Below are positions 1 through 64,000 of a DNA stretch of 64,000 nucleotides, piece after piece; position 1 is the first letter of the stretch; each line of letters opens with the position of its first letter. The notes below the pieces were generated by a model, which did no database searches, had not been told where the DNA came from, and worked only from the letters and a program-made list of their open reading frames with translations. The position numbers and the translations under genes are program-made. This stretch comes from Tabrizicola sp. TH137 (GTDB taxonomy: Bacteria > Pseudomonadota > Alphaproteobacteria > Rhodobacterales > Rhodobacteraceae). The stretch is from the NCBI RefSeq assembly GCF_002855575.1, contig NZ_PKRQ01000003.1, forward strand, positions 186,001 to 250,000, given 5' to 3'.

Positions 1-2
1 GC

Positions 3-230
3 GCCGGCGGCTATACCTGGACCGAGGCCGATCTGGCCGTCTATCTCGCCGACCCGGCGAAGTTCCTGAAGGAAAAGCTGGGCGACGACAAGGCGAAGTC
101 GAAGATGTCGTTCAAGCTGACCAACGAAACCGAAGCCGCGAACGTGGCCGCCTTCCTCGCCTCCTTCTCGGCCGCTCCGGCCGCTGCCGAAGGCGAGGCT
201 GCGCCGGCCGAAGGCGAAGCGACCAACTGA
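3..230 (+). CDS. Class I cytochrome c, C-terminal fragment
   Basis: The window opens inside this gene; only the last 75 codons are present. The reading frame begins at base 3 and ends with TGA at 228-230. The translation contains YTWTEADLAVYLADP followed by KSKMSFKL, which fits the C-terminal half of a mono-haem cytochrome c2/c550-type protein, with the Met of SKMSF as the distal haem ligand. The CxxCH motif and any signal peptide lie outside the window. The C-terminus is an Ala/Glu/Pro-rich tail (APAAAEGEAAPAEGEATN) that is probably flexible. The product would be a periplasmic electron carrier. A terminator follows about 20 bases after the stop, so this is the end of its transcript. The exact cytochrome subclass cannot be fixed from the fragment. 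Confidence 0.75.
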   Translation, partial: AGGYTWTEADLAVYLADPAKFLKEKLGDDKAKSKMSFKLTNETEAANVAAFLASFSAAPAAAEGEAAPAEGEATN

Positions 231-250
231 TCCGTCCCGACGGATGGATG

Positions 251-285
251 AAGGCCCGTCTGCCCCTCGGCAGACGGGCCTTTTT
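251..285 (+). terminator. Rho-independent terminator of the cytochrome c gene
   Basis: A perfect 14-bp stem (AAGGCCCGTCTGCC at 251-264, its complement at 269-282) with a 4-nt loop is followed by a run of T. It lies about 20 bases downstream of the cytochrome stop codon, in the right orientation to end that transcript. Confidence 0.92.
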
Positions 286-345
286 CTTTGCCACGCGCTG
301 CCCGCCCCCGACCGGCGGCCCCTTGCCAGAGGGTCACCCTGACCT

Positions 346-640
346 GCGCTGCGTGGCCACAGTTTGCTGTACAGTTCGCGGCACAGGATACGGCACAGCC
401 GTCGCGCCGTCCCAAGGTCCCCTCGCCCCCCTCGGGCGTTGCCGAAACCCCGTTCCGGCGTGCGCTGCGTGGCCACAGATTGCTGCACAGTTTGCGGCAC
501 AGGATACGGCACAGCCGGTGCGCCGTCCCAAGGTCCCCTCGCCCCCTCGGGCGTTGCCGAAACCCCGTTCCGGCGCGCGCTGCGTGGCCACAGTTTGCTG
601 CACAGTTTGCGGCACAGGATACGGCACAGCCGTTGCGCCG
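346..640. repeat. 115-bp tandem direct repeat, about 2.6 copies, carrying repeat family R1
   Basis: Units begin at 346, 462 and 577 (periods 116 and 115 bp; the third is truncated near 640). They are almost identical and include CCCAAGGTCCCCTCGCCCCC and TTGCCGAAACCCCGTTCCGG. Each unit carries a 48-bp core (353-400, 469-516, 584-631) that starts GTGGCCACAG and continues in 12-bp steps of the type TGCGGCACAG. Inverted copies of the same core occur at 23995-24042 and 41937-41983. The array fills the convergent gap between the cytochrome terminator and the 3' end of urtE. I see no gene here. Confidence 0.9.
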
Positions 641-649
641 CCCTTTTCC

Positions 650-1345
650 CTAGACCGAAACCGTTGCCCGCAGCGTGTCCTGCGACAGTTCCGCCTTCGT
701 CCCCTCCAGCGCAACCGCCCCGCGCTTGAGCACATAGAACCGGTCCGCCAGCCCATAGGCGAAGTCAAAATACTGTTCCACCAATATGATAGCCATGTCC
801 CCCTTGCCCCGCAGGTAGGAAATGACACGCCCGATCTGCTGGATGATATTGGGCTGGATGCCCTCCGTCGGCTCGTCCAGCAGCAGCACGCGCGGCTTCA
901 TGATCATCGCCCGCGCAATCGCCAATTGCTGCTGCTGCCCCCCGGAAAGATCACCCCCCCGGCGATGGCCCATGTCCCTAAGTACCGGGAAAAGCTCATA
1001 TATTTCTTCGGGAATTCGATGTTCGGACTTCGGCAGCAGGGCAAAGGCGGTTTGCATGTTCTCCGTGACCGTCAGCAACGGAAAGATCATCCGCCCCTGC
1101 GGCACCACCGCCAACCCCCGCTTCGCCATCCCCTGGGGCGGCACCTTCGGCACCTCCTCCCCACCAAGGAAGACCTTCCCCCCCGACCGCGGATGCGTCC
1201 CCGCCAAGGCCTTGAGAAGAGAGGTTTTCCCCACCCCGTTCGTGCCCATGACGCAGGTCACTTCACCCGCCTTGGCCTCCATGTCGATGCCGTAAAGGAT
1301 CTGCGACCCGCCATAATGCAGCGTCAGCCCTTCGGTCCTGATCAT
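650..1345 (-). CDS. urtE: Urea ABC transporter ATPase UrtE
   Basis: Second ATPase of the high-affinity urea importer, about 231 residues and of normal family length. It has Walker [10 protein letters not shown] near residue 35, the LSGGQQQQL signature and Walker [11 protein letters not shown]. It is the last gene of urtABCDE. Its ATG at 1345 overlaps the urtD stop by one base (TGATG); an in-frame GTG immediately before it (1348) is the alternative start. The identity rests on the position behind UrtD and the LivF-like sequence. The order A-B-C-D-E followed by the urease operon makes urea, rather than branched-chain amino acids, the likely substrate. No clear terminator follows; the tandem repeat at 346-640 lies directly downstream. 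Confidence 0.93.
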
Positions 1346-2088
1346 CACCCGCGCCCCAGATAGACTTCGATAACCTGTTGATTTTTCGTGACATGATCCA
1401 GCGACCCTTCCGCCAGAACCGCCCCCTCATGCAGCACGGTCACCTTGCAGTTCAGCCGCCGCACGAATTCCATGTCATGCTCGACCACCACCACCGCCCG
1501 CGTCTTGGCCATCTCGACCAGCAGCGCCGTCGTATGCTCCCGCTCCGCCAGCGTCATGCCCGCCGCCGGTTCATCCACCAGCAAGAGCCGCGGCTCCTGC
1601 GCCAAAAGCATACCGATTTCAAGCCATTGCTTCTGCCCATGGCTCAACTCTCCGGCCTTGCGCGGCAGATGTTCGGCCAGCCCCACCTCCTCGGCCAGCG
1701 CCTCGACCTTCGCGCGATCCTCGGGCCCTTCCTTCCAGAACAGCACCCGCCACGGCGCCCGTTGCGCCTTCAGCGCCATGGTCAGGTTCTCGGCAACCGA
1801 CTGGTCCTCGAACACCGTCGGACGCTGGAACTTGCGCCCCACACCCACCCGCGCGATCTGCGCCTCCGACAGGGACAGCAGGGAAACCGAACGTTCTCCG
1901 AAGGTTACCGATCCTGTATCCGGCCGCGTCTTGCCCGTGACGATGTCCATGAAGGTCGTCTTGCCCGCGCCGTTCGGCCCGATGATCGCCCGCAATTCCT
2001 GCGCCCCGATGGAAAAGGACAGGTTGTTGATGGCGCGGAACCCGTCGAACGTGACGGACACGCCCGAAACCTCCAGCAGCGCGGTCAT
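1345..2088 (-). CDS. urtD: Urea ABC transporter ATPase UrtD
   Basis: LivG-like ATPase of the urea importer, 247 residues. Walker A is GPNGAGKTT, the signature is LSHGQKQW and Walker B is [11 protein letters not shown] conserved [14 protein letters not shown] segment supplies the H-loop histidine. The start ATG at 2088 overlaps the urtC stop (ATGA) and its own stop overlaps urtE, so translation of C, D and E is probably coupled. It should work at the inner membrane with UrtE as the ATPase pair energising UrtB/UrtC. Confidence 0.94.
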
Positions 2089-3335
2089 TTCAGCGCCTCC
2101 TTCTCCTGCAACGAGCTGTCATCCGGACCCAGCGCCGCTCCCTTGCGGTCCGGGGCGCGCCGCCCCTGCCACAGGTCGAACAATCCGCCGATCCCCTTCG
2201 GCGCGAACAGCGTCACCGCCACGAAGGACAGCCCCAGCAGCACCAGCCACCAGTCCACCCAGTTGATCGTGTAGAACCCGAGCGGAATGGACGGCGCCCG
2301 CCCCCCGGTGAACCACGAGGACAGCAGCGACACGAAGGCCGCCCCGATCACCGCCCCGTAAAGCCGCCCGCGCCCCCCGATGGCCACCCAGACCGCCAGA
2401 TAGATCGACGCAATGGGGGCCAGTTCCGCCGGGTTGATGATCCCCGCCTGCGGATAGTAGAGGGCCCCCGCGATTGCCGCGATCACCGCCGTCAGGGTGA
2501 AGACGAAAAGCTTATATCCTTCAACGGAATAGCCGAGAAAGCGGACCCGCTGCTCGTCATCCCGGATGGCCCGGATGACCGACCCGAACTTGCCCGACAC
2601 CACCCAGGCCAGCAGCACGTAGCCTGCGCCAAGCGCAAAGGCCGAGGCCCAGAAGAACCAGATCGACAGATCATCCTGCGACACATCCGAAAGACCGGGC
2701 AGGTTCTGCAACCCCGAAAGCCCGTTGTTCCCCCGCAAACCGCTGTCGTTCTGAAAAAGGTAAAGCGCCAGGGCCAGCGTCATCGCCTGGGTGAGGATCG
2801 AAAGATAGACCCCCGTCACCCGCGACCTGAAGGCCAGCCAGCCGAAGACCAGAGCAAGCACGCCCGGCACGGCGACGACAAGGAACATCTGCCCCCAGAA
2901 GGAATGCGCCAGCGCCCAGATCGGCGGAAACTCTGACGCGCCCACCACCCCGAAAATCTGCACGGCAATGCCCTGCCGCACCTCTTCAGGCGTGGCAGGC
3001 AGCCCCCCCTGCGCGAGCGCGGCGACCACGATCTCCTCGGTCCGCGCATATATCAGCCACATGCCCAGCATGTAGCCGCCCAAGGCGAAAAAGGCCATGT
3101 GGCCAAGGGACAGGATGCCCGCATAGCCCCAGATCAGGTCCATCGCCAGGGCGACCAGGCACAGGCACAGCGTCTTGCCCAGTGTCTTGACGAAGGAGGT
3201 GGAGATGAAGGCCACCCCATAGGCCTCGGACAGCACCGTCACGCCCAGCGTGAACAGCGCGAGGATCAGGATGAACCACAGGACGGAGGGGTTCTTCGCA
3301 AGGAAGGACCGTTCCACAAAGGTCTGGCGCGTCAT
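2085..3335 (-). CDS. urtC: Urea ABC transporter permease UrtC
   Basis: LivM-type membrane permease of the urea importer, about 416 residues with multiple hydrophobic segments. The motif GYAGILSLGHMAFFALGGYMLGMWL is characteristic of LivM/UrtC proteins (given here in part: GYAGILSLGHMAF). The ATG at 3335 is preferred because GAGG lies just upstream; an in-frame ATG at 3350 would add five residues. The C-terminus is a charged cytoplasmic tail. It is separated from urtB by about 95 bases containing a short hairpin repeat (3366-3386), whereas urtD and urtE follow with overlaps. Confidence 0.93.
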   Translation of the reverse strand: MTRQTFVERSFLAKNPSVLWFILILALFTLGVTVLSEAYGVAFISTSFVKTLGKTLCLCLVALAMDLIWGYAGILSLGHMAFFALGGYMLGMWLIYARTEEIVVAALAQGGLPATPEEVRQGIAVQIFGVVGASEFPPIWALAHSFWGQMFLVVAVPGVLALVFGWLAFRSRVTGVYLSILTQAMTLALALYLFQNDSGLRGNNGLSGLQNLPGLSDVSQDDLSIWFFWASAFALGAGYVLLAWVVSGKFGSVIRAIRDDEQRVRFLGYSVEGYKLFVFTLTAVIAAIAGALYYPQAGIINPAELAPIASIYLAVWVAIGGRGRLYGAVIGAAFVSLLSSWFTGGRAPSIPLGFYTINWVDWWLVLLGLSFVAVTLFAPKGIGGLFDLWQGRRAPDRKGAALGPDDSSLQEKEALK

Positions 3336-3365
3336 GTCAGCCTCGCGCATAGGTCATCTGCGGGA

Positions 3366-3396
3366 CCGGGGGTTTCACACCCCCGGACCCCCGTGG
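3366..3396. repeat. 31-bp hairpin repeat between urtC and urtB
   Basis: Contains the palindrome CCGGGGGT-TTCAC-ACCCCCGG (3366-3386) followed by ACCCCCGTGG. The same 31 bases occur exactly at 38580-38610. Inside the urt operon it may pause or partly terminate transcription, or stabilise the upstream mRNA. Confidence 0.8.
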
Positions 3397-3431
3397 GATA
3401 TTCTCGGACAGAAAGTGTCAGCGCCATCGGC

Positions 3432-5381
3432 TCAATCCCCCGCCGCGCGGCCCTTGAGGGCGATGATCCCCCGCGGCCGGAACTGGATGAAGAGGATGAT
3501 GAACAGGATCATGTAGGTTTGCGCCGCCAGCGTGTTCGACGGGTTCAGCCATTCGATGCCCTTCTGCAACGCGCCGATCAACGCGGCACCGGCGAGGGTG
3601 CCCCAGATGTTTCCCACACCTCCGACGACCACGGTCATGAAGCTCTGCACGATGTAATCGGAGCCGAGTTCCGAGGTGACCTTGGCGAAGAGTCCGATGG
3701 CCGCGCCCGCGATCCCCGCGATCCCGGAGCCGAGACCGAAGGTCAGCATGTTGATCCGGTCAGGGTTGATGCCCATGGAGGCAGCCATGGACGGGTTCTG
3801 CGTCACGGCCCGCACCTCCAGACCAAGACGCGTGCGCTTCATCAGCCAGAGGAAGAAAAGCAGGAACACCATGGCCAGAACGAAGATCGCGATGCGGATA
3901 TAGCTGATCGACACCACATCATTGAAGACCAGCGCCCCGTCGAGCCAGCCCGGCGCCGTCAGGGGACGGGCCTGTGTGCCAAAGATGTTCTTGGCGATCT
4001 GCTGCAAGGCGATGGAGATACCGAAGGTCGCAAGCAGGGTCTCAAGCGGGCGCTTGTAGAGGTGGCGGATCACCAGCCGCTCCATCGCCACGCCTGCGGC
4101 AAAGGTCACGGCAAAGGCCAGAGGCAGGGCGATCAGGATGGAAAGGGTGTAGTTCGTGATGAAGAGCTGGACCACATAGCCCGTATAGGCGCCCATCATG
4201 ATGAATTCGCCATGCGCCATGTTGATGACCCGCATGACGCCGAAGGTGATGGCAAGGCCGATCGCCGCAAGGAAGTAGATCGAGGCCAGCGAGACGGCAT
4301 CCAGCGCAAGGTCCGCCGCCTGCATCGCGCCGACCTTCATGGTGATCCCGTCCAGCGCCGATTTCGCGGCCGAGGTCACGGCCGGATCGGGTTCCTCATA
4401 AACCTCGACGAAGCGATGCGCCGCGATTGCCGCCGCAACCTCGGCATCGGTCGCAGCCGGCGGCACGGTTCCTGCCACTTCAAGCGCGGTATAGGCACGG
4501 TCCCGCGCCTCTTGCGTTCCAAGTTCCGCGACCGGCACACCGCCGACGGCACCATCCACGATGTTGGCCAGAAGGGCCGCCCGCGCCTCTTCAACGGTCA
4601 GCCGTGCCGGCGCCATGCCCGCGGCGACAAGGAGGTCATAGGCCTCTACCTCGGACAGATCCTTCCCGGGGACAAGGTCCCGCGCCAGATTGCTGCCTTC
4701 CGGAAGATCACCGGTGAAGGCAATGCGGGATGTGGCCAGCAGGGGATTGAGGGCTCCGCGCAGATCGAGGCCGAGATCCGCGCCGAAACCTTGGATCGCA
4801 GCTACACGGGCCGCGCTGTCGGTGTCGAAGCGCAGGGTCAGCAGGCGTTCCAGCCGCTCCTTCTGGGCCTTCAGGACGGGGTCCGTCTCTGTCGCCAGCG
4901 AAGCGCGCAGGGGCTGCAGATGGGCCTCTTCGGGGTCGCGCGCGATGGATGTCAGCGCCTCGGCCCGTGTTTCCGGATCAGGGTCCGAGAGGGTGAACTG
5001 CACCAGCGCCGTGGCGATCAGCCCGCGCACACCGGCATTGGGACGAAGTTCGACAATGTCGGATTTGGGTGCCGTTCCGGCATCCGCGCCTGTCAGATCG
5101 CGCAGAAGCCAGGTATCGCCGCTTGCCTCGATCAGAAAGAAGGTGCCGTCGGCCTTTCGCAGGCCAAGCCCCTTGTCGGCCCAGGCGGCCAGAACGGTGG
5201 CGGCGACCGGATCACCGCTGGCGGCAAGTGCCTCGATCACGGGCGCGATCTTCGCACGCGTCGGCTTTTCCACCAGGGATCGATTCTCGTTCAGGATATC
5301 GGTCGCAGTGCCTTGCGCCTGCGCCAGTCCCGGCAGGGCCAGCAGCAGCGCCGTGGCGAGGGAAAGAAGAAAATGTCGCAT
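3432..5381 (-). CDS. urtB: Urea ABC transporter permease UrtB with periplasmic N-terminal extension
   Basis: Long UrtB-type permease, about 649 residues. The first 23 residues (MRHFLLSLATALLLALPGLA then QAQ) look like a signal peptide. Residues up to roughly 360 form a soluble, repeat-like alpha-helical extension. The C-terminal ~290 residues are a LivH-type membrane domain with NMAHGEFIMMGAYTGY and GGVGNIWGTLAGA motifs. UrtB proteins are known to carry such an N-terminal region, unlike LivH. The start at 5381 (upstream GCAGGGTG) is preferred over an in-frame ATG at 5417, because the latter lies inside the terminator hairpin at 5397-5427. Confidence 0.93.
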   Translation of the reverse strand: MRHFLLSLATALLLALPGLAQAQGTATDILNENRSLVEKPTRAKIAPVIEALAASGDPVAATVLAAWADKGLGLRKADGTFFLIEASGDTWLLRDLTGADAGTAPKSDIVELRPNAGVRGLIATALVQFTLSDPDPETRAEALTSIARDPEEAHLQPLRASLATETDPVLKAQKERLERLLTLRFDTDSAARVAAIQGFGADLGLDLRGALNPLLATSRIAFTGDLPEGSNLARDLVPGKDLSEVEAYDLLVAAGMAPARLTVEEARAALLANIVDGAVGGVPVAELGTQEARDRAYTALEVAGTVPPAATDAEVAAAIAAHRFVEVYEEPDPAVTSAAKSALDGITMKVGAMQAADLALDAVSLASIYFLAAIGLAITFGVMRVINMAHGEFIMMGAYTGYVVQLFITNYTLSILIALPLAFAVTFAAGVAMERLVIRHLYKRPLETLLATFGISIALQQIAKNIFGTQARPLTAPGWLDGALVFNDVVSISYIRIAIFVLAMVFLLFFLWLMKRTRLGLEVRAVTQNPSMAASMGINPDRINMLTFGLGSGIAGIAGAAIGLFAKVTSELGSDYIVQSFMTVVVGGVGNIWGTLAGAALIGALQKGIEWLNPSNTLAAQTYMILFIILFIQFRPRGIIALKGRAAGD

Positions 5382-5396
5382 CACACCCTGCGGCAG

Positions 5397-5427
5397 AAAA
5401 AGGGGGGGCCGGATCATCCGGCCCCCC
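5397..5427 (-). terminator. Intercistronic terminator between urtA and urtB
   Basis: On the minus strand a perfect 12-bp stem GGGGGGCCGGAT (complement at 5403-5414) with a one-base centre is followed by TTTTT (5401-5397). It lies between the urtA stop and the urtB start inside one operon. It should act as a leaky terminator or 3'-stabiliser giving more binding protein than permease. Confidence 0.85.
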
Positions 5428-5443
5428 GCATGTCACGACCCGA

Positions 5444-6724
5444 TCAGTAGTTGGACTTGATCTGGACGCAGGTCTTCGTCTCGGTGTTGTACATCCCGCA
5501 GTCGAGGGTCTGCCAGTCGGCCTCCAGCACCGCCGATTCCGGCAGGAAGTCGGTCCAGGCATCGCCCGGGACGGGTTCGGTCTGGCTGATGATGTCGAAC
5601 TGGCCATCTGCCCGGATTTCACCGATCAGAACCGGCTTGGTCAGGTGATGGTTCGGCAGCATCTTCGCGACGCCCCCGGTCAGATTCGGCACTTCAAGGC
5701 CATACATCGCTTCGCGCACGGCATCGACATCGGTGGTCCCGGCCTTTTCGACAGCCTGCACCCACATGTTGAAGCCGATCACATGCGCCTCCATCGGGTC
5801 GTTGGTCACGCGATCCGGGCCGGCGAAGGCCTTCCACTTTTCGATGAAGGCAGCGTTTTCCGGCGTGTCGGCGGATTGGAAATAGTTCCAGGCGGCAAGG
5901 TGGCCAACGAGGTTCGAGGTATCCAGACCGGACAGTTCCTCTTCACCGACAGAGAAGGCAACGACCGGGATTTCGTCGGCAGAGACGCCCGCCGCGGCCA
6001 GTTCCTTGTAGAAGCCGATATTGGCATCACCGTTGATGGTCGAAATCACGCCGACCTTCTTGCCATCCGCGCCAAGCGCCACGACATCGGCGACGATCTT
6101 CGACCAGTCGGAATGGCCGAAGGGGGTGTAGTTCACGAAGATGTCTTCCTTCGGAATACCCTTCGAGATCAGGTAGGATTCCAGGATGTTGTTCGTGGTC
6201 CGCGGATAGACGTAGTCCGTCCCGAGAAGGGCGAACTTCTCGACCCCGAGTTCTTCCAGGAAGTAGTCCGTTGCCGGAATGGCCTGCTGGTTCGGCGCGG
6301 CGCCGGTGTAGAACACGTTCTTGGAGGATTCTTCACCTTCGTACTGCACCGGATAGAACAGCAGACCGTTCAATTCTTCGATCACCGGCAGCACCGACTT
6401 CCGCGAAACGGAGGTCCAGCAGCCGAACATCACATCCACATTGGACACGGTCAGCAATTCGCGCGCCTTTTCCGCGAAGAGCGGCCAGTCGGAGGCCGGG
6501 TCCACCACGACCGCCTCAAGCTGCTTGCCCAGCAGCCCGCCCTTGGCGTTCTGCTCTTCGATGAGCATCAGCATCGTGTCTTTCAGCGTCGTTTCCGAAA
6601 TCGCCATCGTGCCCGACAGCGAATGCAGGACGCCGACCTTGATCGTCTCCTCCTGCGCCAGCGCGGTGGTGGCGAGGGCCATGCCCATCGCGCCGCCCAG
6701 CATCATCCCCTTGATCCCGTTCAT
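5444..6724 (-). CDS. urtA: Urea ABC transporter substrate-binding protein UrtA
   Basis: Periplasmic receptor of the urea importer, 426 residues, normal for UrtA. An N-terminal signal peptide (MGMALATTALAQ cleavage region near residue 23) is followed by EETIKVGVLHSLSGTMAISE, the opening strand of this type I binding-protein family. Internal motifs such as FGCWTSVSRKSVLP and FYPVQYEGEESSKN are typical of UrtA/FmdD-like receptors. GAGAGG lies upstream of the ATG at 6724. It is first in the urt operon and separated from urtB by a terminator hairpin, which suggests it is made in excess. The neighbouring urease operon supports urea as ligand. Confidence 0.95.
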   Translation of the reverse strand: MNGIKGMMLGGAMGMALATTALAQEETIKVGVLHSLSGTMAISETTLKDTMLMLIEEQNAKGGLLGKQLEAVVVDPASDWPLFAEKARELLTVSNVDVMFGCWTSVSRKSVLPVIEELNGLLFYPVQYEGEESSKNVFYTGAAPNQQAIPATDYFLEELGVEKFALLGTDYVYPRTTNNILESYLISKGIPKEDIFVNYTPFGHSDWSKIVADVVALGADGKKVGVISTINGDANIGFYKELAAAGVSADEIPVVAFSVGEEELSGLDTSNLVGHLAAWNYFQSADTPENAAFIEKWKAFAGPDRVTNDPMEAHVIGFNMWVQAVEKAGTTDVDAVREAMYGLEVPNLTGGVAKMLPNHHLTKPVLIGEIRADGQFDIISQTEPVPGDAWTDFLPESAVLEADWQTLDCGMYNTETKTCVQIKSNY

Positions 6725-7126
6725 GGATTATCCTCTCTCGAGGCCAGCCGAAGGCACCCTTCCCTTTCCGGGGGCGGGTGACTATCTTCGAGTGGCAACT
6801 CAGGTTGCACCCCGTGCGGCGGGGGCGGACTTCCACATCATGTCCCCTGCCGCACATCTTTTCTTTCACGGTGACCGCAGCGGCCCCGCAGGTGAAGAAG
6901 ACCGCCTTCGCCGCGATGCGGCAACCGCTGCCGCCGGAAGAGGCAAGGCAGAAAGTCAAAGCCCGGCTTTTCGCACAAACCTTCCGCAATTCTGTCCGCC
7001 ACGCCGCCTTTTTGTGCGCCCGTAAAGCCGTTCCCCGGCGACTCGGGCCGGATGTGGGCGACAAAGCGTCGGAAATGCGAAAGGCCGGGACGGAACGCCC
7101 CGGCCTTTCTTCTGCCTGCCCGTTCT
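6725..7126. other. urtA upstream region / ureG downstream region
   Basis: About 400 bases without a convincing gene. It must hold the urtA promoter (read leftwards). An imperfect inverted repeat GTGGCAAC/GTTGCAC lies at 6793-6810, which I do not assign to a known regulator. The ureG terminator (7080-7108) is at the right end. Reading frames crossing this stretch have no start signals and no recognisable protein. Confidence 0.6.
7080..7108 (-). terminator. Terminator hairpin after ureG
   Basis: Stem AAAGGCCGGG (7080-7089) pairs with CCCGGCCTTT (7099-7108) around a 9-nt loop, 19 bases beyond the ureG stop. The T-tract on the minus strand is short, so termination may be partial. It marks the end of the urease operon. 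Confidence 0.75.
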
Positions 7127-7747
7127 TCAGGCAGCCAGCACAAGCCCGCCTTCACGGCACAGGAAATCGACCACCTCGGGCACGCCCAGACCTTGGCGCA
7201 GCCGGGCCATGACATAGGGACGTGCGCCCCGCGCGCGCTTCGTATCCTCTTCCAGCAGGACGGGATCGACGCCGACATAGGGCGCAAGATCGGTCTTGTT
7301 CACGACAAGAAGATCAGACCGCGTGACACCCGGACCACGCTTGCGCGGAATATCCTGCCCCGCCGCCGTGTCGATGACGTAGATCGTCAGGTCCGCCAGT
7401 TCCGGGCTGTAGGTCGCGGCCAGATTGTCGCCGCCGCTTTCGATCAGGATCAGATCGAGGTCTGGGAAGGCCCCGCGCAGATCGGCCACGGCGGCAAGAT
7501 TTATGCTCGCATCCTCGCGGATCGCGGTATGCGGGCAGCCCCCCGTTTCAACGCCGCGGATGCGCTCCACCGGCAAGACCTGGGCGCGCATCAGGTATTC
7601 GGCATCTTCGCGCGTGTAGATGTCATTGGTGATGACGGCCATCGAACAGCGATGCGCCAATGCCCGACAGAGTTGTTCCGTCAGGGTGGTCTTGCCCACG
7701 CCGACCGGCCCCCCAATTCCCACCCGCAGCGGTCCGTTCGCCTTCAT
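7127..7747 (-). CDS. ureG: Urease accessory GTPase UreG
   Basis: SIMIBI-class GTPase that supplies GTP hydrolysis for nickel insertion into urease; 206 residues, normal length. The P-loop [10 protein letters not shown] is at residues 12-21, followed by [18 protein letters not shown] and [15 protein letters not shown], and then [29 protein letters not shown] holds the guanine-specificity motif. The Cys-Pro-His metal site is intact (GGCPH). Its ATG overlaps the ureF stop (ATGA). It is the last gene of the operon. Confidence 0.97.
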
Positions 7748-8379
7748 GTCTTGAAAATCCTCACATCCATCGCTTCGTGCTGCATCGCCGCAATATCGGC
7801 ACCCAGGGCGGCGCTTTCGATCGCTTCCGGCCCGAGGTGTGCGGCCTCTTCGGCCAACCGCCCGATCAGCGGATGCAACCGCGCCAGTGCCGATTGCCCG
7901 TCGTTCTGGCCAAGGGGCACGAACCTCACCGCCACCGAAACAAGGTTCGATGCAAAGGCGTGCAGGTAAAGGGCGATAACCTGGGCTTTCTCAAGCCTGA
8001 GCTTTGACGCTGCCGCACCTACCGCGATGGGCAAGGGGCGCTCCGGCACCACCTCGCCGGTCAGGGCGGCCACCGTCCGCGCGAAGGCCGCGCCCTGCTC
8101 GGCCACTTCACGCAGCCGCTCGGCCGAGGGTTGAAGCGCGATGCAGAGCGAGGCCAGCCCGTCCAGATCCGCCCCCGGCTCCAGCGCGGCGGAGAGCAGG
8201 ATCGCATCCTGCTTGCCCGCACCAAAGCGCAGAACATCCGAGAGCCACCCTTCCAGATCGGCCCCCGAGCAGATGCCCCCGTCTGCGATCACCTGCTCCA
8301 TGCCGTGGGAATAGGCAAAGGCCCCCGTCGGAAAGGCCGGCGACAGCCATTGCACGAGTGTCATGAGGCCTGCCGTCAC
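7744..8379 (-). CDS. ureF: Urease accessory protein UreF
   Basis: All-alpha accessory protein that with UreD and UreG forms the activation complex on apo-urease; 211 residues. The opening [22 protein letters not shown] is the conserved UreF N-terminal signature (core [17 protein letters not shown]). Start and stop both overlap neighbours by four bases (ureE upstream, ureG downstream), so E-F-G form a tightly coupled block. Confidence 0.96.
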
Positions 8380-8942
8380 TCTTCCGCAACCTCCGGCTCG
8401 TCCTCGACCCGGCGGAAGGCGTGGGTCTGGACGTGCAGCGGCCCATGCGCATGGCCCAGCGCGAAGACATGCGGCACATGCCCATGGCCATGATCATGCC
8501 CCATCGTGCGCCCATGGCCATAGGCCCCGCCTTCGGGGCGGAACGGTGCCATGGCATGGGTGACCTGCGCACCGAGTTGCAGAAGCATGGCCTTCAGCAC
8601 ATGGTCATCCCGGATCACCAGCCTGTCTGGGCCGATCTCGCAGGGCGTATGGCGGTTGCCGATGTGCCAGGCAAGGCGCGGAAGATCACCCCGGATTTCC
8701 AGCACCGGCTCCGCCGCCGCCTCGATGGCGATCAGGCGTCCATCCATGAGTTCGAAGCAATCTCCGTGCTCGGCGCTTGTGGTTTCGGACAGGTTCACCA
8801 GTACGCCGCGCCCGGCTTCGGTCACCAGCCGCTTGCGCCGCAGGAAACGCTCTTCATACCCAAGAACCACCCGATCCATTGCCACCCGACCAGAGAGCGC
8901 CGCTGCCCTGACCAGGCCCATCGCATCCGGATAATCCGCCAT
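8376..8942 (-). CDS. ureE: Urease nickel chaperone UreE
   Basis: Nickel metallochaperone, 188 residues from the ATG at 8942 (MADYPDAMGLVRA). The central GNRHTPCEIGPDRLVIRDDHVL region carries the conserved dimer-interface nickel-site histidine. The C-terminal region is His-rich (HGRTMGHDHGHGH and LGHAHGPLHVQTHAF), as in nickel-storing UreE proteins. The frame stays open upstream to 9383, but that extension runs antisense through the gene at 9058 and is not UreE. Since a plus-strand gene separates it from ureC, ureEFG need either their own promoter in 8943-9057 or read-through from ureC. Confidence 0.95.
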   Translation of the reverse strand: MADYPDAMGLVRAAALSGRVAMDRVVLGYEERFLRRKRLVTEAGRGVLVNLSETTSAEHGDCFELMDGRLIAIEAAAEPVLEIRGDLPRLAWHIGNRHTPCEIGPDRLVIRDDHVLKAMLLQLGAQVTHAMAPFRPEGGAYGHGRTMGHDHGHGHVPHVFALGHAHGPLHVQTHAFRRVEDEPEVAEE

Positions 8943-9032
8943 TCTGCCCGTCCTTCCAAACCGACCCGAACCCACCTTAGCACCGACGCCATGCGAGTCG
9001 TTACGCCTCGTTAACCCGTTCCTGCGAGAGTT

Positions 9033-9051
9033 CTCCTGTTCAGGACAGGAG
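9033..9051 (+). promoter_or_regulatory. Hairpin sequestering the ribosome binding site of the 9058 gene
   Basis: CTCCTGT (9033-9039) pairs perfectly with ACAGGAG (9045-9051) around a 5-nt loop. The right arm is the Shine-Dalgarno sequence seven bases before the ATG at 9058, so folding would hide it. Whether this regulates translation is inference. Confidence 0.55.
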
Positions 9052-9057
9052 TTACCC

Positions 9058-9390
9058 ATGCACCCCATCGCCCTTGCCGACGAACTTGCCGAAATCCGCG
9101 CCGAAATCGCCCGCCTCAAGGCCCGCGAAATGCAGGTGCGGGACCTGATCCTCGCGTCCCCGCCCGGGGGGCAGGCTGGCCGATGGCACAAGGCGGAGGT
9201 GACGGAACACCGGGTCCGCATGTTCGATGCCAGCCTTCTGCCACCGGCCATCCGCGAAAACCCGGCCTTCTGGCGCGAAAGGGTGCAGACCACGGTGCGC
9301 ACCGTGCCGGTGCAGACCCGGACGCCCCGGCCCGGATGGCCGATCCGCCGCGCCGTGCAGGCTGGGGAAGCAGGACAGTCCATGCATTGA
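9058..9390 (+). CDS. Conserved-type hypothetical protein nested in the urease operon
   Basis: 110-residue protein transcribed against the urease genes, between ureE (divergent) and ureC (convergent; stops 21 bases apart). The first ~35 residues (LADELAEIRAEIARLKAREM) should form a charged coiled coil. The middle contains RMFDASLLPPAIRENPAFWRE and the C-terminus is Arg/Pro-rich. There is no signal peptide or membrane segment. The start has a good Shine-Dalgarno (ACAGGAG) placed in a hairpin. I do not recognise a function. Codon use looks like the neighbours and the start signal is strong, so I take it as a real gene. Confidence 0.7.
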   Translation: MHPIALADELAEIRAEIARLKAREMQVRDLILASPPGGQAGRWHKAEVTEHRVRMFDASLLPPAIRENPAFWRERVQTTVRTVPVQTRTPRPGWPIRRAVQAGEAGQSMH

Positions 9391-9411
9391 GGCGCGCTCC
9401 CTCGAACCGGC

Positions 9412-11154
<1,743 letters not shown>

Positions 11155-11204
11155 CGGGCGACTCCTCGGTCAGGTATGGGCATCAGGGGCGGCGGAGGAA
11201 CGGG

Positions 11205-11387
11205 TCATCCCCTGACCCGTCGCCTGCCCGACGGTGCGCAGATGTTTCCGGCACCGGGGGTGGAAGACGTGGCACCCGGCATCCACCACAGCGCCATCTG
11301 CCACGCACCGCTGACCATCTTCTGCTGCATGTCGAGCAGGCCGAAGGCCATTGCCATCTGCATCCGGATCACATCGACCGGCGTCAT
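11205..11387 (-). CDS. Small Met/Gln-rich hypothetical protein (60 aa)
   Basis: 60-residue frame whose ATG overlaps the stop of the upstream AhpD-like gene (ATGA), which argues for coupled translation. Residues 1-38 (VIRMQMAMAFGLLDMQQKMV then SGAWQMALWWMPGA) are amphipathic and rich in Met, Gln and Trp; the tail is basic and low-complexity. The pattern recalls short Met-rich proteins of Rhodobacteraceae, but I cannot name a family. It lies between the AhpD-like gene and ureC. Function unknown. Confidence 0.5.
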   Translation of the reverse strand: MTPVDVIRMQMAMAFGLLDMQQKMVSGAWQMALWWMPGATSSTPGAGNICAPSGRRRVRG

Positions 11388-11794
11388 CCTGCCCCCTCCT
11401 CTGCCAGAAAACGTTCATCCACCGGCACCTGAAGCGCAGTGGCCAGCGCGTTGGTCTGCGATGCCATCGCGATCACCGCCATCAACTCGCCGTGCTGTGC
11501 CGGCGTCATGCCTTTGGCCTGTGCTGCCGCCGTGTGGGAATGGATGCAGTAGCTGCATCCGTTCGTGACCGACACGGCGATGTAGATCATTTCCTTGACC
11601 AGCGGGTCGAGTGCGCCGGGCGCCATGACCTGCTGAAGACGCTCCCATGTGGCCTTCAGCAAGGCAGGGTCCGCCGCCAGTGCGCGCCAGAAATGGTTCA
11701 CATAGTCCGTCTGCCGCCTGGCGCGGATGTCGTCGAAGATGGCGAGGGCTTCCGCCCCCGCCTCCTCGTCCGAAAGGATCGGAACGACCGCCAT
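11384..11794 (-). CDS. Carboxymuconolactone decarboxylase / AhpD-like protein
   Basis: 136-residue alpha-helical protein of the CMD/AhpD superfamily. The redox motif is GCSYCIHSHTAAA (CxxC plus His) near residue 85, as in AhpD-type peroxidase-like members. The upstream LVKEMIYIAVSVTN helix is typical. It overlaps the cyclase gene by one base upstream and the 60-aa gene downstream, so the three form a unit within the urease operon. A thiol-based redox role is likely from the motif; substrate and partner are unknown. No known role in urease maturation. Confidence 0.85.
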   Translation of the reverse strand: MAVVPILSDEEAGAEALAIFDDIRARRQTDYVNHFWRALAADPALLKATWERLQQVMAPGALDPLVKEMIYIAVSVTNGCSYCIHSHTAAAQAKGMTPAQHGELMAVIAMASQTNALATALQVPVDERFLAEEGAG

Positions 11795-12609
11795 CAGACA
11801 ACCGCCATCACGCGGGCCGGGCCCCCGGTGCCGGTCTTGTGCTTGGGCGCGCCGATGAAGACGGTCGCACCGGCAGCGGGCAGACCGTCCAGCCCGGCAA
11901 GGTTTTCGATCCCGAAGCGGCCACCCGGCAGCCAGCTGAAATGCACCGCGAAATCGGCAGAGTTGCCCGGATCGAGAGAGAGCGTATCCACCCCGATACA
12001 GGCCACGTCGAGGCCCGCGAGCATGTCCGTCGCCGCCTTGGAGAAGCCGGGGAAGGCAAACTTGCCCTCGGGATCATTGCGGTAGGCGGGTTCTCCCACC
12101 TTGGCGGCCCAGCCGGAATTCATCGCCACACAGGCGCCTGCGGGGATCGCGCCATTGGCGCTGACATAGGCCTCGATATCTGCGGGCTCCACCATTGCAT
12201 TCGGGTTTTCCGCAGCCTTCGCCTTGATGTCGATGATGCAGAGCGGGCAGACCAGCCGGTCGGGCGGCAAGTCGGCGACCGAGGTGCCGTCTTCGGTGAA
12301 GTGCAGGGGGGCGTCGATATGGGTGCCCGTATGTTCGAAGATCGTGAGTTTCCAGAGCTGGTAACCGGAATCGGCGAATTTCACCGCAGGCTCGTACAGG
12401 ATGCCGGGATTGCCGTCGAAGGTGGGAAAGGCACCGTCATAGGCGTGGGTCAGGTCCACCACCTTGCCGGAGGCCTGCGCCAGCGCGGGCTTGGCCGTGG
12501 TCAGGCCGGAGGCCATAACCGCCGCCGTCGTGGCCGCCGCCCCGGTGAACAGCGCACGACGCGAAAGCATGGAACTTTTCACGGACTCGATCAGACAGGC
12601 ATCACACAT
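11794..12609 (-). CDS. Cyclase-family (kynurenine formamidase-like) hydrolase with Tat signal
   Basis: 271-residue member of the metal-dependent cyclase/formamidase family. It carries the signature HTGTHIDAPLHF near residue 95. A second set of family positions is LPPDRLVCPLCIIDI and CIGVDTLSLDPG. The N-terminus reads MCDACLIESVKSSMLSRRALF and then a hydrophobic stretch ending PALAQA: a twin-arginine-type export signal preceded by a CxxC pair. The product should be periplasmic. It lies about 100 bases after ureB and is coupled to the AhpD-like gene. Substrate unknown; an amide or lactone is plausible from the family. Confidence 0.85.
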   Translation of the reverse strand: MCDACLIESVKSSMLSRRALFTGAAATTAAVMASGLTTAKPALAQASGKVVDLTHAYDGAFPTFDGNPGILYEPAVKFADSGYQLWKLTIFEHTGTHIDAPLHFTEDGTSVADLPPDRLVCPLCIIDIKAKAAENPNAMVEPADIEAYVSANGAIPAGACVAMNSGWAAKVGEPAYRNDPEGKFAFPGFSKAATDMLAGLDVACIGVDTLSLDPGNSADFAVHFSWLPGGRFGIENLAGLDGLPAAGATVFIGAPKHKTGTGGPARVMAVV

Positions 12610-12712
12610 CGGTCAATCCTCTCTCTGCTGGTTTGAGCCGCGCGGCGCTTTCCCCTGCGCCCTGCGCGGCCTCCGCAGCGTTCCATCCGCATCGTCCCTG
12701 CGTCAAGCGCGC

Positions 12713-13018
12713 TTACAGCGGCCCCATCACATGGGCGTTGAAACCATAGACCACCCGATCCCCCGACAGGGGCACAAGCCGAACCTCGCGGCTTTGACCC
12801 GGTTCAAAGCGGACGGCCGTGCCGGCAGGAATGTCGAGGCGCTTGCCCAGCGCGGCGTCACGGTCGAAGGCGAGGCCGGGATTTGTTTCGGCAAAGTGGT
12901 AATGGCTGCCCACCTGCACCGGGCGGTCGCCGGTATTGGCGACCATGAGCACCGTCACCTCCCCCCCCTCATTGAGGATGATCTCACCTTCCGCCGGAAA
13001 GATTTCGCCCGGAATCAT
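12713..13018 (-). CDS. ureB: Urease beta subunit UreB
   Basis: Structural beta subunit, 101 residues, normal length. It begins [18 protein letters not shown] and contains the conserved [19 protein letters not shown] segment. It packs with UreA and UreC in the apo-urease. It begins 10 bases after the ureJ stop. Cargo genes follow instead of ureC. Confidence 0.97.
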
Positions 13019-13027
13019 CGCGTCCCC

Positions 13028-13600
13028 CTATCCGAAAATCAGCGAAAGGCCGCCAAGCACCGTGCCGAGGCCCAGCATCCGCAGCACCCCCCGACCGGCA
13101 AGCGCGTTCAGCGCAAGCCCGATGCCCAGCCCTGCCATGTGCAGCGCCAGCGTTGCCAGGGCGAAGCCCGCCGCGAAGAGGGCCAGGCCGTCTTGCGGGC
13201 CTTCCATGCCATGCGCATGGCCATGGAACAGGCCGAAGGCCGCCACGCCCAGCGCGGCCCAGCCGAGCGGCAGGCGCAGGGCCAGCGCCGCAGCAACGCC
13301 CACGAGGATGACAGAGGCAAGGATCATCGGCTCCACCCCGGGCAGGGGAAGGCCGGCATGGCCCATCCCTCCGCCCGCCAGCATTGCCGTCACGAAGGCC
13401 AATGGCAGCACCCAGAGCGCCCGCCCGCCCAGCATCGCGGCCCAGAGGCCCACCGCCAGCATGGCAAGGAGATGATCGGTTCCGCCGATGGGATGCCCGG
13501 CGCCGGCCAGAAAGCCGGAGCCATGCCCCTCATGCGCCAGAACGGCCGCTGGCAGCGCGGCGAGAACCGCAGAAAGCAACAGAGAAGACCGGATCGCCAT
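13028..13600 (-). CDS. ureJ: HupE/UreJ-family membrane protein
   Basis: 190-residue integral membrane protein with an N-terminal signal-like segment ending AVLAHEGHGSG and about six hydrophobic helices. HPIGGTDHLLAMLAVGLWA and FGLFHGHAHG carry the conserved His/Asp residues of HupE/UreJ proteins, which are thought to move nickel across the membrane. It sits between ureA and ureB, where such genes are found in several alphaproteobacteria. It probably supplies nickel for urease (family inference). Confidence 0.9.
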   Translation of the reverse strand: MAIRSSLLLSAVLAALPAAVLAHEGHGSGFLAGAGHPIGGTDHLLAMLAVGLWAAMLGGRALWVLPLAFVTAMLAGGGMGHAGLPLPGVEPMILASVILVGVAAALALRLPLGWAALGVAAFGLFHGHAHGMEGPQDGLALFAAGFALATLALHMAGLGIGLALNALAGRGVLRMLGLGTVLGGLSLIFG

Positions 13601-13612
13601 GATGGATACCTT

Positions 13613-13915
13613 TCAACGGATGGGATGGTGGACGGTCACCAGTTTCGTGCCGTCGGGAAAGGTCGCCTCGACCTGCACGGAATGGATCATCTCGGCGATG
13701 CCCTCCATGCACTGGTCGCGGGTGATGACATGGGCCCCCGCCTCCATCAGGTCGGCCACCGAGCGGCCGTCGCGTGCGCCCTCGACCACGTAATCGGTGA
13801 TCAGCGCCACCGCCTCGGGGTGGTTGAGCTTCACCCCGCGCGCCAGACGGTTGCGCGCCACCATGGCGGCGAGACTGATCAGCAGCTTGTCCTTTTCCCG
13901 CGGGGTAAGGTTCAT
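13613..13915 (-). CDS. ureA: Urease gamma subunit UreA
   Basis: Structural gamma subunit, 100 residues, with the conserved [20 protein letters not shown] start, [21 protein letters not shown] in the middle and [14 protein letters not shown] at the end. Its ATG overlaps the ureD stop by four bases. Confidence 0.98.
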
Positions 13916-14751
13916 CGCCCATTCTCCTGAAACTGCCAGACGCGCGGCAGGACCGCCCCGCGCCGCAAGACCGATAGCGCCCGCGCGATCTGCCGCCGCA
14001 TCGGCCAGCCGTCGCCTGCCATGAGCCGCAGCACCAGCCGTCCGTCGAAGGCCGAGACGGCGGCGGTGACGCCGGGCTCGTCAAGCACCTGACGCAGGGG
14101 CGTGAGCGCATCCGACACAGCCGGTGCGATCATGACGAGGCTGGCAAAGCAGCGCGCGCCGCCAAGCACCGCCCGACCTGCCCCGAGCGCGGCATCGCCC
14201 AGCGCCAGCGGCTCCAGATGCAGGATATGCCCGTCGCGCCAGATTTCGCGGCGGTCGCGGAAGGACAGGTGGTGGACCGTCTCGCCCATTGCGTGACGCC
14301 CGAGGACCACCGCTTCGAGCGCGAGGCAGCCCGCGCCCTTTGCAAGGTCGATGCGGGTACGACGGTCGAGCGCGGAGCCGTCGAAGAGGATCGTCTCCTG
14401 CGGCAGCCAGTCGATCCAGCCTTCGGCGCCGACCTCGATGCCGACCTCGACCCGCGCATTGCCCGAAGCGGCGCGATAGGCCCGTTCTGCCGTCTGGGTC
14501 GTCGCGACGGCGCGGACGCCTGCGCCGAGCGCGACGGAATAGGACAGACGATCTCCGCCCGTCAGCCCGCCCGAGGTGTTGAGGAAGACCACTTCCGGCC
14601 CGCCCGCGACGCGCGGCAGGATGGCCTTGGCCGAGCCCTGCTGGCGGAGGTCAACCAGGCGGACGATGGCGCCATCCTGACGCAGGCGCACCAGGACTTC
14701 GCCGCGGCTGCGCTGCATCGAGGTGGCGGGTATCGCGGTGAGGGCGGTCAT
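13912..14751 (-). CDS. ureD: Urease accessory protein UreD
   Basis: Scaffold accessory protein that binds apo-urease and recruits UreF/UreG; about 279 residues. Visible family motifs are [38 protein letters not shown] and [12 protein letters not shown]. The start is uncertain: ATG 14751 gives [18 protein letters not shown], and in-frame starts at 14757, 14781 and a TTG at 14898 exist, none with a strong Shine-Dalgarno. It is the first gene of the urease operon, so the promoter lies in 14752-15150. Confidence 0.93.
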
Positions 14752-15053
14752 GCGCATCGCTTCGGTTGCTGTCCGCCCCATCCAAGGCCCGGCTTGCCGC
14801 AGGTTCAACGCAGGGCCGGAGGTGGGGAGGGCAGCACCCCCGGCATCGGGCAGTTGCGCCCGCTTTATGTGCGCAACGATCAATTCCTGTGCAGTCAAGG
14901 AAAACCCAAGGCGCAGGGGGTGCTGCGGGGTTTCGGCCGGGTTGGCGGGTCCGGGGATGGTGGAACTTTTCCACAGAAGCTGTCTGGCGTCAGGGCCGAT
15001 GGCAGAATGTGGCCCGGCAGAACGCTAACCGTGAGTAGAAGAGCCTTTATTTT

Positions 15054-15083
15054 TGTGGATAACTGCCGTTAACAGGTGGATAA
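15054..15083. promoter_or_regulatory. Pair of DnaA-box-like sites
   Basis: TGTGGATAA at 15054-15062 is the exact complement of the E. coli DnaA box TTATCCACA. GGTGGATAA at 15075-15083 differs by one base. They are 21 bp apart, in the same orientation, between ureD and the Phd-like gene. Two boxes do not make an origin; a DnaA-responsive promoter is possible. Confidence 0.45.
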
Positions 15084-15139
15084 CCGGGGTGCATAGGCAT
15101 TCCGTTTATCGCCGTTGTTCACTGTCCATGTACGTTAGC

Positions 15140-15164
15140 CTGCATCACAAATGTTTGTATGCAG
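15140..15164 (+). promoter_or_regulatory. Imperfect palindrome upstream of the Phd-like gene
   Basis: CTGCATCACAAA (15140-15151) is matched by TTTGTATGCAG (15154-15164) with one unpaired base. Phd/YefM antitoxins usually repress their own promoter through such palindromes, so this is a candidate operator. Its position also argues that translation starts downstream, at 15183. Confidence 0.5.
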
Positions 15165-15182
15165 AACAGGGACAATTCGAGA

Positions 15183-15485
15183 ATGAACCGCATGAGCATG
15201 AGGGAATTCCCGAAGACCGCCATGAATCGGAAGGCCAGCGACGTCTATGAGGCGGCGTCTGTCGGGCCTGTCAGCCTGTCGGAACATGGCACCTCGCGTT
15301 TCGTCATCATGTCGCGCAGATATTATGACGAACATTTCGGACGTGGCACAGCCACCGTGCCGGTCGATCCGCTGAAACCGAGTATCGAGCAGGTGAAGAT
15401 CGAGAATGTCGATCTCACGGATGAGGAGGCACAGCCTCTGGTTGAAGAGCTGGAACGCCTGATCGGCGCGAAGGAATGGGGCTAA
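15183..15485 (+). CDS. Phd/YefM-family antitoxin, apparently without toxin partner
   Basis: About 100 residues. The N-terminal part (MREFPKTAMNRKASDVYEAA then GPVSLSEHGTSRFVIMSRRYYDEHF) has the classic Phd/YefM layout: a helix, the PV-x-L-x-x-x-G turn and the I-MSxxxYxxx segment that binds DNA. The C-terminal part is acidic (VDLTDEEAQPLVEELERL) and would fold on a toxin. No RelE/Doc-type gene is adjacent: a terminator follows at once and then a convergent dehydrogenase gene. The start at 15183 is preferred over 15159, which lies in the palindrome. Orphan regulator or solitary antitoxin. Confidence 0.75.
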   Translation: MNRMSMREFPKTAMNRKASDVYEAASVGPVSLSEHGTSRFVIMSRRYYDEHFGRGTATVPVDPLKPSIEQVKIENVDLTDEEAQPLVEELERLIGAKEWG

Positions 15486-15516
15486 GCCTCTGAAATAATT
15501 GTTTTTTATTGTTTCG

Positions 15517-15539
15517 GCCCGGCCGCAGCCGGGCTTTTT
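15517..15539 (+). terminator. Terminator after the Phd-like gene
   Basis: GCCCGGC (15517-15523), 4-nt loop, GCCGGGC (15528-15534), then TTTTT. It ends the Phd-like transcript and lies just before the convergent end of mtlK. Confidence 0.92.
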
Positions 15540-15542
15540 CGA

Positions 15543-16988
15543 TCAGCTTGACAGGTAGTCGCGCAGCACCGCCCGCACGCCCCTCGCGCCCAGATCGGCC
15601 AGATAGGCCGCAAAGGCCGCCTGGACCGTCGGATCGCGGCCAACGGCGCCGTAGATGTCTGCCATTCCGAGCCAGGCCATGGGATCGGCCGTCGCGGCCC
15701 GCGCGGCGGCTTGCAGCCTGTCCCAGTTCGGATCGTTCGGCTCGATAACCTTGCCCGCATCCGAAAGCCCCATGCAGTAGCGGCACCAGAGCGCGGATTC
15801 GAGGATCAGCCCGCGCGGCAGATGACCCCGCGCCAGATTGTCGGCGATGGAGGGGATGATGAACTTCGGCTGGCGGTTCGATCCGTCAAGGCAGAGCCGG
15901 CGTTCGGTATCGGCAACCTCGGGGTTGGAAAAGCGGTCGCGGATCAGGGCGTAATAGGCGGCGAGGTCGGTGTTCGGCACGGGCGGGACGATGGGGATGA
16001 TCTCGTCGCGTTCCACCTTGTCGAGGAAGCCGGAAATCAGCGGTTCGGCCATCGCCTCGTGCACATATTCGATATCGAGAAGCCCGCCGGGATAGGCGAT
16101 GATCGCATGACCGCCATTCAGGATGCGGATCTTCATCATCTCATACGCATGGACATGGTCGGTGAAGGTGACGCCGACCTGTTCCAGCGGCGGGCGGCCT
16201 GCGGGGAAGTGGTCTTCCAGAACCCATTGGCGGAAGGGTTCGCAGGTGACGGGGACCGGATCGTCGCCCAGCCCGAAAGCCGCCGCCATCGCGCGTTCGC
16301 GCGGGCCAGTGGCGGGGGTGATGCGGTCCACCATGCCGTTGGGGAAGGCGACCTGCGCCTCGACCCAATCGGCGAGCGCGGGGTCGGAGAGGCGGGCAAG
16401 GCCCGCCACGGCGGCGCGGGTGACATGGCCGTTGCCGGGAAGGTTGTCGCAGGACATGACGGTGAAAGGCGCGATGCCCTTGGCGCGACGGGCCTTGAGC
16501 GCGGCGAGGATCGCGCCGAAGGCGGTGGCGGGGCGGTCCGGGCTGTTCGCATCGGCGCGGATATCGGGATGGGTGGGATCGAACCGCCCGGTGGCGGGAT
16601 CGACGTAATAGCCGCCTTCCGTGACGGTGAGCGAGACGATCCGGATTTCGGGCCGTGTCATGGCGGCGATGAGGGCGGCATTGTCGGGCTGCACCTCGAT
16701 GAAATCCACCATCGCGCCGATGCGGCGGGCGGTCTTTCCCGCCGGGTCAAGCTCGATCACGGTAGAGAGGCAATCCTGCGCCTTGAGCGCGTCGCGCATC
16801 CGGGCATCGGGCGCGCGGACACCTGCGCCGAGGATGGCCCAGTCCAGCGCCTCGCCCCGCGCGAAGAGATCATCCAGATAGACGGCCATATGGGCGCGGT
16901 GGAAATTGCCCAGCCCGATATGGACGATGCCAGGTGTCAGGCGGCGGCGATCATAGGCGGGAAGCGTGTAGGCGGGGGCGTCGGTCAT
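15543..16988 (-). CDS. mtlK: Mannitol 2-dehydrogenase
   Basis: Polyol-specific long-chain dehydrogenase, 481 residues, oxidising D-mannitol to D-fructose with NAD. The N-terminal Rossmann segment is IVHIGLGNFHRAHMAVYLDD and the catalytic Lys motif lies in KIRILNGGHAIIAYPG. SCDNLPGNGHVTR and NGMVDRITPAT are further family motifs. It is the distal gene of the smo polyol operon, as in Rhodobacter sphaeroides where smoS and mtlK are neighbours. About 94 bases separate it from smoS. Confidence 0.93.
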   Translation of the reverse strand: MTDAPAYTLPAYDRRRLTPGIVHIGLGNFHRAHMAVYLDDLFARGEALDWAILGAGVRAPDARMRDALKAQDCLSTVIELDPAGKTARRIGAMVDFIEVQPDNAALIAAMTRPEIRIVSLTVTEGGYYVDPATGRFDPTHPDIRADANSPDRPATAFGAILAALKARRAKGIAPFTVMSCDNLPGNGHVTRAAVAGLARLSDPALADWVEAQVAFPNGMVDRITPATGPRERAMAAAFGLGDDPVPVTCEPFRQWVLEDHFPAGRPPLEQVGVTFTDHVHAYEMMKIRILNGGHAIIAYPGGLLDIEYVHEAMAEPLISGFLDKVERDEIIPIVPPVPNTDLAAYYALIRDRFSNPEVADTERRLCLDGSNRQPKFIIPSIADNLARGHLPRGLILESALWCRYCMGLSDAGKVIEPNDPNWDRLQAAARAATADPMAWLGMADIYGAVGRDPTVQAAFAAYLADLGARGVRAVLRDYLSS

Positions 16989-17082
16989 GGCTGGCCTCGG
17001 GTCGGTGGGGCGAACCCCGGTGCCAAGGCTGCGGCAGCGGGGTTAACGGGATGTAGAGGGCGCGGGCGCAGACGGGGCATGG

Positions 17083-17853
17083 TCAGGCCATCCAGTTGCC
17101 GCCATCGACGCCGAAGCATTGGGCGACGATGTATTTCGCCTCTGCCGTCGCAAGGAAGATCGCCATGCCGGTCAGATCGGCGGCGGTGCCCATGCGGCCG
17201 AAGGGGACGGCGGCCCCCACCTCGCGCTTTTTCTGGCCGGGGGGTTTGCCCTCATACTTGGCGAAGAAGGCATCGACTCCGTCCCAATGTTCGCCATCCA
17301 CCACGCCGGGGGCGATGGCGTTGACGTTGATGCCGTGGGAAATCAGGTTGAGGCCTGCCGATTGGGTGAAGCTGATGACGGCGGCCTTGGTGGCGCAATA
17401 GACGGCGACAAGGCTTTCGCCGCGACGTCCGGCCTGGCTGGCCATGTTGATGATGGTGCCGCCCTGCCCCCGGTCGATCATGTGGCGCGCGGCGGCCTGG
17501 GTGCAGAAGATGGTGCCTGCGACATTGACCGCGAAGAGGCGGTCGTAATCGGCGCGGGTGATTTCCGCGATGGGGGCGGCCGAGAAGAGGGCCGCGTTGT
17601 TGATGAGGATGTCGAGATGGCCAAGCTGCGCGATGGCGGTGGCGAAGCCTGCGTCGATGCTGGTCTGGCTGGTCACGTCCATCTGCACGGCCACGGCCTG
17701 CGGGCCGAGGGAGGCTGCGGCCTGCGCCACGGCTTCGGCATTGATGTCGGCCAGCGCCACGCGCGCGCCTTCGGCGATATAGGCGCGGGCGAATTCCAGG
17801 CCGATGCCGCGGGCGGCCCCGGTGATGAGCGCGGTCTTTCCTTGCAGCCTCAT
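17083..17853 (-). CDS. smoS: Sorbitol (L-iditol) 2-dehydrogenase SmoS
   Basis: Classical short-chain dehydrogenase, 256 residues, oxidising sorbitol to fructose. The NAD motif [15 protein letters not shown] is at the N-terminus and NNAALF follows. The active site is [22 protein letters not shown] (Ser, and Tyr-x-x-x-Lys near residue 150). [21 protein letters not shown] is a segment seen in SmoS-type enzymes. It overlaps smoK by four bases. Confidence 0.92.
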
Positions 17854-18848
17854 GCCAGTGCCTTTCCGGATGCGTCGAAGCGGTGGATCTTGCCGACCTG
17901 CGGGGCGAGGGCAATGCTGTCACCATGGCGCAGCGCGACCTCGCCACCGGCGCGGACGGTGAGGGTTTCGCCGGTGTCGAGCGCGACCTTGAGGAAGGTG
18001 TCGGAGCCCAGATGTTCGCTGAGGCCGACGGTGCCCTGCCAGGGGCCGCCCGCGCCGATCTCCAGATGTTCGGGGCGGATGCCGATGGTGGCGGCGCCGT
18101 GCTTTGCCGCCTCGGCCCCCGCGAGGAAGTTCATCTTCGGGCTGCCGATGAAGCCCGCGACAAACAGGTTCTGCGGGCGGTGGTAGAGGTCCAGCGGCGA
18201 TCCCACCTGTTCGATCCGGCCTGCGTTCAGGACCACGATCTTGTCGGCCATGGTCATGGCTTCGACCTGATCGTGGGTCACGTAGATCATGGTGGTTTTC
18301 AGCGATTGGTGAAGTTCGGTGATCTCCTGCCGCATGCCCACGCGCAGGGCCGCGTCGAGGTTGGAAAGCGGTTCGTCGAAGAGGAAGGCCGCCGGTTCGC
18401 GCACGATGGCGCGGCCGATGGCGACGCGCTGGCGCTGGCCGCCGGAGAGTTGCCCCGGGCGGCGGTCGAGATAGGAGGTGAGGTTGAGCACCTTGGCCGC
18501 GCGTTCCACGCGGGCGGCCTGTTCGGTTTCCGACATGCCGGCCATCTTGAGCGGGAAGGCGATGTTCTTCCTGACCGTCATATGGGGGTAGAGGGCGTAG
18601 GACTGGAAGACCATGGCCAGCCCCCGCTTGGCAGGCGGCAGGTGGGTGGCGTCCTTGCCGTCGATGGCGATGGTGCCCGAGGTCGTGTCCTCCAGCCCCG
18701 CGATCAGGCGCAGGAGGGTGGATTTCCCACAGCCTGAGGGGCCAACGAAGACGACGAATTCGCCATCCTCGATCATCAGGTCGATGCCGGGGATGACATC
18801 CACCTCGCCGAAGGATTTGCGGACCTGTGTGAGCTGGATCTGTCCCAT
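17850..18848 (-). CDS. smoK: Polyol ABC transporter ATPase SmoK
   Basis: MalK/UgpC-type ATPase, 332 residues: Walker [14 protein letters not shown], signature [14 protein letters not shown], Walker [12 protein letters not shown], then a C-terminal regulatory (TOBE-like) domain containing [11 protein letters not shown]. It energises the sorbitol/mannitol importer formed with SmoE, F and G. It starts 7 bases after smoG and overlaps smoS. Confidence 0.93.
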
Positions 18849-18855
18849 GTCTTCC

Positions 18856-19686
18856 TCACTTCACCGCGCCGAAGGTCAGGCCGCGGACGAGTTGCTTCTG
18901 GCTGAACCAGCCAAGGATCAGGATCGGCAGGATGGCCATGGCGCTGGCTGCCGAGAGTTTCGCGTAGAAAAGGCCCTGCGGGGCCGAGAAGCTGGCGATG
19001 AAGGCCGAAAGCGGCGCGGCCTTGGTCGTGGTCAGGGTGATGGTCCAGAACGCCTCGTTCCAGGCGAGGATGATGTTGAGGAGCATGGTCGAGGCGATGC
19101 CCGGCAGGGCCATGGGCGTGAGGACATAGACGATCTCGTTCCAGAGGTTGGCCCCGTCCATCCGCGCGGCTTCGAGGATTTCGGCCGGGATTTCCTTGAA
19201 ATAGGTGTAAAGCATCCAGATGATGATCGGCAGGTTCATCAGCATCAGCGCGAGGATGAGGCCGAGCCGCGTGTCGAAGAGACCGATGCGCTGGAACACC
19301 AGATAGAGCGGGATCAGGACGGCCACGGCGGGCATCATCTTGGTGGACAGCATCCACATCAGAAGGTCCTTCGTCCGCCTGCCCGGCACGAAGGCCATGG
19401 ACCAGGCGGCGGGGATCGCGATGGCGAGGCCCAAAAGGGTGGAGCCGATGGAGATGAAGACGGAGTTCCAGAAGAAGCGGGGGTAGTCGGAGCGCTGCCA
19501 GACCTCGGCGTAGTTTTCCAGCGTCCAGTCGGCCGTGAAGAGCTGCGGCGGCATGGCGACGGCGGAGGCTTCGGTCTTGAAGCTGGTCAGGATCATCCAG
19601 AGGACGGGGAAGAAGATCGTCAGCGCGACGCCCCAGGCGGCGAGCGTGGCGATCAGGCGACGGCGGGGGGATTGGGCGCGGGCCAT
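18856..19686 (-). CDS. smoG: Polyol ABC transporter permease SmoG
   Basis: MalG-type inner-membrane permease, 276 residues with six predicted helices. The cytoplasmic EAA loop is [21 protein letters not shown], with its conserved gly in the usual place. The C-terminus [11 protein letters not shown] is typical of the family. It lies 12 bases after smoF. Confidence 0.92.
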
Positions 19687-19698
19687 GGTCGGTTCCCC

Positions 19699-20571
19699 TC
19701 AATTGTCCAGATGCCGCCCGATGCCGCGCATCAGGAAATAGGCCACGATATTGGCAAGGATGACGGCGATGATGCCCCCGGCGGCGGCGCGACCGATATC
19801 CTTGGCCACGATCGCCTGTTTGAAGATCATGTAGGGCAGCGTGGTGGAGGCGGAGCCGGGGCCGCCTTGGGTGGTGGTGAAGATCTCGCCGAAGATGCCA
19901 AGAAGGAAGATGGTCTGGATCAGGATGACGACGGTGATCGCCCGCGTCAGATGCGGCAGGATGATGTAGCGGAAGCGGTTGACGGGGGTGGCGCCGTCCA
20001 TCTCGGCGGCCTCAAGCTGTTCGGACGACAGCGATTGCAGCGCGGTGAGGAAGATCAGCGTGGCGAAGGGCAGCCATTCCCAGGACACGATGCCGATGAC
20101 GGACCAGAGGGGGTAATCTTCCAGAAACAGGATAGGTTGCATCCCGAAGCCCCGCGCAAGGGCCGAGAAAAGGCCGTTCTGCGGATGCATGAAGAGGTTT
20201 TCCCAGATCGAGGCCGCCACAGGGGGCATCACGAAGAAGGGCGAGATGACGAGGATGCGCAGCATCCCCTGCCCTTTCACCGGCTGGTCGATCAGCAGCG
20301 CGATCAGCACGCCGAGGATGACGGTGATGACCAGAACCCCGCCCACCAGCGCCAGCGTGTTGAAGAGCGCAAGCCAGAAATCGGGCGCGTTGAAGAACCA
20401 CAGATAGTTGTTGAAGCCCACCCATCCCGTCCGGTCCGGCGTGAGCAGCCGGTAGAGGCGAAAGGAGAAGTAGAGTGTCATGGCCAGCGGCACGATCATC
20501 CAGATGAAGAGGACGATCACCGAGGGCGCCACCATCAGGCGCGCGGCGAGACGGGTGGACTGCGTGGACAT
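19699..20571 (-). CDS. smoF: Polyol ABC transporter permease SmoF
   Basis: MalF/UgpA-type permease, about 290 residues from ATG 20571 (MSTQSTRLAARLMVAPSV), which has GGAG eight bases upstream. An open extension to 20694 has no start signal and runs into the attenuator region. Six hydrophobic helices, and the EAA loop EQLEAAEMDGATPVNRFRYI. It follows smoE after a terminator-like hairpin. Confidence 0.92.
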   Translation of the reverse strand: MSTQSTRLAARLMVAPSVIVLFIWMIVPLAMTLYFSFRLYRLLTPDRTGWVGFNNYLWFFNAPDFWLALFNTLALVGGVLVITVILGVLIALLIDQPVKGQGMLRILVISPFFVMPPVAASIWENLFMHPQNGLFSALARGFGMQPILFLEDYPLWSVIGIVSWEWLPFATLIFLTALQSLSSEQLEAAEMDGATPVNRFRYIILPHLTRAITVVILIQTIFLLGIFGEIFTTTQGGPGSASTTLPYMIFKQAIVAKDIGRAAAGGIIAVILANIVAYFLMRGIGRHLDN

Positions 20572-20687
20572 GGGCGGTCTCCGGTTTCGGGGCGCGGGAA
20601 GGAGGTCGGGCCAGAGGGCGCGGACCTTGCGGCAGGGAAAGGGTAACCCCTGCTTAACCTTCAGGACAGACGACTGAAATCTTTTGG

Positions 20688-20718
20688 AAAACACGGGGCC
20701 GGCCCGAAGGCCGACCCC
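20688..20718 (-). terminator. Intercistronic hairpin between smoE and smoF
   Basis: On the minus strand GGGGTCGGCC pairs with GGCCGGCCCC (one mismatch) around a TTCG tetraloop, followed by GTGTTTTCC. It lies just after the smoE stop (20730) and before smoF, so it probably limits permease relative to binding-protein expression. Confidence 0.78.
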
Positions 20719-20729
20719 GGCCGGGAGGA

Positions 20730-22040
20730 TTACTGGATGTAACCCGAGGCCTTCATTTCCTCGGTCACCGCGGCCTGCGCCTCGGCCAGCGCCTCATCCG
20801 CCGTTTTCTGGCCGGCAAGGGCCGCCGAGAAGATTTCGCCAACCGTCGTGCCGATGCCCTGGAATTCCGGGATGGCGACGAACTGCACGCCGACATAGGG
20901 CACCGGCTTGACCGTCGGATTGTTCGGGTCAGCCGCGTTGATGCTGTCGAGCGTCATCTTGGCGAAGGGCACTGCGGCATATTCCGGGTTCTCGTAAAGC
21001 GAGGTCCGGGTGCCCGGAGGCACGTTGGCCCAGCCTTCCTTGGAGGCGACGAGTTCCAGATATTCCTTGGAGGTCGCCCAGTTCACGAAGGCCTTGGCCG
21101 CATCCTGCGCATCCGACGAGGACGGGATGGCCAGCGACCAGGCCCAGAGCCAGTTGCCGCGCTTGCCGAGGCCGTTGTCGGGGGCCAGCGCGAAGCCGAC
21201 CTTGTCGGCCACGGTCGAATCCGCGCCGGTGACGAAGGAGGCCGCGACGGTGGCGTCGATCCACATGCCGCACTTGCCCTGCTGGAACAGGGTCAGGTTT
21301 TCGTTGAACCCGTTGTTCGAGGCACCCGGGGGGCCATACTGGTTCATCAGGTTCAGGTAGAAGTCGAGCGTGGCCTTCCATTCCGGCTGGTCGAACTGGG
21401 GGTTCCAGTTTTCGTCGAACCAGCGCGCGCCGAAGGAGTTGGACATGGCAGTCAGGAAGGCCATGTTTTCGCCCCAGCCGGCCTTACCGCGCAGGCAGAC
21501 GCCGTTGATTTCGGCATCGCGGTTGGTCATCGCGGCGGCGGCCTTTTCGATATCGGCCCAGGTCGGCGCGTCGGGCATCGTGAGGCCCGCGGCTTCCATC
21601 AGGTCCTTGCGATACATGACCATGGAGCTTTCGCCGTAGAAGGGCGCGGCATAAAGGTTGCCGTCCACGGTCAGGCCGCCGCGGATGGCGGGGAGAAGAT
21701 CATCCACGTCATATTCGGCGGGCAGGTCGTTCAGCGAGACGAGCCAGCCCTGCTTGCCCCAGATCGGAACCTCGTAGGTGCCGATGGTCAGCACGTCATA
21801 CTGGCCGCCGCCGGTGGCGATGTCGGTGGTCACGTTCTGGCGCAGGACGTTCTCTTCCAGCGTGACCCATTCGACCTTGATGTCGGGGTGCTTGGCATAG
21901 AAGTCGTCCATCAGGCCCTGCATGCGGATCATGTCGCCGTTGTTCACGGTGGCCACGGTGATGGTGGTTTCGGCCATGGCCGCCCCGGTCAGGGCAAGCG
22001 CGGCCGTCGCGCCGAGAAGCGCGCGCAGCGAAAGTGTCAT
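20730..22040 (-). CDS. smoE: Polyol ABC transporter substrate-binding protein SmoE
   Basis: Periplasmic sorbitol/mannitol receptor, about 436 residues from ATG 22040 (MTLSLRALLGATAALALTGA), with GGGAGGGA upstream. The signal peptide ends AAMAE. The family 1 binding-protein fold is supported by ITVATVNNGDMIRMQGLMDDF, GQYDVLTIGTYEVPIWGKQGW and AAPFYGESSMVMYRKDLM. It is the first structural gene of the smo operon, downstream of the regulator. Confidence 0.92.
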   Translation of the reverse strand: MTLSLRALLGATAALALTGAAMAETTITVATVNNGDMIRMQGLMDDFYAKHPDIKVEWVTLEENVLRQNVTTDIATGGGQYDVLTIGTYEVPIWGKQGWLVSLNDLPAEYDVDDLLPAIRGGLTVDGNLYAAPFYGESSMVMYRKDLMEAAGLTMPDAPTWADIEKAAAAMTNRDAEINGVCLRGKAGWGENMAFLTAMSNSFGARWFDENWNPQFDQPEWKATLDFYLNLMNQYGPPGASNNGFNENLTLFQQGKCGMWIDATVAASFVTGADSTVADKVGFALAPDNGLGKRGNWLWAWSLAIPSSSDAQDAAKAFVNWATSKEYLELVASKEGWANVPPGTRTSLYENPEYAAVPFAKMTLDSINAADPNNPTVKPVPYVGVQFVAIPEFQGIGTTVGEIFSAALAGQKTADEALAEAQAAVTEEMKASGYIQ

Positions 22041-22070
22041 TGGTTCCCTCCCATAGAAGCGACTGAGCAT

Positions 22071-22178
22071 TTCATCGCTTAATGAGCAATTACCCACATC
22101 TTGCGGGGCTGCGTCAAGTCTGTTCCTGCGCGGAATTGCACCCTTTCGGCATAAAAACCGCGTGAAACTTCATCGCTT
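22071..22178. promoter_or_regulatory. smoE promoter region with repeated decamer (candidate SmoC sites)
   Basis: TTCATCGCTT occurs twice (22071-22080 and 22169-22178). Each copy forms an inverted repeat of the type TTCAT-N-ATGA(A/G): 22169-22188 reads TTCATCGCTTCGGGAATGAA. They lie in the gap between smoC and smoE, where a SorC-type regulator would be expected to act. Confidence 0.5.
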
Positions 22179-22252
22179 CGGGAATGAACAGGGTGATGCG
22201 GCCGGATTGACGGCCGGTTAACACAGCGGTTGCCGGATGCCGCGCTGCGGTA

Positions 22253-23209
22253 TCAGCGGTGCAGCAGAATCGCCCGGGCGGTGGCTTCGTCGGTGACGAT
22301 GCCGTTCAGGATGCCCGCCCCGAGCGCCGCACGGATCGCGGATATCTTGGAGGGTCCGGCGGCAACGCCGATGGCCGGGCGGGCGAGGCGCGGCTCGACC
22401 CGAACCCCGCCGTTGCGTGTATTCTCGGGCTTTTCCAGATAGTTGCCTTCGGCATCGAAGACCCAGCCCGCAACCTCGCCCACGGCGCCGCGGCGTTGCA
22501 GGGCGGTGAGTTCGGCGCGGGTGATGAAGCCGTCGGCGAGAAGCGGCGCGTCGTCGCCCATCTGGCCCACGCCGACGAAGATGACATCGGCGCGTTGGGC
22601 CAGTTCGCGGACGCGGGCGATGGGGCCGAGGGCGGTGAAGGCGGCAAACTCTTCCACCGTCGAGGAAATCACCGGCATGGCCATGGGATAGTGCGGGGCG
22701 CGGACCTTGTCGGCGATGCGCATGATGACATCGAAGAAGGAGGCGGAGCCGTCAGGGGCGATGTTGCCGATCATCGAGACGAGGCGGTGCTGGGGGGCGT
22801 CCATCGTCGTCATCGCATCCACCATCCCCCGCAGGGCGCGGCCCGTGCCGAGGGCGATCACCAGGGGATCGGGCATGGCGAGGAAGCGTTCCAGTTCCCG
22901 CGCGGCAGAGGGCGCGATGGCGCGGACGGCATCGGCGCCGGGGCCGAGGCCCGGGGCGACGCGGGCGCGGATCAGGTCGAAACGGTCGGTAAGTGCCTGT
23001 TCCAGTTCAAGACAGGCGGCAATGGGATGTTCGATGCGGACATGGATCAGGCCTTCGGCCATGGCGCGGCTGACGAGGCGTTGGGCGCGTTGGCGGCTGA
23101 CGCCGAGTTCGCGGGCGATCTGGTCCTGCGTCATGCCGGCGACGTAGTAGAGCCAGCCCGCGCGGGCGGCCTCGTCGCTCTGGCTGGGTTCGGCATCGTG
23201 CAGGGTCAT
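22253..23209 (-). CDS. smoC: SorC/DeoR-type sugar-responsive transcriptional regulator
   Basis: 318 residues: N-terminal helix-turn-helix (GWLYYVAGMTQDQIARELGV then SRQRAQRLVSRAMAEG), then a SorC-type sugar-phosphate-binding domain with ALGTGRALRGMVDAM and MIGNIAPDGSASFFD. It most likely controls the smo operon, which begins about 210 bases downstream in the same direction. Its ATG overlaps the stop of the HAD gene (ATGA). The symbol follows the polyol operon precedent; the effector is probably a polyol or its phosphate. Confidence 0.85.
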   Translation of the reverse strand: MTLHDAEPSQSDEAARAGWLYYVAGMTQDQIARELGVSRQRAQRLVSRAMAEGLIHVRIEHPIAACLELEQALTDRFDLIRARVAPGLGPGADAVRAIAPSAARELERFLAMPDPLVIALGTGRALRGMVDAMTTMDAPQHRLVSMIGNIAPDGSASFFDVIMRIADKVRAPHYPMAMPVISSTVEEFAAFTALGPIARVRELAQRADVIFVGVGQMGDDAPLLADGFITRAELTALQRRGAVGEVAGWVFDAEGNYLEKPENTRNGGVRVEPRLARPAIGVAAGPSKISAIRAALGAGILNGIVTDEATARAILLHR

Positions 23210-23892
23210 GGCGTCACTCGTTGGGCGGCGAACAGGGCCGGATGCGCGGCGCGCAGGGCGGCGAAGCTGTCGAATGTCGCCTCAGGAATGGCATCCTCGG
23301 GCGGGGTGAGGTCAAGCCCCTTCAGATGACTGCCCCCGGTGAAGTGCCAGACGCGCATCCCGGCGGCAAGGCCCGCGCGGATGCCGTTGAGGCTGTCTTC
23401 CAGCACGATGCAGGCGGCGGGGTCGGCTCCCATGCGGGCGGCGGCATGGAGGAAGAGATCGGGCGCGGGCTTGCCACGGGCGACTTCGGAGGCGGTGAAG
23501 GCGAGGCCATCGAAGAAGGCGGAAAGCCCCGTGATTTCAAGGGATTTCCGCATGCGTTCGGGGCTGGAGGAGGTGGCGAGGCAATAGGGGATGGCCATGG
23601 CGCGGAGCGTGGCGACCACGCCCGGCATCACGGTGAGGTCGCGTTCGAAGGCGGCGAGGAGGCGGGCGCGGTAATCGGCTTCGAAGCGGTCGGGAAGCTG
23701 CACGCCCCAGCGGTCGCGCACCTCTTGCAGGACGACCGGGTAGGAGCGGCCCAGGAAATGGCGGCTGACGAAGGCCATGTCCATCTCGACCCCGTAGCCC
23801 TTGAGTTCGGCGATGAGCTGGCGGGCGGAGATGACTTCGCTGTCGATCAGGACGCCGTCACAATCGAAGATGAGGAGCTGCGGGGTGGTCAT
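23206..23892 (-). CDS. HAD-superfamily (subfamily IA) phosphatase
   Basis: 228 residues from ATG 23892. Motif I is FDCDGVLIDSE, motif II is ATSSSP, motif III has RGKPAPDLFLHAA and motif IV is IVLEDSLNGI. The layout resembles beta-phosphoglucomutase/sugar-phosphate phosphatases. It is coupled to smoC by an ATGA overlap, so a role with sugar phosphates of polyol metabolism is likely. The frame stays open to 24042 through repeat R1; that 50-residue extension is repeat-derived and not expected to be translated. The start has a weak Shine-Dalgarno. Confidence 0.85.
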   Translation of the reverse strand: MTTPQLLIFDCDGVLIDSEVISARQLIAELKGYGVEMDMAFVSRHFLGRSYPVVLQEVRDRWGVQLPDRFEADYRARLLAAFERDLTVMPGVVATLRAMAIPYCLATSSSPERMRKSLEITGLSAFFDGLAFTASEVARGKPAPDLFLHAAARMGADPAACIVLEDSLNGIRAGLAAGMRVWHFTGGSHLKGLDLTPPEDAIPEATFDSFAALRAAHPALFAAQRVTP

Positions 23893-23994
23893 GGGGGGAG
23901 AGTGGGGCGGGGTGGAGGGGCTGTCAACGGGGCTGTGGGGGCGGCGGGCAAGGGATTGGGAACGCTGGATTAATTCCGGGGAAGGGCGGAAAAT

Positions 23995-24042
23995 GGCTGT
24001 GCCGCATGTTGTGCCGCATTCTGTGCAGCAAACTGTGGCCAC
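23995..24042. repeat. Repeat family R1, inverted copy B
   Basis: Complement of the 48-bp core at 353-400: three 12-bp steps of the type GCANNNTGTGCC leading into GCAAACTGTGGCCAC. It is located between the HAD gene start and the rbsK-like gene end. Confidence 0.88.
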
Positions 24043-24143
24043 GCGCGGTGGGGAAAGTGGGCGTTAACCAGCGGATGCCGCCGGGAATCGGGCCGGGGCC
24101 ATAGCTTTGGGTTATGGCCTTGCGCCGGGTGATACGTGGGGTG

Positions 24144-24265
24144 GCGGAATTTGGCGCAAATTCCGCGCCGGTTTCTGACGCAGAAACCGGGGGGCAAGCG
24201 TCGGCGCAACGGGGAGAGGCGGAATTTGCGTCAAATTCCGTCGCGGTTCCTGCGTCAGGAACCGC
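24144..24265. repeat. Duplicated double-hairpin module (four covarying palindromes)
   Basis: Four hairpins with 9-10-bp perfect arms and 3-nt loops: 24144-24166 (GCGGAATTTG arms), 24168-24190 (CCGGTTTCTG arms), 24220-24240 (CGGAATTTG arms) and 24243-24265 (GCGGTTCCTG arms). The pair is repeated after 75 bp. Between the second and fourth hairpins, differences in one arm are matched in the other (TTTCTG/CAGAAA versus TTCCTG/CAGGAA). The last hairpin touches the stop codon of the kinase gene. It looks like a BIME/REP-type element. Confidence 0.88.
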
Positions 24266-25188
24266 TATCCCTGCGCGGCCAGCAGCGCCTCGATTTCGGC
24301 CCGCGAGGGCATGGCGGGGGCGGTGCCGGGGCGGGTGACGGAAATGCCTGCCGTGGCGCAGCCGAAGCGCACCGCATCGACCACGTCGCGGCCTTCGGTG
24401 AGTGCTACGGCGAAGCCGCCGTTGAAGGCATCCCCTGCCCCGGTCGTATCCACCACCTTGCCCGCGCTGATGACCGGCACATGGACCGACCGTGTCCGGT
24501 CGCGATAAAGCGCGCCCCTTTCGCCCAGCGTGATGAGGCAGGCCCCGACCCCGCGTGCAAGCAGCGCGTCGGCGGCGGCCTCGGCCTCGGCGATGGTGGT
24601 GACGGGCAGGCCCGTCAGGCTTTCGGTTTCCGACTCGTTCGGGGTGACGATGTCGCAAAGCGCGAGGAGGTCGTCCTCCAGCGGCGCGGCGGGGGCGGGG
24701 TTGAGGATGGTGCGCACGCCTGCGGCGCGGGCGATTTCCAGCGCGCGCTTGGCCGCGGGGATGGGCTGTTCAAGCTGGGTGATGAAGACCTTGGCGCCTT
24801 CGATCAGGGCGCGGCTGGCCTCGACATCCGCAACCGATATCCGGCCTGCCGCCCCTGCGGCCACGATGATGGCATTGTTGCCGGTGGCATTCTCGATGAA
24901 GATATAGGCCGCGCCCGTGTAGCTTTCGGCATCTTCGGTGACATGGGGCATGACCCCGGCCTTGGCCCAGGTGGCCCGCGCGATATCGGCAAAGGCATCC
25001 TTGCCGAGGCGGGTGATGATGCTGGTCTTCCCCCCGGCCATCGCGGCGGCGACGGATTGGTTGGACCCCTTGCCGCCGGGGCCGAGGATGAAGGAGGTGC
25101 CAAGGATGGTTTCCCCCATCTTCGGCTGCCGGTCGGCGCGATAGGCGGTGTCGGCCACGAAGATGCCGAGGATGACGATGTCGGACAT
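24265..25188 (-). CDS. Ribokinase-like PfkB-family sugar kinase
   Basis: 307 residues with the two PfkB signatures: GPGGKGSNQSVAAA near residue 37 and DTTGAGDAFNGGFAVAL near residue 245 (the Asp is the catalytic base). The overall order matches ribokinase (RbsK). It is third in a minus-strand unit with the ABC ATPase and a FucU/RbsD protein, preceded by the GntR-type palindrome at 26871, so its substrate is probably the sugar taken up by that ABC system rather than necessarily ribose. 18 bases separate it from the FucU/RbsD gene. Confidence 0.9.
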   Translation of the reverse strand: MSDIVILGIFVADTAYRADRQPKMGETILGTSFILGPGGKGSNQSVAAAMAGGKTSIITRLGKDAFADIARATWAKAGVMPHVTEDAESYTGAAYIFIENATGNNAIIVAAGAAGRISVADVEASRALIEGAKVFITQLEQPIPAAKRALEIARAAGVRTILNPAPAAPLEDDLLALCDIVTPNESETESLTGLPVTTIAEAEAAADALLARGVGACLITLGERGALYRDRTRSVHVPVISAGKVVDTTGAGDAFNGGFAVALTEGRDVVDAVRFGCATAGISVTRPGTAPAMPSRAEIEALLAAQG

Positions 25189-25206
25189 GGGTCTGTTTCC
25201 CTGAGA

Positions 25207-25659
25207 TCAGGCGTCGGGCGGGATCACGCCCTTGCGGAACATGAAGCAGCCGTAGAAGCGGCGCTCGCCCGTCTGGATGACGGCATAGGATTGCCGCGCC
25301 AGATCGTAGAAGGCGAAGCGTTCGATGCCGATCATCGGGCGCGGGCGGCCTTCGGCGCGGTCGATCTCGGCCTGCACCTCGGCTTGCACGGGCGGGATTT
25401 CGGCGGGGTTGCCGACCACTTCCATGCGCCCCGCGAAATCATCGACAAAGGTATCGAGCGGCAGGACGGAGAGGATGGCCTGCACGGCCTGCGCCGAGGT
25501 CAGGTTTTCCATCCGCAAAAGTTCGCCCGTGACCGTGGCGCGGGCGACGGAATCGGAAGGGAAGTTGGTATCGGCCACGATCAGCACATCGCCATGCCCC
25601 ATGGCGCGCAGCACCCGCAGCACATCGGCATTCAGCCGGTGATCTAATCCCTTGAGCAT
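25207..25659 (-). CDS. RbsD/FucU-family sugar mutarotase, paralogue 1
   Basis: About 150 residues from ATG 25659 (MLKGLDHRLNADVLRVLRAM). It contains the conserved GHGDVLIVADTNFP segment (catalytic-site His and Asp of RbsD/FucU), VLPLDTFVDDF and ERFAFYDLARQSYAVIQTGE. The length fits FucU (L-fucose mutarotase) better than RbsD. A homologue with the same motifs lies at 31787. It probably interconverts sugar anomers for the downstream kinase or dehydrogenase. It lies between the ATPase and kinase genes. Confidence 0.9.
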   Translation of the reverse strand: MLKGLDHRLNADVLRVLRAMGHGDVLIVADTNFPSDSVARATVTGELLRMENLTSAQAVQAILSVLPLDTFVDDFAGRMEVVGNPAEIPPVQAEVQAEIDRAEGRPRPMIGIERFAFYDLARQSYAVIQTGERRFYGCFMFRKGVIPPDA

Positions 25660-25749
25660 GTGATCCTCCCTCGGCGGTGGTCCGCCCGTTCTGCCGCGAA
25701 ACCTGCCGCGCGGGGGCGGCCGGGTCAAGGTCGCCCGGAGGGGCGCGGG

Positions 25750-26802
<1,053 letters not shown>

Positions 26803-26864
26803 GCCGCCCCTCCCAAGGTTTTGCACGATAGGTAGCCGCTCGTCCCGGGCCTGTCCACGGACTA

Positions 26865-26892
26865 ATCATACTAACATGTTAGAAACTTGACA
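26865..26892. promoter_or_regulatory. Divergent promoter with palindromic operator site 1 (CTAACATGTTAG)
   Basis: Perfect 12-bp palindrome at 26871-26882. On the minus strand a -10-like TATGAT (26870-26865) abuts it, with TGTCAA 17 bp further up, so the operator lies in the promoter spacer. On the plus strand TTGACA begins five bases to its right. Matching palindromes occur at 29703, 36607 and 40368. Confidence 0.8.
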
Positions 26893-27067
26893 GGGGGCCG
26901 GGGTCGCGCCAAGGTTCGGCACAGGGAGTGCTGCCGCACGGGGTTGGGAGGCCCCACTGCCTGCATCCGGTCCGCGAGGGGCGGATCGCGGCATTCCGGG
27001 CGTCACGATCAATCAGAAGAGCCGGGACCGCAGGGCATCCGGCAGCCATCCTAGGGAGGATATCGAC

Positions 27068-28696
27068 GTGAAGGTTGGAGCGTATGAAGTCATGCAGGCG
27101 CGGATGAGCCGCCGCCGCATGTTGCAAGGGGCGACGGCGCTTGGGGCCGTGGCCGCGTTGGGCCCGGTGGCCGGGTTCCGCCCGGCCTCGGCGCAGGAGA
27201 ACCTGCGAGCCGAGATATTGAAGATCCCCGGCGTGGGGATGGGCAGCCCGACCGATGCCGACTGGCAGAAGGTGGGCGAGATGTGCCTGGGCGCGACCAA
27301 GGCCAGCGTCGCCGAGGGCGAATTCGCGGGGGTTGAGCTGACCTTCATGGGGCTGAACAACCAGAACCTGCACAACTTCCTGTTCCGCGGCTTCCTGAAG
27401 CCCTGGGAGGCCTATACCGGCGCCAAGATCAACTGGATCGACCTGGCGCAGGCCGATTACAACGCGCGTCTCCAGCAGTCGATCGCGACCGGCACCGTCG
27501 ATTTCGACATCATCGAGATGGGCGCACCTTTCGAGGGCGACACGGCAGGCAAGGGCCTGCTGGACGAGATGCCCGACTGGGTGAAGACGCAGATCGAGGC
27601 GGATGACCTTGTGGGTTACCTCCAGCCGCCGGTCGGCACCTGGGATGGCAAGTCCTACCGGATCACCATTGACGGCGACTGCCACACCTTCGCCTATCGC
27701 ACCGACTATTTCGGCGAGGGCGCCATCGGCGGGGCGACCGTGCCGACCACCTGGCAGCAGGTGAACGAGGTGTCGAAGGCGCTGATCGGGCAGACCGATC
27801 CGCTGACCGGGCAGCCGGCGCATGGCTATCTGGACCCGCTGAAGGGCTGGGGCGGCTTTGGCATGTATTTCATCGCCAACCGTGCGGCGGCCTATGTGAA
27901 GCATCCGGACGATCCGGCATGGCTGTTCGATCCCGATACGATGAAGCCGCGGGTGAACAATCCGGGCTGGGTGCAGGCCATCCAGGACGTGATGGACCTG
28001 ATCGCCGCCGGCGCCTATCCGGCGGACCAGATCAACGCCGATCCGGGCACCACCGGGTTCAGCCAGTTCCTGGCGGGGACGGGGTCGATGCTGATGTGGT
28101 GGGGCGATATCGGGTCTTCGGCGCGGACCTCGGATACCTCGGTCGTGGGGGATGTGGTGGGCTTCGGGATCAACCCGGGTTCGACGCGCCGCTACAACTC
28201 GGCCGCCGGGGCCTGGGAAGAGACCGCGAACGAGGCGCCGCTGATGGCCTATATCGGCTGGGGCATCTATGTCACCAGCCGCGTGTCGGGCGACGAGAAG
28301 AAGCGCAAGGCGGCCTGGTCGGCGGCGGCCCATCTGGGCGGCAAGGACCTGTCGCTCTGGACGGCGGCCTATCCGTCGGGCTTCCAGCCCTATCGCAACT
28401 CGCACTTCAACTATGAGGAGTGGGAAGCGGCAGGCTATGACCGCGCCTTCATCGAGGATTACCTCGGGTCGAACGCGGACAGCTACAACCACCCGAACGC
28501 GGCCATCGAGCCGCGCATCCCGGGGATCTTCCAGTACTATTCGGTGGCCGAGGACGAGCTGTCCAAGGGCTTTGCCGGGCAGTATGCCTCGGCGCAGGAG
28601 ACGGCGGATGCCATCGCCGCCGCCTGGGAGAAGATCACCGACCAGATCGGCCGGGACAGCCAGATCGCGCTGTATAAGGCAAGTCTGGGGTTGTGA
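27068..28696 (+). CDS. Sugar ABC transporter substrate-binding protein with Tat-type signal
   Basis: 542 residues, large for the class. GTG start at 27068 with AGGGAGGA eight bases upstream; MSRRRMLQGATALGAVAALG is a twin-arginine-type signal ending RPASAQ. LKPWEAYTGAKINWIDLAQADY and GTGSMLMWWGDIG fit the family 1 (UgpB-like) receptors. It has the palindromic operator about 190 bases upstream. It is separated from its permease genes by the inserted Abi-like gene. A hairpin terminator follows. Confidence 0.9.
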   Translation: MKVGAYEVMQARMSRRRMLQGATALGAVAALGPVAGFRPASAQENLRAEILKIPGVGMGSPTDADWQKVGEMCLGATKASVAEGEFAGVELTFMGLNNQNLHNFLFRGFLKPWEAYTGAKINWIDLAQADYNARLQQSIATGTVDFDIIEMGAPFEGDTAGKGLLDEMPDWVKTQIEADDLVGYLQPPVGTWDGKSYRITIDGDCHTFAYRTDYFGEGAIGGATVPTTWQQVNEVSKALIGQTDPLTGQPAHGYLDPLKGWGGFGMYFIANRAAAYVKHPDDPAWLFDPDTMKPRVNNPGWVQAIQDVMDLIAAGAYPADQINADPGTTGFSQFLAGTGSMLMWWGDIGSSARTSDTSVVGDVVGFGINPGSTRRYNSAAGAWEETANEAPLMAYIGWGIYVTSRVSGDEKKRKAAWSAAAHLGGKDLSLWTAAYPSGFQPYRNSHFNYEEWEAAGYDRAFIEDYLGSNADSYNHPNAAIEPRIPGIFQYYSVAEDELSKGFAGQYASAQETADAIAAAWEKITDQIGRDSQIALYKASLGL

Positions 28697-28723
28697 TCGG
28701 CCCCTGACGGGGAAGAATGAGAG

Positions 28724-28755
28724 CGCCCGCTGCGGGGAACCGTGGCGGGCGTTTT
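28724..28755 (+). terminator. Terminator after the substrate-binding protein gene
   Basis: CGCCCGC (28724-28730) pairs with GCGGGCG (28745-28751), followed by TTTTCCTTT. It ends 5 bases before the stop codon of the opposing Abi-like gene. Confidence 0.8.
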
Positions 28756-28759
28756 CCTT

Positions 28760-29497
28760 TCACGGCGATGGCAGGGTCAAGGTTGACCACGCCTCGCGGT
28801 AACTTTCGTAGTCCATCTTTACGCGCAGATGCTGGATACGGGTGAAGTGCTTGAAGGCGGTATCGTCCGACTCGGCCCGCGCGCCAAGATGAGTGCGGAT
28901 GAAGTCGAGCGCCTCCATCGCCTGATCCAGCTTTGGGCCGTAGATGGGTTCGTGATGGGCGGCGCGGTTGCGCGCTTCGTGGATGGCCGCCAGAGCCTTG
29001 GACAGGTCGGCGCGCCGCAGCGATTTGTTGGGAAAGACCCGCTTGAGCGAAGGCTTCCAGAGCGTGGCCTCATACTCGCCCGAATAGAGCCGCCGCCAGA
29101 AGGCGAAAGTGGTTTGGGACAGGATTTGCCCGTGCGTGACGTTGATGGGTGGCGGGCGGCGGGGAACGGGTTGGCCATTCGCGCGCAGTTGCTCGTCCAG
29201 CTTGGACTGCGCGGCGCGGCGGGCATATGAGGTGGCATCCGCTATGGTTTGCTGCTCTCTCGGCTTCAGCGGAACGGCGTTGTTCCCCGGCAGAAGCCAT
29301 AGGGCATCGCCGAAGTCTTCGATCAGGCGTTGGTTGGTGCTGTTGCGCAGCGCCAGTTCAAGCAGGGCGATCAGTGACATGAGCGAAGCGCCGAGTTGCA
29401 GGGTGTGGTTGTGCAGCGCAACCGCCCGCGCCTGGGAGTCGGTATGGCGTGCAAAGGTGCGAAGCCGTTCCGCCGAGATGAGGTCCACAACCTGCAC
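28760..29497 (-). CDS. Abi-like (Abi_2) HEPN-domain protein, putative phage-defence RNase
   Basis: 245 residues. The N-terminal half has the Abi_2 layout: ISAERLRTFARHTD, then ALHNHTLQLGASLMSLIALLE and LALRNSTNQRL. The C-terminal half has FAFWRRLYSGEYEATLW and the HEPN motif HEARNRAAHHEPIYG (R-x4-H), the catalytic signature of HEPN ribonucleases. Abi-family proteins of this type cause abortive infection or act as toxins. It lies alone, opposite to and between the binding-protein and permease genes of one importer, and its DNA looks less GC-rich than the flanks. This suggests horizontal insertion. No antitoxin partner is visible. Confidence 0.82.
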   Translation of the reverse strand: MQVVDLISAERLRTFARHTDSQARAVALHNHTLQLGASLMSLIALLELALRNSTNQRLIEDFGDALWLLPGNNAVPLKPREQQTIADATSYARRAAQSKLDEQLRANGQPVPRRPPPINVTHGQILSQTTFAFWRRLYSGEYEATLWKPSLKRVFPNKSLRRADLSKALAAIHEARNRAAHHEPIYGPKLDQAMEALDFIRTHLGARAESDDTAFKHFTRIQHLRVKMDYESYREAWSTLTLPSP

Positions 29498-29624
29498 GAT
29501 ACACCTAACCGCTCACTTCGCCTTGAATAGCAACCTTGATGCCGCTATGTCTATGCGCGTTGGGCCGGGGAACAGGTCGGCAGCGTCGCGCGAGCGGTGA
29601 CGGACCCCCCGTCCTACTGATCAA

Positions 29625-29657
29625 GGCCCGCCCTTCGTGGCGGGCCGTTTCTTTTTC
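29625..29657 (+). terminator. Isolated terminator upstream of the permease genes
   Basis: GGCCCGCC (29625-29632), 6-nt loop, GGCGGGCC (29639-29646), then GTTTCTTTTTC. No plus-strand gene ends nearby, so it may be a remnant left by the insertion that brought the Abi-like gene, or it insulates the permease promoter. Confidence 0.75.
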
Positions 29658-29702
29658 GCTGCGCGCCGTGCTGGCACGCTTGCCACCCACCCCGCCCCAA
29701 GA

Positions 29703-29714
29703 CTAACATGCTAG
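29703..29714. promoter_or_regulatory. Palindromic operator site 2 (CTAACATGCTAG)
   Basis: 12-bp palindrome with one asymmetric position, 44 bases upstream of the permease start. Same family as sites at 26871, 36607 and 40368. Confidence 0.78.
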
Positions 29715-29758
29715 CATGATCCGTGCGCCCCTCTGGCGCACCGTTCCGGGGGGAGCAG

Positions 29759-30865
29759 GTGAGCAGCGAAGGCGATCTTCTTCATGTCGTGACGAACGAC
29801 AATATCCCCGAGGGGCGCAAGCGCTTTGGTCGGGCGATCATCTGGGGGACGGCGGGTCTGACGGTCCTTGTCGCGGCCTTGCAGGTGATGCAGGCCACCG
29901 GGCAGGCGGAGTTCGGCTTCGTCAACTGGCGGCCCACGCTTTACGCCTTCTGCACCTGGGCGGTCGCGCTCTGCTGGGGGCAGGTCCTGATCCGGGGGGA
30001 GCATGGCAAGCGCACGCTTTTCGTGCTGCCTGCGGCGATCTTCGTGGCGGCGCTGACGGTGTTTCCCCTGCTCTTCGGCCTGCTGATCGCCTTTTCCGAC
30101 TGGAACCTGTCAAGCCCGACGGGCCGGCAGTTCAACGGATTGGACAATATCCGGCAGATGTGGACCGATCCCTTCTTCTGGAATGCGCTGTGGAACATGG
30201 TCCTTTATTCCGCGGCGATCCTTGTGGAATATGCCATAGCCTTCGGCCTTGCCCTCCTTCTGAACGCGCAGATCCGGGCGCGGAAGTTCTTTCGCGTGGC
30301 CTTCCTTCTGCCCCTGATGCTGTCGCCGGTCGCCGTGTCCTGGATGATCGGCAAGTCGATGCTGGAGGCGCGCTATGGCCCGCTGTCGCGGCTGGCGCGG
30401 TTCTTCGGGGTGGAGAACCCGTCCTTCTTCGGGTCGCCCGAAATCGCGCGGGCGACGATCATGGTGATGGATGCCTGGACCTATATCCCCTTCATGATGA
30501 TCATGATTCTGGCAGGGCTTCAGGCCATCCCCAAGGAGCTGAACGAGGCGGCGAAGGTGGATGGGGCGAATGGCTGGCGGAATTTCTGGGAGGTGACCTT
30601 CCCCCTTATGCTGCCTGTGTCGATCACCGCGATCCTCATTCGCATCATCTTCAAGCTGAAGCTGGCGGATATCGTGATCAACGTCACCTCGGGCGGGCCG
30701 GGGGGGGCGACGGATACGGTGACCAGCTTCATCTTCCGTGAATATCGCGAGCGGTCGAATGTGGGCTATGGCACGCTGCTGGCCTTCGTGTACCTCGTCA
30801 TCATCGTGATCGCGATGACCTTTCTGATGAAACTTGCCGACCGCTGGATGAGGCCCCGGACATGA
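29759..30865 (+). CDS. Sugar ABC transporter permease 1
   Basis: About 368 residues from GTG 29759, which has GGGGGAGC at the right distance; the upstream GTG at 29723 lies too close to the operator. It has eight or so hydrophobic segments, more than the usual six because of an N-terminal pair. The EAA loop is KELNEAAKVDGANGWRNFWEV. It overlaps the next permease by four bases. It belongs with the receptor at 27068 and the ATPase at 25750. Confidence 0.9.
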   Translation: MSSEGDLLHVVTNDNIPEGRKRFGRAIIWGTAGLTVLVAALQVMQATGQAEFGFVNWRPTLYAFCTWAVALCWGQVLIRGEHGKRTLFVLPAAIFVAALTVFPLLFGLLIAFSDWNLSSPTGRQFNGLDNIRQMWTDPFFWNALWNMVLYSAAILVEYAIAFGLALLLNAQIRARKFFRVAFLLPLMLSPVAVSWMIGKSMLEARYGPLSRLARFFGVENPSFFGSPEIARATIMVMDAWTYIPFMMIMILAGLQAIPKELNEAAKVDGANGWRNFWEVTFPLMLPVSITAILIRIIFKLKLADIVINVTSGGPGGATDTVTSFIFREYRERSNVGYGTLLAFVYLVIIVIAMTFLMKLADRWMRPRT

Positions 30866-31785
30866 CCGCCACGACGCAGATCTTCCGGGACAGCGAGGCT
30901 GATCGCCGCCACCGCGCGAAATGGTGGACGAGCCGGATCGCCATCTATGGCGTGCTGATCCTGTGGACGATCATCTGCCTGTTCCCGATCTATTGGACGA
31001 TCACCACCAGCTTCAAGATGGCGCCCAATGTGATGAAGGGGAACATGATCCCCTTCGTGGATTATCAGCCCGCCTGGCTGGGCTGGCGGTCGCTGGGCCT
31101 GTCGCCCGATACGATCTGGGCGGAAAGCACGGTGCGGGAGGAGTTCATGAAGCGTTTCATGAATTCGGCGGTGATCTCGGTCACCTCTTCGGCGCTGGCG
31201 GTGATCCTTGGCAGTCTTGCGGCCTATGGCCTGTCGCGGTTCAACTACCGCTTTGGCTATATGAGAAATTCCGACATCAGCTTTTTCTTCCTGAGCCAGT
31301 TGATATTGCCGCCTGTCGTGCTCGCCCTGCCTTTCCTCGTGCTTTACAAGGAATTGGCGCTGCTGGATACGCGGGTGGGGCTGATCCTGCTTTATACCCT
31401 GACGGTGTTGCCCATCGTCATCTGGATCATGCGCGACCAGTTCGGATCCATCCCGACAGAGCTGGAAGAGGCGGCGCTGGTGGATGGGCTGTCGGTCTGG
31501 GGGGCCTTTGCCACGATCATCCTGCCGATTGCCCTGCCGGGGATGGTGGCGGCCTTCATCCTGTCGCTGGTGCTGACTTGGAACGAGTATTTCTTCGCGG
31601 CGCTGCTGACCTCGACCCATGCCAATACGCTGCCGGTGATGGTGGCGAGCCAGACGGGTTCGCAAGGCATCTCTTGGTGGTCGATGGCGGCCCTGTCCTT
31701 CGCGGCGATCCTGCCCCTGATCGTGATCGGGGTGGTGCTGGAGAAGTTCATCATCAAGGGCATGGCGGCGGGCGCGGTGAAGTGA
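30862..31785 (+). CDS. Sugar ABC transporter permease 2
   Basis: 307 residues, MalG/UgpE type. EAA loop ELEEAALVDGLSVWGAFATI and C-terminus FIIKGMAAGAVK. ATGA overlap with the upstream permease, and its stop is one base before the GTG start of the FucU/RbsD gene. Confidence 0.91.
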   Translation: MTATTQIFRDSEADRRHRAKWWTSRIAIYGVLILWTIICLFPIYWTITTSFKMAPNVMKGNMIPFVDYQPAWLGWRSLGLSPDTIWAESTVREEFMKRFMNSAVISVTSSALAVILGSLAAYGLSRFNYRFGYMRNSDISFFFLSQLILPPVVLALPFLVLYKELALLDTRVGLILLYTLTVLPIVIWIMRDQFGSIPTELEEAALVDGLSVWGAFATIILPIALPGMVAAFILSLVLTWNEYFFAALLTSTHANTLPVMVASQTGSQGISWWSMAALSFAAILPLIVIGVVLEKFIIKGMAAGAVK

Positions 31786-31786
31786 C

Positions 31787-32242
31787 GTGCTGAAGGGGAT
31801 CGACCAGAGGCTTTCGGCAGAGGTGGTGCATGTCCTGATGCTGATGGGGCATGGCGACGATCTGGTGATCTGCGACGTGAACCATCCGGCGGCGACGATT
31901 GCGGCGGAAACGACCTATGGGCGGCTGGTGGATATGGCGGGTTGCGACATCCCCACGGCGGCGCGGGCGATATTGTCGCTGATGCCGCTGGACAGCTTTG
32001 TGCCCGCGCCGGTGCGGCGGATGCAGGTGGTGGGGAACCCGGACGGGGTGGTGCCGATCTTCGCGCGGATGCAGGCGGTGCTGGACGCGGCCGAAGGGCG
32101 GCCTGTGAAGATGGAGGCGCTGGAGCGGTTCGCCTTCTATGCGGCGGCGAAACAGGCCTTTGCGATCATCCGAACGGCGGATAGCGGGCCATATGGCTGT
32201 TTCCTGCTGAAGAAGGGCGTGGTGGATTTGCCGGAACTGTAG
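31787..32242 (+). CDS. RbsD/FucU-family sugar mutarotase, paralogue 2
   Basis: 151 residues from GTG 31787, one base after the permease stop, so probably translated by coupling. MLKGIDQRLSAEVVHVLMLM, GHGDDLVICDVNHP and ERFAFYAAAKQAFAIIRT parallel the paralogue at 25207-25659. It shares the FucU-like length. Two paralogues in one regulon suggest either two sugars or two anomeric steps. Its stop codon lies in the hairpin at 32239-32266. Confidence 0.9.
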   Translation: MLKGIDQRLSAEVVHVLMLMGHGDDLVICDVNHPAATIAAETTYGRLVDMAGCDIPTAARAILSLMPLDSFVPAPVRRMQVVGNPDGVVPIFARMQAVLDAAEGRPVKMEALERFAFYAAAKQAFAIIRTADSGPYGCFLLKKGVVDLPEL

Positions 32243-32266
32243 GATGGGCAAGTGTGCCCATCCTAC
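32239..32266. terminator. Bidirectional hairpin containing both convergent stop codons
   Basis: GTAGGATGGGCA (32239-32250) pairs perfectly with TGCCCATCCTAC (32255-32266). The TAG of the mutarotase gene and the TAG of the creatininase-like gene lie in opposite arms. No T-tract is present. Confidence 0.8.
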
Positions 32267-32994
32267 AGGCCAAGAACCTTCCGCAGATGGGCAAGCGCGA
32301 GGCTCACGCCTTCTTCCCCCTTTGCTGGCGTGGCGCGGGGGGCGGTTTCGGTCCACCAGGGATCGCCCTCCCCTGCCCTGTCCATAGCCACCGTGTCAGG
32401 GGCCAGCGCCAGCATCAGGGCCGTCTCGCCTTCGCCTGCGTGATCGAAGGGGAAGGTGTCGTTCCTTGGGAACAGCGGGTGCAGGCGGATCCAGTTGAAA
32501 GGGTCCGCCCCTTCGGCGTGCCGGGCGTAGTAATCGGCCATGTCGCGGCGGCCCCACCAGCCGGTGCCGCGTTCTGCTTCCAGATAGCGGAAGATGGCGT
32601 TGCGGGCGGCAAGGCGGAAGGCGAGGTCGGTGGGCATCCCCTGGGCGATGTTTTCCGACTGGTGATGGATCACCGCATGGATGTTGCGGAAACCCGCCTT
32701 GAGGAGCGCGGTGCAAAGCGCCTCGAAGAACGGGACCAGCGCGGCGGCGTCGATATGGAGCGTCGTGCCATGTTCCGGCCCGGCGACGGCATGGCTGGCC
32801 GCGCCATAGGCGAAGGGGGGAAGGGTGATGATGGCATCGCCCAGCCGGTCGAGGATTTCGGTCACGGCGAGCAGGTCCACCCCGGCGGGCAGGTGGCCGC
32901 CGTGATGTTCCATCACGCCCAGGGGCAGGACGACGGGCGTATTGGCGGCGATGGCCGCCTGCACCTGATGGGGGCGCATCCGGTCATAGCGCAT
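32263..32994 (-). CDS. Creatininase-family amidohydrolase-like protein
   Basis: 243 residues of the creatininase fold. The metal-binding motif is LPLGVMEHHGGHLPAGVDL (Glu, His, Asp) near residue 25, with HHQSENIAQG and a late GEGETALML Glu. Family members cleave cyclic amides or act on small metabolites; several occur in sugar operons without known function. It is the last gene of the minus-strand unit with FGGY kinase, M42 protein and BtpA protein, overlapping the kinase (TGATG). Substrate unknown. Confidence 0.87.
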   Translation of the reverse strand: MRYDRMRPHQVQAAIAANTPVVLPLGVMEHHGGHLPAGVDLLAVTEILDRLGDAIITLPPFAYGAASHAVAGPEHGTTLHIDAAALVPFFEALCTALLKAGFRNIHAVIHHQSENIAQGMPTDLAFRLAARNAIFRYLEAERGTGWWGRRDMADYYARHAEGADPFNWIRLHPLFPRNDTFPFDHAGEGETALMLALAPDTVAMDRAGEGDPWWTETAPRATPAKGEEGVSLALAHLRKVLGL

Positions 32995-34475
32995 CAGGGC
33001 TGGCCCAGTTCATGGGCGATGTCGCGGGTCTGGGTGTAGAGCCGCTTGAAGAGCGGATATTGCCGCGCATAGGCCGCCACCGTTTCCTGCCGCACCGTCC
33101 GGGCGACGGGGTTCCATTCGACGATCTCTTCCGGCATGGCCTTGCCTACGGCAGTGGCGGCGAGGAAGGCATCGCCGTAACTCGCCCCCACCGTCTTTTC
33201 GCAGAGGATCTGCACCGCGCCGCCGATATCCGACGTGGCCTGCATCCAGACCGCGTTCTTCGTCCCGCCCCCCACGGCAAGGATGCGCTGGGGGAAGGCG
33301 TCCAGCGCGCGATAGGTGTCCAGCACATGGGCGGTGCCAGCGGCGATACCCTCCAGCACCGCGCGGAACATGTCGCCGCGCGTATGGGTCAGGTCGAGGC
33401 CGAAGAAGGCCCCCTTGGCCTGCGGGTCATGGATCGGGGTGCGCTCGCCGCTGAAATAGGGCAGGCAGAGGAGGCCCTTGGCCCCCTTGGGGCTAGCCGC
33501 CGCCTCGGCGGCCAGTTCGCCGAAGGTCGTGTCACGGGCGAACTGGTCGCGGAACCAATGGGTCAGCGTGCCGGAGGTCGCCAGCCCCGCCATGGAGGCA
33601 TGCATCCCGGGCCAGAGCCAGGGCGCATACCAGAGGCGCGCATCGCGGATCGGGTCCGACGTGACCTGAATGATGAAGATGGTGGAGCCATACATCATCA
33701 TCATCTCGCCCGGTCGCTGCACGCCCACGCTGACGGCCTCGGCCGCCGCGTCGATCGTGCCGCAGGTGACGGGGGTGCCTTCGGCGAGGCCCGTCTCGGC
33801 GGCGGCGGCGGCGGTCACATGGCCTGCGATATCGGTGGACCACATGAGTTTGGGCAGCCTGTCCAAGGGCAGGATGTCGGGGGCCAGCGCATCGGTCCAG
33901 TTCAGCGCATTCACGTCATAGAGGGGCGAGAAATTGGCCGCCGTGTAATGGTCGATGACATGGGCCCCGGTCAGCTTCCAGGTGATATAGGAGGTTGAGG
34001 TAAGGACCTTGGCCGTCCGCGCGTAAAGATCGGGATGGGTGTTCTTCAGCCAGAGGATCTTTGGCCCCACCGATTGCGAGGTCAGCGCATTGCCGCAGAT
34101 GGACATGATCCGGTCCGCACCGATGGCGGCGGTCAGATGGTCGATCTCGGCCGCCGCGCGGGTATCCACGCCATAGAGGACGCCATTCATCAGGGGGGCG
34201 CCCGTGGCATCGACGGGCAGCATGCAGGGGCCGATGGCTGAGGCCGCGACACAGGCAATGTCCCGGGGGTCGATCCCCGACTCGGCCAGAAGGGCGCGGG
34301 TGATATGGACGAAATCGCCCCACCAATCCTCCTCCGCGCGATGTTCGGCCCAGCCGGGGCGCGGCACCAGCATCTTGTGGGGCCGCGTGGCGGTGGCGAC
34401 GATGCGGCCCGTCCCGTCCACCAGAACGCCCTTGGATTCGAAGGTGCCGATATCAATGCCGAGCGTATGGGTCAT
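32994..34475 (-). CDS. FGGY-family carbohydrate kinase
   Basis: 493 residues, xylulokinase/fuculokinase-like. The phosphate 1 motif is LGIDIGTFESKGVLVD at the N-terminus; VTCGTIDAAAEAVSVG is the mid-protein motif; the signature near the C-terminal half is ILAVGGGTKNAVWMQ. Substrate cannot be read from sequence; the neighbours point to a ketose made from the imported sugar. It lies 4 bases after the M42 gene and overlaps the creatininase-like gene. Confidence 0.9.
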   Translation of the reverse strand: MTHTLGIDIGTFESKGVLVDGTGRIVATATRPHKMLVPRPGWAEHRAEEDWWGDFVHITRALLAESGIDPRDIACVAASAIGPCMLPVDATGAPLMNGVLYGVDTRAAAEIDHLTAAIGADRIMSICGNALTSQSVGPKILWLKNTHPDLYARTAKVLTSTSYITWKLTGAHVIDHYTAANFSPLYDVNALNWTDALAPDILPLDRLPKLMWSTDIAGHVTAAAAAETGLAEGTPVTCGTIDAAAEAVSVGVQRPGEMMMMYGSTIFIIQVTSDPIRDARLWYAPWLWPGMHASMAGLATSGTLTHWFRDQFARDTTFGELAAEAAASPKGAKGLLCLPYFSGERTPIHDPQAKGAFFGLDLTHTRGDMFRAVLEGIAAGTAHVLDTYRALDAFPQRILAVGGGTKNAVWMQATSDIGGAVQILCEKTVGASYGDAFLAATAVGKAMPEEIVEWNPVARTVRQETVAAYARQYPLFKRLYTQTRDIAHELGQP

Positions 34476-34479
34476 GGGG

Positions 34480-35562
34480 TCACCGGATCAGGTTGAAGCC
34501 GGGGGGGATGCGGGCAAGTGCTGCCTCCAGCAGGGTGACAAGCCCCGCCACATCGGCAGGGTCCACCACTTCCAGCGCGGAATGGGTGTAGCGCATGGGA
34601 AAGCCCACATCGAGGCAGGCCACCCCTTCCTCGCCCATGAACTGGATATAGGACAGGTCCGTCAGCGCCCCGGTATGGGCCGAGCGTTGCAGCGGCAGGC
34701 CCTCGGCCTGTGCCGTGTCCTCCATCAGCGCCACCAGCGCCGGATGCGGGATCACCCCGTTCAGCGTGCCGCGCCCGTGGAAGGAATAGAGGCTGATGCC
34801 GGGGCCGCCCCCCAGCGCCACATCCCCGCGCGATGCCATGTCGGGCGTGTCGCAGGCCAGAAGAAGGTCGATCTGGAAGGCAATGTCGGGCTTGGCGGCG
34901 GCGGCGGCGGGCAGGACGCCGCGCAGGTTGTATTCCTCTTGCACCGACCAGACGAGATGGACCGTCGGACCGGCGCGGCGGTCCTTCAGCCGCGCGGCAA
35001 GGTCCACCAGTGCCGCGCATCCGGCGCGGTCATCGGCGCTGGTCCCGGCAAGGCGGCCATTGGCGAGGTCCATGACATGGGGGCGATAGACCACCGGATC
35101 GCCGATGCGCAGGCCCGCCGCCTCGGCCTCGGCCTTGGAGGTGAAGCCGGCATCGACGTAAAGCTCGGCATAAGGCAGCACGCGGTATTTCTCTTCGGGC
35201 GTGGTGGCGTGGTGGCTCTTGTTGGCAATTACCCCCGGCACATCGCCTGCCCGGGTGCAGATCACCACCGCCTGCGCGGCCAGCGCCCGTTCCGGCACGC
35301 CGCCCAGCCGTTCCAGCCGGATCAGGCCCGATGGCTCGATCTTCCGAAGGATGAAGCCCAACTGGTCCATATGGGTGAAGACCAGCACCGACGGCGCCGC
35401 GGGATCGCCTTCCAGCGTGGCCGAGAGATTTCCCAGCCGGTCGGTCCGATGCGCGATGCCCAGCGCATCGAGATCGGCCTTGATGCGGGCGCGGATGCGG
35501 TCTTCATGCCCGGCAAGGCCGGGGATCAGCATGTAGTCGCGGATCAGGTCGCGCAGTGTCAT
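34480..35562 (-). CDS. M42-family metallopeptidase-like protein (SgcX-like)
   Basis: 360 residues. The two-metal site of M42/M20 enzymes is visible: FTHMDQLGF (His/Asp), TSADDRAGCAAL (bridging Asp), QEEYNLRG (Glu pair), LLLACDTPD (Asp) and MRYTHSALE (His). SgcX of the E. coli sgc operon is in this family and is also next to a BtpA-type protein (SgcQ), as here. A role in sugar or glycoside catabolism rather than protein turnover is therefore inferred from context. Confidence 0.88.
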   Translation of the reverse strand: MTLRDLIRDYMLIPGLAGHEDRIRARIKADLDALGIAHRTDRLGNLSATLEGDPAAPSVLVFTHMDQLGFILRKIEPSGLIRLERLGGVPERALAAQAVVICTRAGDVPGVIANKSHHATTPEEKYRVLPYAELYVDAGFTSKAEAEAAGLRIGDPVVYRPHVMDLANGRLAGTSADDRAGCAALVDLAARLKDRRAGPTVHLVWSVQEEYNLRGVLPAAAAAKPDIAFQIDLLLACDTPDMASRGDVALGGGPGISLYSFHGRGTLNGVIPHPALVALMEDTAQAEGLPLQRSAHTGALTDLSYIQFMGEEGVACLDVGFPMRYTHSALEVVDPADVAGLVTLLEAALARIPPGFNLIR

Positions 35563-35578
35563 TCCAGCCCCCTGCCCC

Positions 35579-35696
35579 CTTCATCTTGGCCCAAATACTC
35601 ACAGGGGGTGAATGGGCCGCATGGCCCAGAGGGGGCGCGTGCGCCCCCTGATCGCGGAGGAGGCGCGCAGGCGCCGACGACAGGAAAGGCTTGCGC
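35579..35696 (-). repeat. Intergenic repeat element E, copy 1
   Basis: Read on the minus strand: GCGCAAGCCTTT (35696-35685), a GC-rich stretch with a GGGGGCGC/GCGCCCCC stem, CCATTCACCCCCTG, then the end GTATTTGGGCCAAGATGAAG. Same architecture as 38532-38631 and 42428-42550. It interrupts the btpA-M42 operon. Confidence 0.82.
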
Positions 35697-35734
35697 GCCA
35701 GCGCTCCGCTTCAGTGGCGTCGGGGGGAGGCGCA

Positions 35735-36544
35735 TCAATAGCCCCTCGCGGCGCGGGCGCGGTCCATGAAATCCTTGGCGCGGTCGGGGTCCACGGCGGC
35801 CCAGGTGTCGCCGCCGACCTTGAGCGCGGAGCCGACGATGCAGCCATCGGCCACGCGCAGGACATCGGCGATGGTGGCGTGTTTCACGCCGGTATTGGCG
35901 AGGACCGGGGTCTTCGGCAGGACGCGCTTCACCGCCTCCAGATCGCGCATCTCGGCCGCCTCGCCGGTGATCGCGCCCGAAACGAGGACCGCGTCAGGGA
36001 TGGAGGAGAAGACGGCCGAGCGCGCCCGGTCGGGCAGGCTGCGCGGATCGAGGGAGCCTGCGAATTCCGCCGAGACATTGTAAAGGAGCGCGCAGCCGGT
36101 ATTGCCAAGGCGGTGCTGGTAGCGCTGGGCGGCGCCGGCATCGGGCGCCCAGATCCCCATGTCGGAGGCATAGGTGCCGGTGAAGATCTCGCGCAGGAAG
36201 GCAGCGCCCGTGGCGGCGGCCAGCGCGACGCTGGCCATCGGGTCCCAGAGCACATTGACGCCGAAGGGGACGGTGATGCGGTCGCGCAGGCGGCCGATCA
36301 CATAGGCCATGGTGGCGGTGGAGGCGGTATCCACCTTCAATTCATAGGGGCGGTCATTCTCGTTCCCGAACATCACCGCATCGACGCCAGCGGCTTGCAG
36401 GGCCGCAAGGTCGCGGGCCGCGCCGTCGATGATCGCCTCGACCCCGCCTGCCGCATCATGCAGCGGCGTGCCGGGCAACGCGCCCAGATGGACCATGGCG
36501 ATGACGGGCTTTCCTTGCCCGAAGACCTTTTCAAAACGAGACAT
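35735..36544 (-). CDS. BtpA/SgcQ-family protein
   Basis: 269 residues from ATG 36544 (MSRFEKVFGQGKPVIAMVHL). GALPGTPLHDAAGG, VMFGNENDRPYELKVDT, NVLWDPMASVALAAATGA and CIVGSALKVGG fit the BtpA/SgcQ TIM-barrel family, with a phosphate-binding loop near the C-terminus. BtpA was named for photosystem I biogenesis in cyanobacteria; bacterial SgcQ-type members lie in sugar operons and have no firm activity. It is first in the minus-strand unit driven from the operator at 36607. The frame is open to 36613 but that would cover the operator. Confidence 0.88.
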   Translation of the reverse strand: MSRFEKVFGQGKPVIAMVHLGALPGTPLHDAAGGVEAIIDGAARDLAALQAAGVDAVMFGNENDRPYELKVDTASTATMAYVIGRLRDRITVPFGVNVLWDPMASVALAAATGAAFLREIFTGTYASDMGIWAPDAGAAQRYQHRLGNTGCALLYNVSAEFAGSLDPRSLPDRARSAVFSSIPDAVLVSGAITGEAAEMRDLEAVKRVLPKTPVLANTGVKHATIADVLRVADGCIVGSALKVGGDTWAAVDPDRAKDFMDRARAARGY

Positions 36545-36606
36545 GCGATCCTCCCCGGATGGGCGAAGGCTAGACGGAAAGGGATTTGACCGGAAGGGGG
36601 AACATA

Positions 36607-36618
36607 CTAGCATGTTAG
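36607..36618. promoter_or_regulatory. Palindromic operator site 3 (CTAGCATGTTAG)
   Basis: 12-bp palindrome with one asymmetric pair, between the divergent BtpA-like (minus) and aldo/keto reductase (plus) genes, 20 bases from the latter's ATG. Confidence 0.78.
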
Positions 36619-36637
36619 TGGGCAGCGGGAGACGGTC

Positions 36638-37660
36638 ATGCAGGAGCGGCGGCAGTGGGACAGGCTGGGCAACGGGGGGCTGGACTTCACCACTCTGGGC
36701 TTTGGCTCGGCCCCGATCGGGAATCTGTTCCGGGCGATTTCCGATGAAGAGGCGCAGGCCGTGCTGGAACGGGCATGGATGGGGGGCATCCGCTATTTCG
36801 ACACGGCGCCGCTATATGGCCTCGGGCTTTCGGAGACGCGGCTGAACCGGTTCCTGCGGGGCAAGCCGCGCGACGACTATGTGATCTCGAGCAAGATCGG
36901 GCGGCTGTTCCGGGTGACCACGCCGGAACAGCGCGACGGGATCGGGAAATGGTTCGAGGTGCCGTCGCGGCGCGAGGTCTATGATTACGGCTATGACGCG
37001 GTGTTCCGCTCGGTCGAGTTTTCGCTGGAGCGATTGGGCATAGACCGGATCGACATTCTTTATGCGCATGATCTGGATATCTTCAACCATGGCAGCCAGA
37101 CGGCGCTGGAGGCGCGGCTGGAGGCCTTCATGGCGGGAGGATACCGGGCGCTGATGCAGTTGCGCGACGAAGGGGTGATCCGGGCCTTCGGGGCCGGGGT
37201 GAACGAATGGGAGCCCTGCCGCTGGCTGCTGGACCGGGGGGATTTCGACATCTTCCTGCTGGCGGGGGAATATTCCCTGCTGCGGACCGAGTCGCTGGAG
37301 GGGTTCATGAACCCTGCGGCGGCGCGGGGTGTGGGGGTGGTGGTGGGCGGTCCCTACAATTCCGGCATCCTGGCCACGGGGCCGCGACCGGGGGCACAGT
37401 ATCGCTATAGTGACGCGCCGGACTGGGCGATGCAGCAGGCCGGGCGGTTGCAGGCCCTGTGTCAGGCGCATGGGGTGCGGCTGGTGGATGCGGCCTTCCA
37501 GTTCTGCACGCGGCATCCGGCGGTGGTGTCGGTGATCCCCGGCGGGCAGACGCTGGCCGAGATGGAAAGCAATCTTCAGGCGGCGGCGGCGGAGATTCCG
37601 CCCGCGCTCTGGGCCGCGATGAAGGCGGAGGGCTTGATCCACCCCGACGCGCCTGTCTGA
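36638..37660 (+). CDS. Aldo/keto reductase, D-threo-aldose 1-dehydrogenase-like
   Basis: 340 residues; GGGAG lies upstream of ATG 36638. LGFGSAPIGNLFRAISDEEA, RYFDTAPLYGLGLSETRLNRF (Asp and Tyr of the active site) and VISSKIGRLFRV (Lys) match the subgroup that oxidises L-fucose, D-arabinose and related sugars to lactones. The following lactonase-type gene fits the next step. The substrate is inferred from family and context. Confidence 0.88.
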   Translation: MQERRQWDRLGNGGLDFTTLGFGSAPIGNLFRAISDEEAQAVLERAWMGGIRYFDTAPLYGLGLSETRLNRFLRGKPRDDYVISSKIGRLFRVTTPEQRDGIGKWFEVPSRREVYDYGYDAVFRSVEFSLERLGIDRIDILYAHDLDIFNHGSQTALEARLEAFMAGGYRALMQLRDEGVIRAFGAGVNEWEPCRWLLDRGDFDIFLLAGEYSLLRTESLEGFMNPAAARGVGVVVGGPYNSGILATGPRPGAQYRYSDAPDWAMQQAGRLQALCQAHGVRLVDAAFQFCTRHPAVVSVIPGGQTLAEMESNLQAAAAEIPPALWAAMKAEGLIHPDAPV

Positions 37661-37672
37661 GTGAGGAGAGAC

Positions 37673-38506
37673 ATGCAGATCGACGCGCATCAGCATTTCT
37701 GGCACCCCGCGCGGGGGGATTACGGCTGGATGCCGAAGGATGACCCGGTGCTGTCGCGGCCCTATGGCCCGGCGGAGCTGTGGCCGCAGATGCAGGCGGT
37801 GGGGGTGCAGGGGACGATCCTCGTGCAGGCCGCGCCGACGGTGACGGAAACGGAATACATGCTGGGGATCGCGGATGCGACGCCCTGGGTTCTGGGCGTG
37901 GTGGGCTGGGTGGATTTCGAGCGTCCCGCCGATCTGGCCGAGATGCGGCGGCTGGCGGGCCATCCGAAGATGAAGGGCCTGCGCCCGATGATCCAGGACA
38001 TCCCCGATGATGGCTGGATGCTGCGCGAGGAGGTGCAATGGGCCTTTCGCGCCATGAGCGATCTGGGTCTGCGTTTTGACGCGCTGGGCTTTCCGCGCCA
38101 TCTGGCCCCGTTCCTGACGATCCTGAAGCGCTATCCGACGCTACAGGTCGTGGTGGACCATTGCATGAAGCCGCAGATCCGGGAGAAGTCGGAGGCGCAT
38201 TTCCGCTTCTGGGCCGAGGGCATGAACCGGATCGCCGGGGAGACGGCGGCGGTGGTGAAATTCTCGGCCCTGATCACCGAAGCGCAGGCCGATTGGACGG
38301 TGGAGGACCTGCGCCCTTACGTTGACCATGTCTTCGCCGTCTTCGGGCCGGAGCGGGTGATGTGGGGGTCGGACTGGCCGGTATGCCGCCTGCGCGGGGA
38401 ATATGCCGATTGGCGGCGGGCGGCGCTGAGCCTGACCGAGGGGCTGACGGATGTGGACCGCGCGCTGATCTATGGCGGGAATGCGGTGGGGTTCTACGGC
38501 TTGTGA
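37673..38506 (+). CDS. Amidohydrolase 2-family sugar lactonase
   Basis: 277 residues from ATG 37673 (GAGGAGAG upstream); an in-frame GTG at 37661 is less likely. MQIDAHQHFWHPARGDYGWM carries the His-x-His metal motif, VVVDHCMKPQI the next His, and VMWGSDWPVCRL the Asp. This is the family of L-fuconolactonase and L-rhamnonolactonase. With the preceding aldo/keto reductase it would turn an aldose into its aldonate. Confidence 0.88.
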   Translation: MQIDAHQHFWHPARGDYGWMPKDDPVLSRPYGPAELWPQMQAVGVQGTILVQAAPTVTETEYMLGIADATPWVLGVVGWVDFERPADLAEMRRLAGHPKMKGLRPMIQDIPDDGWMLREEVQWAFRAMSDLGLRFDALGFPRHLAPFLTILKRYPTLQVVVDHCMKPQIREKSEAHFRFWAEGMNRIAGETAAVVKFSALITEAQADWTVEDLRPYVDHVFAVFGPERVMWGSDWPVCRLRGEYADWRRAALSLTEGLTDVDRALIYGGNAVGFYGL

Positions 38507-38531
38507 AGCGGAGCGCCGCGCGAAGGGCGCG

Positions 38532-38631
38532 GCGCAAGCCTTTTGCCTCGCCCGCGCGGCTGCGCCGCTTCGGCTCAGGCCGGGGGTTTCACACCCCCGG
38601 ACCCCCGTGGAGTGTTTTGCCCAAGATGAAG
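38532..38631 (+). repeat. Intergenic repeat element E, copy 2
   Basis: Begins GCGCAAGCCTTT (38532-38543), contains the hairpin CCGGGGGT/ACCCCCGG (38580-38600) identical to that at 3366, and ends with CCAAGATGAAG (38621-38631). It lies between two convergent genes and may terminate both. Confidence 0.82.
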
Positions 38632-38659
38632 TGGGAAGGATTTACGTAAATTACGTAAT

Positions 38660-39625
38660 TCAGGCGCCGTAGAGGGCGGTGGCGATGCGGCGGGTGGCGG
38701 TGGCGGCATCCTGCCGCGCCATGGCGGCGGCGAGGATCGGGTCGTCGCGCAGGCCTGCGGCCACGTGGCGGAGGCGTTCGGTCAGGGCGAGGTTGGCGCG
38801 GGATTCCTCGACCGGGTCCATGCCGCCGTGATCGGGGAAAGTGTCGAAATAGATCACCCCGTCATAGCCGAGCCGGTCGAGCACCCAGAAGAGTTCGACC
38901 GTCTGGAGGGGATGGACGGTGCCTGCGATCAGGCCGTCGTCGCGTTTGGCATAGCCGTCGTTCAGGTGGACGCCCATGATCCGGCAATGGCGGGCGGCGA
39001 GGGTGGCGGATTTCGCCGGCATCTCGCCCGCGAAGAGCATGTGGCAGAAATCCAGCGTGACGCCGAGATTGGGGCGCGCGAGATCGCGGATGGCATGCAG
39101 CGTCGTGGCCATGTCGGGCAGGACGGACCAGGACCGCGGTTCGTTGGGCTTGTATTCGATGGAGATGTCGAGGGCGGGGTTGTGGTCGCAGATCTCGGCC
39201 AATCCGGCGAGCGTGTCGTCCCACATGCGGGCATAATCGCCCTGAAAGCTGTAATCGAACCCGTCCTGGCCGAGCCAGACGGTCATCACCGTGCCACCCA
39301 TCTGCGCCAGCGCATCGAGGCCGCGCTTCGTGATGTCGATGGCGGCGCGGCGGACGGTTTCGTCGGGATGGGTGAAGGCGCCGAGGCGGAAGCCGGGATC
39401 GGTGTAGTAGCGCATGGCGAGGCCGTTCAGGGCCATACCGTTTTGTTGCAATATTTCGGCCAGTTCACCCGGGGTGTGATGGTCGAAATGGTCGGGAAAG
39501 TTCAAGTCTGCGGCGTTCAGCCCGCCCACCTGCCCGGCTTTTCGAAGCAGGTCGGCCACCGTATCGCCCTTGCGCTTGAAGGCATTCAGGCGCGTCGCGT
39601 AGCGCGGGCGGTTCGGAAGGGTCAT
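38660..39625 (-). CDS. Xylose isomerase-like TIM-barrel sugar isomerase/epimerase
   Basis: 321 residues. A metal site of this superfamily is visible in SIEYKPNEPRSWS (Glu), GVTLDFCHMLFAGE (Asp/His), IMGVHLNDGYAKRDDG (His/Asp) and VIYFDTFPD (Asp). LNAFKRKGDTVADLLRKAGQ at the start resembles RhaI-type isomerases. It probably isomerises the sugar or a downstream keto-sugar. It lies 12 bases behind the GntR regulator gene and so under the operator at 40368. Confidence 0.83.
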   Translation of the reverse strand: MTLPNRPRYATRLNAFKRKGDTVADLLRKAGQVGGLNAADLNFPDHFDHHTPGELAEILQQNGMALNGLAMRYYTDPGFRLGAFTHPDETVRRAAIDITKRGLDALAQMGGTVMTVWLGQDGFDYSFQGDYARMWDDTLAGLAEICDHNPALDISIEYKPNEPRSWSVLPDMATTLHAIRDLARPNLGVTLDFCHMLFAGEMPAKSATLAARHCRIMGVHLNDGYAKRDDGLIAGTVHPLQTVELFWVLDRLGYDGVIYFDTFPDHGGMDPVEESRANLALTERLRHVAAGLRDDPILAAAMARQDAATATRRIATALYGA

Positions 39626-39637
39626 CTGGGGTGCCTT

Positions 39638-40366
39638 TCAGGCCGGATCGAAGAGATCGGGCCGGTCGCGTTCGAGCGGTTCGAGATAGGTGATCAACTG
39701 CCGCAAATGCGCGCGGGTGGCAAGGCGTGCGGCTTCCGGATCGCGGGCCTCGAGCGCGGCGAGGATGGCGCGGTGTTCCTCCAGCGTGGCGGCGATGCGG
39801 CCGGGGACAGGCAGGATCAACTGCCGCGCGCGGTTGACATGGAGCCATGCCGTTTCGCTGACCTGCGCCAGCTTGCGGAAGCCGGTGAAGGAGAGGAGGA
39901 GTTCATGCATCCGGGCATCCTGCTGATAGAAGCCCGGCACGTCGCCATCGGCGATGAGGGCGGCCTGCACGGTGATGTTGCGGCGGAGCTGGGTGAGCTG
40001 ATCCTCGGTGATCGTCTCGGCCACGCGTTCGATGGCGGCGACTTCTATGGCCTCGCGCAGGAAGGCGCCTTCGCGGATTTCCTCCATCGAGAAGCGGGCG
40101 ACGAAGGTGCCCGCCTGCGGGACGACATCGACAAGGCCTTCTGCGGCCAGCCGGGCCACGGCATCGGCGACGGGGCTGCGCGACACGCCGAGCGCTTCGC
40201 AGATCTCGGGTTTGCGGAGGATTTCGCCGGGGCGGTAGGCGAGCGACAGGATCGCCTCGCGCAGGGTCTGATAGACGCGCTGGCCGAGGGAGCCGGTGAA
40301 ACGGTCCAGAGGCGCGAGGCGCGCTTCGGAAGGCACTTGTGAAGGAGCTTCGGGGGGCTGTAACAT
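39638..40366 (-). CDS. GntR-family (FCD domain) transcriptional regulator
   Basis: 242 residues: winged helix QRVYQTLREAILSLAYRPGE, ICEALGVSRSPVADAVARLA and VDVVPQAGTFVARF, then an FCD all-helical ligand domain (residues ~100-235). It is the only regulator in the cluster and the palindrome CTAACATGTTAG begins two bases upstream of its ATG. Hence it most likely binds the four sites at 26871, 29703, 36607 and 40368 and represses its own gene. No Shine-Dalgarno precedes ATG 40366; the mRNA may be leaderless. Confidence 0.9.
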   Translation of the reverse strand: MLQPPEAPSQVPSEARLAPLDRFTGSLGQRVYQTLREAILSLAYRPGEILRKPEICEALGVSRSPVADAVARLAAEGLVDVVPQAGTFVARFSMEEIREGAFLREAIEVAAIERVAETITEDQLTQLRRNITVQAALIADGDVPGFYQQDARMHELLLSFTGFRKLAQVSETAWLHVNRARQLILPVPGRIAATLEEHRAILAALEARDPEAARLATRAHLRQLITYLEPLERDRPDLFDPA

Positions 40367-40367
40367 G

Positions 40368-40379
40368 CTAACATGTTAG
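40368..40379. promoter_or_regulatory. Palindromic operator site 4 (CTAACATGTTAG)
   Basis: Perfect 12-bp palindrome identical to site 1, between gntR (minus) and the UxaA-like gene (plus). A further partial half, TAACATG, overlaps on the left. Confidence 0.85.
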
Positions 40380-40421
40380 ACATGTGCGGCCCCCTGTCAA
40401 GGAAGGGCTGGAGGGGGAGCG

Positions 40422-41936
40422 ATGGCGGAAACGGGCGGCGTGATCCGGTTGCACGGGGCGGATAATGTGGTGATCGCGCTGGCCGATCTGGGCAAGGGGG
40501 CGGTGGTCGAAGGCGTGGCGCTGCCGGGGGCGGTGCCGCGCGGACACAAGATCGCGGCGCGGGCCATTGCGCGGGGCGAGAACGTGCTGCGCTATGGCCA
40601 GATCATCGGTCAGGCGACGGAGGAGATCGCGGCGGGGGCGCATGTGCATTCCCACAATCTGGGGATGGCGCCGCATACGGACGATTATGCCATCGGGTCG
40701 GAATGCCGCCCCCTGCCCCCGCTGCAACCGTTAGACTTCATGGGCTACCACCGCGCCGACGGGCAGGTGGGGACGCGGAACTACATCGGCATCCTGACGA
40801 GCGTGAACTGTTCGGGGTCGGTGGCGCGCTTCATCGCGGAGGCGGCGGAGAAGGACCCGGTGCTGAATGCCATGCCGAATGTCGATGGGATCGTGCCCAT
40901 CGTGCATCAGACGGGCTGCGGCATGTCGGGGACGAATGAGGGGTATCAGACCCTGATGCGGACGCTGAAGGGCTATGCGCGCAACGCGAATTTCGGGGGT
41001 ATCCTGCTGGTGGGGCTGGGCTGCGAGGTGATGCAGGTGCCGGACCTTGTGGGTCAGGGGCGGCTGCGGCCGGACGGGAATTTCCGCTACATGACGATTC
41101 AGGGCACGGGCGGGACGCGGGCGACGATTGCCAAGTCGCTGGAAATCCTGCGGGAAATGGCAGCGGTGGCGTCGAAGGTGGAGCGGCGGCCGGCGCCGGT
41201 GTCGAAGCTGGTGATCGGGCTGCAATGCGGGGGATCGGATGGCTATTCCGGGATCACGGCGAACCCGGCGCTTGGCCATGCGTCGGATCTGCTGGTGAGG
41301 ATGGGGGGGACGACGATCCTGTCGGAGACGCCCGAAATCTATGGGGCGGAACATCTGCTGACCCGGCGCGCGGTCAAGGCCGAGGTGGGGGAGAAGCTTC
41401 TGGAGCGCATCCGCTGGTGGGAGGATTACACCGCCCGGAACGAGGGCGAGATGGACAACAATCCGAGCCCCGGCAACAAGAAGGGCGGGTTGACGACGAT
41501 CCTTGAAAAGTCGCTGGGGGCGGTGGCGAAGGGCGGGACGGCGCCGCTGGCCGGGGTGTATAAATTCGCGGAACCCATTGATACCAATGGCTTTGTCTAT
41601 ATGGACAGCCCCGGATATGACCCCTGTTCGGTGACCGGGCAAATCGCATCGGGGGCGACGATGATCGTCTTCACCACGGGGCGGGGGTCGGTGTCCGGCT
41701 ACAAGCCAAGCCCTTGCATCAAGCTGGCGACGAATTCCGAGATGTATGCGCGGATGTCCGAGGATATGGACATCAATTGCGGGGATATCCTGACCGAAGG
41801 GGTGAGCATCGAGGCCAAGGGGGAGGAGATCCTGGCCCGGATCGTCGAGGTGGCCTCGGGGCGGAAGACGCTGTCGGAGGAGCTGGGTTTCGGCGGGGCG
41901 GAATTCGTGCCGTGGCAGATCGGGGCGGTGATGTGA
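40422..41936 (+). CDS. UxaA-family (altronate dehydratase-like) sugar acid dehydratase
   Basis: 504 residues. An N-terminal SAF-type domain (residues ~1-95, with GENVLRYGQIIGQATEEI and HVHSHNLGM) precedes the large catalytic domain starting near residue 105 (GYHRADGQVGTRNYIGIL). HQTGCGMSGTNEGYQ, VGLGCEVMQV, LQCGGSDGYSGI and PSPCIKLATNSEMY are family motifs; several Cys residues may hold an Fe-S or metal centre. It would dehydrate an aldonate made by the oxidoreductase and lactonase. The R1 repeat starts at its stop codon. Confidence 0.88.
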   Translation: MAETGGVIRLHGADNVVIALADLGKGAVVEGVALPGAVPRGHKIAARAIARGENVLRYGQIIGQATEEIAAGAHVHSHNLGMAPHTDDYAIGSECRPLPPLQPLDFMGYHRADGQVGTRNYIGILTSVNCSGSVARFIAEAAEKDPVLNAMPNVDGIVPIVHQTGCGMSGTNEGYQTLMRTLKGYARNANFGGILLVGLGCEVMQVPDLVGQGRLRPDGNFRYMTIQGTGGTRATIAKSLEILREMAAVASKVERRPAPVSKLVIGLQCGGSDGYSGITANPALGHASDLLVRMGGTTILSETPEIYGAEHLLTRRAVKAEVGEKLLERIRWWEDYTARNEGEMDNNPSPGNKKGGLTTILEKSLGAVAKGGTAPLAGVYKFAEPIDTNGFVYMDSPGYDPCSVTGQIASGATMIVFTTGRGSVSGYKPSPCIKLATNSEMYARMSEDMDINCGDILTEGVSIEAKGEEILARIVEVASGRKTLSEELGFGGAEFVPWQIGAVM

Positions 41937-41983
41937 GACGTGCCGCAGTCTGTGCCGCAAACTGTGCCGCAAACTGTGGCCAC
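41937..41983. repeat. Repeat family R1, inverted copy C
   Basis: TGCCGCAGTC, then two exact 12-bp steps TGTGCCGCAAAC, then TGTGGCCAC. It begins directly after the stop codon of the UxaA-like gene. Complement of the cores at 353, 469 and 584. Confidence 0.88.
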
Positions 41984-42006
41984 GCGGCGGGCGGCGGGTT
42001 GACGGC

Positions 42007-42235
42007 GCGTTAAGGTTAACGCGGGGCGGGTTGGCCGGCTTCCCAAAGAGGGGTTGGCCGCGCGCTATAGGCTTGGCGGTGCCTGACCGGAAGCGCTTCG
42101 GTGGGTGAAGGCCGGCGGCATGGCGGAAGCGGTTCGGCGGGCGGGGGGCCGAGTGGCGAGCCTCCGGGTAGCCGTCCTTGCAGCCTGGCCTTGCCGTTTG
42201 GCGGTGATTTCTTCAGGCGGCGTTAAGGTTAACGC
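42007..42235. repeat. Two copies of the inverted repeat CGCGTTAAGGTTAACGCG-type
   Basis: CGCGTTAAGGTTAACGCG at 42007-42024 (arms of 8 bp around GG) and a near-identical GGCGTTAAGGTTAACGCG at 42218-42235. Both are in the gene-free interval after the UxaA-like gene. Role unknown; possibly protein-binding sites. Confidence 0.75.
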
Positions 42236-42280
42236 GGTGCCCGATGGAAATGCAGCGCGTTGGAGGGTGCGCGTGGAAGG

Positions 42281-42392
42281 GTGAGTGCGGGCGGGTGAGT
42301 GCGAGCGGGTGAGTGCGAGCGGGTGAGTGCGAGCGGGTGAGTGCGAGCGGGTGAGTGCGAGCGGGTGAGTGCGAGCGGGTGAGTGCGAGCGG
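42281..42392. repeat. 14-bp tandem repeat, eight units
   Basis: GTGAGTGCGAGCGG repeated seven times exactly (42295-42392) after one variant unit (42281-42294, GTGAGTGCGGGCGG). No spacers, so not CRISPR. The perfect copies suggest recent expansion by slippage; copy number probably varies between strains. Confidence 0.95.
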
Positions 42393-42427
42393 GTGATCAA
42401 GTGGAGCGCGCCCCCCTACCGGGGGAC

Positions 42428-42588
42428 GCGCAAGCCTTTGGGTCGCGGGCCGCGCGGGGCGCGCGTCCCGCTCCGCGTCAAGGGGCGTGCCGCCCCCTCT
42501 GTCCGCTGCGCGGCCATTCACCCCCTGCGAGTACTTTCGCCAAGATGAAGGGGGAAGGCTTTGGTCTTCATCTTGGCCCAAATACTCA
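42428..42588. repeat. Intergenic repeat element E, copy 3, plus an inverted half copy
   Basis: GCGCAAGCCTTT at 42428, GGGGCG/CGCCCC stem, GGCCATTCACCCCCTG and end CCAAGATGAAG (42540-42550). A second end in opposite orientation, CTTCATCTTGGCCCAAATAC, starts at 42566 and matches 35579-35601 exactly over 23 bases. It lies between convergent gene ends. Confidence 0.82.
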
Positions 42589-42616
42589 AAACGCACCGCC
42601 TGCGCCGGGTGGGCGG

Positions 42617-43984
42617 TCAGGCAAGGAGGGCGGTGATCTCGGCCACCGCCTGTTCCACCAGATCGGGGCGGGCGCGGGATTCGACATTGAGGCGGAGGAG
42701 CGGTTCGGTGTTCGAGCCGCGCAGGTTCATCCGCCATGTGCCGAAATCGAGCGAGAGGCCATCGGTCAGGTCGCGGCTTTCGGCGCGCGGGGCATAGGTC
42801 GCGTCGATGCGGGCGATGGCGGCGGGGACGTCGGCGACGCGGAAGTTGATCTCGCCCGAGGAGGGGAAAGCGGCGCGGCGGTCGGCCAGAAGGGCGGCGA
42901 AGGGCTGGCCCGTCCGGCCGATGAGTTCGGCCAGCAGGAGCCAGGGGATCATGCCGCTGTCGCAGGCGTAGAAGTCGCGGAAGTAGTGATGGGCCGACAT
43001 TTCGCCGCCATAGACGGCGCCGGTGTCGCGCAGGGCCTGTTTGAGGAAGGCGTGACCCGTGCGCGCCATCACGGCGCGGCCCCCGGCGCGGGCGATGGCG
43101 GCCTGCGTCGCGAGGATCACGCGGGGGTCGTGGATGATGGTGGCGCCCGGTTCCTTGGCGCAGAAGACTTCGGCCAGCAGGCCCACGACATATTCGCCGG
43201 GGACGAAGCGACCCTCGTGATCGAAGAAGAAGCAGCGGTCGAAATCGCCGTCGAAGGCCACGCCCAGATCGGCCTTGGCGGCGATCACCGCCTGTGCCGT
43301 GGCGGGCTGGTTTTCGGGCAGGAGCGGGTTGGGGATGCCGTTGGGAAAGCTGCCATCGGGCGCGTGGTGCATCCGGGTGAAGCGGAGGGGGGCGCCCCTG
43401 GCCTGCAAGGCTGCGGCCAGCGCGTCGAAGGTTGGGCCTGCCGCGCCGTTCCCGCAATTGACGAGGATGTGGAGGGGGCGCAGCGCCGCGATATCCACGA
43501 AGGACAGGACGCGGTCCACGTAAGGGATGCGGGTGGCGCTGGCATCGGTGACCTTGCCGCCGGGGCGCGCGAGGGCGAAGCCTTCCGTTTCGGCAAGCGC
43601 CCGGATCGCGGCCATGGCGGTGGCGGGGTCGAGGGGGGCGGCCCCGGCCTGCACCAGTTTCATCCCGTTGTAATCCATCGGGTTGTGCGAGGCGGTGACG
43701 CAGATGCCGCCATCCGCGCCGAGATGGCCGGTGGCGAAATAGACCTCTTCGGTGCCGCAGAGCCCGAGGTCGAGCACCTCGGCCCCCGTCTGCATCAACC
43801 CTTCGGCGACGGCAGAGGCGAGGCTTTCGGACGAGGCGCGGATGTCGCGGCCCAGCACGACGCGGCGGGCGCCCAGCACCTGCCCGAAGGCGCGGCCGAT
43901 GCGGCGGGCGATATCGGGATCAAGGTCGATGCCAAGGCGGCCGCGGATGTCATAGGCCTTGAAGCAGGTCAGCGGTGCGGTCAT
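42617..43984 (-). CDS. manB: Phosphomannomutase/phosphoglucomutase
   Basis: 455 residues of the alpha-D-phosphohexomutase family. It begins CFKAYDIRGRLGIDL; the phosphoserine loop is VTASHNPMDYNGMK near residue 97; the metal loop is VAFDGDFDRCFFFD; the sugar loop is GGEMSAHHYF; the phosphate-binding loop is RGSNTEPLLRL. It makes mannose-1-phosphate (and perhaps glucose-1-phosphate) for envelope sugars, matching the mannose-1-phosphate guanylyltransferase at 48143. manB is given by function; it could be called algC or rfbK. Confidence 0.92.
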   Translation of the reverse strand: MTAPLTCFKAYDIRGRLGIDLDPDIARRIGRAFGQVLGARRVVLGRDIRASSESLASAVAEGLMQTGAEVLDLGLCGTEEVYFATGHLGADGGICVTASHNPMDYNGMKLVQAGAAPLDPATAMAAIRALAETEGFALARPGGKVTDASATRIPYVDRVLSFVDIAALRPLHILVNCGNGAAGPTFDALAAALQARGAPLRFTRMHHAPDGSFPNGIPNPLLPENQPATAQAVIAAKADLGVAFDGDFDRCFFFDHEGRFVPGEYVVGLLAEVFCAKEPGATIIHDPRVILATQAAIARAGGRAVMARTGHAFLKQALRDTGAVYGGEMSAHHYFRDFYACDSGMIPWLLLAELIGRTGQPFAALLADRRAAFPSSGEINFRVADVPAAIARIDATYAPRAESRDLTDGLSLDFGTWRMNLRGSNTEPLLRLNVESRARPDLVEQAVAEITALLA

Positions 43985-44059
43985 CGGCGGCCTCCTCTTG
44001 CGCGACGGGGGGGTGGTAGCAGGCTGCGGGAGGGACGGGAAGGGGGCGATATCCTGAGT

Positions 44060-44100
44060 GAAAGAATCGGCTTTACAATTCCGACTGTTTCAATAAGGTA
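44060..44100 (+). promoter_or_regulatory. Possible promoter/operator upstream of the hemP unit
   Basis: Imperfect palindrome GAAAGAATCGG (44060-44070) with CCGACTGTTTC (44081-44091), 9 of 11 matches. TTTACA at 44072-44077 could be a -35 box with TAAGGT about 16 bp later. I cannot match it to a Fur or Irr consensus with confidence. Confidence 0.35.
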
Positions 44101-44173
44101 ATCGGAAGACGCTCAGCCAGACCCTGTGGTCAGCCCGGTGCCCCTTTCCCCTTGCCCAGAGAGAGCCGGTCCC

Positions 44174-44338
44174 ATGATCCGATCCCCGTTCCCTGCCCTG
44201 CCCCCCGCGCCCGAGGCGCAGCATGCCGCCCGTCCCGAGGCGGGCGAATGGCTGCGGCTTGCCGTCAGCGACTGGTTGCCGATGAGCGCCGGCCTTGCGC
44301 TTGAGACCTTGTTCGACCGGGTGGAGGGGCGGGCATGA
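44174..44338 (+). CDS. Small hypothetical protein coupled to hemP (54 aa)
   Basis: 54 residues from ATG 44174, with AGAGAGAG nine bases upstream. The C-terminal half (EWLRLAVSDWLPMSAGLALE then TLFDRVEGRA) looks like one or two amphipathic helices. Its stop overlaps the hemP ATG (ATGA), so it is probably translated together with hemP. No family recognised. Confidence 0.6.
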   Translation: MIRSPFPALPPAPEAQHAARPEAGEWLRLAVSDWLPMSAGLALETLFDRVEGRA

Positions 44339-44568
44339 CGCTGCATTCCGATCCCCGCCGCCTGACCCTTGCCGGGACGGCGCTGCGCCCTGCCCCGGCG
44401 GGCGATGTGCGCCTTGCCCCGGCCCTGCCCCGGTCGGCGCTGGAGGCGGCCCCGCTGCATGATGCGCGGGTGCTGACGAAAGGGGGCGTGCAGGCGCGGA
44501 TCGCGCTGGATGGGCAGGTCTATGCGCTGCGCATCACGCGGGCGGGCAAGCTGATCCTGACGAAGTAA
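44335..44568 (+). CDS. hemP: Hemin uptake protein HemP
   Basis: 77 residues. The C-terminal VYALRITRAGKLILTK is the conserved HemP ending, preceded by the GGVQARIALDGQ strand. The N-terminal half is variable and Pro/Ala-rich. HemP proteins are small factors of haem and iron acquisition, usually iron-regulated. No haem receptor gene is adjacent here. ATGA overlap with the 54-aa gene. Confidence 0.85.
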   Translation: MTLHSDPRRLTLAGTALRPAPAGDVRLAPALPRSALEAAPLHDARVLTKGGVQARIALDGQVYALRITRAGKLILTK

Positions 44569-44633
44569 CGGCTGCGGTGACGCCGCCGTGGCACCGCCGT
44601 GACAGGGCGGGGATGGCGGTGTAAGGGTCGGGC

Positions 44634-45977
44634 ATGAGCGATCCTTCCCCCCTGCCCTCTTCGTCTGGGCCCCCGTCTTCGCTGCCCGATGCGCCCGCGC
44701 TGGCGCTGTGGCGCGGGGTGACCTGGGCGCTGGCGCCTTTTGCGCCGCTGCTGCTGCGCTGGCGGCGGGGGCGGGGCAAGGAGGATGAGGCGCGCTGGCG
44801 CGAGAAGCTGGGCGTGGCGGGGGCGGCGCGGCCTGCGGGCGAGGTGATCTGGCTGCATGCGGTGAGCGTGGGCGAAGGGCTGTCGGTGCTGCCGCTGGTC
44901 AAGGCGCTGCGCGCGGGGCGGGCGGGGGCGACGGTCCTGCTGACCTGCGGGACGGTGACGGCGGCGCGGCTGCTGGCGGAGCGGGTGCCGGAGGGGGTGA
45001 TCCTGCAATTCCTGCCGCTGGACCTGCCCGGCCCGGTGCGGCGGTTTCTGGACCATTGGCGGCCGGATGTGGCGGTGCTGGTGGAAAGCGAGTTCTGGCC
45101 CCGGCTGATGCGGGCGGTGGTGGCGCGGGGCGTGCCGCTGGTTCTGGCCAATGCGCGCATATCCGATCGGTCGGCGGCACGCTGGAGCCGGGCGCGGGGG
45201 GTGGCGCGGGCGCTGCTGGGGCATTTCACGGTGATCGGGGCGCCGGATGCGGCGATGGCGGCGCGGCTGGTGTCGCTGGGGGCGGATCCGGGGCGGGTGC
45301 GGGTGCTGGGCACGCTAAAGCGGGCGGCGGAGCCTTTGGCGGTGGATGAGGGCGAGCGGGCGCGGCTGGCGGCGGTCTTCGGGGAGGCGCCTTTGTGGCT
45401 GGCAGCCTCGACCCATGCGGGGGAGGAGGAGGCGGTGGCGGCGGCGCAGCTTGCCCTGCGCGCGGCGGTGCCGGGGGCGCGGCTGATCCTTGCGCCACGC
45501 CATCCGGCGCGGGCGGAGGCGGTGGCAGAGGTGATGCGGGCGGCGGGGCTGACGGTGGCGCGGCGGTCGCTGGGGGAAGGGCCGGAGGGGGCGGAGGTCT
45601 ATCTGGCCGATACGCTGGGCGAGATGGGGCTGTGGTTCGCGCTGGCCCCGGTCAGTTTTCTGGGCGGGTCGCTGGTGGCGGATGTGGGGGGGCATAATGC
45701 CTATGAACCCGCGGTGATGGGATCGGCGATCCTGCATGGGCCGGGGGTGGGGAATTTCGCCGACCTTTACGCGCGGCTGGGCGCGGCGGGCGGGGCGGCC
45801 GAGGTGGCCGATGGCGCGGCGCTGGCGCAGGCGGTGGCGGGGCTGTGGGAGGACCCGGCGCGGCGCGGGGCGATGGTTCATGCCGCGCGCGGGGTGTTGG
45901 AGGCCGAGGCGGATGGGGTGGCGGCGACGGCGGGGATGATCCTGTCCTGCCTGGCCCTGCGGGGCGCGCCTCAGTAG
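44634..45977 (+). CDS. waaA: 3-deoxy-D-manno-octulosonic acid (Kdo) transferase
   Basis: 447 residues. An N-terminal membrane anchor region is followed by WLHAVSVGEGLSVLPLVKAL (WaaA signature with the catalytic-base Glu). Later motifs are LLTCGTVTAARLLAERVPEG, LVESEFWPRLM, LILAPRHPARAEAVAEVM and VSFLGGSLVADVGGHNAYEPA. It transfers Kdo to lipid A precursor at the inner membrane. Its 3' end overlaps the convergent acyltransferase gene by 7 bases. Confidence 0.94.
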   Translation: MSDPSPLPSSSGPPSSLPDAPALALWRGVTWALAPFAPLLLRWRRGRGKEDEARWREKLGVAGAARPAGEVIWLHAVSVGEGLSVLPLVKALRAGRAGATVLLTCGTVTAARLLAERVPEGVILQFLPLDLPGPVRRFLDHWRPDVAVLVESEFWPRLMRAVVARGVPLVLANARISDRSAARWSRARGVARALLGHFTVIGAPDAAMAARLVSLGADPGRVRVLGTLKRAAEPLAVDEGERARLAAVFGEAPLWLAASTHAGEEEAVAAAQLALRAAVPGARLILAPRHPARAEAVAEVMRAAGLTVARRSLGEGPEGAEVYLADTLGEMGLWFALAPVSFLGGSLVADVGGHNAYEPAVMGSAILHGPGVGNFADLYARLGAAGGAAEVADGAALAQAVAGLWEDPARRGAMVHAARGVLEAEADGVAATAGMILSCLALRGAPQ

Positions 45978-46861
45978 AGGCGGTTCGACATCTTCCAGCG
46001 GCGGTGGGTCCAGAGCCACTGGTCCATATGGGTGCGGACCTGGGCTTCGAGGCTGTCGTTCAGGGCCTGGGTCATCTCTTCTGCGGTGGAATGGGGGATC
46101 GGCGCCTCGATCCGCAGGTCGAAGCCGCCATCGGGGCGGCGCAGGCCGTAGGTGGGCAGGACCAGCGCATCGTAGCGCAGCGCCATTTCGGCGGGTGAGA
46201 GGGAGGTGAGCGCAGGCTGGCCGAAGAAGGAGAGCATCGCCCCGTCCCCCATCGACTGATCCAGCACCACGCCGACCATGCCGCCGCCTTTCAGGAAGCG
46301 GATCATCTCGGCCAGGCCCTTGCGCCCGCGCGGGAAGAGCGGCGTGCCGATGCGCGAGATGGCGGCGACGTAATGTTCGTTGAAGAAGGCATTGTCCATC
46401 GGGCGGTAGAGGCCGCCCACCCGGTAGCCGCGCGCGATGAGGCCGCCGCGGATGGCGTCGTAATTGCCCAGATGGCCGGTGACGAGGAGGACGGGCCGGC
46501 CCGTGCGATGCGCCTCTTCCAGCGCGGGGACGCCGGGGCCTTGCAGCGGTTCGCGCGCCACGCGGGCGACGAAATCGGGGCCGGAATAGAGTTCGGCCAG
46601 GGTGCGGCCGATGCTGCGCGGCACCGCGCGTTCGAGGCGGCGGCGTTCGGCGTCGGGCAGGTCGGGGCGGACGAGGGCGAGGTTGTCGCGGATGCGGCGG
46701 CGCCAGCCTGCGAGCGGGGCCACCACATGGGCGATGAGGGCGGCGGCGAGGCGGCGGCGGGACTCGAAGGGCAGGCGCAGGACAAGCCAGAGCGCGGCCC
46801 GGATCATCCGATCGGTGAGCCAGTCGGCCAGCCTTTTTCCCCTGCTCTGGATCAGCGCCAT
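45971..46861 (-). CDS. LpxL/HtrB-type lipid A late acyltransferase
   Basis: About 296 residues from ATG 46861 (MALIQSRGKRLADWLTDRMI). One N-terminal membrane helix; the catalytic motif is VTGHLGNYDAIRGG (His-x4-Asp) near residue 135; PRGRKGLAEMIRFLKGGG and VLDQSMGDGAMLSFFG follow. It adds a secondary acyl chain to lipid A. An extension of the frame to 46981 lacks a start signal. Convergent with waaA. Confidence 0.88.
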   Translation of the reverse strand: MALIQSRGKRLADWLTDRMIRAALWLVLRLPFESRRRLAAALIAHVVAPLAGWRRRIRDNLALVRPDLPDAERRRLERAVPRSIGRTLAELYSGPDFVARVAREPLQGPGVPALEEAHRTGRPVLLVTGHLGNYDAIRGGLIARGYRVGGLYRPMDNAFFNEHYVAAISRIGTPLFPRGRKGLAEMIRFLKGGGMVGVVLDQSMGDGAMLSFFGQPALTSLSPAEMALRYDALVLPTYGLRRPDGGFDLRIEAPIPHSTAEEMTQALNDSLEAQVRTHMDQWLWTHRRWKMSNRLY

Positions 46862-47044
46862 TTCCGGTTCCGCATGGCGGGGGCGGCGGCCCCCGGACCG
46901 GGGCGAGATATAGCCGCGCCCTTGCCGCGCCACAACCCGCAGGGGACGGGGCCCGGCGGGCGCGGCGCGTTGACAGGGCATCGGAAGCGCGGTCTATGAG
47001 GCCAGCCCCGCAGGCGGGGCCGGAGCAGCAGGCAGGACAGGCGG

Positions 47045-48112
47045 ATGACGGATCAGGCGCCCGAAGTTTACGTGACCAATTTCAACAAGCGGTTCACCGG
47101 TGTCTCTTCGACCCTGCGGGCGGTGATGCAGCAGCATATGGGGCGCTATCGCAGCGTGCTGGTCGGGGTGGGGCTGCCGGGTCTGCCTGAACCGATCACC
47201 AAGCGCGCGGCGCTGCGGCTGGCGCGGCAGAAGCCGGAGGGGCGGCCCTTCGCGATCTGGCATGTGCGGCGGAATACCGAGATGCAGCTTGCCATCCTGG
47301 CGCGCGACGTGCTGCGGCTGCCGATCCGGACGGTCTTTACCTCGGCCGCGAAGCATCGGCATTCGGCCTGGCCGCGCTTTCTGATTTCGCGCATGGACCG
47401 GATCATCGCGACGAGCGACGAGGCGGCGCGCTGCGTGGGGCGGCATGATGCGGTGATCCCGCATGGGGTGGATACGCGGCGTTTCTGCCCGCCGGAAGAT
47501 CGGGCCGCGGAATGGGCGAAGACAGGCTTTCCGGGGACTTACGGGATCGTGACGGTGGGGCGCATCCGGCCCTCAAAGGGAAGTGACATCTTCGTCAAGG
47601 CGATGATCCGGGCGCTGCCCGATCTGCCGGGGGCTGTGGCGGTGCTGGTGGGGCTGGCCAAGCCCGAAGATCAGGGTTTTCTGGCCAAGATGAAGGCCGA
47701 GATCGCAGCGGCGGGGATGGAAGGGCGCATCTTCTTTTCGGGCAGCATTTCGGATGAGGCGCTGCTGACGATCCTGAAAGGGTCGCGGCTTCTCTGCGCG
47801 ACGCCGCGCTATGAGCCCTTCGGGGTGACGCCGCTGGAAGGGATGGCCTGCGGCCTGCCCATCGTGGCGACGGCGACGGGGCATTTCGCGGAATGCGTGG
47901 GCGATCCGGGGAACCCGGAAGAGGCGGGGCGGATCGTGCCGCTGGAAGATGTGGCGGCGGTGGCCGAGGGCGTGCGCTGGGCGCTGGGCGATGCGGCGAA
48001 TTGGGCGGCGCTGTCGGCGCGCGCAAGGGCGCGGGCGGAACGCATCTTCAGCATCGAGGGCGAGGCGGCGGGGATCGCCGCGATCTATGAGGCGCTCTGG
48101 GCGCGGGGCTAG
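47045..48112 (+). CDS. GT4 glycosyltransferase, LpcC-like LPS core mannosyltransferase
   Basis: 355 residues, GT-B fold. VYVTNFNKRFTGVSSTLRAV at the start, WHVRRNTEMQLAIL, VIPHGVDTRRFCP, TVGRIRPSKGSDIFVKAMI and the donor-site YEPFGVTPLEGMACGLPIVA (Glu-x7-Glu) support it. The sequence resembles alphaproteobacterial LpcC, which adds mannose to the Kdo region of the LPS core. The mannose-nucleotide gene next door (48143) fits this donor. Confidence 0.87.
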   Translation: MTDQAPEVYVTNFNKRFTGVSSTLRAVMQQHMGRYRSVLVGVGLPGLPEPITKRAALRLARQKPEGRPFAIWHVRRNTEMQLAILARDVLRLPIRTVFTSAAKHRHSAWPRFLISRMDRIIATSDEAARCVGRHDAVIPHGVDTRRFCPPEDRAAEWAKTGFPGTYGIVTVGRIRPSKGSDIFVKAMIRALPDLPGAVAVLVGLAKPEDQGFLAKMKAEIAAAGMEGRIFFSGSISDEALLTILKGSRLLCATPRYEPFGVTPLEGMACGLPIVATATGHFAECVGDPGNPEEAGRIVPLEDVAAVAEGVRWALGDAANWAALSARARARAERIFSIEGEAAGIAAIYEALWARG

Positions 48113-48122
48113 GCTGCGGGGT

Positions 48123-48142
48123 GGTGCGTGCAAGCACGCACC
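48123..48142. terminator. Hairpin between convergent lpcC-like and manC-type genes
   Basis: GGTGCGTGC (48123-48131), AA, GCACGCACC (48134-48142). It ends exactly where the minus-strand gene's stop begins. No T-tract. It resembles the hairpin at 32239 in position (between convergent stops). Confidence 0.7.
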
Positions 48143-49573
48143 CTACCCTTTCGCGCCCTGGCCCCGTGCATAGACATCCTCATAGCGGATGATGTCATCC
48201 TCGCCGAGATAGCTGCCGGTCTGCACCTCGATCAGGATCATCGGCACCTTGCCGGGGTTTTCCATCCGGTGTTTCGCCCCCAGCGGGATATAGACGCTTT
48301 CATTCTCGGTCACGAGGCGGACGCTGTCATCCACCGTCACCCGGGCGGTGCCGGTGACGACGATCCAGTGTTCCGACCGGTGCATATGCGATTGCAGCGA
48401 GAGTGCGGCGCCGGGTTTGACCACGATGCGCTTGACCTGAAAGCGGTCGGAGAGCGCCAGCGTTTCGAACCAGCCCCAGGGGCGGTGGTCGCGGGGGAAA
48501 TGTTCGGCCTGTTTCGCGCCCTTGGCCTGAAGCACCTCGACCGCCTTCTTCACCTCCTGCGCGCGGGATTTGTGGGCCACGAGGACGGCGTCAGGGGTGG
48601 CGATGGCGATGATGCCCTCCAGCCCGATGCCGACGAGTTCCACGCGGTCATCCTCGGAGCGCAGGAGGGTATCGGTGCAGCCGATGGCGGTGGCGGCCCC
48701 GCCCAGCGCATTGCCCTGCGCGTCATGCGGCATTTCGGCGGCGACGGCATCCCAGCCGCCGAGATCTGACCAGCCCGCGCCGAAAGGCACGGCGACGAGG
48801 TTGGAACTGCGTTCCATCACGGCATAGTCGATGGAGATCGCCTCGGCGCCCGACCATGGCTCGGGCGCGAGGCGGAGGAAGCCCAGATCGGCCTGCGCCT
48901 TGTCCACCGCGGCAGTGACCGGGGGCAGGAGGGCGGGCGCGTGTTCGGTGAAGGCGGCCAGGATGGTGCGGGCGGTGAAGAGGAAGATGCCCGCATTCCA
49001 CAGGTAGTTGCCGGCGGCGAGCATCGCCTCGGCCTTGTCGCGGGGCGGTTTCTCGACGAAGCGGGTGAGGGCGATGGCCTGCCCGTCCTGCGCGGGGGCG
49101 GAGAGTTCCAGCCAGCCATAGCCGGTTTCGGCGCGGGTGGGGCGGATGCCGAAGGTGACGATGCGGCCCGCGCGGGCGGCGGGCAGGCCCGCCATGACGG
49201 CGGCGCGGAAGGCGGCGGCATCGGGGACGACGTGATCGGAGGGGGCGACGAGCATCACCGCCTCGGGGTCGGTTCTGGCGAGGTGGAGGGCGGCGGCCAG
49301 CACGGCGGGGGCGGTGTTGCGCGCCGAGGGTTCGATCAGGACCGGGCCGGGATCGACGCCCGCGGCGAGAAGCTGTTCGGTGACGATGAAACGGTAATCC
49401 GATCCGGTGATGATGAGGGGGGGCGCGAAATCCGGCCCCGACAGGCGGCGGGCCGAGGCCTGGAACAGGCTTTCCGCGCCGATCAGGCGGGTGAATTGCT
49501 TGGGGAAGCTTTTCCGCGAGAGTGGCCAGAGGCGGGTGCCGGAGCCGCCGCAGAGCAGGACGGGATGGATCAT
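48143..49573 (-). CDS. Mannose-1-phosphate guanylyltransferase / mannose-6-phosphate isomerase
   Basis: About 476 residues from ATG 49573 (MIHPVLLCGGSGTRLWPLSR). The N-terminal nucleotidyltransferase has GGSGTRLWPLSRKSFPKQF and the FVEKPPRDKAEAML motif; the C-terminal cupin domain has RPWGWFETL, SLQSHMHRSEHWIVVTGTA and YIPLGAKHRMENPGKVP. It makes GDP-mannose from the product of the phosphomannomutase at 42617. No strong Shine-Dalgarno precedes either 49573 or the alternative 49606. Confidence 0.93.
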   Translation of the reverse strand: MIHPVLLCGGSGTRLWPLSRKSFPKQFTRLIGAESLFQASARRLSGPDFAPPLIITGSDYRFIVTEQLLAAGVDPGPVLIEPSARNTAPAVLAAALHLARTDPEAVMLVAPSDHVVPDAAAFRAAVMAGLPAARAGRIVTFGIRPTRAETGYGWLELSAPAQDGQAIALTRFVEKPPRDKAEAMLAAGNYLWNAGIFLFTARTILAAFTEHAPALLPPVTAAVDKAQADLGFLRLAPEPWSGAEAISIDYAVMERSSNLVAVPFGAGWSDLGGWDAVAAEMPHDAQGNALGGAATAIGCTDTLLRSEDDRVELVGIGLEGIIAIATPDAVLVAHKSRAQEVKKAVEVLQAKGAKQAEHFPRDHRPWGWFETLALSDRFQVKRIVVKPGAALSLQSHMHRSEHWIVVTGTARVTVDDSVRLVTENESVYIPLGAKHRMENPGKVPMILIEVQTGSYLGEDDIIRYEDVYARGQGAKG

Positions 49574-49660
49574 CGGGATATTCTCGAACCGTTCGGGTGG
49601 TGCCATGGTTGGCAGGTTCGCGCAGCGGTGGCAACCTTTGCCGCCGCGCGACGGCGCGGG

Positions 49661-50446
49661 TCAGCCGGCCAGCGTGACATCGAGGAAGAGCATGACCACG
49701 AGGCCGACGGAAAGGCCCAGCGTGGCGCGGTTCTGATGGCCGGAGCGGTGGGTTTCGGGGATGATCTCGTGGCTGATGACATAGAGCATCGCCCCCGCCG
49801 CGAAGGCCAGCCCCCAGGGCAGAAGCGCGGAAGAGAGCGTGACGATGCTGGCGCCGAGGAGGCCGCCGATGGGTTCGACGAGCCCGGTCAGGGCGGCGAC
49901 AGCCCAGGCGCGGCGGCCGGAATAGCCCTCGCCGCGCAAGGCGACGGCCACGGCCAGGCCTTCGGGAAGGTTCTGGAGGCCGATCCCCAGTCCGAGGGGC
50001 AGACCGCCCTGGAGGCCGCCCTGGCCGAAGCCCACCCCGACGGCAAGCCCTTCGGGCAGGTTGTGGATGGTGATGGCGATGACGAAGAGCCAGACCCGGC
50101 GCAGGCGGGGGGCCATGGGGCCTTCGGGACCGGCGGCGAAATGTTCATGGGGCAGCGCCTCGTTCAGCGCGGCGATGCAGCCCATCCCCATCAGCAGCGC
50201 GAGGCAGACGATCAGCGCCGGGATGGCGCGGCCCTCATGGGTGATGCCGGCCTGTGCCAGCGCGGGAATGATGAGCGAGAAGAAGGCCGCCGCCAGCATG
50301 ACCCCGGCGGCAAAGCCGAGCAGCATGTCGCGGGTGGCGGCGGAAGGCACCCGCGCGCGCAGCACGGGCAACGCGCCAAGTGCCGTCATGCTGCCTGCGG
50401 CAAGACTGCCCAGCAGGCCGAGAAGGAGGGGGGATAGCGTGTCCAA
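49661..50446 (-). CDS. ZIP-family divalent metal transporter
   Basis: 261 residues with about eight hydrophobic segments. AITIHNLPEGLAVGVGFG (helix IV signature His-Asn-x-Pro-Glu-Gly) and GLVEPIGGLLGA (helix V) are the ZIP metal-path motifs; HEIIPETHRSGHQN is the last His/Glu segment. It imports zinc or another divalent metal. It looks monocistronic. Confidence 0.92.
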   Translation of the reverse strand: MDTLSPLLLGLLGSLAAGSMTALGALPVLRARVPSAATRDMLLGFAAGVMLAAAFFSLIIPALAQAGITHEGRAIPALIVCLALLMGMGCIAALNEALPHEHFAAGPEGPMAPRLRRVWLFVIAITIHNLPEGLAVGVGFGQGGLQGGLPLGLGIGLQNLPEGLAVAVALRGEGYSGRRAWAVAALTGLVEPIGGLLGASIVTLSSALLPWGLAFAAGAMLYVISHEIIPETHRSGHQNRATLGLSVGLVVMLFLDVTLAG

Positions 50447-50814
50447 GGGCGCCCGTCTTGTGACCTTTAATCATAGTTATTCGCAGAAGCCTGTGTTTGA
50501 AAAGCGGCCAGCGCGGGGCAAAGCTGGTGCGGTGGCACCTCTGCAACCGGCTTTGCCGCGCGGTGCCGTCTTCGGCGGGGCGGGGCGGGATGTCACCGCG
50601 CAGCAACATGGCGCGTGGATGGGGCGGCTGCGCAAGAAAATTTCGCATCCGGGGCGAAGCATCCCTTTGCAAGTCAGGTTTCAGTTCCCATCTGGCCATG
50701 ACGAAAAAGGTGGTCGCCGCGGGGACCGCAGGTGAGGGGGTCCGGCGGCGCGCGTCGCGCGGCGGGTCGCCTTGTCGGCTGTGACATGCGCGGCACGAGT
50801 TCAGCGGGGGAAGC
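50447..50814. other. Divergent intergenic region between the ZIP and TRAP genes
   Basis: About 370 bases with no convincing gene. A short AT-rich stretch near 50466-50485 (CTTTAATCATAGTTATTCGC) is the likely ZIP promoter. The TRAP operon promoter must lie to the right. No clear palindrome of a known regulator was found. Confidence 0.55.
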
Positions 50815-51351
50815 ATGATGCAGTTGGAAGGGTTTGTCCGGTGGGCCGAGGGGCTGAACCGGATTGTCGGAAATGTGGTGTCCTGGATGGCGCTGGGGAC
50901 GGTCCTCGTCTGCTTTGCGACCGTCTATACGCGCTATGCCCTGAACACGAATTTCACCTGGTTGCAGGACCTTTATGTCTGGCAGCACGCGGCGGTGATC
51001 GTGCTGGGCGCGGGCTATACGATGGTGATCGGCGGCTTCGTGCGGGTGGACATCTTCTATTCCAAATGGACCCCGCGCGGGCGGGCGCTGTCGGACCTGA
51101 TCCAGACGGTGATCTTCCTGCTGCCTTTTGTGGCGGTCTGCGCCTGGGCCTTCTGGATCATGGTGCAGAATTCCTGGGCCGCCGATGAGGCCTCGCCCAA
51201 TCCCGGCGGGTTGCAGAATTACTGGATCCTGAAGGGAACGCTGTTGGCCTTCGTCGCGCTGGTGCTGTTGCAGGCGGCGGCGATGGTGGCGCGGTCGATC
51301 CTTGTTCTGCGCGGGCGCGAGGAATTCGCCCCGGCCGCCAGCAGCCACTGA
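50815..51351 (+). CDS. TRAP transporter small permease (DctQ type)
   Basis: 178 residues with four predicted helices. LNRIVGNVVSWMALGTVLVC and TWLQDLYVWQHAAVIVLGAG fit the DctQ family. GGGGGAAGC precedes the ATG; a second in-frame ATG follows directly. It starts 9 bases before dctM ends its own leader, in one operon with it. Confidence 0.88.
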   Translation: MMQLEGFVRWAEGLNRIVGNVVSWMALGTVLVCFATVYTRYALNTNFTWLQDLYVWQHAAVIVLGAGYTMVIGGFVRVDIFYSKWTPRGRALSDLIQTVIFLLPFVAVCAWAFWIMVQNSWAADEASPNPGGLQNYWILKGTLLAFVALVLLQAAAMVARSILVLRGREEFAPAASSH

Positions 51352-51360
51352 GCGGGGGGC

Positions 51361-53268
51361 ATGATGGATTCCATGGTTCTGGGCCAGATTCTGGCCGGGC
51401 TGTTCTTCCTTGCCATCCTTGGCACGCTGATGTTCGGCTATCTGGTGGCCTTCGCCCTGGGCGGGCTTTCGATCCTTTTCGCGGTGATCGGCTGGATGGT
51501 CGGAGCGTTCGACATGAACCTTCTGTCGTCGCTGGCCACCCGGTTCTTCGGGGTGATCACGAACCCGGTTCTGATCGCCGTGCCGCTGTTCGTCTTCATG
51601 GGCGTGGTGCTGGAGAAATCGCGCATTGCCGAAGTGCTGCTGACCACGATGGGGCAGTTGTTCGGGACGCTGCGCGGGGGGCTTGGCTTTTCGGTGGTGA
51701 TCGTGGGCACGCTGCTTGCCGCGTCAACCGGGGTGGTGGGGGCGACGGTCGTGACCATGGGCCTGCTGTCGCTGCCTGCGATGATGCGGGCGGGCTATGA
51801 TCCGCGCATCGCGACGGGGGTGATCTGCGCGGCGGGCACGCTGGGCCAGATCATCCCGCCTTCGACCGTGCTGATCTTCGTGGCCGACATCCTGCAAGGC
51901 GCGAATGCGGCGGCGCAGATGGAGCTGGGGAATTTCGCGCCCGACACGATCTCGGTCGGTGATCTGTTCGCCGGGGCCTTCTTTCCCGGGATGGCGTTGG
52001 CCTTCCTTTACGGCCTCTACATCGCCTTCCGCGCCTTCATGAACCCGGCCGCCTGCCCTGCCCTGCCGATGACGGCGGAGGAAAAGCGCGGTCTGGGCCG
52101 CCGGGCCGTGGTGGCGCTGGTGCCGCCGATGGCGCTGATCATCGCGGTGCTGGGGTCGATCATCGCGGGCGTGGCGACACCGACGGAGAGCGCGTCGGTC
52201 GGATCGCTGGGCGCGATCTTCCTGATGATCGTGAAGATGCTGGCCGACCATCACCTGGATGACGGGTCGGGCAATGCCGAGGTTCTGGAAAAGCGGTTGA
52301 TGACCTTCTGGCTGGGGTTCCTGGCCGTGCTGGTGGCGGTGGGCTTCTTTGGCGGGGCCTTCGGCCTGCTGACGCTGCTGATCGTGGCGGTGGCGGTGGG
52401 GTCTGTTGCCGTGCTGATGACGGGGGCGCTGCGCGCGCGCTTTGTCGAGGTGATCCGCGACACGAACAAATCGACCATGTCGATCACCTCGATGATCTTT
52501 ATCATCCTGCTGGGGGCGACGGCCTTCGCGCTGGTCTTCACGCGGATGGGCGGGGGCGAGCTGGTGCAGGGGATGCTGGAGGACATGCCGGGCGGGCAGC
52601 TCGGCGCGCTGATCGTGGTGATGGCGATCATGTTCGTGCTGGGCTTCTTCCTTGATACCTTCGAGATCGTTTTCATCGTGGTGCCGATCACCGCGCCGAT
52701 CCTTCTGATGATGGGGCTGGACCCGATCCTTCTGGGGGTGCTGATCGGGATCAACTTGCAGACCTCTTTCCTGACGCCGCCTTTCGGGTTTTCGCTGTTT
52801 TACCTGCGGGGGGTGGCGCCGAAGTCGATTTCGACGGGGACGATTTATCGCGGGGTGATCCCCTTCGTGATCATCCAGCTTGCGATGCTGGTCGTGGTTT
52901 ACATGTTCCCCAAGACGGTGACCTGGCTGCCGGATTACCTGTTCCGGTCGCCCCCGGCTGTGGTGGCCCCGGCGGAGCCTGCGGCCGAGCAAAGCGGGGC
53001 CGAGAGCGATGCGGGCGGCGGGGCCTTCGATCTGGATGGCGGCACGCCGGAGGGGGAAGGCGGCGGTGCCTTCGACCTTGACGGTGGCGCACCGGAGGGT
53101 GAGGGCGGCGGCGGCGGTGCCTTTGACCTCGACGGTGGTGCGCCGGAGAGCGAGGGCGGCGGTGGCGGGGCCTTTGACCTGGACGGTGGCGCGCCGGAGA
53201 CGGAGGGGGGCGGCGGTGGCGCCTTTGACCTGGACGGTGGTGCGCCGGAGACAGAGGGGGGCGGCTGA
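51361..53268 (+). CDS. TRAP transporter large permease (DctM type) with repeat tail
   Basis: 635 residues. Residues 1-~530 are the membrane protein: many hydrophobic helices, with GTLLAASTGVVGATVVTMGL, ICAAGTLGQIIPPSTVLIFV and NLQTSFLTPPFGFSLFYLRG typical of DctM. After LPDYLFRSPP the last 81 residues (from 555) are five units of 15-17 residues, each AFDLDGG(T/A)PE followed by an acidic/Gly linker. DctM proteins normally end near the last helix, so the tail is unusual. It is highly acidic, perhaps Ca2+-binding or a docking segment (inference). Confidence 0.9.
   Translation: MMDSMVLGQILAGLFFLAILGTLMFGYLVAFALGGLSILFAVIGWMVGAFDMNLLSSLATRFFGVITNPVLIAVPLFVFMGVVLEKSRIAEVLLTTMGQLFGTLRGGLGFSVVIVGTLLAASTGVVGATVVTMGLLSLPAMMRAGYDPRIATGVICAAGTLGQIIPPSTVLIFVADILQGANAAAQMELGNFAPDTISVGDLFAGAFFPGMALAFLYGLYIAFRAFMNPAACPALPMTAEEKRGLGRRAVVALVPPMALIIAVLGSIIAGVATPTESASVGSLGAIFLMIVKMLADHHLDDGSGNAEVLEKRLMTFWLGFLAVLVAVGFFGGAFGLLTLLIVAVAVGSVAVLMTGALRARFVEVIRDTNKSTMSITSMIFIILLGATAFALVFTRMGGGELVQGMLEDMPGGQLGALIVVMAIMFVLGFFLDTFEIVFIVVPITAPILLMMGLDPILLGVLIGINLQTSFLTPPFGFSLFYLRGVAPKSISTGTIYRGVIPFVIIQLAMLVVVYMFPKTVTWLPDYLFRSPPAVVAPAEPAAEQSGAESDAGGGAFDLDGGTPEGEGGGAFDLDGGAPEGEGGGGGAFDLDGGAPESEGGGGGAFDLDGGAPETEGGGGGAFDLDGGAPETEGGG
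53023..53265 (+). repeat. In-frame tandem repeat encoding the FDLDGG tail of DctM
   Basis: Five units of 45-51 bases, each encoding AFDLDGGxPE plus an E/G linker. Units differ at synonymous positions, so the repeat is kept in frame and not just copied recently. Confidence 0.92.
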
Positions 53269-53343
53269 CGCCCCCCTGCCCAGAGCGCCACAGGAAAAGG
53301 CCCGCTGCGATGCCTGGCGCATGCCGTCCGGCAGAGGATGCGA

Positions 53344-53368
53344 GTGTCCGCGCGACAGGCGCGGACAC
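53344..53368. promoter_or_regulatory. Inverted repeat upstream of the toxin-antitoxin pair
   Basis: GTGTCCGCG (53344-53352), 7-nt centre, CGCGGACAC (53360-53368): perfect 9-bp arms. It has no T-tract, so an operator for the autoregulated antitoxin is as likely as a dctM terminator. Confidence 0.5.
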
Positions 53369-53442
53369 CGGGGTCGCCTCTTGTATCGCACCGACACGTC
53401 ATCTACTTTGTTAGTGCATATGTCCTGTTGGGGGAGATAGGG

Positions 53443-53700
53443 ATGAGCAATTTGACCATTCGGATGGACCCACAGGAAAAGCTCGCATTGGCGGCATGGG
53501 CCGAGATGAAGGGCGAAAGCGTCACCGAGTATATCAAGAGGCTCATCGCAAGCGACATGGCAGCGGGCAGCCCGCAAGCGCGCGCCGCGGCCTGGTATCG
53601 GGAAAATGCCTCTGCCCTTTCGGACGAGGCGCAGGTGATTGAGAGGGATGGGGTTCCCGGCTCTCATCTGGCCATGAACTATCCGGGACGGAATGAATAA
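53443..53700 (+). CDS. Ribbon-helix-helix antitoxin (CcdA position)
   Basis: 85 residues from ATG 53443 (GGGGGAG upstream). MSNLTIRMDPQEKLALAAWA then EMKGESVTEYIKRLIASDM is a ribbon-helix-helix DNA-binding domain (beta strand with alternating polar residues, two helices). The C-terminal part (ARAAAWYRENASALSDEAQV) would bind the toxin. It overlaps the toxin gene by 8 bases. Confidence 0.82.
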   Translation: MSNLTIRMDPQEKLALAAWAEMKGESVTEYIKRLIASDMAAGSPQARAAAWYRENASALSDEAQVIERDGVPGSHLAMNYPGRNE

Positions 53701-53992
53701 GTTCGACGTCCTCGACATCGACCGTGCCTTGTATGTCGTTGTTCAGGCAGAGCATTTGCTTGAGATCAACACGATCATCGTCGCTCCGATCCGACCGGCA
53801 GGGCTTTTTCCGGCGTTGCGCCAGCTTACCGTGGACGTGGATATCAAGGGCGTCACATGGCGGGTGTTGAGCCATATGCCGCTGACTTTGGATGCGCGCC
53901 TGGTGCGACATCGCATCCCCGTCCATCGCCTGTCTGATGAGGAAGGGGCGAGGGTGATGGACGGTCTGAACGCGGTCTTGTGGGGTCTGTAG
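53693..53992 (+). CDS. CcdB-family toxin
   Basis: 99 residues. KFDVLDIDRALYVVVQAEHL, INTIIVAPIRPAG, LRQLTVDVDIKGVTWRVLSH and the C-terminal VMDGLNAVLWGL follow the CcdB order (N-terminal strand, VVVPL-like strand, central sheet, C-terminal helix). CcdB proteins poison DNA gyrase; the C-terminal three residues matter for that in F-plasmid CcdB, and here they are WGL, so gyrase targeting is not certain. It is coupled to the antitoxin gene. Confidence 0.78.
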   Translation: MNKFDVLDIDRALYVVVQAEHLLEINTIIVAPIRPAGLFPALRQLTVDVDIKGVTWRVLSHMPLTLDARLVRHRIPVHRLSDEEGARVMDGLNAVLWGL

Positions 53993-54167
53993 ACGGGATC
54001 GCGCCCGCAACAGTCGGTGGCAATTCTGATGGGCTGCATCTGGCAATGCTGCGGGTCTTTCCCCTTGGCGACTTCGGGACGGGGAAGGGATCTTGGTCGG
54101 AAGCGGAGAGGAGGCGAGGGCGCGGGCCGCCCGCGCGCCCTGCCCGGCTGGCGGACTGTACAAAAGG

Positions 54168-54196
54168 AAAGGCCCGCAGCGGGGCTGCGGACCTTT
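54168..54196 (-). terminator. Terminator after dctP
   Basis: AAAGGTCCGCAGC (minus strand, 54196-54184) pairs with GCTGCGGGCCTTT (54180-54168, one mismatch) around a 3-nt loop, followed by CCTTTTG. 25 bases after the dctP stop. Confidence 0.85.
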
Positions 54197-54220
54197 CTTA
54201 TCCTCGATCAGAGGAATCGG

Positions 54221-55330
54221 TCAGGTCGCGGCGGGGAAGGTGAATTCCAGCGTCCGTGCGTTCAGGAAGGCCTGCTCGTTGAAGCGGAGGGTGCGCATCG
54301 TCATGGCGCGCGAGGCGAGGTAGGACTGCCAGACCCGCTTGGTCAGGTCATCGCCGGTATCCATCGATTCCTGCACCAACTCGCCCGCCGCATTGCCGAG
54401 GCCCTGAAGCACCTCGTTCGGGAGGCGCATGAACTGCACGCCATGGTCATTCGCCAGCGTGGCCATCGCCTCGCCCGAGCGGATGTCATATTCTGCCTTC
54501 ATGTCGATATAGCCTTCGGCGCAGGCCGAGCGGATGACCTGTTGCAGGTCTTCCGGCAGTTCCTGGAACTTGGCCTTGTTGACCATGAGCTGCACCGCGC
54601 CGCCCGGTTCCTGGATGCCGGGGCCGTAGCAGAACTTGGCCACCTGATGGAAGCCGAGGGCGAGGTCGTTGAGCGGGCCGATGAATTCCGCCGCGTCGAT
54701 CGCGCCGGATTGCAGACCGGCGAAAATCTCGCCCGCCGGCATGACGACGGCGGACCCGCCGACCTTCTTGATGAGTTCCCCGCCAAGGCCGGGAATGCGC
54801 ATCTTCAGGCCGTTGAAGTCCTGCATCGAGGTGATTTCTTTCTTGAACCACCCGAAGGACTGGCAGGCCGTCTGGCCGGCCGGGAAGGAGACGATGCCGA
54901 ACTGATCGTTCAGTTCATCCCACAACTCCTGCCCGCCGCCGAAGCGGAACCAGGCGAGTTGTTCATCGGCGGTCATGCCGAACGGGACGGCGAAGAAGAT
55001 GGAGAAGGCCGGATGCTTGCCCGAATGGTAGAAGGAGGCGTCATGCCCCATTTCGGCGGTGCCATCCATGACGGCATCCATGCACTGGAGCGCGGGGACG
55101 AGTTCACCGGCTGCGAAGGGGGTGATCTTCAGCCGCCCGCCCGAAGCGCGGGTGATGCGTTCGGCCAGACGTTCAGCCCCTGCGCCGACGCCCGGCAGGT
55201 TCTTCGGCCATGAGTGCACCATGCGCCATTCAAAGACGGTCTGCGCGATGGCGGGGGCTGCGAGGGTCGTGGCGGCCGCGGCGGCGGCGACCCCGAGGGT
55301 GGAATTCCTGAGAAACTGGCGTCTCTCCAT
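54221..55330 (-). CDS. TRAP transporter solute receptor (TakP-like DctP)
   Basis: About 369 residues from ATG 55330 (GGGAGAG upstream). Twin-Arg-like signal MERRQFLRNSTLGVAAAAAA ending PAIAQ. GELVPALQCMDAVMDGTAEM, GWFKKEITSMQDFNGLKMRI (with the conserved Arg binding a carboxylate) and DAAEFIGPLNDLALGF resemble the 2-oxoacid receptor TakP of R. sphaeroides. It is convergent with dctQM and separated by the toxin-antitoxin pair, not in the usual PQM operon. It probably serves those permeases. Confidence 0.9.
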   Translation of the reverse strand: MERRQFLRNSTLGVAAAAAATTLAAPAIAQTVFEWRMVHSWPKNLPGVGAGAERLAERITRASGGRLKITPFAAGELVPALQCMDAVMDGTAEMGHDASFYHSGKHPAFSIFFAVPFGMTADEQLAWFRFGGGQELWDELNDQFGIVSFPAGQTACQSFGWFKKEITSMQDFNGLKMRIPGLGGELIKKVGGSAVVMPAGEIFAGLQSGAIDAAEFIGPLNDLALGFHQVAKFCYGPGIQEPGGAVQLMVNKAKFQELPEDLQQVIRSACAEGYIDMKAEYDIRSGEAMATLANDHGVQFMRLPNEVLQGLGNAAGELVQESMDTGDDLTKRVWQSYLASRAMTMRTLRFNEQAFLNARTLEFTFPAAT

Positions 55331-55476
55331 TATGTGCTCTCTCCCTGTTGGGTTGCTGTCGTCGTTTCTGCCCCCTGGCCGGGCGCGGCAGAGGACACCG
55401 CCCGGTTCAGGCGGCAGCAGGGATGTGGAGAGCATGCGCAAGGATTTGAAGATGTGCGCGCAATTTTATTTCACAT

Positions 55477-57273
55477 TCAAGAAAGCATTTGTTTTATTGT
55501 TTCGCCCCGGATCGGGTGGGTCGGGCGGGCATGGCGCTGCGGATCGCCCGCCTGGCAGCGGCCGGTGAGTTTGCACCAGGCCTCGAATTGCGAAACGAAG
55601 ACCCGGCCCGAGAGATGGGCAAGGAAATCGGTCCGGCGCAGGCGATCCATCACCGGACCCTTCACCTCGGACAGGTGCAGGGTCACGCCCATGTCGCGCA
55701 GGCGATGATCGAGGCTTTCGAGTGTTTCGAGCGCGCTGAGGTCGATCTCGTTCACTGCCGAACACATCAGGACGACATGGCGCAGCGCGCCGTCTCCCGG
55801 CACGCGGGTCAGGATCAGGTCTTCCAGATGGCGGGTATTGGCGAAGTAGAGGCTTTCATCCACGCGCAGGGTGAGGATGGCGGGATCGGTCTGCACCGCG
55901 AAGCGGTGGATGTTGCGGAAATGCTCGGTCCCCGGAACAAGGCCGACTTCGGCGACATGGGGGCGCGAGGTGCGGAAGAGGTGGAGAAGCAGCGAGAGGA
56001 GGACGCCCGCAGAGATGCCCGCCTCTACCCCGGCGAGGAGGGTGACGGCCATGGTGGCGGCGACGGCGGCGAAATCGGCGCGGGAATAGGCAAAGGCGCG
56101 GCTGAGGATCGACAGGTCCACGAGGGAGAGCACGGCGAGGATGATGGTCGCGGCGAGCGTGGCCTTGGGCAGGAAGGCGATGAGCGGGGTAAGGGTGAGG
56201 GCGGCCAGCGTGAGGCCAAGGGCGGTGAAGGCCCCGGCGGCGGGGGTTTCGGCCCCGGCGTCGAAATTGACGACGGAGCGGGCGAAGCCGCCCGTGACGG
56301 GAAAGCCGCCGGTGACGGAGGCGCCCAGATTGGCCGCGCCGAGGGCGATGAGTTCCTGGTCGGGGTCGATCCGCTGGCGCCGCTTTGCGGCCAGCGTCCG
56401 GCCGACCGAGACGGATTCGACGAAGCCGATGAGCGCGATGAGGGCGGCGGGAAGCAGGAGGTCGCGCAAAAGCGCGGGGGCGAAGCTGGGCAGGGTGAAG
56501 GGCGGCAGGCTTTGCGGCACGGCCCCCACCACGGCGACGCCCCGCGCGGTGAGGTCAAGGCCCCAGACGGCAAGGCTGCCGCCCGCAATGGCCAGCACGG
56601 GGCCTGATTTGGTGAGGAGATCGGCCATGCGGGGGGCGAGGCCCGCCCGCAGGAGAAGGGGTTTCATCCCCTTGCGGACCCAGAAGAGGAAGGCGAGGCT
56701 GGCCGCGCCGATGGCCAGGGTGGGCAGGTTGATCTGCCCGGCCTGACGGGCAAGCGAGGCAAGCTGTTCGGCAAGGCCATGCCCTTCGGCCTTGAGCCCT
56801 GTCAGCGCGCCGATCTGGCTGACCGCGATCAGAAGGCCCGAGGCGGAGATGAACCCCGCGACGACGGGATGGGAGAGGAAATTGGCGAGGAAGCCCAGCC
56901 GCAGCACCCCCATCAGAAGAAGGATCGCGCCGGAGAGGAAGGCCAGCGTGAGCGCGGCCACGGCATAGCCCGCCGTGCCCGCCTCGGCCACCTGCGCGAT
57001 GCTGGCCGCCGTCATCAGCGACACCACCGCGACAGGCCCCACCGCCAGCACGCGCGAGGTGCCGAAGAGCGTGTAGAGCAGCAGCGGCAGGATGGAGGCG
57101 TAAAGCCCCGCCTCGGGCGGCAGGCCCGCCAGCAGGGCATAGGCGAGCGATTGCGGGATGAGCATGACGGTGACGATCACCGCCGCCAGCAGGTCGCTGC
57201 CCAGGGTGGCGCGGTCGTAGCGCCGCCCCCAGTCGAGGATCGGCAGCCAGCGGGCAAGGGGGGCGCGGGTCAT
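55477..57273 (-). CDS. SulP-family anion transporter with STAS domain
   Basis: About 598 residues from ATG 57273 (MTRAPLARWLPILDWGRRYD). The membrane domain carries IVTVMLIPQSLAYALLAGLPPEAGLYAS, the SulP signature (core PQSLAYALLAGLPPEAGLY). The C-terminal ~110 residues are a STAS domain (VVLMCSAVNEIDLSALETLE). It is in one operon with the persulfide dioxygenase, so export of sulfite/sulfate or related anions is plausible (inference). A longer frame to 57690 overlaps the upstream gene antisense-free but out of frame and is not real. Confidence 0.9.
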   Translation of the reverse strand: MTRAPLARWLPILDWGRRYDRATLGSDLLAAVIVTVMLIPQSLAYALLAGLPPEAGLYASILPLLLYTLFGTSRVLAVGPVAVVSLMTAASIAQVAEAGTAGYAVAALTLAFLSGAILLLMGVLRLGFLANFLSHPVVAGFISASGLLIAVSQIGALTGLKAEGHGLAEQLASLARQAGQINLPTLAIGAASLAFLFWVRKGMKPLLLRAGLAPRMADLLTKSGPVLAIAGGSLAVWGLDLTARGVAVVGAVPQSLPPFTLPSFAPALLRDLLLPAALIALIGFVESVSVGRTLAAKRRQRIDPDQELIALGAANLGASVTGGFPVTGGFARSVVNFDAGAETPAAGAFTALGLTLAALTLTPLIAFLPKATLAATIILAVLSLVDLSILSRAFAYSRADFAAVAATMAVTLLAGVEAGISAGVLLSLLLHLFRTSRPHVAEVGLVPGTEHFRNIHRFAVQTDPAILTLRVDESLYFANTRHLEDLILTRVPGDGALRHVVLMCSAVNEIDLSALETLESLDHRLRDMGVTLHLSEVKGPVMDRLRRTDFLAHLSGRVFVSQFEAWCKLTGRCQAGDPQRHARPTHPIRGETIKQMLS

Positions 57274-57286
57274 GGCCTGCGCCCCT

Positions 57287-58165
57287 TCAGAGACCGTTGA
57301 CCGGCACCTTGAGCATAGGGCGGCCCGAGGCATCGGTCGGGATCTCGCCCGCGCGCATGTTGACCTGCAAGGAGGGAATGATGAGTTTCGGCATGGCGAG
57401 CGAGGCATCGCGTTCGGTGCGGAAGCGGATGAACTCTTCCCGCGTGCGGCCCTGGCCGACATGGATGTTATGGGCCTTCTCTTCGGCGACCGTGGTTTCC
57501 CAGGCGATGTCGCGGCCATTGGGGCCGTAGTCGTGGCACATGAAGAGGCGTGTCTCGTCGGGCAGTGCCAGCACCTTCTGGATGCTGTCGTAGAGTTCGC
57601 CCGCATCGCCGCCGGGGAAATCGGCGCGGGCGGAGCCGCCATCGGGCATGAAGAGCGTATCGCCCACGAAGGCCGCATCGCCGATGACATGGGTCATGCA
57701 GGCGGGGGTATGGCCGGGGGTGTGGATCGCGCGGGCGGTGAGGCCGCCGATGGCATAGGTGTCGCCATCCTTGAAGAGCGCATCGAACTGCGATCCGTCG
57801 CGCTGGAATTCGGTGCCTTCGTTGAAGATCTTGCCGAAGGTTTCCTGAACCTCGGTGATCTTTTCGCCGATGCCGATCCTACCGCCGAGTTTCGCCTGGA
57901 TATAGGGCGCGGCGGAGAGGTGGTCGGCATGGACATGGGTTTCGATCAGCCAGTCGAGGCGCCAGCCACGGGCGGTGATGAAGGCGATGATCTCGTCGGC
58001 ATGGTCATAGGTGATCCGCCCGGCCGCATAGTCGATGTCCATGACGGAATCGATCACAGCGCAGGCATCGGAGGCGGGATCGCGGACGACATAGCTGATG
58101 GTGTTGGTGGCGGGGTCGAAGAAGCCGTGCACCTCGGGCCGGGGGGAGAGGGAATGGGACGACAT
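57287..58165 (-). CDS. Persulfide dioxygenase-like metallo-beta-lactamase-fold protein
   Basis: 292 residues. THVHADHLSAAPY gives the HxHxDH motif, HTPGHTPACMTH and VGDTLFMPDGGSARADFPGG the next ligands, and MCHDYGPNGRD the last His. This matches ETHE1/Blh-type enzymes that oxidise persulfides to sulfite in sulfide detoxification. It is followed 13 bases later by the SulP gene and preceded by a SqrR-type operator. Confidence 0.9.
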   Translation of the reverse strand: MSSHSLSPRPEVHGFFDPATNTISYVVRDPASDACAVIDSVMDIDYAAGRITYDHADEIIAFITARGWRLDWLIETHVHADHLSAAPYIQAKLGGRIGIGEKITEVQETFGKIFNEGTEFQRDGSQFDALFKDGDTYAIGGLTARAIHTPGHTPACMTHVIGDAAFVGDTLFMPDGGSARADFPGGDAGELYDSIQKVLALPDETRLFMCHDYGPNGRDIAWETTVAEEKAHNIHVGQGRTREEFIRFRTERDASLAMPKLIIPSLQVNMRAGEIPTDASGRPMLKVPVNGL

Positions 58166-58196
58166 GAGAGACCTCCTGCTTCTGCCGCCCCCATAT

Positions 58197-58212
58197 ATTC
58201 ACTTTATAGAAT
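58197..58212. promoter_or_regulatory. SqrR/BigR-type operator (ATTC-N8-GAAT)
   Basis: ATTC (58197-58200), ACTTTATA, GAAT (58209-58212), within ATATTCACTTTATAGAATAT, 32 bases upstream of the persulfide dioxygenase ATG. This is the spacing reported for the sulfide-responsive repressor SqrR of Rhodobacter capsulatus. The regulator gene itself is not in the window. Confidence 0.75.
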
Positions 58213-58215
58213 ATC

Positions 58216-59028
58216 TCAAGACGGCTGCGCCCTGCCCTGCCGCAGGGCCGCGCCGAGATCGGCGGCGGCGCGGGTGACGGCGGCGACGAGCATGGCGCGG
58301 TCGGGCGAGTTCAGCCGCTGTTCGGGGGCGGCGAGGCTGAGCGCGGCGATGACATGGCCTTCGGCATCCAGCACGGGCGCGGCGAGGCAGCCGGCATGTT
58401 CGTTTGTCTCGCCGATCTCGACCGCATGGCCCTGGGCGCGGAAGGTGCGGATCTGGGCCATGAGGCGATCCACGTCGGTTTCGGCGCGTCCGGTGGGGGA
58501 TGGGGCGACGGTGGCGGAGAGGAGCCGCCGCAGGGCGGCATCGTCGAGGTCGGAGACGAGGAGCCGCCCCGCAGCCGCCCAGTTGACCGGCACGCGGGAG
58601 CCGGTGTTGGAGATGATGCGGACGGCGCGGAAGCCTTCCTGTTTCAGCAGCACATGCATCAAGGGGCCGTCCATGGCGGAAAGCTGCACGGTTTCGCCGG
58701 TCTCGTCGCGCAGGGCCTGCACGATGCGGGTGCCTTCGCGCAGGATATCCACCTGCGCGCGGTAGCCCTGCCCGAGTTCGTGCAGCAGATGGCCCAGCGC
58801 GAAGCGGGTGCCATCCACGGGGGTCAGCAGGCCTTCGTCCAGCATGGCATGGACAAGGTCATAGGCGGTGGATTTGGGGATCGACAGGGTGCTGGCCATC
58901 TCGGCCACGGTCAGCGCCTCGCCCCGGCTGCGGATCAGGGACAGCATCCCCACCGCCCGGCGCAGGCTGCGGGCGCCCGATCCCGTGGGTTCCGGCCTCG
59001 GGCGGGACAGGGGTTCGGGCCGGTTCAT
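58216..59028 (-). CDS. IclR-family transcriptional regulator
   Basis: About 270 residues from ATG 59028, overlapping the SDR stop (ATGA). Winged helix: SLRRAVGMLSLIRSRGEALT, VAEMASTLSIPKSTAYDLVHAML. The C-terminal IclR effector domain has GYRAQVDILREG, ETVQLSAMDG, GSRVPVNWAAAGRLLVSDL and ETNEHAGCLAAPVLD. It probably controls the divergent dehydrogenase/ABC cluster, with the palindrome at 59847 as candidate operator. Confidence 0.9.
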   Translation of the reverse strand: MNRPEPLSRPRPEPTGSGARSLRRAVGMLSLIRSRGEALTVAEMASTLSIPKSTAYDLVHAMLDEGLLTPVDGTRFALGHLLHELGQGYRAQVDILREGTRIVQALRDETGETVQLSAMDGPLMHVLLKQEGFRAVRIISNTGSRVPVNWAAAGRLLVSDLDDAALRRLLSATVAPSPTGRAETDVDRLMAQIRTFRAQGHAVEIGETNEHAGCLAAPVLDAEGHVIAALSLAAPEQRLNSPDRAMLVAAVTRAAADLGAALRQGRAQPS

Positions 59029-59768
59029 CAATAGGTCGCCCGGCCGCCCGACAGGTCGAAGACCGCGCCGGTGGTGAAGCTGTTCTCGGCGGAGGCGAGC
59101 CAGAGGATCATGGCGGCGGCCTCTTCGACCTTCAGAAACCGGCCGCGCGGGATCTTGGACAGCATGTAGTCGATATGTTCCTGCTTCATCTGGTCGAAGA
59201 TGCGGGTGCGGGCGGCGGCGGGGGTGACGCAGTTCACGCCGATATTCTCGCCCGCATGTTCCTTGCCCAGCGATTTCGTCAGGGCGATGACCCCGGCCTT
59301 CGACGCGGAATAGGCGGCGGCGTTGGGATTGCCCTCTTTCCCGGCGATGGAGGCGATGGTGATGACGCGGCCATAGCCCTGCGCCTGCATCTGCGGGATG
59401 AGCGCGCGGCAGCAGTTGAAGGTGCCGGTCAGGTTGATGTCGAGGATGCGCCGCCATTCGGCCGGGTCATAGGCCACGACCGGCCCGTTGGAGCCTGCAA
59501 TGCCCGCCGAGGTGACGAGGATCGCGGCAGGGCCAAGCGCGGCCTCGGTCGCGGCGGCGGCGCGGGCCGTGGCCTCGGTATCGGAGACGTCGAGTGCGAT
59601 GGCATGGCCGCCCAGACGGGCCGCCTCGGCCTCGGCCAATGGGCCGTCCATGTCCCAGATCGCCACTTTCGCCCCCGCCTGTGCCAGACGTTCGGCGACG
59701 GCGAGGCCGATGCCCTGCGCCCCCCCGGTGACCACCGCGACGCGCCCCGCAAGACCCATGCCGTCCAT
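59028..59768 (-). CDS. SDR-family dehydrogenase (sugar or sugar-acid substrate)
   Basis: 246 residues, classical SDR. TGGAQGIGLAVAERL is the cofactor motif, with VAIWDMDG after the second strand (acidic residue favouring NAD). IASIAGKEGNPNAAAYSASK holds the catalytic Ser and Tyr-x3-Lys. It is followed by the IclR gene and is divergent from a second SDR and an ABC importer. Related enzymes oxidise 2-keto-3-deoxy sugar acids or sugar alcohols; the exact substrate is not readable. Confidence 0.88.
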   Translation of the reverse strand: MDGMGLAGRVAVVTGGAQGIGLAVAERLAQAGAKVAIWDMDGPLAEAEAARLGGHAIALDVSDTEATARAAAATEAALGPAAILVTSAGIAGSNGPVVAYDPAEWRRILDINLTGTFNCCRALIPQMQAQGYGRVITIASIAGKEGNPNAAAYSASKAGVIALTKSLGKEHAGENIGVNCVTPAAARTRIFDQMKQEHIDYMLSKIPRGRFLKVEEAAAMILWLASAENSFTTGAVFDLSGGRATY

Positions 59769-59846
59769 CCGTCCCCCTCCGCGCCTGTCGCGCTGCTTGA
59801 CTCGTGGCTTGGGTCCACCTTACGCTGTTCGAAATCCCGGATGCAA

Positions 59847-59862
59847 TTCCGAAATTTCGGAA
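59847..59862. promoter_or_regulatory. 16-bp perfect palindrome, candidate IclR operator
   Basis: TTCCGAAATTTCGGAA lies in the divergent promoter region between the two SDR genes. IclR proteins bind short AT-centred palindromes of similar form. A related TTCGAAATCCCGGA lies just left of it (59828). Confidence 0.6.
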
Positions 59863-59882
59863 AACGGGAGAGGGAGGGACGG

Positions 59883-59930
59883 ATGTCGCGCGTGACCCTT
59901 TCCGACAGACCCTGCCGAGGCCGCGCGTGA
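59883..59930 (+). CDS. 15-codon leader ORF upstream of the second SDR
   Basis: ATG 59883 has a strong Shine-Dalgarno (GGGAGGGACGG) and encodes MSRVTLSDRPCRGRA; its TGA overlaps the GTG start of the SDR gene (GTGA). Such an arrangement gives translational coupling. It may instead mark a sequencing or annotation artefact of the SDR start. Confidence 0.4.
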   Translation: MSRVTLSDRPCRGRA

Positions 59931-60703
59931 GCGGGCTGCTGGCCGGCCTGACCTGTCTTGTGACGGGCGCCGGTCAGGGGCTGGGCCGGGGCATCGCCGC
60001 CGGGATGGCGGCGGAGGGCGCGCATGTGGTGCTGATCGACCTGAACCCCGAGACAGTGGCGGCGGCGGCAGAGGCGATCCGCGCGGCGGGTGGATCGGCG
60101 GAGGGCCATGCGCTGGATGTGACGGATGGCGCGGGCTATGCCGCGCTGGTGGCGGATGTGGCGGCACGGCGGGGGATCGACGTGCTGGTGAACAATGCCG
60201 GGATCAACCCGCCGCCGCGCAGCATCCTTGACGACAGCCAGCAGGATTGGGACCGCACCATCGCGGTGAATCTTGAGGCCGTCTGGCGCGGATCGAAACT
60301 GGTCGCGCCGCATATGGTGACGGCGGGGCGCGGGCGGATCATCCATATCTCATCCGTGCAGGGCTTCGTCTCCAGCGGGATGTGCGGGTCCTACAATGCC
60401 GCCAAGGGGGGCGTGATCGGGCTGACGAAATCCATGGCGGTGGAACTGGCGCCGCATGGCATCCTTGTGAATGCCGTGGCGCCGGGCTTCCTGCGCACCC
60501 CGATGGCGGTGGTGGACGGGGTGGATGAGACGGAAACCCCCGTCTTCCGCGACTGGTATGTCGGACAGGGGCGCATCCCCCTGCGGCGGGCCGGGGAGCC
60601 GGAGGATGTGGCCGGGACGGTGGTGTTCCTTGCCTCGCCGCTCTGCCGGTGGATGACCGGTCAGGTGCTGGTGGTGGACGGGGGAATGACCGCGACTTTC
60701 TGA
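59927..60703 (+). CDS. SDR-family dehydrogenase, first gene of the second sugar ABC cluster
   Basis: About 258 residues from GTG 59927. TGAGQGLGRGIAAGM is the cofactor motif, LIDLNPETV places an acidic residue for NAD, NNAGINPPPRSILDD follows, and ISSVQGFVSSGMCGSYNAAK holds Ser and Tyr-x3-Lys. It is in one transcription direction with the binding protein (36 bases downstream). It probably oxidises the imported sugar or alcohol. Confidence 0.87.
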   Translation: MSGLLAGLTCLVTGAGQGLGRGIAAGMAAEGAHVVLIDLNPETVAAAAEAIRAAGGSAEGHALDVTDGAGYAALVADVAARRGIDVLVNNAGINPPPRSILDDSQQDWDRTIAVNLEAVWRGSKLVAPHMVTAGRGRIIHISSVQGFVSSGMCGSYNAAKGGVIGLTKSMAVELAPHGILVNAVAPGFLRTPMAVVDGVDETETPVFRDWYVGQGRIPLRRAGEPEDVAGTVVFLASPLCRWMTGQVLVVDGGMTATF

Positions 60704-60739
60704 GTGAACAAAGCAACAAGACCAAACAGGGAGAACGAC

Positions 60740-62098
60740 ATGACGACGACCGCAAGACGCTCGCCCACTGGTGCCGGGATGATGGACCGCCGCCGCCTGT
60801 TGCAGGCCGGGGCCGGGCTGGGGGCGCTGACGCTGACCGGGGGACTGGCGGGCCGGGCGCTGGCCCAGACGCCCACTCTGGACATGTGGTGGTGGGGCGA
60901 GCAGGAACTGCCGGGGTTGCAGGCCTATCTGGACAAGGCCATCGCCGCCTTCACCGAGGCGCAGGTGACGCCGATGTTGCAGGACACCGCCGTCGTGATT
61001 TCGCAATTCCAGACGGCGGCGGCGGCGGGCGAACCGCCGGACCTGCAATATCTGTGGAACGGCATCTATCACATGGAAAGCGTCTGGCTGGGCTATCTGG
61101 CGCATCTGGACGGGTTGATGGATGACGGATTGCTGGCCGCGTCGAACCACGGACCGCTGTCGCGCTTTGACGGCCATGTCTGGCGGATGGGATGGTACCC
61201 GCTGCCGATGCCCTGGTATTACAACAAGGACCTGTTCGACAAAGCCGGCCTGAATGCCGATGCACCGCCCGCGACATGGGACGAGTTGCTGGCCGCCTGC
61301 GAGGCGCTGAAGACCGCGGGGGTGGAACCTTTCGGCGGCGGGGTGCAGGATGGATATTGGGCGGAGTGGTACATCACGCACGGCCTGTCGCAGAACCTCG
61401 ACAGTGTGGGGGATGCGGTCAACCTGTTCATCGGGGACCTCGACTTCCGCGAACCGCGCTATCACCAGCATTGGGTGAAGTTGCAGGAACTGCGCGATGC
61501 GGGTTTCCTGAACAAGGACATGGCCTCGCTCGGCCTTTATCCCGGCATCGACCTTTGCGTGAACGGGCAGTTGGGCATCTGTTCCTCCATCGGCACGCGG
61601 TTGCCCGCCGATGCCAAGACGACGAACGGGCGGATCGGCTGCATGGTGCTGCCCGTCTTCGGGCAGGGCGCGCTGGCAGGCCGCCCGGTGGTGGACATGC
61701 AGGGCATGGGCATCGCGGCAGGGTCCGAGGCGAAGGAGGCGGCGGCGTCCTTCCTGAACTTCCTGAACCAGCCCGCGCAATTGGCGAGCTTCTGGGAGGC
61801 GACGGGGTGGATACCGGCGGCATCGGGCTTTGACGACAGCGTGATCACGGATGCGTCGGTCAAGGACCTGTGGACGCGCTGGGGCAAGGGCGACCCGATC
61901 ACCAACATCACCAACCTGATGCCCGGCCAGTTCTATGAACAGGCGGCGATCCCGACGGGGCAGAACATCATCACGGCGGGGATGTCGGGCGAGGAGGCGG
62001 GCGAGCTGGCCGCGCGGGTGGCGCAGGAATGGCGCGACTTCAACCCCGACCTTGTCGAGAAATACCAGCAATGGGCGAGCGAGCTTTCGGCTGGTTGA
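60740..62098 (+). CDS. Sugar ABC transporter substrate-binding protein (second cluster)
   Basis: About 452 residues from ATG 60740 (GGGAG upstream). Tat-type signal MDRRRLLQAGAGLGALTLTG ending GRALAQ. TLDMWWWGEQELPGLQAYLD and NGIYHMESVWLGYLAHLDGL fit the family 1 receptors (aromatic-rich sugar site). It is followed by a hairpin and two permease genes. Confidence 0.9.
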   Translation: MTTTARRSPTGAGMMDRRRLLQAGAGLGALTLTGGLAGRALAQTPTLDMWWWGEQELPGLQAYLDKAIAAFTEAQVTPMLQDTAVVISQFQTAAAAGEPPDLQYLWNGIYHMESVWLGYLAHLDGLMDDGLLAASNHGPLSRFDGHVWRMGWYPLPMPWYYNKDLFDKAGLNADAPPATWDELLAACEALKTAGVEPFGGGVQDGYWAEWYITHGLSQNLDSVGDAVNLFIGDLDFREPRYHQHWVKLQELRDAGFLNKDMASLGLYPGIDLCVNGQLGICSSIGTRLPADAKTTNGRIGCMVLPVFGQGALAGRPVVDMQGMGIAAGSEAKEAAASFLNFLNQPAQLASFWEATGWIPAASGFDDSVITDASVKDLWTRWGKGDPITNITNLMPGQFYEQAAIPTGQNIITAGMSGEEAGELAARVAQEWRDFNPDLVEKYQQWASELSAG

Positions 62099-62106
62099 TC
62101 TTCGGA

Positions 62107-62130
62107 GGGGCGGCCCGGACGGGCCGCCCC
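62107..62130 (+). terminator. Intercistronic hairpin after the binding-protein gene
   Basis: GGGGCGGCCC (62107-62116), GGAC loop, GGGCCGCCCC (62121-62130), then GCCCCTTTCC. Nine bases after the stop, before the first permease. Same arrangement as after urtA and smoE. Confidence 0.75.
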
Positions 62131-62152
62131 GCCCCTTTCCGGAAGGCCAAGG

Positions 62153-63022
62153 ATGCGCCGCAACAGCCCGCTTGTCCCCTATCTTTTCGTCCTGCCGCTG
62201 ATCTGCCTTCTGGCCTTCGTCTTTGGCCTCTCGCTGATCCGGCTGGTGGAGTTCAGCTTCAAGCAGGTGCGGGGCATCGACGGGCCGTGGATCGGGCTGC
62301 GGAATTACGAACTGGTGCTGGGTCAGCCGCTGTTCTGGGAAAGCGTGATTCATAACCTGAAGTTGTTTCTGACCATTCCGGTCATGGTGATGGTTGCGCT
62401 GGTGCTGGCGCTGCTTTTGTATGAACGGCTACCCGGATGGCGCATTCATCGGACGATCCTGTTCCTGCCCTATATCCTGGCCATCCCGATCATCGCCGTG
62501 GTGATGAAGGAGATGTTCCAGTTTTCCGGCCCGGTGAATGCCGTGCTGACGGCGCTGTCGCTGGATTTCATGGTGCTGGACTGGATCGGGTCGGCGGATG
62601 TGGCGCTGTGGACGGTGATGGGGTTGATCGTCTGGCGCGAGACGGCGCTGGGGGTGATCCTGTTCCTGTCGCGCCTGATGGCGCTGGATGAAAGCCTGAT
62701 CGAGGCGGCGCGGCTGGACGGGGCAAGCTGGCGGCAGCGGGCCTGGCATGTGCTGATCCCGCAGATGCGCGGGGTGATCGAGTTCTTCGTGGTGATCAGC
62801 GCGATCACGATGCTGTCGGCGGTCTTTGCCTATGTCTATGTGATCGGCGGCGGGCGGGGCGGGCCCGGCACCGCGACGATGGTGATCGAGCTATATATCT
62901 TCAACGCGCTGATCCGCACCAGCCTGCCCGGCATCGCGGCGGCGGTGAGCGTGCTGCTGTTTGCGGTGTCGCTCCTGCTGATCTGGGCGCTGTTCCGGGT
63001 CCGGCGGCGGGAGGAGGCGTGA
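62153..63022 (+). CDS. Sugar ABC transporter permease (MalF type, second cluster)
   Basis: 289 residues, six helices. The EAA loop is ESLIEAARLDGASWRQRAWHV. Starts MRRNSPLVPYLFVLPLICLL. Its stop overlaps the next start (TGATG). Confidence 0.9.
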   Translation: MRRNSPLVPYLFVLPLICLLAFVFGLSLIRLVEFSFKQVRGIDGPWIGLRNYELVLGQPLFWESVIHNLKLFLTIPVMVMVALVLALLLYERLPGWRIHRTILFLPYILAIPIIAVVMKEMFQFSGPVNAVLTALSLDFMVLDWIGSADVALWTVMGLIVWRETALGVILFLSRLMALDESLIEAARLDGASWRQRAWHVLIPQMRGVIEFFVVISAITMLSAVFAYVYVIGGGRGGPGTATMVIELYIFNALIRTSLPGIAAAVSVLLFAVSLLLIWALFRVRRREEA

Positions 63023-63834
63023 TGCGGCTGCGCCCCCTGCCCCATCTGGCTTTGTCGATTGCCTCGGCCATCGCGCTGATCCCCACGGTTTTCATGCTGG
63101 TGACGGCGCTGAAGGCGCAGGAGGAGTATCAGGCCGACAAGACGGGCTGGCCCGATGCCTTTGTCTTTGACCATTTCCGCCAGATCCTGTTCGACACGCC
63201 GATCTTTCTTTGGATGGCGAACAGCCTGATCCTTGTGGCGGGGTCGGTCGGGCTGTCGCTGGTGGTGGCCTGCCTTGCCGCCTATGCCATCGCGCGGATG
63301 GAGTTTCGCGGGCGGGATGCGATCCTGACCGTTTCGACCGCGCTGATGGCGGTGCCGCCGGTGGTTCTGATCGTGCCGCTGTTCGTTCTTTACACGAGGC
63401 TGGGGCTGATCAGCACCTATGGCGGGGCGATCCTTATCTATGCCGGGCTGATCACGCCCTTTTCCGTCTATCTTCTGGTCACCTTCTTCCGGTCGCTGCC
63501 GCAGGAATTGATCGACGCGGCGGTGATGGACGGGGCCACGCATCTGCAGATCCTGATGCGGGTGGTGCTGCCCCTGTCGCTGGCGCCCTTGCTGACGCTG
63601 GTGATCGTCAATGCGCTCTTCGTGTGGAACGACCTGCTGATGGCGGTGATCTTCTTGCAGGACGATGCGAAGAAGACGGTGATGGCAGGGATCGCGGTCT
63701 TTCAGGGGCGTTATAACAACCAGATCCCGCTGACGATGGCGGGGATGGCGGTGGCGGCGGCGCCGATGCTGATCCTGTACCTCACCTTCCAGCGGCATTT
63801 CGTGCGGGGGCTGATGGCGGGGGCGGTGAAATGA
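63022..63834 (+). CDS. Sugar ABC transporter permease (MalG type, second cluster)
   Basis: 270 residues from ATG 63022 with GGGAGGAGG upstream. EAA loop QELIDAAVMDGATHLQILMR and C-terminus FVRGLMAGAVK. The stop overlaps the next ATG (ATGA). The ATPase of this importer is not in the window. Confidence 0.9.
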   Translation: MRLRPLPHLALSIASAIALIPTVFMLVTALKAQEEYQADKTGWPDAFVFDHFRQILFDTPIFLWMANSLILVAGSVGLSLVVACLAAYAIARMEFRGRDAILTVSTALMAVPPVVLIVPLFVLYTRLGLISTYGGAILIYAGLITPFSVYLLVTFFRSLPQELIDAAVMDGATHLQILMRVVLPLSLAPLLTLVIVNALFVWNDLLMAVIFLQDDAKKTVMAGIAVFQGRYNNQIPLTMAGMAVAAAPMLILYLTFQRHFVRGLMAGAVK

Positions 63835-64000
63835 CCGCGACCGTGGTGTTGCAGAACGGAACCCTGTCGGCCGTTGTCACGCCGGGGATGGGGGGGACGG
63901 TGACAAGCCTGCGGCACCTGCCTTCAGGCGCGGAGGTGCTGGCGCGGCCGCCCTGGCAGGCGCAGGGCGGGTCATTGCCGGGGGGCGCGGCGGATGAGGC
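63831..64000 (+). CDS. Aldose 1-epimerase-like protein, N-terminal fragment
   Basis: 56 codons before the window ends. VVLQNGTLSAVVTPGMGGTV then TSLRHLPSGAEVLARPPW matches the first strands of galactose mutarotase/aldose 1-epimerase proteins. ATGA overlap with the upstream permease. Probably a mutarotase for the sugar of this cluster. Confidence 0.78.
   Translation, partial: MTATVVLQNGTLSAVVTPGMGGTVTSLRHLPSGAEVLARPPWQAQGGSLPGGAADE

Follow-up and report, generated by a model that had tools for sequence, protein, structure and literature searches.

The large permease subunit (DctM) of a TRAP transporter encoded in the window, by which we mean the whole stretch of DNA analysed (64,000 nucleotides), continues past its conserved core into a 106-residue tail that contains five AFDLDGG(T/A)PE units, and this tail is translated in the DctM frame with its peptide preserved about as strictly as the transporter itself. 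We conclude that the tail is probably a functional part of the transporter, since tails built on different short motifs are present in many related transporters, and that it probably stands at the far end of a broader, apparently undescribed set of periplasmic tails on TRAP M-subunits. Our best explanation, which we put forward tentatively, is that it serves as a disordered, multivalent docking leash in the periplasm with a TakP-type solute-binding protein (DctP) as its likeliest partner, where we infer both the binding and the partner. The features on which the argument rests are as follows, in window coordinates.

50815-51351, plus strand: dctQ, small membrane subunit, 178 aa (PF04290 DctQ, 62.3 bits, cutoff 28.3)
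51361-53268, plus strand: dctM, TRAP large permease, 635 aa (PF06808 DctM, 233.6 bits, cutoff 23.8)
52237-52431, plus strand: extra hydrophobic insert between the DctM halves, residues 293-357 (65 aa), gapped in over half of the 39 relatives without a tail
52948-53022, plus strand: P/A/E-rich linker, residues 530-554, beyond the ends of solved M-subunits and of tailless relatives, pLDDT mostly below 50
53023-53052, plus strand: unit 1, AFDLDGGTPE, residues 555-564
53068-53097, plus strand: unit 2, AFDLDGGAPE, residues 570-579
53119-53148, plus strand: unit 3, AFDLDGGAPE, residues 587-596
53170-53199, plus strand: unit 4, AFDLDGGAPE, residues 604-613
53221-53250, plus strand: unit 5, AFDLDGGAPE, residues 621-630
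54221-55330, minus strand: dctP, TakP-type solute-binding protein, 369 aa (PF03480 DctP, 176.2 bits; its model matches TakP 2hzl_B)

The dctM open reading frame begins with ATG after a gap of 9 nt from the end of dctQ and runs as one intact frame with no internal stops, and no Pfam domain other than DctM was found in its protein at E ≤ 0.001. With DctQ and DctP genes near dctM the neighbourhood of a tripartite TRAP system is present, dctP being convergent with dctM. The 952 nt separating these convergent genes hold two toxin/antitoxin-like genes at 53443-53992, one for a ribbon-helix-helix-like antitoxin that stays below cutoff (DUF6290/ParD) and one for a CcdB-like toxin that falls just short of its own (28.3 bits against 28.6); because the corresponding gap in the related locus L163 is only about 170 nt, this pair was gained or lost between dctM and dctP.

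The conserved transporter core ends near residue 529, and we set the extension at residues 530-635 (106 aa) because solved M-subunits stop at about residue 529 and 42 of 84 M-subunits end no more than 4 residues beyond it; in each of the five solved M-subunit sequences that we located, the last residue lies no more than 10 positions from the window core end, and they carry no tail. The preliminary description of this DNA was right that DctM is extended by a repeat tail, although its 81 residues cover the part from unit 1 to the stop and the whole extension is longer. The tail consists of a 25-residue P/A/E-rich linker followed by the five AFDLDGG(T/A)PE units on E/G-rich spacers, and its 106 residues include 24 D/E, 37 Gly and 5 Phe with no K/R, which gives a net charge of -24. 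Tandem Repeats Finder reports a period of 51 with 4.1 copies and 88% matches (score 288, rank 2 by score among 74 window rows), the repeat search finds four registers at spacings of 45, 51 and 51, and the self-similarity of the tail was reached by none of 500 residue shuffles. Two other repeats lie elsewhere in the window, a 14-bp unit, GGGTGAGTGCGAGC, at 42279-42396 (8.4 copies, 99% matches), whose length is no multiple of three, and a 115-bp unit at 346-640 (2.6 copies, 95% matches) with inner 12-mers resembling CACAGTTTGCGG.

That the tail is a real part of the protein is seen from its nearest relative, from Rhodobacteraceae MAG Clear-D3 (L001, the same gene as L089; genome G008, in the window's genus), in which the core is 92.6% identical and the tail has the same frame and five units with minor spacer differences. 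By Nei-Gojobori counting, corresponding units of the two genes differ by 13 synonymous and 2 non-synonymous changes (pS 0.344, pN 0.018) and the whole tail (104 codons) by 33.8 and 11.2 (pS 0.408, pN 0.049), giving a pN/pS of 0.119 for the tail and 0.126 for the core (core pS 0.334, pN 0.042). Comparison of unit with unit within the window gives a pS of 0.46 and a pN of 0.018 (all pairs, which are not independent), so the array is old and its peptide has been kept. The earlier argument from synonymous differences between units, namely that selection keeps the peptide, is borne out by these ratios. A frameshift near residue 540 was looked for and there is none; a frameshift or sequencing artefact is rejected because L001 reads through without a change of frame and likewise has five units. 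Open frames are present on both strands, but an overlapping gene in another frame is disfavoured since most of the changes, when read in the DctM frame, are synonymous.

The AlphaFold2 model of DctM, made from an alignment of 36 sequences, has a good core and pLDDT values below 50 at residues 532-538, 540-555 and 559-635, with neither helices nor strands beyond residue 528, and on this model the tail is predicted to be intrinsically disordered. Residues 11-530 of the model superpose on SiaM of Photobacterium profundum (7qha_B, residues 1-427) with a Z of 36.0 over 425/427 residues (rmsd 3.0), and in this comparison the elevator M-subunit fold is present over its full length; the core fold is also common to HiSiaQM (7qe5/8thj). 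The earlier view that such a tail is no part of the DctM fold agrees with all of this, as the core ends near residue 529, the modelled tail is unstructured and the SiaM superposition stops at the core. The window DctM differs from the solved M-subunits in the 65-residue insert between its halves, which is flanked by positive residues, but the side of its C-terminus would be unchanged in the model because both halves superpose together on SiaM. The cryo-EM account of SiaM describes it as N-out/C-out with TM12 within the transport domain (PMC9971032). Since the window core superposes on an N-out/C-out protein, the tail should be periplasmic, as judged from the model and the published topology. 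Counted by loop, with the loops assigned by hand from the model, K/R number 11 on the cytoplasmic side, 3 on the periplasmic side and 0 in the tail, in keeping with this orientation.

Tails are found on half of the related M-subunits. The related loci are the best 80 of a longer scan, in which one of the search patterns was taken from the tail linker, and this sample, being drawn by similarity to a tailed protein, may favour tails. Among the 84 M-subunits compared (the window included; L049, which is partial, the duplicates L085, L087, L089, L097 and L101, and three copies of the window itself, L081, L093 and L096, are left out), 42 are tailed, with 23-106 residues, 42 are tailless, with 0-4 residues, and none lies in between. 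On a tree of 90 rows (13 near-copies removed, 19 rows added), made by a quick method with long-branch warnings and with the L031 row on a long branch in the wrong frame, tail presence changes 3 times, against a mean of 30.1 for shuffled labels. Within the tailed DctM groups (38 rows) there is no tail loss, the tailless rows in that part of the tree being one clade of 30 and the single row L137. The usual tail of the window subfamily consists of one short motif, such as SDAPGTEGAPPPPPSFDEGGGEDEFL (L007, L008, L011), and the motif of L002, which is sister to the window pair on the tree with a support of 89 (not starred), is QSEAQKKNGAPPPAFNSDQPESDGG. Because an [AS]F[DN] core is common to the single-motif tails at the same place, the comparison suggests, although the matching stretch is very short, that the array of five arose from a single motif. 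In other lineages the tail has a different motif, present two or three times, as in SPVADDFSDLF..DDFRDLLP, where the second copy of the SPVADDFSDLF-type motif reads DDFxDLL, in SVLDDIL..SPLDQLL..DPVLDRL and in two copies of FNEDGIPIEDDDPMGFTKR. When 43 tails were shuffled, with that of L031 in its correct frame, 17 were self-similar at ≤0.05 (many of them interrelated) and 26 were not; the short single-motif tails are not self-similar in this test. Net charge is -2 or lower in 39 of 41 DctM-type tails, and the tails of L061 and L080 contain K/R.

Constraint on the short tails was compared with that on the core in six DctM pairs, three of which share L090, and in 4 of the 6 the tail is the more constrained, with synonymous to non-synonymous tail changes of 11:1 (L090/L011), 14:1 (L090/L007), 9:0 (L007/L008) and 11:3 (L090/L012); it is the less constrained in L011/L006 and L003/L004. 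A close DctM (E ≤ 1e-100) is present in 5 of 19 genomes of the genus, of which the window genome (G000) and G008 have five units and the three others a single-motif tail. The search for FDLDGG repeats elsewhere, as the preliminary description had envisaged, yielded little: the tail query matched 3 of 394 family genomes, namely its own and two weak matches, one with three internal stops, in a sample that includes two genomes of the window's genus, while the array-bearing G008 came from the genus search. Among the plasmid matches listed (30 of 1136 records) none spans the tail, and the string FDLDGG was not found in papers. No such TRAP tail is reported in the literature that our search reached, most subscription papers and bioRxiv preprints being outside it.

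The window genome has a second TRAP M-subunit with a repeat tail, TakM-type L164 (G000:C11:947319-949154, minus strand, in locus G000:C11:943364-954100), which adjoins a binding protein matching TakP over its full length (741 bits to 2hzk). Its tail is Gly/Pro/Leu, with GGLGxPPALQP units, and is set apart in this from the acidic window tail with its Phe motifs; its neighbouring binding protein is much nearer TakP than the window DctP is. TakM-type relatives were found in 13 of the 19 genomes of the genus and in 25 of 198 from the family, counts that include the window genome, and the 36 tails of this type extend 28-161 residues past a common stem. Of these, 21 are self-repetitive, with words that vary between genera (LGAPQ, LGQPQ, TLGAP, GLPPLDFGG), and 29 have a net charge between -3 and +1, the lowest value being -12. 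All five TakM pairs show looser constraint on the tail than on the core, and their tails have 1-3 indels. Judging by these sequences, a repeat tail at the M-subunit C-terminus is a recurrent feature that is not always acidic and whose growth looks partly drift-like.

Based on these data we now put forward a hypothetical mechanism, for which the tail follows TM12, itself a part of the moving (elevator) domain. The five AFDLDGG acidic-aromatic motifs on their Gly-rich spacers would bind a periplasmic partner weakly and reversibly, the best candidate being the TakP-type DctP encoded nearby, and the leash would keep this binding protein near the docking face, raising capture and re-binding. DctP is put forward because P, Q and M occur together in 14 of the 14 window-subfamily loci compared and the other recurrent genes identified there encode a LysR regulator (7/14) and a TauE-like membrane protein (open frames in 5/14), neither of which is a soluble periplasmic protein; the flanks in this comparison are short, and some open-frame clusters are antisense or without identity. 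Acidic docking repeats, one of two guesses offered earlier, are the better half of that proposal, with DctP as a candidate partner. The LysR gene itself adjoins dctM in L003, L004, L006, L007, L008, L009 and L153, all single-motif relatives (Pfam-checked in L003 and L007), and was not found beside dctM in the window.

There is a precedent of a kind in the claw domain of the TAXI-TRAP transporter VcGluQM (DUF3394), which like the window tail is a C-terminal extension of the transport domain with a periplasmic part; it is proposed to help binding-protein docking, and that paper states that the extension was unreported for DctP-type systems (PMC11574862). The claw has 185 residues, which form a folded beta domain and three additional TM helices, whereas the window tail has no TM helix, is unstructured and carries short motifs; with neither the three extra helices nor a folded periplasmic domain, it is no claw of this kind. 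It is possible, though we consider it doubtful, that many TRAP transporters with TakP-like DctPs use a disordered periplasmic tail on the moving domain with motifs (one, or two to five, re-invented in differing words) to leash the binding-protein dimer. Within that wider proposal, the suggestion that multivalent recruitment is new to secondary transporters, with the window FDLDGG array as its clearest case, is equally speculative. If the tails bind DctP they would be a simple, deletable and countable recruitment device, with one to five motifs, by which a freely diffusing binding protein could find its secondary transporter; otherwise some different role would have to account for a periplasmic tail that is both widespread and conserved.

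The window DctP belongs to the TakP type. Its model matches TakP (2hzl_B) with a Z of 46.2 over residues 30-366 (to 365 in TakP), including the long C-terminal helix after the clamp (328-358 in the DctP model, 326-365 in TakP), and on this predicted model it is likened to TakP, a helix-swapped dimer. As in the TakP/TakQ/TakM system of Rhodobacter sphaeroides (2hzk/2hzl), the ligand and cation residues are present: Y101, Q157, R178, E215 and E241 correspond to the TakP ligands Y100, Q156, R177, E214 and E240, with the numbering offset of one taken from the ranges of the structural alignment, and are invariant in 34 of 34 aligned DctPs. TakP is described as binding sodium together with the keto acid (PMC1839085), and 7ug8 and 2zzv are calcium-bound according to their entry titles. 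Simple electrostatic docking of the tail to DctP is unsupported, as there is no charge complementarity between the tail (net -24) and DctP (net -11) and the two charges are not opposed across 31 loci (Spearman +0.35, p 0.05). Co-variation of the tail with R349 of DctP was dropped as support for docking. In a first count, which was made without L010, L030, L057, L081, L084, L086, L090 and L091 and admits only loci with a DctP nearby, R349 was present in 31/31 tailed and 5/34 tailless loci, and with wider sampling K/R is found there in 29/31 and 7/41, but with only 2 independent pairs (sign test median p 1) it is inseparable from ancestry; the N-A-R motif near R349 is shared by DctPs whose transporters are tailless. 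Of the 42 tailless loci, 33 have a close relative of DctP (E ≤ 1e-100) in the vicinity, so TakP-type systems can dispense with a tail.

Any account of the tail must be weighed against growth of a GC-rich repeat by slippage at a free periplasmic end, where the product is merely tolerated or acts as a bulky spacer. We regard this as rather unlikely; it would explain why the words of TakM-type tails, 21 of 36 of them self-repetitive, change with the genus, why these tails are under looser constraint than their cores in every pair and gather indels, and why half of the M-subunits manage with none, but it does not sit well with a window array that is old by its between-unit pS and yet has kept its peptide, with single-motif tails on which constraint exceeds that on the core in 4 of 6 pairs, or with the lack of tail loss in the tailed DctM groups, where one stop codon would suffice, albeit in a sample that may favour tails. 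Repeated hydrophobic anchors on Gly/Pro spacers are the usual make-up of multivalent sticky tails, and both DctM and TakM tails are built in this way. The motifs might accordingly tie the transporter to a partner other than DctP, be it the transporter itself (in clusters), peptidoglycan, the outer membrane or another periplasmic protein. Nothing ties the tail to DctP specifically, but the recurrent neighbours identified beyond P, Q and M offer, in short flanks, only LysR and the TauE-like protein, and we judge such a partner unlikely.

Calcium or cation handling, in which the acidic repeats would bind or buffer Ca2+ near the entrance and perhaps take up the TakP-type cation, is in our view very improbable. 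The 24 acidic residues would suit it, as would a partner family that binds a cation with its ligand through sites (Q157, E215 and E241 in DctP) that do not vary, but these same cation sites are present in the aligned DctPs of tailless loci. EF-hand and dockerin sites read D-x-D-x-D-G and the RTX nonapeptide GGxGxDxUx, while AFDLDGG(T/A)PE has D-x-D-G without either loop. The calcium-binding repeat offered earlier as the other guess is therefore unsupported, and we reject it as the main reading on the motif, on a Pfam result of DctM only and on relatives of the TakM type whose tails are mostly near neutral. The complete lack of K/R and the negative charge of nearly all DctM-type tails would also suit an aid to folding or topology, with an acidic tail that exports easily and fixes the C-out orientation or shields the C-terminus from proteases. 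We find this improbable: tailless relatives are equally many, the tails of L061 and L080 do carry K/R, and the conserved Phe/Leu motifs and the five copies would be left unexplained. Docking to a periplasmic partner, DctP for preference, is what we tentatively retain.

Two further observations concern the related M-subunits. The DctP-type M-subunits L149, L156, L157 and L158 are about 890 aa long with a C-terminal extension of about 330 aa, placed as the window tail is but longer, in which no short-repeat tail was noticed and, for L149 and L156, no Pfam domain scores above cutoff. L058 bears the record title of a Klebsiella pneumoniae MAG but is placed on the tree among gamma-proteobacterial sequences from the environment, and is probably mislabelled.
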